Shown here: in pieces, positions 1 to 40,043 of the stretch | Layout of the letters: each line of letters opens with the position of its first letter | How positions within the stretch are numbered: the stretch's first letter is position 1 | Assembly: GCA_945873195.1 (NCBI GenBank) | Contig: CAMCDA010000015.1 | Coordinates: 1-40,043, forward strand | DNA from: Asaia bogorensis | Lineage (GTDB): Bacteria; Pseudomonadota; Alphaproteobacteria; Acetobacterales; Acetobacteraceae | Direction: 5' to 3' | Length of the DNA: 40,043 nucleotides | Made by a program: the position numbers and the translations under genes | Notes under the pieces: model-generated | Seen by the model: only the letters and a program-made list of their open reading frames with translations | The model's database searches: none | What the model was told of the DNA's origin: nothing

Positions 1-25
1 AAGGGGAGGGGGCGAGGCCGCCCCC
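1..25 (-). terminator. Weak terminator-like hairpin downstream of the FAH-family gene
   Basis: Just past the stop of the minus-strand hydratase gene, GGGGGCG (8-14) and CGCCCCC (19-25) form a 7-bp GC stem with a 4-nt loop. On the minus strand the transcript then runs into a C-rich stretch ending in only two U residues, so a classical U tract is missing. It may stop or stabilise the transcript, but the support is only its position and the stem. Confidence 0.3.
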
Positions 26-31
26 CGGCCG

Positions 32-787
32 TCAGACGATGAACTCGACCCGGGCAGACCCCAGACCCTCGAAGCTGATCGAGCAGACATCGCCCGGATT
101 GATGTATTTCAGCCCGGTGAAGGACCCGCAGGTGACGAACTGGCCGGCCCGCACGCCACCCTTGGCGCGCCACAGATTGACCAGCACGACCGCGACGTTC
201 AGCGGATCGCCGGTCGGGTGGCCGCCTTCCTGGTCCAGGACGGTCTGGCCGTTGACCATCAGCTTCACCCGCAGCTTGCCCAGATCGAGGTGCTGCCACG
301 CCTTCTTCGGCGTGTCGTAGACGAAGCCGGCGTTCAGGATGCCGTCGGCCAGGCGTTCCAGGTTCGTGGCCTGGGTGGCCAGGTCGTAGCGGCCGCTCAC
401 GACCTCGATCGCCGCGCAGCAATCCATGCCGGCCGAGACCTCTTCCCGCGTGTAGGGCGTGTCGCGGGGCGGGAACGATTTGCGGAAGACGAAGGCAACT
501 TCGGCTTCGACACCGCAATGGGGGGCGTCGGCGATGGGCATGCCGCAGGGGCTGGCGTGGATGGTGCCGCCGTAAAGGATCGCGACCGTGGGGTCGGCGC
601 CGGCGGGGGCGATGGCCTTGAAGCCTCCGATCAGCTTGCCGAGGCCGGCGGTCACGGCGTCCTGGATCGCGTAGGCGTCCTCCACCGACTGGGGCTTCAG
701 CCCGTCGGGCAGGCCGGGCAGATGGGTGCGGGTGCGGCGGGCCTTCACGAGGATGGCGGCGGCGCGTTCGATGTCCTGTTTCTTCAT
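32..787 (-). CDS. 2-keto-4-pentenoate hydratase / fumarylacetoacetate hydrolase (FAH) family protein
   Basis: A 251-residue protein of the MhpD/FAH fold. Members hydrate 2-hydroxy-penta-2,4-dienoates in aromatic meta-cleavage or decarboxylate related oxo-acids, using a divalent metal. The family pattern is visible: GFKAIAPAG near residue 55, the acidic metal-binding stretch GVEAEVAF in mid-protein, the AAIEVV strand, and a C-terminal GSFTGLKYINPGD segment ahead of a final beta strand. The length is normal for the hydratase branch. The ATG at 787 has a GGGGAAG ribosome site about 6 nt upstream. The gene lies 54 bp after the ribokinase stop on the same strand and may be the last gene of that transcript. 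The exact substrate cannot be read, and no other aromatic-degradation gene is present here. Confidence 0.8.
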   Translation of the reverse strand: MKKQDIERAAAILVKARRTRTHLPGLPDGLKPQSVEDAYAIQDAVTAGLGKLIGGFKAIAPAGADPTVAILYGGTIHASPCGMPIADAPHCGVEAEVAFVFRKSFPPRDTPYTREEVSAGMDCCAAIEVVSGRYDLATQATNLERLADGILNAGFVYDTPKKAWQHLDLGKLRVKLMVNGQTVLDQEGGHPTGDPLNVAVVLVNLWRAKGGVRAGQFVTCGSFTGLKYINPGDVCSISFEGLGSARVEFIV

Positions 788-841
788 GGGCGGCTTCCCC
801 TGCGTCTGTGCGGGAAGGATGCCACGCGGGTCGTCGTTGGC

Positions 842-1732
842 CTAGGGGGAGACGAGCGCCCGATTGGTCTCGGCCGCCCAGGGCGCGCTGCCCTGGCTGC
901 CGGGGCGGGTACAGCAAAGGGCGGCGGCGGCGGTCGCGCGGGCCAGCGCCGAGTCCAGCCCGCCGCCCCGATCCAGTTCGGCCGCGAGCACGCCGACGAA
1001 GCAGTCCCCGGCGGCGGTCGTGTCCACCGCGGTGATGGCATGGGCTGCCATGCGCGTGACCCCGGATTCGGTCGCGGCCTCCAGCCCATCGGCGCCGATT
1101 GTGCGGATGACGTCGACGCCCAGGGCGGCGCGCAGCGCGGCGGCATCGTCGCCGACGCCGAGATGGGCGCCGAGCCAGGCGGCCTCGGTTTCGTTGACGG
1201 TCAGGATGTCGATGGCGGCCAGGGCGGAGCGGGGCAGGGCGGCGGCGGGGGCGAGGTTCAGGATGATCCGCCCGACCCGGCCGCGGGCGCGGGCGATCAG
1301 GGCGGCGGTTTCGCCGGGGTCGACTTCCATCTGCAGCAGCAGGGTGGCGTCCGGGGTCAGCAGCGCGTCCTCGACCTGTGCGGCGCGGGCGAACAGGTTG
1401 GCGCCGGAGCCGACGGCGATCGCGTTGTGGCCGGCGGGATCGACCTGGACGGCCGCGCAGGCGGTGCCGGCCTGATGTGTCGTGATCACGCGGGAGAGAT
1501 CGACCCCGGCCTCCCGCAGCAGAGGCAGCGCGCCGTCCGCCAGGGAATCGGCGCCGACCGCGCCCACCATGATGACCCGGGCGCCATCACGGGCGGCGGC
1601 GACGGCCTGGTTGGCGCCCTTGCCGCCGGGCTGCGCCTGGGCGCCGGCGCACAGAACGGTTTCTCCGGCGGCGGGCAGATGGGGGAGGGCGAAGATCAAA
1701 TCGAGGTTAATGGAACCGAAAACAACGATCAT
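842..1732 (-). CDS. rbsK: Ribokinase-like PfkB-family sugar kinase
   Basis: A 296-residue cytoplasmic kinase expected to phosphorylate ribose or a related sugar or nucleoside with ATP. It opens with the family start MIVVFGSINLDLI, has the substrate-binding GGKGANQAVA motif near residue 38, a LTVNETEAAWLG segment, and the C-terminal PfkB signature AVDTTAAGDCFVG holding the catalytic aspartate. The start is ATG 1732. It overlaps the stop of the upstream HTH gene as ATGA, so translation is probably coupled to it. A longer in-frame extension upstream reads as low-complexity Arg/Pro sequence and is rejected. No ribose transporter lies nearby, so the sugar is uncertain; other PfkB kinases share this pattern. 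Confidence 0.85.
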   Translation of the reverse strand: MIVVFGSINLDLIFALPHLPAAGETVLCAGAQAQPGGKGANQAVAAARDGARVIMVGAVGADSLADGALPLLREAGVDLSRVITTHQAGTACAAVQVDPAGHNAIAVGSGANLFARAAQVEDALLTPDATLLLQMEVDPGETAALIARARGRVGRIILNLAPAAALPRSALAAIDILTVNETEAAWLGAHLGVGDDAAALRAALGVDVIRTIGADGLEAATESGVTRMAAHAITAVDTTAAGDCFVGVLAAELDRGGGLDSALARATAAAALCCTRPGSQGSAPWAAETNRALVSP

Positions 1733-2247
1733 GGCACCACGGGTTGGTAGACCGCGTCGAGCACCAGGTCCGGCGACTGGTCGAAGATACGCACCAGGGA
1801 CAGGGCGGCGGGGTCGGGTTTGTTGCGACCCTGCTCCCAGTTCTGCAGCGTGTCGATATCCAGGCCGAGGCGATCCGCGAACTCCCGCTGCGACAGGCCG
1901 TGGCGGCCGCGCACCTGGGCGATTTCCGCCGGATCGTGGCGGCGGCGGCGGCCGACGCGGATGTTCATGCCCGCCAGGTCGGCGGCGAGCAGGGCGATGC
2001 CGGCGTCTTCCGCGACCTGGCACACCGCGTTGCCCTGGTCGGCCAGGCGGTTGATCACGGCATGGGCCGACCGAGGCGTGACGCCGGCGGCGCGGAGGCG
2101 CTGGACGATGCTGATCGGCTGGTCGAGGGGGCCGCTAAGCCGCAGCGCCAACGCGACGGGCGCGCCGGAAAACGAGGGGGGCGGGGCGGCGTCCCGGACC
2201 GGCGCCACTCGTGCGAGTCGCGCCTTCAATGCTGAGTTGGTCGACAT
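1729..2247 (-). CDS. HTH (Xre/HigA-like) regulator, candidate antitoxin with an L7/L12-like N-terminal segment
   Basis: A protein of up to 172 residues. The C-terminal third (roughly residues 100-165) is a helix-turn-helix of Cro/HigA type, with GLSQREFADRLGLDIDT followed by LQNWEQGRNKPDPAA. The central part (ISIVQRLRAAGVTPRSAHAV through a terminal AGMNIRVG) has the spacing and hydrophobic pattern of the ribosomal L7/L12 C-terminal domain; this is my inference from pattern. It overlaps the preceding small gene by up to 113 bp if ATG 2247 is used. A later start, for example a TTG near the upstream stop, would leave a short overlap and is equally possible. Its stop overlaps the ribokinase start. 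The order (small protein, then HTH protein, with a palindromic promoter) fits an autoregulated toxin-antitoxin operon. Confidence 0.7.
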   Translation of the reverse strand: MSTNSALKARLARVAPVRDAAPPPSFSGAPVALALRLSGPLDQPISIVQRLRAAGVTPRSAHAVINRLADQGNAVCQVAEDAGIALLAADLAGMNIRVGRRRRHDPAEIAQVRGRHGLSQREFADRLGLDIDTLQNWEQGRNKPDPAALSLVRIFDQSPDLVLDAVYQPVVP

Positions 2248-2461
2248 CGAGAGCCTCCATGAATGACCGGGCCAATCCGACCAGGGCCGCGTGTCCCATC
2301 GTGTTCGCGCCGCTGCCCTGCATATGAACGCCGAACAGGAAAGCCTTGCGGTCATCGAGGCGAACACGCGCCAGGAAACTGACCGAGAAGCGGTTGTTCA
2401 CGACAGTGGCCAGAACGAGATCGTCCGGGGTGATTTCCAGATCAACGATCCGCCATCGCAT
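2135..2461 (-). CDS. Small alpha/beta protein, candidate toxin of a TA-like pair (function unknown)
   Basis: A 108-residue soluble protein I cannot name with certainty. It begins MRWRIVDLEITPDDL, shows about four predicted beta strands in the first half, one helix (HAALVGLARSFMEALDV) and a final strand leading into a conserved-looking basic loop, GATRTSGAGPGRRP. Loops of this RTSGAxPGR form end several small families that I associate with toxin-like proteins; that is memory, not a search result. It lies directly behind a strong promoter and ahead of an HTH gene it overlaps. Coding is supported by the SD-independent but well-placed ATG 2461 and by its place in the operon. An alternative is a non-toxic small regulatory partner. 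Confidence 0.55.
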   Translation of the reverse strand: MRWRIVDLEITPDDLVLATVVNNRFSVSFLARVRLDDRKAFLFGVHMQGSGANTMGHAALVGLARSFMEALDVDQLSIEGATRTSGAGPGRRPAPLVFRRARRVGAAA

Positions 2462-2530
2462 TTCGCTGGGTCCATCGGCTGTTGGGGACCGGGAGGATGA
2501 CAGCGAAAGACGAAGGAACCGTTAACAACG

Positions 2531-2560
2531 AATATACGTGAATCACGGATGGTTCGTCAA
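2531..2560 (-). promoter_or_regulatory. Sigma-70-type promoter with palindromic operator for the TA-like/ribokinase operon
   Basis: On the minus strand TTGACG (2560-2555) and TATATT (2536-2531) are separated by 18 nt, a near-ideal housekeeping promoter. The spacer holds the palindrome CGTGA-A-TCACG (2537-2547), a typical position for a repressor that blocks RNA polymerase. The -35 box overlaps the end of thyX. The HTH protein encoded downstream is the natural candidate repressor (inference). Confidence 0.6.
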
Positions 2561-3492
2561 GTGCGATCGAGGGAGGCCATCAGTTCCGACCACTCCCGCC
2601 GGTTCAGGCCGCTGTTGGCCTGGTCGACGGTTTCTCCGCCCAGCATCCGCTTCACGACGGCGAGCATCCCGGCCGAGAGGGTCACCGCGCCAAGTCGGTA
2701 GTCGCGGAAGGCGGCGGCGGCGATAGGGACCCAGGCGTCAACGGTGTTCAGCATGGCCTCGGCGTAGACCCGGATTTCGTATTGGGCATGCGGGTCGGCG
2801 CGGAGCGAGAGGAAGTGGAACAGGTTGTGGAGGTCGGTCTTCCAATACCACTGCGTATAGGTGTTCAGCGTCAGGTTCATCCGCGCCAGCTCCCGCGCCA
2901 GGCCCTGGCGGCCGGGATCGACGGGGGCGCCGGACGCGTCCTCGTTCAGCATGTGGGCGTAGTGGTCGTAGTTCCGTGCGGCGTCGTCCTGGAGCAGGCG
3001 AAGAACCTCCTGCGCCTCCTCGCCTTCCAGCACGGTGCCGCGGCCCTGGCGGTTGGCCAGCGACTGGGCGGCGAGTTGCTCGGGGGCGGGGATGTAGAAT
3101 TCCCGGTCCAGGATCGAGTAGCGGGCGGAGTACTCGTTCACGTTCGCCGTCCGGTGGCGGATCCACTGGCGGGCGATGAAGATCGGCAGTTTGACGTGGT
3201 ACTTGATCTCGCACATCTCGAAGGGGGTCGAGTGGCGGTGGCGCATCAAATAGCGGATCAGGCCGGCATCCTCGGACACGCGTTTCGTCCCCCGGCCATA
3301 CGATACACGGGCGGCCTGCACGATGGCGGCGTCGTCGCCCATGTAGTCGATCACCCGGATGAAGCCGTGGTCCAGGATCGGGATGGCCTCATACAGCATG
3401 GCCTCCAGCGCCGGCACGGTGGGGCGGGCAGTGAGGGCGGACTGGGCGCGCTGGGCGGCGATCTCATTCGCCTGATCTGGGGAGAGGGACAT
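2557..3492 (-). CDS. thyX: Flavin-dependent thymidylate synthase ThyX
   Basis: A 311-residue enzyme that makes dTMP from dUMP using methylenetetrahydrofolate as carbon donor and FAD/NADPH as reductant. The diagnostic ThyX motif [15 protein letters not shown] is present around residues 112-126, preceded by [10 protein letters not shown] (residues 84-93), which also contacts flavin and nucleotide. The C-terminal half carries the [20 protein letters not shown] block seen in alphaproteobacterial ThyX. Start ATG 3492 gives the usual length with a short N-terminal extension. It is transcribed away from ssrA. No thyA is visible in this window, so ThyX may be the main thymidylate source, but that needs the whole genome. 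Confidence 0.96.
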
Positions 3493-3573
3493 GGCGCCGA
3501 CATATCACGAATATCCCCGGCGCGAAGGGCCAACACCCCTTCCATCCGCCGGGCCAACCCCCTATATCTCTCT

Positions 3574-3850
3574 CCGTCAGCTTGCTGACTATGGTGATAA
3601 ACGGTGGTTGGAATAAGCGTTGTGGACCCGGGGGCAGTGCCCGGCGCCTCCACCATTATCCTCCTGGAAACAGGGCGGATTCATGGGGGCGAAACAGGCT
3701 CGACACGCGTGGTAAAGACCCATCTTTTGCCCGGCATGATACCGCCGTTATCGGGTCAAATCTCAAGTGCCAATGATAATCAGGCGCTCGCTGTAGCTGC
3801 ATAAGCTATAAGCGCGGTTCGGGGGGCACCGGGCAACAGAAGCCCCCCAC
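3574..3850 (+). ncRNA. ssrA: tmRNA, circularly permuted two-piece form (alphaproteobacterial ssrA)
   Basis: Ribosome-rescue RNA in permuted order. The acceptor piece comes first: hairpin GTCAG-CTTG-CTGAC (3576-3589), T-stem CCGGG/CCCGG, and the 3' end CGCCTCCACCA finishing at 3655. A 29-nt spacer (3656-3684) follows, and then the coding piece starts with GGGGGCGAAACAGG at 3685. GGGGGCG pairs with CGCCTCC of the acceptor piece (six Watson-Crick pairs and one G-U), rebuilding the tRNA-like acceptor stem after the spacer is cut out. The T-loop is GGCAGTG rather than TTCGAAT, as I recall for this lineage. The coding piece ends with a GGGGGGC/GCCCCCC hairpin (3821-3848). A TATATC -10-like box lies at 3563-3568. 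The outer ends are approximate. Confidence 0.95.
3769..3804 (+). other. tmRNA proteolysis-tag reading frame (ANDNQALAVAA)
   Basis: Within the coding piece, the resume codon GCC at 3769 opens the frame ANDNQALAVAA, followed by TAA at 3802-3804. With the alanine carried by tmRNA itself, the tag is 12 residues long, two fewer than the Caulobacter tag AANDNFAEEFAVAA. The N-terminal AANDN, bound by SspB-alpha, and the C-terminal AVAA/LAA-like degron, bound by ClpX, are both kept; the middle is shortened. Confidence 0.93.
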
Positions 3851-3877
3851 TCTACCCTCTCCCGGAAAGCGACGCCC

Positions 3878-4267
3878 TTGCGTGTATTCATCGCCGCGCT
3901 CGCCTACTTCCTCCTCGTCTTCGCCGCCGGATTCCTGCTCGGCCCCATCCGGGCGCTGGTGCTCGAACCATGGATTGGCCCCGCGGGCGCCGTCCTCGCG
4001 GAGGCCCCCTTCCTCATACTCGCCATGCTCGCCGCCGCTCGGCTGATCACCGGCTGGCGCGCGATCCCGCCCGGACAGCCGCGGCTGGCGATGGGGGCCT
4101 GGGCGTTCGGGCTGCTGGCGGTGACCGAAATCGCCGGTGCCGCCCTGCTGAGGGACATGCCGCCCGCCGTCTATTTCACCCAGTTCACGACCGTGGCCGG
4201 CCTGGTGTCCCTGGCGCTGTTTGTCCTGTTCGCGCTGTTTCCCTGGCTGCTCGCCCGCCGGCCGTGA
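3878..4267 (+). CDS. Small integral membrane protein, four predicted TM helices (unknown function)
   Basis: A 129-residue hydrophobic protein with four likely membrane spans: residues about 3-22, 38-56, 70-88 and 103-124, joined by short loops and ending in RR before the stop. No catalytic motif is visible and I cannot assign it to a named family with certainty. The reading frame opens with TTG at 3878 (TTG CGT GTA), about 28 bp after the tmRNA terminal hairpin, so it may be read from its own promoter or through ssrA. It lies 52 bp before the PfpI-family gene on the same strand and could share its transcript. Confidence 0.6.
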   Translation: MRVFIAALAYFLLVFAAGFLLGPIRALVLEPWIGPAGAVLAEAPFLILAMLAAARLITGWRAIPPGQPRLAMGAWAFGLLAVTEIAGAALLRDMPPAVYFTQFTTVAGLVSLALFVLFALFPWLLARRP

Positions 4268-4319
4268 CGCCGCGCCTGCCCCGTGATACCGAGACGGCCC
4301 CTCTCCCAGGAGACCGTCC

Positions 4320-4997
4320 ATGCATATCGGCCTGCTGCTGTTCCCCAAGCTGACCCAACTGGACCTGACGGGCCCGTTCGAGGTCTTTGCCGCCACCCCG
4401 GGCGCGACCGTCCATCTGCTGTGGAAGACCAAGGACCCGGTCCAGGCCGTCACCGGCATGAAGATCGTCCCTGACACGACGCTTGCCGAGTGCCCGCAGC
4501 TCGACGTCATCTGCGTCCCCGGCGGGTCCGGGGTCGCCGCGGTGATGGAGGATCCGGAGGTGCTGGATTTCCTCCGCCGCCAGGCCGCCGGCGCGCGCTA
4601 TATCACCTCGGTCTGCACCGGCGCCCTGGTGCTCGGCGCGGCCGGGCTGCTGAAGGGCAAGCACGCCACGACGCATTGGGGATCGCATGATTTCCTGGCC
4701 TCGCTGGGCGCGATCCCGACCAAGGGGCGCGTCGTGCGCGACGGCAATATCTTCACCGGCGGCGGCGTGACCGCGGGGATTGATTTCGCCCTGACCCTGG
4801 TGGGGGAGATGTGCGGGCCGACCGTCGCGCAGTCGATCCAGCTCCAGATCGAATACGCCCCGGCGCCGCCGTTCGAGTCGGGGTCTCCCGAGACCGCCCC
4901 CGAACAGGTGGTCGCCATGGCGCGCAAGCATCTGTCCGGGATGCGGACCGAACGGGAAGCGCTGATGGGGCGCGTGGCGGAGCGGCTGAACGCCTGA
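4320..4997 (+). CDS. DJ-1/PfpI family protein (isonitrile hydratase-like)
   Basis: A 225-residue protein of the class I glutamine-amidotransferase-like superfamily. The nucleophile elbow SVCTGALVLGAAGLL places a cysteine near residue 98, followed by the family histidine region TTHWGSHD and a GGGVTAGID loop. The N-terminal pattern HIGLLLFPKLTQLDLTGPFE is typical of proteins annotated as isonitrile hydratase (InhA) or ThiJ/PfpI without the AraC DNA-binding domain. The enzyme would be cytoplasmic. The start is ATG 4320 with CAGGAG upstream. Most such annotations are by similarity, so hydration of isonitriles is only one possibility; chaperone or glyoxalase activity occurs in relatives. Confidence 0.82.
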   Translation: MHIGLLLFPKLTQLDLTGPFEVFAATPGATVHLLWKTKDPVQAVTGMKIVPDTTLAECPQLDVICVPGGSGVAAVMEDPEVLDFLRRQAAGARYITSVCTGALVLGAAGLLKGKHATTHWGSHDFLASLGAIPTKGRVVRDGNIFTGGGVTAGIDFALTLVGEMCGPTVAQSIQLQIEYAPAPPFESGSPETAPEQVVAMARKHLSGMRTEREALMGRVAERLNA

Positions 4998-5025
4998 CGC
5001 CGCCCCGCGTCAGAATGTGTTCGGC

Positions 5026-5394
5026 TCAGGCGACGCAGATGCCGGGGACCGCGACCTTGCGGAACAGATGCGGGGTCGCGACCGAGGATGACGGATAGGC
5101 GGACAGCTTCCCATGGAACGTGGGATGCGTGAACGCCGCCCGGAAATCAGCGGTCGATTGCCAGACGGCATAGTTGAGATAGGTCGGGCTGTCGCCGATC
5201 GCGCGGTGCAGCTGGGTCGAGATGAACCCGGGCTGGGCCTTCATGAAGGCCGCGTCGTCCTCCCAGACCTGGAGGAAAGTCGCCTCGTCCTCCTTGTCCA
5301 GCGTGAAGATGTTGATCAGCACGACGGGCGATTCCTCGAGGGCGATCTGCCGTTCGATCGGGAATTTCGGGTCCATGGAACGAAGGAGGGTCAT
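5026..5394 (-). CDS. Antibiotic biosynthesis monooxygenase (ABM) domain protein
   Basis: A 122-residue single-domain protein with the ABM dimeric alpha/beta-barrel pattern. A first strand PVVLINIFTL is followed by a helix, EATFLQVWEDDAAFMKAQPG, and then the characteristic FISTQLHRA strand and LNYAVWQSTADFRAAFTHPTF. Known relatives are cofactor-free quinone-forming monooxygenases or haem-degrading proteins; the substrate cannot be read here. It is divergent from the marR-type gene, with about 80 bp between the starts that hold an operator-like inverted repeat. It is therefore a probable target of that regulator (inference from layout). Confidence 0.8.
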   Translation of the reverse strand: MTLLRSMDPKFPIERQIALEESPVVLINIFTLDKEDEATFLQVWEDDAAFMKAQPGFISTQLHRAIGDSPTYLNYAVWQSTADFRAAFTHPTFHGKLSAYPSSSVATPHLFRKVAVPGICVA

Positions 5395-5438
5395 GGCTTG
5401 CTCCGTGCGGTATTGGGATATGTTTCTACGTACCGATA

Positions 5439-5454
5439 TGACATCATGGTGTCA
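5439..5454. promoter_or_regulatory. Inverted repeat in the ABM/MarR divergent promoter
   Basis: TGACA-tcatgg-TGTCA, a 5-bp inverted repeat with a 6-bp centre, lies between the two divergent starts and is flanked by ATAT on both sides. MarR proteins usually bind 16-20-bp palindromes overlapping their own promoter. The position fits, but the binding protein is inferred. Confidence 0.5.
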
Positions 5455-5474
5455 ATATGGGAAGCTATACACCA

Positions 5475-5945
5475 ATGACCGAACCATCCCGGACGCCGGC
5501 CGGTGCCGCCCTGACCAACCTCGTGCTCGATCTTTTCAGGCTCAACAATCGCATGTTGACGGCCGGCGACAGGCTGGTCGCGGGCCTGGGCCTGACCAGC
5601 GCGCGGTGGCAGGTGTTGGGGAGCATCCTGGCCGCCGATCGGCCGCAGCCGGTGGCCTGGCTCGCGCGGGACATGGGCGCCAACCGCCAGAATGTGCAGC
5701 GCATCGTGAACGACCTGGCGCGGGAGGGGCTGGTGGCGTTCCAGACCAACCCGCATCACCGGCGGGCGCAGTTGGTCGTACTGACGGACAAGGGACGGCG
5801 GGCTTTCGACGCTGCGATGGGCCTGCAGGCACCGTGGATCAACGCGCTATCGGAGGGGTTGGAGACCGCTGACCTGACGACGACCCATCGGGTCATCCTG
5901 GCGCTACGCCGGAAGTTCGAACACGAGGGGGAGGACGATGGGTGA
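5475..5945 (+). CDS. MarR-family transcriptional regulator
   Basis: A 156-residue winged-helix repressor. The pattern is clear: helix NNRMLTAGDRLVAGLGLTSARW, WQVLGSI, the recognition segment PVAWLARDMGANRQNVQRIV, and the wing NDLAREGLVAFQTNPHHRRAQLVVLTDKGRRAF. The C-terminal helices would dimerise. Two starts are possible, ATG 5457 and ATG 5475. The second is preferred because GGGAAG lies just upstream, and because the first would abut the operator-like repeat. It faces the ABM monooxygenase gene divergently, the usual regulator/target arrangement for small-molecule stress. The ligand is unknown. Confidence 0.88.
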   Translation: MTEPSRTPAGAALTNLVLDLFRLNNRMLTAGDRLVAGLGLTSARWQVLGSILAADRPQPVAWLARDMGANRQNVQRIVNDLAREGLVAFQTNPHHRRAQLVVLTDKGRRAFDAAMGLQAPWINALSEGLETADLTTTHRVILALRRKFEHEGEDDG

Positions 5946-6032
5946 GCCGACCAGGGGTATCAGCCTCGCCCAACCAGGGCACGCGCACCACGCCGCTCTC
6001 CGCCACCAGCGAGGCACATGCCGGGGTGGCGA

Positions 6033-6434
6033 TCAGGTAAGCTCACCCAGCAAGATCACCTCGGGTGGGGGCACCGACGCCGCGAAGGCGCGGTCGAAGG
6101 TCGCGATGCGACTGGCGCCCGCCCGCTTCATGTCATGATGAATGATACCATCCGCGAAATCGCCGCCACGGCCGAGCGCGCGGAGACCCGCCTGGGCGGC
6201 GGGATGGTCGGTTTCGACCTGGCGGCTGCCGATCAGGCGCCGTAGCAACGCTTCGATCTCGCTGACCGGGTAACCATAGGATCGGCGAAGAACCCAGACC
6301 AGTTCGCACAGCACGATGGTTGGGATCACGATCGTGTCGGCGCTCTCGACCAGCCGGGTGGCCTGTGCGGCCTGCAGCGGGTCGTCCTGGACCAGATAGC
6401 GGACGAGGACGTTCGTATCGACGGCGATTTTCAC
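6033..6434 (-). CDS. vapC: PIN-domain toxin, VapC family
   Basis: A 133-residue PIN-domain ribonuclease. Acidic metal-binding residues are visible: the first Asp in KIAVDTNVLVRYL, the Glu in PTIVLCELVWVL, and the Asp in RGGDFADGIIHH, with a further Asp in ATFDRAF near the C-terminus. VapC toxins cut tRNA or rRNA and stop translation until bound by their antitoxin. Start GTG 6434 overlaps the stop of the upstream AbrB-type gene as GTGA, so the pair is translationally coupled. A longer in-frame upstream extension runs through the antitoxin gene and is rejected. The gene is convergent with the marR-type gene, with 87 bp between the stops. Confidence 0.88.
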   Translation of the reverse strand: MKIAVDTNVLVRYLVQDDPLQAAQATRLVESADTIVIPTIVLCELVWVLRRSYGYPVSEIEALLRRLIGSRQVETDHPAAQAGLRALGRGGDFADGIIHHDMKRAGASRIATFDRAFAASVPPPEVILLGELT

Positions 6435-6694
6435 CGCCGTGGGCTGCTTCCCTGGCGGCCATTCTCGATGGCGCGTTGCATATCCTCCAACGACACCGGC
6501 AGCGCGTCGGGGCGCTTCAGGGCGCCGCGGAGGGCACGGATGTCGTGGGCGGTATCCGCTGGGGTGAGTTCCACCCTGCCGTCCGGCATCAGTGCGACAC
6601 CGACCTTGTCGCCCGGGCCGATGCCGAGGTGCCGCAGGAGTTCCCGTCGCAGCGTGATCTGCCCCTTTGCGGTCACGGTCAGTTCGAGCGGCAT
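6431..6694 (-). CDS. vapB: AbrB-family antitoxin, VapB
   Basis: An 87-residue protein with an N-terminal SpoVT/AbrB swapped-hairpin DNA-binding domain (LTVTAKGQITLRRELLRHLG, then IGPGDKVGVALMPDGRVEL) and a C-terminal helical tail, VSLEDMQRAIENGR, which would wrap the PIN toxin. The start at ATG 6694 is fixed by a strong GGAGG site 5 nt upstream; an in-frame ATG at 6733 lacks one. It precedes vapC with a 4-bp overlap. An inverted repeat at 6723-6747, about 30 bp upstream, is the likely autoregulatory operator. Confidence 0.88.
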   Translation of the reverse strand: MPLELTVTAKGQITLRRELLRHLGIGPGDKVGVALMPDGRVELTPADTAHDIRALRGALKRPDALPVSLEDMQRAIENGRQGSSPRR

Positions 6695-6722
6695 GGAACC
6701 TCCGTCCGGTGCATGAGTGTGA

Positions 6723-6747
6723 AAGTAAGGCACATCCCACCTTACTT
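6723..6747. promoter_or_regulatory. Inverted repeat upstream of vapB, overlapping the MFS stop codon
   Basis: AAGTAAGG and CCTTACTT form a perfect 8-bp inverted repeat with a 9-bp spacer. It lies 29 bp before the vapB start and covers the TAA of the transporter gene (6742-6744). Either a VapBC operator or a stop-proximal hairpin is possible; lack of a following T run argues against a terminator. Confidence 0.45.
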
Positions 6748-7977
6748 CAACCGGTCATCCGGCACGACCAGCCAGACCCAGATCAGGTTGGCGGTCAGCA
6801 TCGCGGCGGTCAGGGCGAAGACCCAGTTGATCCCGAAGCTCGCGGCGACGACGCCGCCGGTCAGCGGGCCGGTCGTGTTGCCGATGAAATAGGCGGAGGA
6901 CAGCAGCCCATAGGTCGTGCCGCGCTGCGCCGGATCGGTCAGCTTGCCGATCAGCGCGTTGGCGGCCGGCAGCACCCCGCCGACGAACAGCCCCAGCCCG
7001 AAGCGCTCCGCCACGAAGGCCGGATACCCCAGCGGCAGGGCCTGCGGCGCAGTGAACAGGGCGGCGCCCGCCAGGCAGATCAGCAGCGTGGTGCGGTAGC
7101 CGACCCGGTCGCTGCGCCGACCCAGGTATGGCACCGCCAGCGCGCCGGCGATCCCGGTGACCGAGTAGGCGATCCCGCCCAAGGTCGCCAGATTGGGCCT
7201 CGGGCCCAGCATGTCCTGCACATGCAGAGTGATGACCGGCTGCACCGCGTGGGTCGCGAACTGGCCCATCATCAGCACGACGATCAGCGACAGCAGCGGG
7301 CGGGATCGGGCGACGATCGCGATGCCAGCCAGCAAGGACGCCTTGGCCTTGGACTTGTCGGGGGGCGTGAAGCGCTCGGGCACCAGGAACAAGGTCACCA
7401 GGAAGGCGCCGATGCAGAGCGTGCCGCCGAAGAAGAAGGGCAGTCGGAAGCTGCCGGTCAGGTCGGCGATCCCGCCGCCGATCACCGGACCAATCAGCGA
7501 TCCGACCAGGGTCCCCGTGCTCATCCAGCCCATCGCATAGCCCAGGCGCCGCTCGGGCACCTGGGAGGCGACCATGACGGTGGCTGCCGAGTTGAACCCT
7601 GCCAGCAGCCCCATCCCGGCGCGCAGGCCGAGCATCTGCCAGGGACCGAGAGCGATGCCCATCAGGAAGGTGAAGATGCCGATGCCAAGGGTTGATCGCA
7701 GCACCATCAGCTTGCGCCCGTGCCGGTCCGCCAGCCCGCCCCAGATCGGCGCCGCGAACACCGCGACGCAGGATGTCGCCGCCGCCAGCACGCCCGCCCA
7801 AAGATTGACCGCGGCCGGCGTCGTGACGCCCAGGTCCGGCAGGAACAGCGGCATGATCGGGGCAACGATGTTGAACGAGATACTCATGACGAACTGCACC
7901 GCGACCATTGCCCAGAGTGTGCGGCGCCAGGGGCCGTGGTCGTCGTCCTGCCCGGTGGAGTCGGCGGTTTCGTTCAT
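6742..7977 (-). CDS. Major facilitator superfamily transporter (TetA/multidrug efflux-like)
   Basis: A protein of about 411 residues with twelve predicted membrane helices in two six-helix halves. The loop 2-3 signature GGLADRHGRKLMVLRS is present and is echoed in the second half by GRRSDRVGYRTTL. The antiporter-type motif in helix 5 is GTLVGSLIGPVIGGGIADL. This points to a proton-coupled exporter of the drug:H+ antiporter type; the substrate is unknown. ATG 7977 (MNETADS) and ATG 8019 (MPFDSLK) are both possible starts and neither has a clear ribosome site; the shorter form is given. It lies just upstream of vapBC on the same strand and is divergent from sspB. Confidence 0.85.
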   Translation of the reverse strand: MNETADSTGQDDDHGPWRRTLWAMVAVQFVMSISFNIVAPIMPLFLPDLGVTTPAAVNLWAGVLAAATSCVAVFAAPIWGGLADRHGRKLMVLRSTLGIGIFTFLMGIALGPWQMLGLRAGMGLLAGFNSAATVMVASQVPERRLGYAMGWMSTGTLVGSLIGPVIGGGIADLTGSFRLPFFFGGTLCIGAFLVTLFLVPERFTPPDKSKAKASLLAGIAIVARSRPLLSLIVVLMMGQFATHAVQPVITLHVQDMLGPRPNLATLGGIAYSVTGIAGALAVPYLGRRSDRVGYRTTLLICLAGAALFTAPQALPLGYPAFVAERFGLGLFVGGVLPAANALIGKLTDPAQRGTTYGLLSSAYFIGNTTGPLTGGVVAASFGINWVFALTAAMLTANLIWVWLVVPDDRLK

Positions 7978-8092
7978 CGGGGGAGCATTCGCCTCGGATT
8001 TCAGGCTGTCAAAGGGCATCGGTTGCGCAACGATGGGAGGCCGGCCCCTTGCAATCCCCGCGTTCTTGGCCGAATTGCGTGATGTACCGACT

Positions 8093-8140
8093 TTGCCGCC
8101 CCGAGCGCCCGCGCTATGGGTACTGGCGCATATGCGCCAG
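8093..8140 (+). promoter_or_regulatory. Perfect 18-bp palindrome and possible promoter ahead of sspB
   Basis: CTGGCGCATATGCGCCAG at 8123-8140 is a perfect 18-bp palindrome, 29 bp upstream of the sspB start. A weak promoter-like pair, TTGCCG (8093-8098) and TATGGG (8115-8120) with 16 nt between, would put the transcription start at the palindrome. It looks like an operator. No regulator is encoded next door apart from those described. Confidence 0.4.
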
Positions 8141-8169
8141 AAGTTGACGCATCTCACGAGGGTTGCCGG

Positions 8170-8691
8170 ATGGAAGATGACAAGGAGCAGCGGCCGGATA
8201 GCCTGTTGCCCTATGACGACTGGACCGAACGCGCGCTTCGCCACGTCGTGGCGAAGGCGGTGGAGTTCGTTGTCGAGAAGGGCCTGCCGGATGGGCATCA
8301 TTTCTATCTGACCTTCCGCACGGATCACCCTGGCGTGTCGATCCCCGCTCGGCTCAAGGCGCAGTATCCCCAGGAAATGACCATCGTCCTGCAGCACCAG
8401 TTCTGGGACCTGCGGATGGATTGGGACACCGACATGATCTCGGTCGGGCTGTCCTTTGGCGGCGTGCCCTCGATGCTGCATGTGCCGCTGAACGCGATCG
8501 TCGCCTTCGCCGATCCGCATGTCCGCTATGGCCTGCGTTTCCGCCCGGTGATCGAGGAGGAGGTGAAGGTCGAAGCGCCGCCGCCGCCGCCCGAGGAACC
8601 CACGGCCGATGCGTCGGAGCCGGCGGAGCCCGAAAGCCCGCAGGTCGTCAGCCTCGACGCGTTCCGCCGCCGGTCCCCGCCGCGCAACTGA
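8170..8691 (+). CDS. sspB: SspB-alpha, ClpXP adaptor for ssrA-tagged proteins
   Basis: A 173-residue cytoplasmic adaptor that carries tmRNA-tagged polypeptides to the ClpXP protease. The folded domain covers residues about 10-140, with family blocks YDDWTERALRHVV, FYLTFRTDHPGVSIP and FGGVPSMLHVPLNAIVAFADP. A Pro/Glu/Ala-rich flexible linker follows, and then a C-terminal VVSLDAFRRR tail, the position where SspB docks on the ClpX zinc-binding domain. The start at ATG 8170 (MEDDKEQ) has GAGGG upstream; a longer reading from 8116 would run through the palindrome. The tmRNA whose tag it should recognise lies 4.4 kb away in the same window. Confidence 0.92.
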   Translation: MEDDKEQRPDSLLPYDDWTERALRHVVAKAVEFVVEKGLPDGHHFYLTFRTDHPGVSIPARLKAQYPQEMTIVLQHQFWDLRMDWDTDMISVGLSFGGVPSMLHVPLNAIVAFADPHVRYGLRFRPVIEEEVKVEAPPPPPEEPTADASEPAEPESPQVVSLDAFRRRSPPRN

Positions 8692-8752
8692 CCCGACGCC
8701 GTTCGGCCTTCCGTACTTGTTTCCGTATCGCTCTCGTTGAAGGAGCACGCCG

Positions 8753-10411
8753 ATGAACGCCCCGATGAAGCCCCCCAGCCCGCGCCCCGCCGGTTTCCTC
8801 TATTCCCCGATGTTCCCCTTGGGGCCGGAGACGACGCCCTGGAAGAAGCTGGATATCCAAGGGGTTCGGACCGTGAGCTGCGACGGGCAGACGGTGCTGC
8901 GGATCGCGCCGGATGCGCTCAGTGAGCTTGCGGTCCGGGCCTTTCATGACGTGTCGCATCTGCTGCGGCCGGGGCATCTGGCGCAGTTGCGGGCGATCCT
9001 TGATGACCCCGAGGCGAGTGGGAACGATCGGTTCGTGGCGCTCGACCTGCTGAAGAACGCCAACATCGCGGCCGGTGGCGTGCTGCCGATGTGCCAGGAC
9101 ACCGGCACGGCGATCGTGTTCGGCAAGAAGGGCCAGCGCGTCTGGGTCGACGGGGATGAGGAGGAGGCGCTGTCCTGGGGCGTGCATCGCACCTACACGG
9201 AAACCAACCTGCGCTATTCGCAGATGGCCCCGCTGTCGATGTTCAATGAGGTCAACACGGGCAACAACCTGCCCGTCCAGTTCGACATCATGGCAGCCCC
9301 CGGCAATCACCACGCCGATGAATTCAATCTGATGTTCGTCGCCAAGGGCGGCGGATCGGCCAACAAGACGTTCCTGTTCCAGGAAACCCGCGCGGTGCTT
9401 TCGCCCGAGCGGCTGCTGAAGTTCCTGGAAACCAAGATGAAGACGCTGGGGACCTCGGCCTGCCCGCCGTACCATCTGGCGATCGTGATCGGTGGGACAT
9501 CCGCCGAGATGACGCTGAAGACGGTGAAGCTGGCGTCGACCCGCTGGCTGGATGGCTTGCCGACCGAGGGCAGCAAGGCCGGCCACGCCTTCCGCGACCT
9601 GGAACTGGAAAAGCAGGTGCTGGAACTGTCCCGCAACATCGGGATCGGGGCGCAGTTCGGCGGCAAGTATTTCTGCCACGACGTCCGCGTGGTGCGGCTG
9701 GCGCGCCATGGCGCGTCGCTGCCGATCGGCATCGGCGTGTCGTGCAGCGCGGACCGGCAGATCCTGGCGAAGATCACGCCCGAGGGCGTGTTCCTGGAGC
9801 AGCTCGAAACCGATCCGGCGCATTATTTGCCGGAGACGACGGATGACCATCTGCCCGACGAGTCGGTGGCGATCGACCTGAACCAGCCGATGGAGCAGAT
9901 CCGGAAGACCCTGTCGTCGTTCCCCGTGAAGACGCGCCTTTCGCTGACCGGCACGATGGTCGTGGCGCGCGACATCGCGCACGCGAAGTTGAAGGAGCGG
10001 CTGGACGCCGGTCTCGGCCTGCCGGACTACATCAAGAATCATCCGGTCTATTACGCGGGCCCGGCGAAGACTCCGGTGGGCATGGCGACCGGCAGCTTCG
10101 GTCCGACCACGGCCGGGCGGATGGACAGCTATGTCGCCGAGTTCCAGGCGGCTGGCGGGTCGTTGGTGATGCTGGCGAAGGGCAACCGGTCCAAGGCCGT
10201 GCGCGATGCCTGCAAGGCGCATGGCGGGTTCTACCTCGGGTCCGTCGGCGGTCCGGCAGCGCGCCTGGCGCAGGACTGCATCCGTAAGGTCGAGGTGCTG
10301 GAGTATCCGGAACTCGGGATGGAAGCGGTGTGGCGGATCGAGGTCGAGAACTTCCCGGCGTTCATCGTGGTTGATGACAAGGGGAATGATTTCTACGAGG
10401 GGATGGAGTAG
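8753..10411 (+). CDS. Class I (iron-sulfur) fumarate hydratase
   Basis: A 552-residue enzyme converting fumarate and malate in the TCA cycle, of the [4Fe-4S] FumA/FumB type rather than the FumC type. The N-terminal catalytic domain has [18 protein letters not shown], with the first cluster cysteine, then the [12 protein letters not shown] block, [16 protein letters not shown] and the later GVSCSADR; these cysteines fit the three cluster ligands. The C-terminal beta domain begins around KTRLSLTG and includes GPTTAGRMD. The length is typical. ATG 8753 follows GAAGGAG by 8 nt. It is convergent with hemW across a gap of about 250 bp holding inverted-repeat elements. Confidence 0.95.
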
Positions 10412-10485
10412 GGCGCGCAAGCCGGACGCCGGCGGGGTTGAGAGCATGACAGGCGTTGGGGCGCTCCCAATTGCCCCTCATCGTC

Positions 10486-10590
10486 ATGGGTGGGCTTGAC
10501 CCACCCATCGCCCAACACTCAGTCCGTTGATATAACGGGGAAAAGAACCAAGATCGGCGTTCTTGGCGATGGGCGGGTCAAAGCCCGCCC
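10486..10590. repeat. Inverted pair of REP-like palindromes (REPIN-like) between fumarase and hemW
   Basis: Unit 1 (10486-10508) is a 9-bp stem, ATGGGTGGG/CCCACCCAT, with loop CTTGA, followed by CGCCCAA. Unit 2 (10571-10590) is GGGCGGG/CCCGCCC with loop TCAAAG, preceded by TTGGCGAT. Read on the minus strand, unit 2 repeats unit 1: GGCGGGCTTTGACC, then CGCCCATCGCCAA. Two related palindromes in opposite orientation, 62 bp apart, in a gap between convergent genes match the layout of a REP doublet. They may also end transcription from both sides. Confidence 0.55.
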
Positions 10591-10657
10591 CTGACGGGTG
10601 GAGGCGTCCGAGTGCCCAGCACGCCGCCCAGGTGGTCCCTCGGCCGGGATGCCGGAC

Positions 10658-11806
10658 CTACACCACCAGCGCACCCAGCAGCGCGTCCAAGCGCAGCCGG
10701 CCCTGGTCGGTGGCGCGGAACCGGTTGGGGGTGACGTCCAGGTAGCCGGCCTCGATCGCCTGCCCCAGAATGTCCGGATCAACCGCATCGGCAATCGCAA
10801 CGCCGGTGCGGTGCTGGAACAGGGCCGGATCGATGCCCTCGGTCAGGCGCAGGCCCATCAGAAGCATCTCGCGGGCGCGTTCCTGCTCGGTCAACACGGT
10901 TTCGTCGCGCGTGCCGTGGCCTTGCCGCTCCACCCGTTCCGCCCAGGGTTCCGGCGCGCGGTGGCGGCTTGTGGCGCGCAACGCCCCATCCAGCGTCAGC
11001 CGCCCATGCGCGCCCGGGCCAATGCCTGCGTAATCCGCGTATCGCCAATAGGTCAGATTGTGCCGGCTTTCCCGCCCGGGGACAGCGTAGTTGGAGACTT
11101 CATAGGCGGCCAGTCCGAACCGGGCGGCTTCCTCGGCCGTTGTTTCGTACAAAGCAGCGCCGAGGTCATCCTCGGGCAGAATCAGGTCGCCGCGGCGGTG
11201 CAGGGTTTCGAACTTCGTCCCCGGCTCGATCGTCAGCTGGTACAGCGACAGGTGGTCGGCCACGAGCGCCAGCGCGTCACGCAATTCCGCCCGCCACGCC
11301 GCCACGTCCTGGCCGGGGCGGGCGTAGATCAGGTCGAAGGAAATCCGCGGAAACAGCGCCCGCGCCATCTCCAGCGCCGCCACCGCCTGCGGGGCGGAGT
11401 GCTGGCGGCCCAGCATGCGGAGCGCGGACTCGTCGAGGCTTTGGATGCCGAGGGAGACCCGGTTCACCCCCGCATCCCGGAACCCGGCGAGGCGTCCGGC
11501 CTCCACGCTGGTGGGGTTGGCTTCCAGGGTGATTTCCAGGTCGGGCACGGGATCGAACAGGCGCCGAGCATCGGCCAGCAGCAGGCCGGCCGTGTCCGGT
11601 TCCATCAGGCTGGGCGTGCCGCCGCCGAAGAAGACCGAGGTCAGGCGGCGGCGGCCGAGGCGTTCGGCCTCCCACGCCAGTTCGGCGCGGAGCGCGTCGC
11701 GGAACCGGTCCTGCGGGATGCGCTCCCGCACATGGGAGTTGAAGTCGCAGTACGGGCACTTGGCGAGGCAGAAGGGCCAATGGATATAGAGCGCGAGGGA
11801 TTCCAT
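10658..11806 (-). CDS. hemW: Radical SAM haem chaperone HemW (HemN-like)
   Basis: A 382-residue radical-SAM protein. The cluster motif CLAKCPYCDF sits at the N-terminus straight after ALYIHWPF, followed by the FFGGGTPSLM SAM-binding glycine motif, LEANPTSVEAG and RVSLGIQSLDESALRMLGRQH. This short N-terminus with CxxxCxxC is the HemW form; it binds haem and delivers it to respiratory enzymes, rather than being coproporphyrinogen oxidase HemN. The C-terminal HemN domain (EMLLMGLRLTEGI) is present. Start ATG 11806 lies only 19 bp from the divergent ybaK start and has no clear ribosome site. Confidence 0.9.
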   Translation of the reverse strand: MESLALYIHWPFCLAKCPYCDFNSHVRERIPQDRFRDALRAELAWEAERLGRRRLTSVFFGGGTPSLMEPDTAGLLLADARRLFDPVPDLEITLEANPTSVEAGRLAGFRDAGVNRVSLGIQSLDESALRMLGRQHSAPQAVAALEMARALFPRISFDLIYARPGQDVAAWRAELRDALALVADHLSLYQLTIEPGTKFETLHRRGDLILPEDDLGAALYETTAEEAARFGLAAYEVSNYAVPGRESRHNLTYWRYADYAGIGPGAHGRLTLDGALRATSRHRAPEPWAERVERQGHGTRDETVLTEQERAREMLLMGLRLTEGIDPALFQHRTGVAIADAVDPDILGQAIEAGYLDVTPNRFRATDQGRLRLDALLGALVV

Positions 11807-11825
11807 GCCGGGAGATATGGTCACG

Positions 11826-12311
11826 ATGTCTGGTTCACCATCAACGGGCGGTTCAGTCGAAAGGGTGCGGGCGGCGCTGCTGGCGGCGGGCCATGACGAC
11901 ACGATCACGGCGTTTCCCGCCGGCACGCGCACCGCGGCGGATGCGGCCGCGGCGGTCGGGTGCGACGTGGCCCAGATCGCCAAGTCGATCGTCTTCCGCG
12001 CGGGCGGCCGAGCGGCTGTTGTGATCACGTCGGGGGCGAATCGGGTGGACCAGAAGAAGGCGGAACTGGTCCTGGGCCAGAAGCTGGCGCGTGCCGATGC
12101 GGATTGGGTGCGGGAGGCGACGGGGTTCGCGGTCGGCGGTGTGTCTCCGGTGGGGCATACGGGTCAGGCGTTGTTCATCCTGGATGAGGATTTGCTGGCG
12201 CTGGACCCGGTCTGGGCGGCGGCGGGCTCGCCCAGCCATGTGTTTCGCACGACGGCCGAGGCGCTGCTGCGGATGACGGGCGCCCAGGTTGCGGATGTGA
12301 AGGCGGGGTAG
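11826..12311 (+). CDS. YbaK/EbsC-type aminoacyl-tRNA deacylase
   Basis: A 161-residue protein of the YbaK/ProX editing-domain family, which removes wrongly attached amino acids, for example from Cys-tRNA(Pro). Seen are AAVGCDVAQIAKSIVFRAGG with the catalytic lysine region, the ITSGANRVDQKK strand-turn, the FAVGGVSPVGH loop conserved in YbaK, and the terminal AGSPSHVFRTTAEALL. ATG 11826 is chosen; ATG 11817 and ATG 11805 are also in frame, and the GGGAG at 11810-11814 is too close to 11817. The gene starts 19 bp from the divergent hemW start and converges on the GNAT gene with a 32-bp gap. The exact tRNA substrate is not readable. Confidence 0.85.
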   Translation: MSGSPSTGGSVERVRAALLAAGHDDTITAFPAGTRTAADAAAAVGCDVAQIAKSIVFRAGGRAAVVITSGANRVDQKKAELVLGQKLARADADWVREATGFAVGGVSPVGHTGQALFILDEDLLALDPVWAAAGSPSHVFRTTAEALLRMTGAQVADVKAG

Positions 12312-12343
12312 GGGATCCCTGGGGCCAAGACGCGGCGCGGGCC

Positions 12344-12901
12344 TCACGCCCGCAGATTGCTCGGGATACGCAGGCCCAGGCGGTTGGGCACGCTCCAGAT
12401 TTCCTGCACCTGCCGGGTCGGGCGGAATCCCGCGCGCATATAGGTCGGCAGGGCACGGGGATGGTCGGCGGTGCAGGTGTTCACCGTCATGCCCTTGGTC
12501 CCGTCGCGCCAGGCCTCCTTGATGGCGGCGCGCAGGAAGGCATAGCCCACGCCGGTGCCGACCGCATGCGGGAACAGCCCGAAATAGCTGAGGTTGGTGT
12601 CCGGCCAAGCGCGTCGGTCGAGTTCAAAGAACCCGGCCGGCTGGCCGCCTTCGTACATCACATGGATCGAAACCGACCGGTTGGCGAGCAGGTCGGCCAG
12701 TTCCCGGTCGGGCATGGTGCGCCGCAGCCACCAGACATACTCGGCGCCCACGGTGTTATACAGATAGCGGTAGAACTCCACGGTCGGCGCGGTCACCCGC
12801 ACCAGGCGCATCTCCTCGGGCAGCGGTGGAACCGGATCCAGCGGCGGCCATTCCATGCGGAGAAAGGTGACCACCACGGCCACCCTGGTCACCGTTTCCA
12901 T
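12344..12901 (-). CDS. GNAT-family N-acetyltransferase
   Basis: A 185-residue acetyl-CoA-dependent acetyltransferase. The fold is visible as the strand [20 protein letters not shown], the acetyl-CoA pyrophosphate-binding segment [25 protein letters not shown] (a variant of RxxGxG), and [24 protein letters not shown], the normal final helix-strand pair. The substrate is unknown. Start ATG 12901 has GGAAG close upstream. It lies 51 bp downstream of rpoD on the same strand with no terminator visible between, so it may receive read-through from the yqeY-dnaG-rpoD transcript. Confidence 0.8.
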
Positions 12902-12952
12902 CAGACTTCCATCTGACCCGGATGATGCCCCGTGCCTTGCCCGCAACACACC

Positions 12953-14905
<1,953 letters not shown>

Positions 14906-14963
14906 CCGTCAGCACACTCCTCGGTCAACCGGGCCGTCGCGATGGCGAAGCGGCCCCTGTGTA

Positions 14964-16808
14964 TTATGCGGCGAGCTCGACCCCGTCGGTCTCACCGGCC
15001 TGAACCTTGCGCAACGCCTCGGTCAGGGCTTGATGGCGCGCCTGATTTTCGGCTGTCATGTCGCGGGCGAGGGTGATCTGTGATTGCGCGACTTCCTGAC
15101 GCAGGTGTTCGACGTTCAAGAACCCGAAAATATGCCACCACCCTGACTCGGCCTCCGCTGGCATGGCCTCTGGTGCCGCGCAGCCAGGCAGGGGCACGGG
15201 GGCGGCTGCAAGCACACGTTCGACATCATCCTTCAGGCCCGAACTCGTCAGGTGGTCCATCAGCCCTTGAGTGTCAAGCACTTCGGCGTGTTCCGCCCAA
15301 TGGATCATGGCGGAACGGAGCCGATCCAGCGCTGGATCTAGCGGCAATGCTTCGTACGCATGGTAGACATCGTGCCAGAGCGTGGGATGACGTACCAGAA
15401 TGGCCGTCAGGATCCGCGCCCTTTCATGCCCGGTCTGGTCGCCGGTGGGCGTCGGACGTGGCGGCGTGGGCCGGTTTGACGGCTGATTCCCGGGCCGTTG
15501 CCCCGGGCGATACGCTCCGCCGCGCGGCTTGAACCGGTCGTTCGACGCCGACCGTCCTTCCACAAAGAAGCGATCGAGCAACACTCGGCGATATTCTGCG
15601 CCGAGGCCCTTGTCGTCGATGCGATTGGAGGCCTCGACCAGCCGAGTACGAAACGCGGCGCGCTGTTCGGGCGAGTTGGCGCCGCCCGGCGGGCGCAGCA
15701 GGTCATACAGCGTGTCCGACAGCGGACGGGCGCCATCGATCGCCGATTGGAACGATGCGGCGCCCTGGCGGCGGACGAGGCTGTCGGGGTCTTCCCCCGC
15801 CGGCAGGTTCATGAGGCGCAGGCCGCGTTCGGCGCTGATCAGCGGCAACGCCAGCTCCGCCGACCGCGCCGCCGCTCGGCTGCCCGCCGCGTCGCCGTCG
15901 AAGCACAGGACGGGGGCGGGGGACAGGCGCCAGAGCGCTTCCAGTTGCTCATCCGTCAGGGCGGTCCCCAAAGGAGCCACCGCTCCGCGGAATCCGGCCT
16001 GGTGGAGTGCGATGACGTCCATGTAGCCCTCGACCACCAGCAAGGTGGCGCCGGCGCGCATCGCCTCCCGCGCCTGGTCCAGGCCGTACAGATTGCGGCG
16101 CTTGGAGAACAATTCCGTCTCCGGCCCGTTCACGTATTTCGGCTGCCCATCCCCCATGATCCGCCCGCCGAAGCTGATCGCTCGGCCGCGGCGGTCGCGG
16201 ATCGGGAACATGACGCGATTGTAGAACAGGTCGGTGACACGGCCGGTGTCCTCGTCCCGGCGCATCAGGCCGGCCTCGACCAACTGGTCCTGGGTGACGC
16301 CTTCGCGCCCGAGGTCCGCGGCCAGGGCGCCGCGGCCTTCCCCAGACCAGCCGAGGCCGAAACGGTCGATCGTTTCGTCCGTCAGGCCACGGGTTTGCAA
16401 ATAGGACAGCGCCGCCCGCCCCTCCGGCAGATGCAGGCGGCGCTGGTAGGCGGCGGCGGCGGCTTCCAGCACCGCGTTCAGGTCGAGCCGGTGGCGTTCG
16501 GCCTCGGCTGCTTCCGGGGTGGGCTTGGGAACCGACAGGCCGGCTTCGGAGGCGAGTTGCTCCACCGCCTCCATGAAGGCGGAACCCTGACTTTGCATGA
16601 CGAAGCCGATGGCGTCGCCATGCGCCCCGCAGCCGAAGCAGTGGAAATGGTCGTCGTAGACGTAGAAGCTGGGGGTCTTTTCCCCATGGAAGGGGCAGCA
16701 GCCCTTCCAGTTGCGCCCCGACCGGGCGAGCCTGACCCGCCGCCCGATCACCGCCGAGATCGGCGTGCGGGCGCGAAGCTCATCCATGAAGGCGGGGGGG
16801 AGGGCCAT
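14964..16808 (-). CDS. dnaG: DNA primase DnaG
   Basis: A 614-residue primase that makes the RNA primers for replication. The CHC2 zinc ribbon occupies residues about 38-60, with Cys38, His41, Cys57 and Cys60. The catalytic core includes RFGLGWSGEG and the TOPRIM metal-binding segment TLLVVEGYMDVIALHQAGF, followed by LCFDGDAAGSRAAARSAELA. A basic linker after about residue 430 leads to the helicase-binding C-terminal domain. ATG 16808 overlaps the yqeY stop by one base (TGATG), so translation is coupled. The next gene is rpoD. Confidence 0.97.
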   Translation of the reverse strand: MALPPAFMDELRARTPISAVIGRRVRLARSGRNWKGCCPFHGEKTPSFYVYDDHFHCFGCGAHGDAIGFVMQSQGSAFMEAVEQLASEAGLSVPKPTPEAAEAERHRLDLNAVLEAAAAAYQRRLHLPEGRAALSYLQTRGLTDETIDRFGLGWSGEGRGALAADLGREGVTQDQLVEAGLMRRDEDTGRVTDLFYNRVMFPIRDRRGRAISFGGRIMGDGQPKYVNGPETELFSKRRNLYGLDQAREAMRAGATLLVVEGYMDVIALHQAGFRGAVAPLGTALTDEQLEALWRLSPAPVLCFDGDAAGSRAAARSAELALPLISAERGLRLMNLPAGEDPDSLVRRQGAASFQSAIDGARPLSDTLYDLLRPPGGANSPEQRAAFRTRLVEASNRIDDKGLGAEYRRVLLDRFFVEGRSASNDRFKPRGGAYRPGQRPGNQPSNRPTPPRPTPTGDQTGHERARILTAILVRHPTLWHDVYHAYEALPLDPALDRLRSAMIHWAEHAEVLDTQGLMDHLTSSGLKDDVERVLAAAPVPLPGCAAPEAMPAEAESGWWHIFGFLNVEHLRQEVAQSQITLARDMTAENQARHQALTEALRKVQAGETDGVELAA

Positions 16809-17266
16809 CAGGCGGACAGGCGCGCTTTCACCATCGGGCCGGCCTTGGCCATGTCGAGGGTGGCGGCGTGCTTCGCGCGCAGTTCGGCCATGACCTTGCC
16901 CATCTCCTTGATGCTGGCCGCGCCAGTGGCGGCGACGGCGTCGGCCACGGCCTGCGCCATGGCGGCGTCGTCCATCTGCTGGGGCAGGAAGCTCTCGATC
17001 ACCTCGATCTCGGCTTCTTCCTTGGCGACGAGTTCGGGGCGGTTGCCTTGTTTGTAGAGGTCGATCGACTCCCGGCGGGATTTGATCATGCCGCGCAGCA
17101 TGGACTGGACGTCTTCCTCCGGCACCTTGTCGATGCCCTTGGGGCGGGCGGCGATGTCGATGTCCTTGAGGCGGGCCATGATCATGCGGATGGTGGAGGT
17201 CCGCGCGCTGGTCCCCGCCTTCATCGAGACCTTCATCTGTTCGGGGAATTGGTCGCGCAGGCTCAT
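16808..17266 (-). CDS. yqeY: GatB/YqeY domain protein
   Basis: A 152-residue helical protein of the YqeY family, related to the tail of the amidotransferase subunit GatB and thought to bind tRNA. Typical segments are TSARTSTIRMIMARLKDID, the MIKSRRESIDLYKQGNRPELVAKEEAEI helix pair, SFLPQQMDDAAM, and the terminal MGKVMAELRAKHAATLDMAKAGPMVKARL. It is the first gene of the yqeY-dnaG-rpoD cluster, with a CAGGAG site before ATG 17266. Its own promoter must lie in the 301-bp divergent gap to carA. Function in bacteria is not firmly known; the position before dnaG is conserved in this class. Confidence 0.93.
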   Translation of the reverse strand: MSLRDQFPEQMKVSMKAGTSARTSTIRMIMARLKDIDIAARPKGIDKVPEEDVQSMLRGMIKSRRESIDLYKQGNRPELVAKEEAEIEVIESFLPQQMDDAAMAQAVADAVAATGAASIKEMGKVMAELRAKHAATLDMAKAGPMVKARLSA

Positions 17267-17567
17267 GACGGGGTCTCCTGGTGGATTTGGGTTCCTATTA
17301 TGGGGAGTGGGGCAGGGCGGGGCAACGCGTTGGAGTGGGAGGATGCCGGGCGTTCAGATTTCTCCCCCTCCCCTTGAGGGCTTGGGCCGCGAAGCGGACC
17401 AAGGTTGGGGGGAGGGGTGATCGCGGCACCGTCCCGGGGGGTTTCTACCCCCCACCCCAACCCTCCCCCTCAAGAGGGGAGGGGGAATCAGAGGGTGAAC
17501 GGACAAAACTTCCGGCACGCGACGGTTCCTCTTGTTCCCGGAAATGAATTCCGCTACCTCTTTCCCC
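17267..17567. repeat. Divergent intergenic region (yqeY/carA) with a C/G-rich inverted repeat
   Basis: This 301-bp gap must hold both promoters. Its main visible structure is an inverted repeat: TCCCCCTCCCCTTGAGGG around 17363-17380, matched by CCCTCAAGAGGGGAGGGGGA at about 17467-17486, with an inner partner pair GGTTGGGGGGAGGGG (17403-17417) and CCCCAACCCTCCCC (17453-17466). Such polypyrimidine/polypurine palindromes recur in alphaproteobacterial intergenic DNA as dispersed elements, which I state from memory. I see no convincing promoter. Confidence 0.5.
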
Positions 17568-18923
17568 ATGCTCACCATCGAAGCCATCATCGACCGTCTC
17601 GGTGGCCCCGACGCCGCCGCCAGGCTCACCGGCGTAACAACCGAGGCCGTGCGCAAATGGCGCCAGGCCGGCGCCATTCCGTCCCGCCATTGGTCCGCCG
17701 TCATCGCCGCCACCGGCCTGACGCTCGCCGACATGCAGGGGGGCGTGGAACCGGCCGCCGAACCCTCGGACATCCCCGCCGGCGCCACCGCGGCCCTGGT
17801 CCTGTCCGATGGCACGGTCTTCTGGGGCCGCGGCTTCGGCGCCCATACCGGGGCCGAGAACCCGGTGGGGGAGGTCTGCTTCAACACCGCCATGACCGGC
17901 TATCAGGAAACCCTGACCGACCCGTCCTATGCCGGCCAGATCATCACCTTCACCTTCCCCCATATCGGCAATGTCGGCACCAACCCGGAAGACCTGGAGG
18001 CGACCGCCGTCTCCGCCCGGGGCCTGATCGTCAAGCAGGACGTGACCGAGCCGTCCAACTGGCGCTCCGTCCAGCACCTCGACGCCTGGCTGAAGGCGCG
18101 CTTCATCACCGGCATCTCCGGCATCGACACCCGCGCGGTGACGATCCGGGTCCGTGACGGCGGCGCGCCGACCGGGGTGCTGGCGTTTCCGGCCGATGGG
18201 CGCTTCGACCTCGACGCGCTGCGGGCGCGGGCCGCGGCCTGGCCGGGGCTGGAGGGGATGGACCTCGCCAAGGACGTCACCTGCCGCCAGACCTATGCCT
18301 GGAATGAGACGCAATGGGTGTGGCCCACCGGCACCGGCCGACAGGACGCGCCGCGTCGGCATGTCGTGGCGATGGATTTCGGGGCCAAGCAGAACATCCT
18401 GCGCTGCCTGGCCTCGGCCGGGTTCCGCGTGACGGTGGTGCCGGCGACCGCGACGGCGGAAGACGTGCTGGGCCATAAGCCCGATGGCGTGTTCCTCTCG
18501 AACGGCCCGGGCGATCCGGCGGCGACGGGCGTCTATGCCGTGCCGACGATCCGCGCGGTGATGGAGGCCGGGGTCCCCATCTTCGGTATCTGCCTCGGCC
18601 ACCAGTTGCTGGCCCTGGCACTCGGCGGCAAGACCTACAAGCTTGATCGAGGGCATCGCGGCGCGAACCAGCCGGTCAAGGACCTGACGACGGGGAAGGT
18701 GGAAATCACCAGCCAGAACCACGGCTTTGCCGTCGACGCGGGATCGCTGCCGGGGAACGTGACGGCGACGCATGTGTCGCTGTTCGATGGCTCGAACGAA
18801 GGTCTGGCCTGTTCCGACCGGCCGGCGTTCTCGGTGCAATACCATCCGGAGGCCTCCCCGGGCCCGACCGACAGTCATTACCTGTTCGGCCGCTTCGCGG
18901 ACCTGATCGAGGCGGGGCGGTAG
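17568..18923 (+). CDS. carA: Carbamoyl-phosphate synthase small subunit CarA with N-terminal HTH domain
   Basis: The glutaminase subunit, which supplies ammonia to CarB for pyrimidine and arginine synthesis. Residues about 75-451 are normal CarA. The CPSase small-chain domain starts AALVLSDGTVFWGRGFG, and the class I amidotransferase domain has nucleophile Cys342 in IFGICLGHQLLAL and the His/Glu pair in QYHPEASPGP. Residues 1-58 are extra: IEAIIDRLGGPDAAARLTGV, then a turn and recognition helix TTEAVRKWRQAGAIPSRHW, then AVIAATGLTLADM, a Cro/YdaS-like HTH. The frame is continuous between the two. ATG 17568 is chosen; a TTG at 17532, an ATG at 17544 and an internal ATG at 17733 (which would remove the HTH) are alternatives, and none has a good ribosome site. 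Confidence 0.93.
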   Translation: MLTIEAIIDRLGGPDAAARLTGVTTEAVRKWRQAGAIPSRHWSAVIAATGLTLADMQGGVEPAAEPSDIPAGATAALVLSDGTVFWGRGFGAHTGAENPVGEVCFNTAMTGYQETLTDPSYAGQIITFTFPHIGNVGTNPEDLEATAVSARGLIVKQDVTEPSNWRSVQHLDAWLKARFITGISGIDTRAVTIRVRDGGAPTGVLAFPADGRFDLDALRARAAAWPGLEGMDLAKDVTCRQTYAWNETQWVWPTGTGRQDAPRRHVVAMDFGAKQNILRCLASAGFRVTVVPATATAEDVLGHKPDGVFLSNGPGDPAATGVYAVPTIRAVMEAGVPIFGICLGHQLLALALGGKTYKLDRGHRGANQPVKDLTTGKVEITSQNHGFAVDAGSLPGNVTATHVSLFDGSNEGLACSDRPAFSVQYHPEASPGPTDSHYLFGRFADLIEAGR

Positions 18924-18975
18924 GTGGTTGACGTTCGCGTCTCACTTCACTCAACGGCTGTTGAGGGCAACGCAG

Positions 18976-19779
18976 ATGTCTGACGCGAGTGGCAAGCCAG
19001 TCGGCTCCATCGAACGCATCAGGGCGATGATGCTTGAGATTCTGCCGGCGTATCCGGACGGCATCCAGGTGCGTGACCTGAAGACAAGGATCATGGCCCA
19101 GGCATCTGATCTGAAGCCGAGCACGATCCAGACGGCGATATCTGACTTCGCAACGGAATCGCCGCTAATCAAACGACTTGCGCGCGGTGTTGTCGCTCTC
19201 GCCGATCTGACTGAAGCGCCTCCGATGCCTTTTTCTGAAGCCAATCCTCCCGCGACATCGGAACAGCGGGCCGAGGTTGCGCGAGAGGCACGCTTTTACG
19301 AGCCGTTCGCCGCCTGGGTTGTCGACGAGGCCGATGAGGCAACCGAAGCCGTTGTTCTCGGCGGGGCTGGCTTGCGGGTAAAATGGGGCACGCCGGATGT
19401 CATCGGTGTCTACAAGCCGCGCCCGTCTGACCTGGTCAAGTTCCCGGTCGAAATCATCTCCGCGGAGATCAAGATCGATCCGAATGCCGCCATTGTCGCC
19501 TTTGGTCAGGCCATTTCGTATCGCCTGTTTTCCCATAAAACGATCATTGTGATGGCGGATGCGATTGAGAACAACCAGGACGCGAACGCCCGGTTGAAGT
19601 CGCTGTGCCATCTGTTCGGTGTCGGATACGTGCTGTTCGATCGGGACAAACCGGACAATCCAAATTTCCGTCTGATCGTTCCGCCGCGTCGGTTCGATCC
19701 TGACATGTATTATGTCAATGAGTTCGCGGCAGGCCTGGTCGGCATCAATCGGGCGCATTTCGACAAACTGTTCAGATAA
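18976..19779 (+). CDS. HTH plus PD-(D/E)XK nuclease-like protein lying between carA and carB
   Basis: A 267-residue protein I do not recognise by name. Residues about 10-75 look like a winged-helix/HARE-type domain ([50 protein letters not shown]). Residues about 105-200 resemble a PD-(D/E)XK restriction-type nuclease core: helix [11 protein letters not shown] with Glu109, [10 protein letters not shown] with Pro140-Asp141, SAEIKID with Glu164 and Lys166, then [19 protein letters not shown]. All presumed catalytic residues are kept. ATG 18976 has GAGGG upstream. It lies 52 bp after carA and 46 bp before carB on the same strand. Base composition is visibly less GC-rich than its neighbours, suggesting transfer into the operon. 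Its role is unknown. Confidence 0.75.
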
Positions 19780-19825
19780 CGCCGCTCCTCCCGCTACACG
19801 ACGTCCAGCGAAAGTTCGTCTCTCC

Positions 19826-23071
<3,246 letters not shown>

Positions 23072-23179
23072 GCCACCCGCCGGCCTGATCCTGGCTCGGG
23101 CGGCGCTATGGCGTCGCCGAAGCCTGGATTGACCGTATCGTGCCTTGCCGTTTGTCCCTGTCGATCGAAGGACCTCGAC

Positions 23180-23653
23180 GTGCAGAAGTTTCCGATGACC
23201 GCACCTGGCCTGCAGCGCCTTGAAGACGAGCTGCGCCTGCTCAAATCCGTGGAGCGTCCGTCGATTATTCGGGCGATCGCGGAAGCGCGGTCGCATGGCG
23301 ATCTTTCCGAGAACGCCGAGTACCATGCCGCCCGCGAACGCCAATCCTTCATCGAGGGCCGGATCCAGGAGCTGGAGGAGATCGTCTCCGCCGCCGAGGT
23401 GATCGATCCCGCCAGCCTCTCCGGGGAACACGTGAAGTTCGGTGCCCATGTCTGGCTGGTCGATGAGGAGACCGAGAAGGAATCCACCTATCAGATCGTT
23501 GGCGTGCATGAGGCCGACATCAAGGTGCAGCGCCTGTCCATCTCCTCTCCCCTCGCCAAGGCGCTGATCGGCAAGAAGATCGGCGATACGGTGTCCGTGC
23601 CCGCACCGGGCGGGGACCGGGCCTATGAGATCCTGGGGATCAAGTTCATTTAG
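23180..23653 (+). CDS. greA: Transcript cleavage factor GreA
   Basis: A 157-residue factor that rescues backtracked RNA polymerase by stimulating RNA cleavage. The N-terminal coiled coil carries the catalytic tip [20 protein letters not shown] with the Asp and Glu pair, followed by [16 protein letters not shown]. The C-terminal FKBP-like domain spans [16 protein letters not shown] to the end, including [23 protein letters not shown] 23180 (reading [10 protein letters not shown]) is chosen because it matches the standard GreA start and has GAAGGA upstream; an in-frame ATG at 23108 would add a foreign-looking leader. It follows carB, the conserved carB-greA order. Confidence 0.96.
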
Positions 23654-23662
23654 GCACACCCC

Positions 23663-24859
23663 ATGGTTACGCTCGAAGACGTGCAGGCGGCCGCCGACAG
23701 GATCGCCGGCCGCGTCATTCGCACACCCACCATCGTCAGCGACTCACTCTCGCGGCTGACCGGTGCCGAGGTCTTCCTCAAACTGGATAACCTCCAGGCC
23801 ACCGGCGCGTTCAAGGAACGCGGCGCGGCCAACCGCATGGCGCGCCTGAACGATCTGGAACGCGCGCGGGGCGTGATCGCAATGTCCGCCGGCAACCATG
23901 CCCAGGCCGTCGCGCGCCACGCGCAATTGGCCGGCGTGAAGGCGACGATCGTCATGCCGCGCTTTACTCCGGCGACCAAGGTCACCCGCACCCGCGCCTG
24001 GGGCGCGGAGGTCGTGCTGCATGGCGAAACCCTGGCCGAGGCCGCCAGCCACGCCGAAACTCTCGCCCAGCGCGACGGCCTCGTGTTCGTGCATCCCTAT
24101 GACGATCCCGACGTGATCGCGGGGCAGGGGACGCTCGCGCTGGAAATGCTGGCCGACGTGCCCGACCTGGATGCGATCGTGATCCCGGTCGGCGGCGGCG
24201 GGTTGCTCGCCGGCTGCCTGATCGCCGCCATGGCGTTGCGCCCCGGCATCGCCGTCTATGGGGTGGAGGTCGAGACCTATGCCCCGATGGCGCAGCGACT
24301 CGCCGGCCGCAGCGTCTCCGTCGGTGGCCCGACGATCGCCGAGGGCATCGCGGTGCGCGACATCGGCGAAATCCCCTTCGAACTGCTCCGCCGCCGCGTG
24401 ACCGACGTCCTGCTGGTGCCGGAACGCGCGATCGAGGAAGCGGTCGGCCTGCTGGTCGAAAGCGCCAAGACCGTGGCGGAGGGCGCCGGCGCCGCGGGCT
24501 TGTCCGCGCTGCTAACCTACCCCGAGCGGTTTCGCGGAAAGAAGGTCGGCGTCGCGGTAACCGGCGGCAACATCGACGCGCGAATTCTGTCCAACGTCCT
24601 GCTGCGGAATCTGCTGCGCGATGGCCGCCTGCTGCGCCTGCATCTGCAAATCCCCGACCGCCCCGGCGTGCTGGCCGATATCGCCGGCAAGATCGGAGAG
24701 ACCGGGGGCAACATCATCGAGGTCTCGCACCAGCGCCTGTTCGCCGCGTCCTCGGTGCAGGCCGCGGAACTGGAAGTGATGGTGGAAGCCCGAGATCCCG
24801 CCCATGCCGCAACGATCGTCGAGGGTCTGGAGACGGCCTATGTCGTTCGCCGAATCTAG
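23663..24859 (+). CDS. ilvA: Threonine ammonia-lyase with C-terminal ACT domain
   Basis: A 398-residue PLP enzyme deaminating threonine (and serine) to 2-oxobutyrate, which feeds isoleucine synthesis. Lys51 in ATGAFKERGAANRM is the PLP lysine; SAGNHAQAVA and the phosphate-binding VGGGGLLAG loop follow. Residues about 325-398 are a single ACT-like domain (LHLQIPDRPGVLADIAGKIG), so the protein is the shorter form with one regulatory domain. It could be biosynthetic or catabolic (TdcB-like), and the ACT domain suggests allosteric control. It starts 9 bp after greA and is probably cotranscribed. Confidence 0.92.
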   Translation: MVTLEDVQAAADRIAGRVIRTPTIVSDSLSRLTGAEVFLKLDNLQATGAFKERGAANRMARLNDLERARGVIAMSAGNHAQAVARHAQLAGVKATIVMPRFTPATKVTRTRAWGAEVVLHGETLAEAASHAETLAQRDGLVFVHPYDDPDVIAGQGTLALEMLADVPDLDAIVIPVGGGGLLAGCLIAAMALRPGIAVYGVEVETYAPMAQRLAGRSVSVGGPTIAEGIAVRDIGEIPFELLRRRVTDVLLVPERAIEEAVGLLVESAKTVAEGAGAAGLSALLTYPERFRGKKVGVAVTGGNIDARILSNVLLRNLLRDGRLLRLHLQIPDRPGVLADIAGKIGETGGNIIEVSHQRLFAASSVQAAELEVMVEARDPAHAATIVEGLETAYVVRRI

Positions 24860-25076
24860 GCCCAATGCCGATAATTCCCATTGGCAAGGATCGCGAATTC
24901 CGCCCGCCCGATTTCGGTGTCGTTTTTTCTTGCCAAGCGGCCCGCGATCGTGGCTTCCAGGGCACGCGGCAGAGCCCGTGGGAGACGACCAAAAAACCCG
25001 GCGATGAAGACCGGTCCGTCAAACATTTGGTAACCATTTCGCGCGATATGTTCTCCACCACCCAGGATCACACGCA
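24860..25076. promoter_or_regulatory. ilvA-cysD intergenic region
   Basis: This 217-bp gap must carry the cysD promoter. Visible are a weak CCGA/TCGG hairpin followed by a T6 run (24923-24928), a possible ilvA terminator; a long-loop inverted repeat TTGGCAAG (24881-24888) / CTTGCCAA (24929-24936); and a TGGTAACCA palindrome at 25028-25036, about 40 bp before cysD, which could be an operator. No known sulfur-control motif could be assigned. Confidence 0.35.
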
Positions 25077-25979
25077 ATGATCGCCGGCCCAGCCCATCTC
25101 AAGGCGCTAGAAGCGGAAAGTATCAGAATATTTCGAGAGATCGCGGCCCAGTCCGTGCGTCCCGTCATGCTGTACTCGATCGGCAAGGATTCCTCGGTCC
25201 TGCTGCATCTTGCGCGCAAGGCGTTCTTTCCCGCCCGCCCACCTTTCCCGTTGCTGCATATCGATACGAAATGGAAATTTCGCGATATGATCACCTTCCG
25301 TGACGAAACGGTCCGTCGGTTTGGGCTGGAGTTGCGGGCGCACACGAATGCCGCGGGCCTGCGCGACGGCATCAATCCGTTCGATCATGGCAGCGCCTAC
25401 ACGCAGATCATGAAGACGGACGCGTTGAAGCAGGCGCTCACGGAAGGCCGCTACGACGCCGCGATCGGCGGCGCCCGCCGTGATGAGGAACGCTCCCGCG
25501 CCAAGGAGCGTGTGTTCTCCGTGCGCGGCCCCGGCCATACCTGGGAACCCAAGCGTCAGCGTCCGGAACTTTGGCATCTCTACAACGGCAGCCTCGCGCC
25601 CGGCGAAACGCTACGCGTGTTTCCGTTGTCGAACTGGACCGAACTCGACGTCTGGACCTACATCCAGGCGGAAAACATCGACGTCGTGCCGCTGTATTAC
25701 GCGGCGATGCGCCCGACCGTCATGCGCGACGGCCAGATCATCGTCTGCGACGACGAACGCATGCGGTTCGAGCCCGGTGAAAAGCCGGTCGATCGTCTCG
25801 TGCGGTTCCGCTCCCTCGGCTGCTATCCGCTGTCCGCCGCCGTCGACTCGGCCGCGTCGAACATGGAGGAACTGCTTGAGGAAATGCGGACGACCCGCGT
25901 GTCAGAGCGAGCCGGCCGCCTGATCGATCGCGATCAGGAAGCCTCGATGGAAATGAAGAAGCGTGAGGGATATTTCTGA
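25077..25979 (+). CDS. cysD: Sulfate adenylyltransferase subunit 2 (CysD)
   Basis: A 300-residue catalytic subunit of ATP sulfurylase, which joins sulfate and ATP to APS with GTP hydrolysis by CysN. The PP-loop nucleotide motif [21 protein letters not shown] is present near residue 32, with [16 protein letters not shown], the [18 protein letters not shown] block typical of Cys[15 protein letters not shown] and [10 protein letters not shown]. The C-terminus ends in the usual [23 protein letters not shown] 25077. The stop overlaps the cysNC start as TGATG, giving coupled subunit synthesis. Confidence 0.97.
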
Positions 25980-27820
25980 TGCCGGAATCACTGCTGCGCG
26001 TTCTGACCTGCGGCAGCGTCGATGACGGCAAGTCGACGCTGATTGGCCGCATGCTGTTCGAATGCGGCACCATCCCCGATGACGTCCTGGTCGCGCTGGA
26101 AAATGATTCACGCCGCTTCGGCACGGTCGAGGGCGGCGTGGATTACGCCCTGCTGGTCGACGGTCTCGCCGCCGAACGCGAACAGGGCGTGACGATTGAC
26201 GTTGCCTATCGCTATTTCGAAACGAAACTGCGCCGCTTCATCCTCGCCGACACCCCCGGCCACCAGCAATACACCCGCAACATGGTGACCGGCGCCTCGA
26301 CCTCGGATCTCGCGATCCTGCTGGTGGACGCGCGCAAGGGCCTGCTGGACCAGACCCGCCGCCACGCCGCGATCGCCTCGATGCTGGGCATTCGCGACCT
26401 GGTGCTGGCGATCAACAAGATGGATCTTGTCCACTTCGACCAGGCCATCTTCGACAATATCGTGAACGACTTCCATGCCATCACCGACAAGCTCGGTGGC
26501 ATGACCTTCACGCCGATCCCGGTCTGTGCCCGCGATGGCGACAACGTCACGACCCCCAGCACGCGGATGCCCTGGTACACCGGCACCACGATGCTGCGGG
26601 CGCTGGAAATCGCCGAACCGGTGCGCGTGCAGGCCCAGCGTCCGTTGCGGATGCCGGTGCAATACGTCAACCGTCCCGACCACACGTTCCGCGGCTATTG
26701 CGGCACCATCGCGTCCGGCATCGTTCGCCCCGGTGACGCCGTGGTCAACGCCTCCACCGGCGTCGAAGCCAAGATCGCCCGCATTGTGACGATGGACGGT
26801 GACCTCGCGGAAGCCGGCCCCGAGGAAGCGGTCACCCTTGTCCTCGACCGGGAAATCGATGCCTCTCGCGGGGATGTGATCTCCGCCGATCCCGCGCCTC
26901 AGCTTGCCGAACACATCGACGCCTGGGTCGTGTGGATGGATGAGGCGCCGCTGTATCGCGGGCGCGCCTACCAGTTCCTGCTCGGCACCAAGATGGTCAC
27001 CGGCACCGTTACCGACATCACCGCCCGCCTGGACGTTGAGACCCTGAATGAAATCGAGGTCCGGGAACTGCATCTGAACGAGATCGGCCGGGTCACCATC
27101 TCGCTGTCGCATGCTTTGGCGTGTGAGCCTTACGCCGTCAGCCGTGAACTCGGTGGCTTCATCCTGATTGACCGACTGACCCGTGGCACCATGGGCGCCG
27201 GTCTCGTCACGGAAATCCGGGGATCGCGCCGCGACGTCTACTGGCACAAGCTGGACGTGGACAAGGCGGCCCGCGCCGCCATGAAGACCCAGCGGCCTTG
27301 CGTCCTGTGGTTTACCGGCCTGTCCGGTGCCGGCAAGTCCACCATCGCCAATCTGGTGGAAAAGCGCCTGCACGCCGAAGGGCGCCACACGATGGTGCTG
27401 GACGGTGACAATGTGCGCCACGGTCTGAACCGCGACCTGGGCTTCACGGAAGCCGACCGGGTGGAAAACATCCGCCGCGTCGCCGAGGTGTCCAAGCTGT
27501 TCGTCGAGGCCGGCCTGATCGTCCTGGTCTCCTTCATCTCCCCCTACCGCGCCGAACGCCTGCTGGCGCGCGAAGCGGTGGAGGACGGGGAGTTCATCGA
27601 GATCTACGTCGATACCCCGGTGGAGGAATGCCGGCGCCGAGACCCCAAGGGCCTGTATGAACGTGCCTATGCCGGCCAGTTGCGGAACTTTACCGGCGTC
27701 GACGCGCCGTATGAGGAACCGATGGAGCCGGAAATCCACCTGAAGACCCTGGACGGCAGCCCCGAGACGCTGGCCGAACAGGTGGCCGAGGTCCTGCGCC
27801 AGCGTGGCATCCTCGGCTGA
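25979..27820 (+). CDS. cysNC: Fused sulfate adenylyltransferase subunit 1 / APS kinase (CysN-CysC)
   Basis: A 613-residue bifunctional protein. Residues about 1-430 are the GTPase subunit CysN: P-loop CGSVDDGKSTLIGRM, switch VTIDVAYRYF, DTPGHQQYTRNM, and NKMD for guanine, then EF-Tu-like barrels. Residues about 440-613 are APS kinase CysC, with a Walker A loop starting at Gly447 (GLSGAGKSTIANLVEKRLH), then DGDNVRHGLNRDLGF and FISPYRAER. The two halves carry out successive steps, APS then PAPS formation. The fusion is known in other proteobacteria (as in NodQ). It overlaps cysD upstream and the glycosylase gene downstream (17 bp). Confidence 0.96.
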   Translation: MPESLLRVLTCGSVDDGKSTLIGRMLFECGTIPDDVLVALENDSRRFGTVEGGVDYALLVDGLAAEREQGVTIDVAYRYFETKLRRFILADTPGHQQYTRNMVTGASTSDLAILLVDARKGLLDQTRRHAAIASMLGIRDLVLAINKMDLVHFDQAIFDNIVNDFHAITDKLGGMTFTPIPVCARDGDNVTTPSTRMPWYTGTTMLRALEIAEPVRVQAQRPLRMPVQYVNRPDHTFRGYCGTIASGIVRPGDAVVNASTGVEAKIARIVTMDGDLAEAGPEEAVTLVLDREIDASRGDVISADPAPQLAEHIDAWVVWMDEAPLYRGRAYQFLLGTKMVTGTVTDITARLDVETLNEIEVRELHLNEIGRVTISLSHALACEPYAVSRELGGFILIDRLTRGTMGAGLVTEIRGSRRDVYWHKLDVDKAARAAMKTQRPCVLWFTGLSGAGKSTIANLVEKRLHAEGRHTMVLDGDNVRHGLNRDLGFTEADRVENIRRVAEVSKLFVEAGLIVLVSFISPYRAERLLAREAVEDGEFIEIYVDTPVEECRRRDPKGLYERAYAGQLRNFTGVDAPYEEPMEPEIHLKTLDGSPETLAEQVAEVLRQRGILG

Positions 27821-28400
27821 GGAACGGCTGGCCCGCCTCGGGGACGAGGTCCGGGCCTGTCGCGCCTGCGAAGCCCATCTGCCTTTGGGACCGAGGCCGG
27901 TTTTCCGTGCCTCGGTCACCGCCCGCCTGCTGATCGTCGGGCAGGCACCGGGCACGAAGGTGCATGAAACCGGCATTCCCTGGAACGATCCGTCCGGAGA
28001 GCGGCTACGCCGTTGGATGGCAATCGACCGCGACCAGTTCTACGACGAAAGCCGGATCGCGATCCTGCCGATGGGGTTCTGCTATCCGGGGCGGCTGCCC
28101 AAGGGGGGCGACCGGCCGCCGCGGCCGGAATGCGCCCCACTCTGGCGTTCCCGCCTGCTTTCCCTGATGCCAGCGATCCGCCTGACCCTGCTGGTCGGCA
28201 CCTATGCCCAGGCCGACGCGCTGGGGCCGGGGCCGATGACCGACCGGGTCCGCGCCTTCCGCGACCATCTGCCCGGCGTGATCCCGCTGCCGCATCCATC
28301 CTGGCGCACCACAGGGTGGGAACGCCGCAATCCGTGGTTCGAGGCGGAATTGCTGCCGGAACTGCGCGCTTGCGTGGCCGGGGTGCTGCGCGACGCATAA
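27804..28400 (+). CDS. Fe-S uracil-DNA glycosylase family protein
   Basis: A 198-residue DNA-repair protein of the UDG superfamily. Four cysteines fit the cluster of family 4/5 enzymes: Cys19 and Cys22 (CRAC), then Cys93 and Cys110 separated by 17 positions. Motif 1 is GQAPGTKVHETGIPW, with GERLRRWM typical of cluster-bearing UDGs, and the C-terminal motif is PLPHPSWRTTGW. The proposed catalytic residue after GQAPG is not a clear Asp or Glu, so activity could be specialised. Its ATG 27804 lies inside the end of cysNC in another frame, so it is probably translated from the sulfate operon mRNA. Confidence 0.85.
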   Translation: MASSAEERLARLGDEVRACRACEAHLPLGPRPVFRASVTARLLIVGQAPGTKVHETGIPWNDPSGERLRRWMAIDRDQFYDESRIAILPMGFCYPGRLPKGGDRPPRPECAPLWRSRLLSLMPAIRLTLLVGTYAQADALGPGPMTDRVRAFRDHLPGVIPLPHPSWRTTGWERRNPWFEAELLPELRACVAGVLRDA

Positions 28401-28444
28401 GCCGGCGGTATGGTGCCCCCACCGCCCATCACTCAGGACCAAGC

Positions 28445-29323
28445 ATGACTCTCCCAGGCCCGACCTCGCACTCGTTCTTCTCCCAGCGCCTGCGCATGCA
28501 TTACGTCGACTGGGGCAACCCCGACGCGCCGCCGTTGATCCTGCTGCATGGCGGGCGCGATCATTGCCGAAACTGGGACTGGGTCGCCGCCGCCTTTCGC
28601 GACCGTTACCACGTCATCTGCCCGGACCTGAGAGGCCATGGCGATTCGTCCTGGTCGGCGTCGGGCCACTACACCATGGCGAACTACGTCTACGACCTGG
28701 CGCAGGTGATCCATCAGCAGAAGCTGGCCCCGGTCAACATCATCGCCCATTCCCTGGGCGGCAACGTCGCCGTCCGCTACGCCGGTATCTACCCGGAAAA
28801 CGTCGCCCGCCTGGTCGCGATCGAGGGCCTGGGGCCAGGCCCGCGCCAGGGCGCGCAATCCGACAAGACCCCGATCGCTGAACGCATGCGGACCTGGATC
28901 GACGAAACCCGTATCAACGCCGGCCGCCGCCCGCGCCGCTACCCGACCCTCGCCGATGCCTGCGCCCGCATGCAGGCGGAGAACGCCCACCTCAATCCCG
29001 AGCAGGTCCGCCATCTGACCGAGCACGGCGTCAACCAGAACGAGGATGGGACCTATGGCTGGAAGTTCGACCCCTATGTCCGGCTCTGGCCGCCCTATGA
29101 CATGACGCGGGACGCGATCGCCGAACTCTGGTCCAACATCACCTGCCCGACGCTGCTGGTCTATGGCAAGGAAAGCTGGGCGCGCGATCCAGCCGAGGAC
29201 GGGCGTCTGGCCTATTTCAAGAACGCCCAGGTGCTCGGGATGGAGAAGGCCGGCCACTGGGTCCATCACGACCAGTTGCCCTTGTTCATCGACAAAGTGA
29301 GCGCGTTCCTCCAGGGGCACTGA
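28445..29323 (+). CDS. Alpha/beta hydrolase
   Basis: A 292-residue soluble hydrolase. The oxyanion segment LILLHGGRDHCRNW, CPDLRGHGDSS, the nucleophile elbow NIIAHSLGGNVAV with Ser103, and the late histidine in GMEKAGHWVHHDQLP make a complete catalytic set. An acid in the TLLVYGKESWARDP region completes the triad. No signal peptide is seen. Start ATG 28445 comes 44 bp after the glycosylase gene. The substrate is unknown; esters, lactones or C-C bonds are all possible for this fold. Confidence 0.87.
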   Translation: MTLPGPTSHSFFSQRLRMHYVDWGNPDAPPLILLHGGRDHCRNWDWVAAAFRDRYHVICPDLRGHGDSSWSASGHYTMANYVYDLAQVIHQQKLAPVNIIAHSLGGNVAVRYAGIYPENVARLVAIEGLGPGPRQGAQSDKTPIAERMRTWIDETRINAGRRPRRYPTLADACARMQAENAHLNPEQVRHLTEHGVNQNEDGTYGWKFDPYVRLWPPYDMTRDAIAELWSNITCPTLLVYGKESWARDPAEDGRLAYFKNAQVLGMEKAGHWVHHDQLPLFIDKVSAFLQGH

Positions 29324-29416
29324 CATCGCCTGTGCAGGGTCTCCAGGACGGTGTTATGAACAGGAAATGCAGCGGCGCGGGCCAATAGGGCCGGCGTCTG
29401 GGACCAGGTCACAGGA

Positions 29417-31324
29417 ATGAGGTTACACAGGCTCTGGGATAACCAATCGCTCGGCATCCAGCCCGTGGAAGCCGGCCGAGCCGACGCGATGGCCGAGTTT
29501 GAGCGTCGCGCGCGCCGGCATGCGACGCGGCTGAGCCGGAAGATCGCGGGTGCCGGCGTCTCACTCGTGATCGGCCTGTGGGCTGTCATTGTTTTCGCCG
29601 CCCATACCGAGGGCAAGGCGGCGCTGGAACGAGCGCGTGGCCAGGGACACAATCTTTCCGCCGCGTTCGCGGCCGAAGCCGGCCGCATGCTGGATACGGT
29701 CGCCACGGCGATGGCACTGATTTCCGAGCGTATTCAACGCGATTCCGCGCAAGGCCCGGGATGGATGGATGCGCAACGCCTGACCAAGGACATCGCGGGC
29801 GCCGTCCGTCCCGTGGTCCAGGCCGCCCTGCTCGGACCCGATGGACGCGTCCTGTTCAGCACGATGCCGCCCGCCATCGCCAGCATGGACTTCCGCGAAC
29901 GGGAGGAGTTCAAGGCCCACCTGCAACCAGGATCGACTCGGCTGTATATCGGCCAACCGATCATGGAGCAGCCAGGGCAGCCCATGACCCTGCCGGTCAC
30001 GCATCGCGTCGAGACCAAGGATGGGACGTTCCTGGGCGTTCTCATGTTTTCCCTGGCACCGACCCATGTCACGCGGCTGCATAAGTCGGTCGACCTGGGG
30101 CGGCGAGGCACCCTGGCGATCATCTGCCCGGATGGCGTCATCCGCGCGCGGTTCACCGCCAACGATCCCGATGGCCTGGTTGGCGCGGGAACCTCGGTAC
30201 TGGATGGGCCGTTCAATCCCGATATCCCGCCCGGTGGCGTGTCGTCCTATATCCGTGCCGGCGCCGTCGATAATGTCACGCGCCTGTTCACCTTGCGGCG
30301 GTTGTCGGACCACGATCTGTTTGTCAGCGTCGGTATCGACCTGGACGACATCCTAGCCGGCGCGCGCAGCCAGAAGCTGCTGACCATCGCGGTCGGGTCC
30401 GCGGTCAGCCTGTTGATCGGCATGCTGACCGTGCTGTTGATCCGCGAAATCTGGCGCCGGACGATGCGGGAAATCGAACTGGCGCGGGAACATGGCCGGC
30501 TGGAGGAAGCGCACGCGCAAATCCTGCGGGATCGGGAAAGCCTGGCGGTGACCAACCGGGAACTCATCGTGACCGCCGAACGCGCGGATGCCGCCAACCA
30601 GGCAAAGTCACGATTTCTGGCGAATATGAGCCACGAACTCCGCACGCCTTTGCATGCGATCATTGGCTTCTCGGAACTGATCAAGGAACAGACGCCTCGT
30701 GCGGGCGGGACGGCGCCGATCAGCGATTATGCCAACGATATCCTGATGTCGGGCCGGCATTTGCTGGAATTGATCAACACCGTGCTCGATCTGTCCAAGG
30801 TGGAGTCCGGCACCGCCCTGTTGACCGAGATCGTGGTTCCGATCGCCGATGTCGTGAACGCGAGCATGATCTCGATTCGGGCGCAGGCGCGCGCGCGCGG
30901 CATCCGGGTGGATGTTTCCCTGCCGCCAGACGCTCTGGCGGTGCGCGTGGACCTGACCAAGATGCGGCAGGTTCTGATCAACCTGTTGTCGAATGCCGTG
31001 AAGTTCACGCCCGCGGACGGACGCATCACCGTTTCGGCTCGGCGCGCGGCGGGGGGCGGGGTCATCATCGCCGTCGCCGATACCGGGATCGGCATGACCG
31101 AGGCCGAGATGGCGGTCGCGATGGAGCCGTTCGGGCAGGTGGACAGCACATTGTCCCGCCTCGCCGACGGCACCGGCCTGGGTCTGCCGTTGGCGTCCCG
31201 GCTGATCGAACTGCATGACGGTCGCCTGACATTGAGCAGCGTGAAGGGAGAGGGGACCACGGTGGAGGTCCTGATCCCGGCCGAGCGCGTGGTGACGAGC
31301 CAGGAGCCGCGGACGGCGGTCTGA
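29417..31324 (+). CDS. Membrane sensor histidine kinase with periplasmic Cache-like domain
   Basis: A 635-residue sensor. A first membrane helix lies at residues about 45-62 (VSLVIGLWAVIVFAA), followed by a periplasmic region to about 315 with the double-Cache look (FREREEFKAHL, YIGQPIMEQPGQPMTLPVTH, LGVLMFSLAP). The second helix (about 320-345) leads into a short coiled coil, then HisKA with the phospho-acceptor His406 in FLANMSHELRTPLHAIIGFS. The ATPase domain has the N box NLLSNAVKFT, ADTGIGM and GTGLGLPLA. ATG 29417 follows CAGGA. No response regulator gene is adjacent, so its partner is elsewhere. The ligand is probably a small molecule (inference). Confidence 0.92.
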   Translation: MRLHRLWDNQSLGIQPVEAGRADAMAEFERRARRHATRLSRKIAGAGVSLVIGLWAVIVFAAHTEGKAALERARGQGHNLSAAFAAEAGRMLDTVATAMALISERIQRDSAQGPGWMDAQRLTKDIAGAVRPVVQAALLGPDGRVLFSTMPPAIASMDFREREEFKAHLQPGSTRLYIGQPIMEQPGQPMTLPVTHRVETKDGTFLGVLMFSLAPTHVTRLHKSVDLGRRGTLAIICPDGVIRARFTANDPDGLVGAGTSVLDGPFNPDIPPGGVSSYIRAGAVDNVTRLFTLRRLSDHDLFVSVGIDLDDILAGARSQKLLTIAVGSAVSLLIGMLTVLLIREIWRRTMREIELAREHGRLEEAHAQILRDRESLAVTNRELIVTAERADAANQAKSRFLANMSHELRTPLHAIIGFSELIKEQTPRAGGTAPISDYANDILMSGRHLLELINTVLDLSKVESGTALLTEIVVPIADVVNASMISIRAQARARGIRVDVSLPPDALAVRVDLTKMRQVLINLLSNAVKFTPADGRITVSARRAAGGGVIIAVADTGIGMTEAEMAVAMEPFGQVDSTLSRLADGTGLGLPLASRLIELHDGRLTLSSVKGEGTTVEVLIPAERVVTSQEPRTAV

Positions 31325-31396
31325 TGCGCATTCCGTGCTTGCGTGCCGGACCCGGGCGGGCAAGCATCGGCGTGGCAGACGGAAAGGCGACACGCC

Positions 31397-32626
31397 ATGG
31401 ATTTGATTGTCCGCAACGCCCGCCTCGCGCGCACGCCCGATGCGCCGATGGTCGATATCGGCATCCAAGGCGGCCGGATCGCTGCCATCGCGCCGAACCT
31501 GATGGCTGATGGCGCGGAGCATGACGCGGGCGGCTTGCTGGTCTGTGCCGGCCTGGTTGAAACCCACATTCATCTCGACAAATCTCGCATCATCGACCGC
31601 GTCGCCCCGGAACCTGGCCGGTCGCCGCAATCCATGGAACGGGTTGCCGCGGTCAAACACACCTTCACGGTCGAGGATGTATATCGGCGCGCGGCGGAAA
31701 CGCTGGAAGCCTGCATCGCGCATGGCACAACGCGCATGCGGACGCATGTCGAACTCGATGCCGGCGTGGAAATGCGGAGTTTCGAGGCGCTGGAACAGCT
31801 TCGCCGCGACTACGCCTGGGCGGTCGATATCGAATTATGCGTGTTTCCGCAGGAAAGCCTGACGAACAATCCACGCTCCGACCAGTTGCTGCGGGAGGCG
31901 TTGAAGCGCGGCGCGCGGGTCGTCGGCGCGGCGCCGAACTACGATCCGGACAAGCGCGCGCATGTGCAACGGATTTTTGATCTGGCGCGGGAATATGGCG
32001 TCGATATCGACATGCATCTCGATTCGGGTAATTCGCCCGAGGACATGGACATCTGGCAGGTGTGCGACCTGACCGAGCAGTATCGCCTGGGCGGGCGTGT
32101 CGCGGTCGGCCATGGTTGCAAATACGCGACGATGCCGTTGCTCGACCAACGTGGCCTCGCTCGGCGGATGGCGGATGCGGGCGTGGCGTTGACGGTGCTG
32201 CCGGCCACCGATCTGTTCATGCAGGGTCGTGATCTGGACTATAACGTCCCCCGAGGCCTCGCCGATGTGAATCTGATGTGTGATTGCGGCGTGAACTGTT
32301 CGATATCGACCAACAACGTCCTGAACCCCTTTACGCCGATGGGCGATTGCTCGCTGATCCGCATGGCGAACATGCAGGCAAATGTATGTCAGATCAGCCG
32401 TCCGGCCCACCTGCGCGACTGCTTCGCCATGCTGACTGACCGTTCGGCCAAGCTGATGAACCTGACCGACTACGGCATCGAGATCGGTCATCCTGGCGAT
32501 ATCGCGGTGATCGACGCGAGCAGCCCCGAACAGGCAGTGGCGGAATTGCGGGAACCGCTGGCGGTGTTTCGTCGCGGGGTCCGGACGGTGACCCGGGTCA
32601 GGACTGAACTGCATCGACCAGCCTGA
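31397..32626 (+). CDS. Amidohydrolase, cytosine deaminase-like
   Basis: A 409-residue metal-dependent hydrolase. The metal-binding THIHLDKS motif is at residues about 56-63 (His57, His59) after a short beta-sandwich lead, DLIVRNARLARTPDAPMVDI. Further ligands lie in RTHVELD, DMHLDSGNSPED and VGHGCKYAT, and the late Asp in STNNVLNP is replaced by Asn compared with the usual SxxD pattern as far as I can align it by eye. The arrangement recalls CodA/cytosine deaminase and N-isopropylammelide-type enzymes; the substrate is open. ATG 31397 lies 72 bp after the kinase gene. Confidence 0.82.
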   Translation: MDLIVRNARLARTPDAPMVDIGIQGGRIAAIAPNLMADGAEHDAGGLLVCAGLVETHIHLDKSRIIDRVAPEPGRSPQSMERVAAVKHTFTVEDVYRRAAETLEACIAHGTTRMRTHVELDAGVEMRSFEALEQLRRDYAWAVDIELCVFPQESLTNNPRSDQLLREALKRGARVVGAAPNYDPDKRAHVQRIFDLAREYGVDIDMHLDSGNSPEDMDIWQVCDLTEQYRLGGRVAVGHGCKYATMPLLDQRGLARRMADAGVALTVLPATDLFMQGRDLDYNVPRGLADVNLMCDCGVNCSISTNNVLNPFTPMGDCSLIRMANMQANVCQISRPAHLRDCFAMLTDRSAKLMNLTDYGIEIGHPGDIAVIDASSPEQAVAELREPLAVFRRGVRTVTRVRTELHRPA

Positions 32627-32739
32627 CGCCGGACGGTTGTAACGTGATGCTGCTGGAAAGACAGCCTGGTTCTGGCTAAAGAGAAAGCGTGTTCATAACG
32701 GCGCCGGGGATGGAGCCGAATGAACGTGGGAGGCTGGGC

Positions 32740-35700
32740 ATGTCTGGGACGAACACCACCAACACCGGAACCATCGCGGTTGGCTTTATGCTGAGCGGCG
32801 ATACCACGTTCACGAACACCGAATCAGGCTTCGTCACCGCCGCCTCCGGCATCGCGGTCGACGGGAAAGGCACGTCCAACACGATCATCAACGCGGGTGG
32901 CATCCGGGGCGGCGACGCGGGCGTTTCGATGGTCTCGGGCGGTGCCGTCACCAACCAATCCACCGGCACGATCCAAGGCACGATTGGCGTCGAGCTGTCC
33001 GTCTATTGCGGCACGGTCATAAACCGCGGCCTGATCAACGCCTACGGCAACGCCGTCGTGGTGGAGCCAGGGGGCACGGTTGATAATCAGGCGGGCGGCC
33101 AGATCTCGGCTGGCGCGCTGGGCATCGTGGTGGGCGGCGCGCCTGGCTCGGTCAACAATCAGGGCACCGTGTCGGCCGTCGGCACGGGCCTTGTGCTGTA
33201 TGGCGGCGGTCAGGCGTCCAACCGCGCCGGCGGCACGATCATCGCCGGCGTCGATGGCGTCTATGTGACCGGCGGTACCGCGGTGAACGCGGGAGCCATC
33301 GCCGCGACACGCCACGGCATGTTCCTGAACAATGGCGGGCAGGTCACCAACCAATCCGGCGGAACGATCAACGCCAGCCAGCAAGGCGTGGTCATCTCGG
33401 GCGCCGCCGAGGTGACCAATGAATTGGGCGCGACAATCAGCGCGCGCTACTCCGCCCTACGTTTGTATGGCGGAACGGCCACCGTCACCAATGCCGGCAC
33501 CCTGACCGGCACCTATGGCTGGGGCGTGGAGCTGCAATCCCCCGGCTCGGTCACCAATGACGCCGGCGGGACCATCACCGGCGGGTACGGTGGCGTGCGC
33601 GTGGCCCAGGGCGGCACCGTCGGCAATGCCGGCACCATCGCGCCGTTGGGCGCCTCGGGCGACGGTGTGCGCTTCACCCAGGGCGGCGCGCTGAGCAACG
33701 CGGCCACCGGCGTGATCCTGGGGTCGGCCACGGGCGTCAATATCTATGGCGGCGCCGGCACCGTTGTGAACGCTGGCCAGATCGCCGCCACCGGGCCGAC
33801 CGGCGGCGGGATCGTGCTGGCGGCGGGCGGGCAGATCACCAACACCGCGAGCGGCACGCTCACAGGCACCTTCTTCGGCATCTATCTGTCTGGTTCGGCG
33901 GCGAGCGTCCTGAACCAGGGCATGATCGCCGGCACCTCCGCAAGCGGCATCGCCGGCACCGTGGCCGCGACGATCACGAACGCCGCCGGCGGCACGATCA
34001 CCGGCAATTACGACGGCATCGGCTTCAACATCGCCGCGCCGACCATCGTCAACGCGGGCCGGGTGGAGGGGCTGAACGGCTCCGCGATCCGGGCCACCGG
34101 GGGCGGCCTGGTCACCAACCTCGCGGGCGGGGATCTGTCGAGCCGGGACTATGGCGTGGCGATCTCGGGCGGGGCCGGCACGGTGGACAACGCGGGGACG
34201 ATCGTCGGGACCAATAATCCGGGCGTCCTGCTCGCCCAGGGCGGCACCGTCACGAACGCCGCGGGCGGCACGATCGGGGGCTATGGCGGCGTCGGCATCC
34301 AGGCGGGCGCCGGCACGGTCGTGAACGCCGGCAGCATCGGCGCGACGGGCGGCTTCGCGGTGCGGCTGGACCAAGGCTTCGCCAACCGCGTCGCCTTTAC
34401 CTCCGGCGCCGTCTTCACCGGCAGGGTCGATGGCGGCAACACGATCGGCGCGACGGCTGTCAGCACGCTGGAGCTGGCGGCGGGTACCTCGGTCGGGACC
34501 CTGGCGGGCTTCGGCACGCAATATGTGAATTTCGCCGATGTCGTGGTGACCACGGGCGCGACCTGGCTGCTGGATGACAGCGTCACCTTCGGCGCCGGCC
34601 AGACCCTGACCAATAGCGGGACGATCACCGATGGTGTCACGCTGTTGTCCGGCGGCGTGCTGACCAACACCGCCACCGGCGTGGTGACCGCCGCCAGCTA
34701 CTCCGCGGTACTCGGGTTTAATTCCACAGGCAGCGTGACGATCGTCAATGCCGGCATACTGTCTGGCGGCAGTGGAGATTACGGCGGCTCAGGTATCGAC
34801 CTGTACAGTGGCGGCACCATCACCAACCTGACCGGCGGCACCATCGCCGGCGAGTTTGGCATTACCGGCGTCTCCAACGACACGACGATCGTCAATGCCG
34901 GGCGCATCGCGGCCACCAACCCTGCCGGCAGCGGGGTCTATCTGACTTCGGGTGGCACGGTTACCAATCAGGCTGGAGGCACGATCACCGGGTGGCACGG
35001 CGTCGGTTTCCTCTATGGCGCGGGCCAGTTGGTCAATGCCGGCCTGATTGAGGGCGGCAACGCCTATGGCTTTAGCGCTGGTGCCTATCTGGCGGCGGGC
35101 GGCTCCGTCACCAACCTGGCCGGCGGGACCATCGCCGGCGCGAACGGCGTTCGGGCCGGCGGAGCCTTCACGACGGTCGTCAATGCCGGAGCTATTCGCG
35201 CCACGTACGACGATGGCAGCGGGATCCATATGTATGCCGGCGGGGCTGTCACCAATCTGGCCGGCGGATCAATCGCCGGCGGCCTGTTTGGGGTCCAGAT
35301 CGCGACGACCCCCGGCACGGTCGTGAACGCGGGCGGGATCACGGCCAGCGCGCCGGACGGTATCGGCGTTACCCTCTCCGCGGGTGGCACGGTCACGAAC
35401 GCCGCGGGCGGCACGATCGGCGGCCATGGCGGCGTCGGCATCCAAGGCGGCGCCGGCACGGTCGCGAACGCTGGAAGCATCGGCGCGACGGGCAGCTTCG
35501 CGGTCCGGCTGGAGCAAGGCTTCGCCAATCGGGTCGCGTTTTCACCCGGCGGGATCTTCACCGGCAAGGTCGATGGCGGCAATGCGATCGGCGCGACCGT
35601 GGTCAGCACGCTTGAACTCGCGGCGGGCACCTCGGTCGGGACACTGTCGGGCTTTGGCACGCAATACGTGAATTTCGCCGATGTCGTGGTCAACAACAGC

Positions 35701-38700
35701 GCGACCTGGCTGCTGGATGACAGCGTCACCTTCGGCGCCGGCCAGACCGTGACCAACAGCGGCACGATCACCGATGGTGTCACGCTGCTGGGCGGCGGCG
35801 TGCTGACCAACACCTCCACCGGCCTGGTCACCGCCGCCAGCGGCTCCGCGGTTGTTGCGTACGCCTCCGGCAGCGGCCCCACGATCGTCAATGCCGGCGT
35901 CCTGTCGGGCGCCAGCGGAACCGTCGGCGGGTCCGGTGTCGAGTTGAGGAGCGGGGGCACCGTCACCAACCAGACCGGTGGCACCATCGCCGGTGAGTAT
36001 GGTGTCCTCGCCCTCTCGACCGCCGCGACGGTCGTCAACGCGGGCCGCATCTCGGCAACCATCCCAGCCGGCGGTGGGATCTATCTGCGATCGGGCGGTG
36101 CGGTCACCAACCAGGCCGGTGGCACGATCACCGGGCCGACCGGCGTCGGTTTTCTCTATGGCTCGGGCCAGTTGGTCAATGCCGGCCTGATCGAGGCGGG
36201 CCCCGAGGCGGGCTATGACTTCGCCGCCTATCTGGCGGAGGGCGGCAGCGTCACCAACCTGGCCGGCGGCACACTCGTCGGGGCGGGCGGCATTCGGGCC
36301 GCGTCCGGCGTCACGGACGTTCTCAACGACGGATTGATCCGTGCGACTGACCTCGACTCCACCGCGGTCCGGCTGAAGGCCGGCGGTTCGGTCACCAACC
36401 AGTCCGGCGGATCGATTGTCGGCGGGGATGGGATCAAGATCGAGACGGCCCCCGGCACGGTGGTGAACGCGGGCGCCATCACGACCACCGCGCCGGACGG
36501 CAACGGTGTCTATCTCTACGCGGGCGGTACGGTCACCAACCAGGCCGGTGGCAGGATCATCGGGCAGACGGGCGTCGATATTCGCTATGGCACGGGCTTG
36601 CTGGTGAATGCCGGCCTGATCGAGGGCGGCGGTTCCGGCTCCTATGCCGTTGGCGCCTACCTGGCCCAGGGCGGTTCGCTCACCAACCAGGTCACCGGCA
36701 CGATTCGCGGTGAGGACGGGATCGTCGGACACAACGAGGCGCTATCGGTGGAGAATGCCGGCCTGGTCGAGGGCGGCGCGGACGGGATCGGTGTCGCCCT
36801 GTATGTTGGTGGGTCGGTCACCAACCTGGCGGGCGGCACGATCAGCGGCTACCGCGCGATCCGGGCGAGCGGCACGGCGATCACGGTGACGAATGCCGGC
36901 ACGCTGCTGGGGAATACCACGGCGTCCGGGTCAGCCACGGTCCTGCTGGAAGCCGGCGGCTCGGTCACCAATGAGACGACCGGCCTCATCCTGGGTACCA
37001 CGGGCATTGTGATCGTGGGCAAGGCCGGCACCGTCGTGAACGCCGGCACGGTCAGCGCGAGTCTGTCCGAGACCACCGCGTCGGGCGTCTATCTGGATCG
37101 CGGGACCATCACGAATCAGGTGGGCGCCACGATCGCGGGTTGGGATGCCGTTGTGGTCTCGACCGCTGGCGGAACCGTTATCAACAGCGGCCTGATCCAG
37201 GCCAACACCACCGACGGCATCGCGGCCTATCTCATGAGCGGGGGACGGGTCACCAACCAGTCCGGGGGTACCATTGTCGGCCGAGCGGGGGTGGCCGTGC
37301 TGGGCGCGACGGGTCTGGTGGTGAATGACGGGCTGATCCAGGGCAACACGGCGTCCAGCACCGGCAGCGCCGTCTATCTGGAACAAGGCGGCCGGGTGAC
37401 TAACCGCGCGAGCGGCACCATCCAGGGCAGCGACGGCGTGTTCGTGGCGGGCCTCGTTGGGACAATCGTGAACGCGGGGATCCTGTCCGGCGGGACCAGC
37501 GGCTCCGGCGCCGACCTGCGGGCGGGCGGGACGGTCACCAACCAGGCCGGCGGCACGATCAGCGGCTATCAGGGCGTGGCGATCGGCGCGGGGGCCGGGA
37601 GCGTCACCAATGCCGGGGCGATCCTGTCCTCCGGCGTGGGCGCCGATGCCACCGGGATCTACATGTATGACGGCGGCACGGTCACCAACCAGGCGAGCGG
37701 GCTGATCCGCGGCCGGTCGGGCGTGGTCCTGCTCGGCACCGCCAACGCGGTTTCCAATGCCGGCACGATACTGGCAACCGGCACGGGCACCCTGGTCACG
37801 GGCGTCTACGTGACCGGCGGCACAGTCACCAACCAGGCGAGCGCCACCATCGCCGGCCAAGTCGCGGTCGGAGGCGGCGGCGTCCCCACGACAGTCGTGA
37901 ATGCCGGAACCGTGTCCGGCACGGGATCGGATGGGGTCGGCGTCTCCCTTCGCCAGGGCGGAGCCGTGACCAACCAGGCTGGGGGCGTGATCACCGCGTC
38001 CCGGGCCGTGACCATCACCGGTGCGGCCGGGGTGGTCGTCAATGATGGTCGCATCACGGGGAACCCGACGGCGACCTTCGGCATCGGTGTCTATCTGGGG
38101 CAGGGCGGCTCGGTCACCAACAGCGCCACGGGCACCATTGAGGGCCTGTTCGGGATTGAGGCGCTGAATGTCGCGGCCACCGTCGTGAACGCCGGAACCG
38201 TGACCGGCGGTGCGGGGGGGGCGGGTGTTCACCTGGGCGCCGGTGGGACCCTGACGAATGAGGCCACGGGGTTGGTCACCGTTGTCAAGGCCGCTGGCGG
38301 GGTCTCGATCGTCAATGCGGGGCGTCTTTTCGGTGTCGCGGGTCCTTTTTTCGGTTCCGCAACCTACTCGAACGGTGTCGATCTGGACGGTGGCGGGTTG
38401 ATTACCAATCTGGCCAGCGGTGTGATCAAGGGCTGGGCGGGTATCGTCGCCACGAACGGCGATGCCACGATCACCAATGGCGGCACCGTGATTGGTGACG
38501 GCAGCGGCTTCCGGGCCAATGGCATCGACCTGTCGGGAGGCCATGTCACGAACCAGGTCGGTGGGCACATCCTCGGCTATAGCGGCGTGGTCGTCAGGGA
38601 GAACGCTGGCACGATCGTGAACGCCGGCTCGATCCGGGTGAACGACCCAACCGGCGACGGGGTGGGCCTGCGCGCCGGTGGCCTGGTGGTCAATCAGTCG

Positions 38701-40043
38701 GGTGCGCGGATCGACGCGGGTTATGGCATCCGCATCGGCGGACAGGCCGGTACGCTGGTCAATGCCGGAACGATCGTCGGCTGGTCCGGCACTGCCGTGG
38801 CCCTTGCCGCTGGCTTCTCGCATCACGTGACGCTTGCGCCCGGCAGCGTCTTCGACGGGATCGTCGATGGCGGTAACGAGCTTGGATCGTCCCCCGACAG
38901 CACGCTGCATCTGGACTCGGCCGCGTCGGCGGGCACGATCACCGCGCTCGGGACCCAGTTCATCAACTTCGCGCAGACGACGATCGCCGCGGGCGCGCAA
39001 TGGGTGATGACCGGGGCCAACCAGGTCGGAGCGGCCGGGACGATCACCAACCTCGGCACGCTGATGCTCGACAACGCCTCCCTGACCGGAGGCGCGGACC
39101 TGATCAACAACGGGTTCGTCATCCTCGATCCCAGCCTGATGGAGATCGGGGACCTGATCGGGTCCGGCTTCGTCACCATCGACGCGGGCAGCACGCTGTC
39201 GGTCGGCGGGACGGCGGAGGCCACGGCGACGGTCGACTTCATCGCCAGTTCCGGGATGCTGCAACTCGATGATCCGTTCGGCTTCGATGGCCTGATCGGG
39301 GGCTTCGCGCCGGGCATCCTGATCGACCTGCCTGACGTGATGGTCGCCGAATCCGGGACCATCCTGGCCGGCAACACCCTGCAGATCGTCATCGCCGGGG
39401 GCGGCACGATCGACCTGCGCCTGGACCCGACCGAGTCATTCGAGTTCCAATCGATCATCGTGAACGGGGATGAGATCTCGATCTCGCCACCCTGTTTCCG
39501 TGCCGGCACGCTGATTGAAACCACGCGCGGCCCAATCGCGGTGGAGGCATTGGTGGCCGGGGACCAGGTCATCACCGCCGGCCCGTCCGGGCCTGGCGCG
39601 CGGCCGGTCACCTGGATCGGTCATCGCGCGGTGGCGTGCGACCGCCACCCCGATCCGGCGAAGGTCTGGCCGGTGCGGGTGCGGGCGGATGCCTTCGGGG
39701 AAGGGATGCCGAACCGCGACCTGTGGCTCAGCCCCGATCACGCGGTGTTCGTGGATGGGGTGCTGGTGCCGGTGAAGCATCTGATCGACGGCGTCGCGAT
39801 CGTGCAGGAATCCGTGGCCTCGGTCACCTATTTCCACGTGGAGCTGCCGCTGCACGACGTGCTGCTGGCCGAGGGCCTGCCCTGCGAGTCCTACCCCACA
39901 TTTAACAGCCACTCAAATAAACTCCGTCTTATCAGATATTTACGGTCCATCTGCAGCCCGAGTGGCACTACATCCGCGTCATCCTCGGGTCACATCGTGA
40001 ATTTGCGCACCCCGCCAGGAGCGGCGTCGATGCCCAGAGTGTC
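32740..40043 (+). CDS. Giant beta-solenoid protein with C-terminal Hint domain (3' end not in window, probably disrupted)
   Basis: One frame open from ATG 32740 (TGGGAGG 6 nt upstream) to the window end, at least 2,434 codons; I checked the frame at several points. There is no obvious signal peptide. Residues about 1-2,240 consist of roughly forty short repeats of the form GGTVTNQAGGTIxG...TVVNAGTI, rich in Gly, Thr, Asn and Val, as expected of a right-handed beta-solenoid. Three non-repeat punctuation segments of related sequence (GFGTQYVNFADVVV and relatives) occur near 34.4-34.6, 35.5-35.8 and 38.8-39.1 kb. From Cys2252 a Hint_2-like self-splicing/autoprocessing domain follows (CFRAGTLIETTRGPIAVEAL, VTWIGHR, LWLSPDHAVFVDGVLVPVKH). 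It is probably a secreted or surface protein. The family's normal end after ESY is lost at the junction described below. Confidence 0.85.
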   Translation, partial: MSGTNTTNTGTIAVGFMLSGDTTFTNTESGFVTAASGIAVDGKGTSNTIINAGGIRGGDAGVSMVSGGAVTNQSTGTIQGTIGVELSVYCGTVINRGLINAYGNAVVVEPGGTVDNQAGGQISAGALGIVVGGAPGSVNNQGTVSAVGTGLVLYGGGQASNRAGGTIIAGVDGVYVTGGTAVNAGAIAATRHGMFLNNGGQVTNQSGGTINASQQGVVISGAAEVTNELGATISARYSALRLYGGTATVTNAGTLTGTYGWGVELQSPGSVTNDAGGTITGGYGGVRVAQGGTVGNAGTIAPLGASGDGVRFTQGGALSNAATGVILGSATGVNIYGGAGTVVNAGQIAATGPTGGGIVLAAGGQITNTASGTLTGTFFGIYLSGSAASVLNQGMIAGTSASGIAGTVAATITNAAGGTITGNYDGIGFNIAAPTIVNAGRVEGLNGSAIRATGGGLVTNLAGGDLSSRDYGVAISGGAGTVDNAGTIVGTNNPGVLLAQGGTVTNAAGGTIGGYGGVGIQAGAGTVVNAGSIGATGGFAVRLDQGFANRVAFTSGAVFTGRVDGGNTIGATAVSTLELAAGTSVGTLAGFGTQYVNFADVVVTTGATWLLDDSVTFGAGQTLTNSGTITDGVTLLSGGVLTNTATGVVTAASYSAVLGFNSTGSVTIVNAGILSGGSGDYGGSGIDLYSGGTITNLTGGTIAGEFGITGVSNDTTIVNAGRIAATNPAGSGVYLTSGGTVTNQAGGTITGWHGVGFLYGAGQLVNAGLIEGGNAYGFSAGAYLAAGGSVTNLAGGTIAGANGVRAGGAFTTVVNAGAIRATYDDGSGIHMYAGGAVTNLAGGSIAGGLFGVQIATTPGTVVNAGGITASAPDGIGVTLSAGGTVTNAAGGTIGGHGGVGIQGGAGTVANAGSIGATGSFAVRLEQGFANRVAFSPGGIFTGKVDGGNAIGATVVSTLELAAGTSVGTLSGFGTQYVNFADVVVNNSATWLLDDSVTFGAGQTVTNSGTITDGVTLLGGGVLTNTSTGLVTAASGSAVVAYASGSGPTIVNAGVLSGASGTVGGSGVELRSGGTVTNQTGGTIAGEYGVLALSTAATVVNAGRISATIPAGGGIYLRSGGAVTNQAGGTITGPTGVGFLYGSGQLVNAGLIEAGPEAGYDFAAYLAEGGSVTNLAGGTLVGAGGIRAASGVTDVLNDGLIRATDLDSTAVRLKAGGSVTNQSGGSIVGGDGIKIETAPGTVVNAGAITTTAPDGNGVYLYAGGTVTNQAGGRIIGQTGVDIRYGTGLLVNAGLIEGGGSGSYAVGAYLAQGGSLTNQVTGTIRGEDGIVGHNEALSVENAGLVEGGADGIGVALYVGGSVTNLAGGTISGYRAIRASGTAITVTNAGTLLGNTTASGSATVLLEAGGSVTNETTGLILGTTGIVIVGKAGTVVNAGTVSASLSETTASGVYLDRGTITNQVGATIAGWDAVVVSTAGGTVINSGLIQANTTDGIAAYLMSGGRVTNQSGGTIVGRAGVAVLGATGLVVNDGLIQGNTASSTGSAVYLEQGGRVTNRASGTIQGSDGVFVAGLVGTIVNAGILSGGTSGSGADLRAGGTVTNQAGGTISGYQGVAIGAGAGSVTNAGAILSSGVGADATGIYMYDGGTVTNQASGLIRGRSGVVLLGTANAVSNAGTILATGTGTLVTGVYVTGGTVTNQASATIAGQVAVGGGGVPTTVVNAGTVSGTGSDGVGVSLRQGGAVTNQAGGVITASRAVTITGAAGVVVNDGRITGNPTATFGIGVYLGQGGSVTNSATGTIEGLFGIEALNVAATVVNAGTVTGGAGGAGVHLGAGGTLTNEATGLVTVVKAAGGVSIVNAGRLFGVAGPFFGSATYSNGVDLDGGGLITNLASGVIKGWAGIVATNGDATITNGGTVIGDGSGFRANGIDLSGGHVTNQVGGHILGYSGVVVRENAGTIVNAGSIRVNDPTGDGVGLRAGGLVVNQSGARIDAGYGIRIGGQAGTLVNAGTIVGWSGTAVALAAGFSHHVTLAPGSVFDGIVDGGNELGSSPDSTLHLDSAASAGTITALGTQFINFAQTTIAAGAQWVMTGANQVGAAGTITNLGTLMLDNASLTGGADLINNGFVILDPSLMEIGDLIGSGFVTIDAGSTLSVGGTAEATATVDFIASSGMLQLDDPFGFDGLIGGFAPGILIDLPDVMVAESGTILAGNTLQIVIAGGGTIDLRLDPTESFEFQSIIVNGDEISISPPCFRAGTLIETTRGPIAVEALVAGDQVITAGPSGPGARPVTWIGHRAVACDRHPDPAKVWPVRVRADAFGEGMPNRDLWLSPDHAVFVDGVLVPVKHLIDGVAIVQESVASVTYFHVELPLHDVLLAEGLPCESYPTFNSHSNKLRLIRYLRSICSPSGTTSASSSGHIVNLRTPPGAASMPRV
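34261..36540 (+). repeat. 1.14-kb tandem duplication inside the solenoid gene
   Basis: Copy A (34261-35403) and copy B (35404 to about 36540) align without gaps at an offset of exactly 1,143 bp (381 codons) for almost 1 kb; landmarks TTCGCCGATG at 34531/35674, ACGATCACCG at 34621/35764 and GGGCCAGTTGG at 35022/36165 agree. Near the end the offset drops to 1,140 bp. The first ~560 bp, holding the GFGTQYVNFAD segment, are the most alike; the rest has diverged. This is unequal exchange or slippage that kept the frame. Confidence 0.85.
39896..40043. other. Abrupt sequence junction at the end of the Hint gene (possible insertion element end)
   Basis: Up to ESY (39886-39894) the Hint domain is normal and GC-rich. 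From about 39896 the sequence becomes AT-richer with unlike codons (TTTAACAGCCACTCAAATAA), and the family's usual continuation (LDTGNR-like) is missing. No stop occurs in frame before the window ends. A short minus-strand frame enters from the right edge and stops at TGA near 39992 (ending GGVRKFTM), which could be the tail of a transposase. No terminal repeat can be matched because only one end is present. Confidence 0.45.

Follow-up and report, generated by a model that had tools for sequence, protein, structure and literature searches.

The carA gene of Asaia bogorensis encodes a CarA protein to whose N-terminus a Cro-type helix-turn-helix (HTH) domain is fused in frame, and we consider it probable (roughly 0.8) that this HTH-CarA protein is an autogenous repressor of its own operon. 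The fusion itself is confirmed. Sequence-level support for repression comes from the HTH and its Cro fold, from tandem palindromes, from their positions at the carA promoter, from the joint absence of domain and palindromes in HTH-less genomes, and from conservation, and with this the part of the original prediction that concerned control of the enzyme's own operon has gained strong computational support. The coordinates of all features in the window (the whole 40,043-nucleotide stretch analyzed here) are collected in Table 1.

Table 1. Features at the carA locus, in positions of the window
Feature	Positions	Strand	Basis or remark
carA (HTH-CarA fusion, 451 aa)	17568..18923	+	Single open frame, ATG 17568 to stop 18923
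Cro-type HTH, carph-isopro NF046037, residues 4-56	17577..17735	+	Profile match, AlphaFold2, fold matches
Third helix, residues 25-34, with EA(V/I)RKWR	17640..17669	+	Relatives' alignment, AlphaFold2
Linker, residues 57-72	17736..17783	+	Low pLDDT at 57-66
CarA proper	17784..18920	+	TIGR01368; C342, H426, E428 invariant
Proximal operator (candidate), CGGAA-ATGAA-TTCCG	17539..17553	.	Centre -22 from ATG; best matrix match in the 40-kb window
Distal operator (candidate), CGGAC-AAAAC-TTCCG	17500..17514	.	Centre -61; 39 bp from proximal; fourth in window
-35-like TTGTTC	17532..17537	+	T, T and G conserved at 100, 95 and 97% in an alignment of 74 distinct promoters
-10-like TACCTC (weak)	17555..17560	+	A at its second position in 97% of the same 74 promoters; 7 bases ahead of ATG 17568
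G-rich dispersed repeat between yqeY and carA operators	17360..17488	.	54 matches across the genome, counting this one

The domain model carph-isopro, named in the original prediction, does exist (NF046037), and it matched residues 4–56 of the 451-residue frame with 75.7 bits (E = 2.3e-21; cut-off 38), confirming a complete Cro-like HTH in one frame with the enzyme. The interval first given for this domain (17568–17800) stands as far as about 17735; the remainder takes in the linker and the first CarA residues. Against Pfam models, the isolated HTH scored just below the gathering score for P22_Cro (29.3 versus 30.2 bits) and lower still, relative to the cut-off, for YdaS (21.8 versus 30). The small subunit of carbamoyl phosphate synthetase (CPSase) begins at approximately residue 75 (TIGR01368, 448.4 bits against a cut-off of 307.35), and C342, H426 and E428, the last of which we take to be the catalytic glutamate, do not vary among the 30 sequences aligned. 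A catalytic role for the Cys and His of CarA is described in PMC6245113. Above the cut-off, NF046037 has a single copy in the genome of the window.

The HTH, modeled with AlphaFold2 as the original prediction had proposed, reached a mean pLDDT of 82.8, with helices at residues 4–11, 14–21, 25–34, 39–49 and 53–56. Its closest solved folds were the Cro proteins of phages N15 and P22 and of prophage Xfaso 1, with N15 Cro matched both as free protein and in complex with its operator; these hits had a probability of 1.00 at 24%–35% identity (best E-value 0.0076, none below 0.001). The EA(V/I)RKWR helix is near-invariant among relatives, and likeness to Cro makes it the putative recognition helix. 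The model of full-length CarA (mean pLDDT 75.8; 30 sequences) was low in confidence at residues 57–66 and also in the CarA core at 106–139, so the packing of the two domains is not readable from it.

Translation most likely starts at ATG 17568. The upstream in-frame candidates ATG 17544 and TTG 17532 sit within the conserved promoter and operator, no Shine-Dalgarno stretch lies ahead of the internal ATG 17733 (score -0.7), and the HTH evolves as protein. Its median dN/dS was 0.24, with values below 1 in 59 of 59 disjoint pairs (CarA core 0.13), which indicates that the HTH stretch is under purifying selection. Upstream of carA lie a divergent yqeY and then dnaG; downstream, an ORF at 18928–19779 (266–283 aa, no Pfam match) is followed by carB, assigned by eye. 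Elsewhere in the window, positions 3536–3895 hold a two-piece (permuted) alphaproteobacterial tmRNA gene.

Conservation of the N-terminal HTH among relatives, which the original prediction had named as a check, was found across one family. Of 200 genomes sampled from the order, every one belonging to that family, 198 carry NF046037 above its cut-off, representing 50 of 51 genera, which puts the fusion well past coincidence. These counts, like all those over related genomes and loci here, do not represent independent trials. The HTH was in frame with CarA in 66 loci read, the window's own included, and HTH-CarA was likewise read in all 80 further loci, kept out of 345 confirmed ones, so that the frame was kept in all 146 loci over which it was checked. 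Most of these 80 loci come from Acetobacteraceae (Acidiphilium, Acetobacter, Komagataeibacter, Gluconacetobacter, Rhodopila, Belnapia and Commensalibacter). In the class, 74 of 289 genomes carried the domain at E 1e-4, 52 of them above the cut-off, as did 18 of 299 genomes in the phylum sample at 1e-6. At the loci read outside the family, the domain was attached to proteins other than CarA, and CarA itself showed no HTH, as judged by sequence signature, in any of the 28 loci parsed out of 30 (from 112 genomes with a match). Two small genomes of different genera within the family sample (G026 and G147; 1.7–1.9 Mb) lack the domain, and their CarA is without an HTH, starting in one at the fusion junction and in the other 28 residues before it; the HTH is dispensable, given its absence from these two.

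A palindrome, GGAA-N5-TTCC, first came to light in relatives, in the sequence preceding their HTH start codons; over this region the 146 loci reduce to 132 distinct ones, window included. All eight core bases were present in 124 of the 132 and seven of eight in the other 8. A second site 30–60 bp away had eight of eight in 86 loci, seven in 38, six in 7 and four in one (L182), that is, at least seven of eight in 124 and at least six in 131 of 132. Spacing between the tandem sites was 38 bp in 36 loci, 39 in 42, 40 in 13 and 43–44 in 19, thus 38–40 bp in 91 of 131. Dinucleotide shuffling of the same regions (20 sets) yielded a mean of 11.9 loci reaching seven of eight once and none reaching it twice, while seven plus six of eight was reached by a mean of 1.3 loci (maximum 3). 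No palindrome was found upstream of the HTH-less carA in G026 or G147, and none of the 28 CarA loci parsed from other families had the exact palindrome. Their highest matrix score, 6.5, overlaps the low end of the scores within the family, which start at 6.2 and extend above 28 with a median of 28.1, under a matrix made from family sites.

With an operator matrix built from 103 sites of other genomes, positions 17538–17554 ranked first across the 40 kb (score 7.0) and 17499–17515 fourth (3.1); approximately 0.5 and 1.8 matches per 40 kb are expected by chance at these scores, which are not significant by themselves and, together with the poor -10 box, are the weak points specific to the window. 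The layout of its sites is the same in two genomes of the same genus, and the tandem CGGAA/TTCCG-type pattern, which was drawn from the window, has a single occurrence in the 5.45 Mb of its genome, namely 17500–17553. The exact 17-mer, TGGGAA-N5-TTCCCA, has no occurrence in that genome; it was found in 142 of 200 genomes, whereas its reversed pattern was found in 13 of 200. Among the matches listed (75 sites in 50 of the 142 genomes), 62 lay within 250 bp of HTH-carA and 9 elsewhere, and 4 were not placeable, the position of the HTH being unlisted, which leaves 62 of 71 placeable sites at carA. Control of other pyrimidine or arginine genes, which the original prediction had included, is accordingly not supported: the listed sites are mostly at carA, and the window's tandem is unique in its genome. 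One family genome (G105) has 11 copies of TGGGAA-N5-TTCCCA against 0–3 in the others, a possible sign of site spread or of a larger regulon. Residues flanking the recognition helix were associated with the outer base of the operator in raw counts (p down to 1.9e-10). As proof of contact, this covariation was rejected: on the tree there were only 6 changes of operator type, with three concordant pairs, one discordant and two ties (not significant), and it is best taken as a hint from sequence.

The proximal site is centered 20–24 bp ahead of the ATG in 75 of 132 loci, filling the spacer between -35 and -10. When 74 distinct promoters were aligned on this site, TTG fell at -14 to -12, A at +10 and the ATG at +21 to +24, such that the 17-bp palindrome is, as read from these aligned promoters, the spacer between the predicted -35 and -10, and the ATG falls about where transcription should start. 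The window's carA mRNA may thus be leaderless, its -10-like box being so close to the ATG, and HTH starts on average show no Shine-Dalgarno stretch. A sizeable minority of loci, including those of Acetobacter, instead have the two sites about 50–160 bp before the ATG, and several such loci have a leader with a stretch resembling a Shine-Dalgarno sequence, noted by eye. The main text of an RNAseq study of Gluconobacter (PMC5756330) makes no mention of carA.

Many relatives carry signs of a second start in the linker. Among 120 distinct genes (148 entries, less 21 duplicates and 7 skipped by the linker regular expression, the window's own locus L001 included in the latter), 88 have an in-frame ATG in the linker, and an ATG or GTG with a Shine-Dalgarno stretch was present in 73, versus 18.4 ± 3.7 after codon shuffling (maximum 29 in 100 runs), under a threshold of -4.5 or better in duplex energy that was chosen after seeing the data and that 47 of the 120 fail. 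In the two other frames, such starts numbered 4 and 0 of 120, with bare frame +1 ATGs in 43 of 120. Mean Shine-Dalgarno energy was -5.5 kcal/mol at linker ATGs; ATGs within the CarA part averaged -2.35, and the start codon of the HTH averaged -1.9. In many relatives, judging from these signals, the linker start probably gives an HTH-less CarA beside the long HTH-CarA, the long form often being leaderless. Candidates for an internal start in the window were rejected, namely ATG 17733 (-0.7) and GTG 17745, which follows a G-run (-3.0 at normal spacing, -5.3 at closer spacing); the window may make only the long form. The internal start that the original prediction had set against a fused regulator may therefore exist in many relatives, but as an addition in the linker, with the HTH still conserved, and ATG 17733 itself lacks a Shine-Dalgarno stretch.

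Similar HTHs are fused to other enzymes. Heads above the NF046037 cut-off were found on PyrB, SerA, crotonyl-CoA reductase, NAD(P)H-hydrate epimerase and LeuA, and heads below it on HisZ (35.0) and ArgB (34.1); those on CoaBC and a TorD-like chaperone had no NF046037 match at 1e-6. The names HisZ and TorD-like chaperone rest on scores below curated cut-offs. HTH-HisZ-like fusions (L105–L107, L232–L234 and L251–L265; HisZ being the regulatory subunit of ATP phosphoribosyltransferase) have TTCAT-N5-ATGAA ahead of the gene in all 15 loci read (L251–L265), and 14 of them have a pair of copies at a spacing of exactly 39 bp. The sample was 18 genomes from a single order, of which 16 matched, one of these partially and left unread; six genomes are of one genus and near-identical there. 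Among the HTH-ArgB (acetylglutamate kinase) fusions (L240–L242, L249 and L267–L270), tandem palindromes 34 bp apart were present in all three loci tested (L240–L242), to which the pattern had been fitted. A further head sits on 2-isopropylmalate synthase (LeuA) outside Alphaproteobacteria (L272, in G591), and with the domain on LeuA as well as CarA, the name carph-isopro probably joins CARbamoyl-PHosphate synthase and ISOPROpylmalate synthase.

The remaining enzyme fusions (L239, L237, L108, L235, L059, L066, L236, L244–L246 and L248) place the HTH on PyrB, SerA, CoaBC, the epimerase, crotonyl-CoA reductase, the TorD-like chaperone and pyruvate dehydrogenase E1 alpha, the last assigned by eye. 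Some of these loci have palindromes at their own promoters; L237 has none by the inverted-repeat criterion used. Across many further families of Alphaproteobacteria, it forms the N-terminal head of a mitofilin/COG4223-like membrane protein (L040, L041, L043–L058, L060, L061, L064 and L065), an assignment made by eye with a Pfam check for L061 only. Upstream palindromes there (7 of 25 loci versus 5.9 expected from shuffling; L062 and L063 left out) gave no sign of an operator. Upstream inverted repeats at the non-mitofilin fusions numbered 14 of 23, versus 6.0 ± 2.1 in 200 shuffles (maximum 13), related loci being counted separately and L238, L247, L250 and, for unread bases, L249 being left out.

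Under autogenous repression, the Cro-like heads of HTH-CarA would bind as dimers to the pair of GGAA-N5-TTCC palindromes found at the carA promoter. In the commonest layout, which is also that of the window, one of the pair sits in the 17-bp spacer that separates -35 from -10, and its partner lies about 39 bp upstream. Bound HTH-CarA would then exclude RNA polymerase and hold the level of CPSase, and in the many relatives with a ribosome-binding site in the linker, CarA made without the HTH would uncouple the amount of enzyme from the amount of repressor. Feedback through protein concentration would suffice to explain such repression. In E. coli CPSase, according to PMC6245113, effectors bind CarB, UMP leads to alpha-beta units, and ornithine with MgATP favors tetramers. 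Such shifts in assembly make a coupling to repression conceivable, and we speculate that repression could be tuned by the oligomeric state of CPSase or by partnering with CarB.

That HTH-CarA instead binds its promoter as an activator, or as a dual regulator switched by metabolites, appears improbable. Enzyme-regulators such as PutA are switched by ligands, there are two sites with one upstream of -35, and the large minority of loci with both sites well ahead of the ATG would suit this role; nonetheless, a site filling the -35/-10 spacer, as the candidate site does in overlapping both boxes in the window and many relatives, is in the classic place for steric repression. Slightly less probable still is that a separate transcription factor binds the palindromes while the fused HTH serves protein contacts, localization or the like. 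Binding of HTH-CarA to the palindromes is a prediction, and the covariation of head and operator is not significant on the tree, both of which leave room for such a factor; however, HTH and palindromes are absent together from G026 and G147, a separate factor would be expected to have further targets whereas the listed sites are mostly at carA, and the genes for HTH-HisZ and HTH-ArgB are each preceded by palindromes of another sequence. Very improbable is an upstream ORF that is incidental, with the true start internal and the HTH stretch not translated in CarA. The internal starts with Shine-Dalgarno stretches in many relatives, and the lack of one on average at the HTH start, speak for it, yet the HTH residues are under purifying selection, the frame is kept at every locus read, the position of the promoter suits leaderless initiation from the ATG of the HTH, and the window has no convincing internal start.

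Beyond carA, it is about an even bet that these fusions constitute a widespread module, as yet undescribed, in Alphaproteobacteria and further afield, in which a Cro-like head on many pathway enzymes pairs with palindromes at the enzyme's own promoter, with the nested start of carA giving both a repressor-enzyme and a plain enzyme. Several of the host enzymes are feedback-inhibited, or are the regulatory subunit of such an enzyme (HisZ), so the allosteric site of the enzyme may double as a sensor for its own gene. For carA, the case is concrete: an enzyme of housekeeping biosynthesis appears to act as repressor of the operon that encodes it, via a phage-type DNA-binding head, in a fusion conserved over a bacterial family that includes industrial acetic-acid bacteria. 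An orphan domain family thereby gains candidate operators, the control of carbamoyl phosphate supply at the branch point of arginine and pyrimidine synthesis gains a possible answer, and a general architecture of self-repressing enzymes is suggested.

Within the open-access PMC literature, we found neither the carph-isopro name nor a function, operator or mechanism for it, and no description of HTH-CarA, its operators or the other fusions, which is weak evidence of absence. The domain model and trigger enzymes, including PepA at carAB, are already known; HTH-CarA with its operators is apparently undescribed. The window's HTH is a full member of carph-isopro, and the name of that model suggests that its curators had seen CarA fusions. 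N15, P22 and Xfaso 1 Cro share the fold and are distant relatives in sequence. Phage Cro repressors act on palindromic operators; whereas they are phage or prophage proteins, here the fold heads a 451-residue metabolic enzyme at a housekeeping promoter. We know of no self-regulation by the epoxidase HppE, an enzyme chain (PDB 1ZZB and others) with a segment that matches the HTH fold. Trigger enzymes include PutA, NadR and BirA. At E. coli carAB, PepA is likewise an enzyme that doubles as a transcription regulator, repressing promoter P1 according to PMC6245113. PepA, however, is not CPSase, whereas HTH-CarA would make CPSase its own regulator, by way of the Cro-type head fused to it and tandem operators dedicated to that head.
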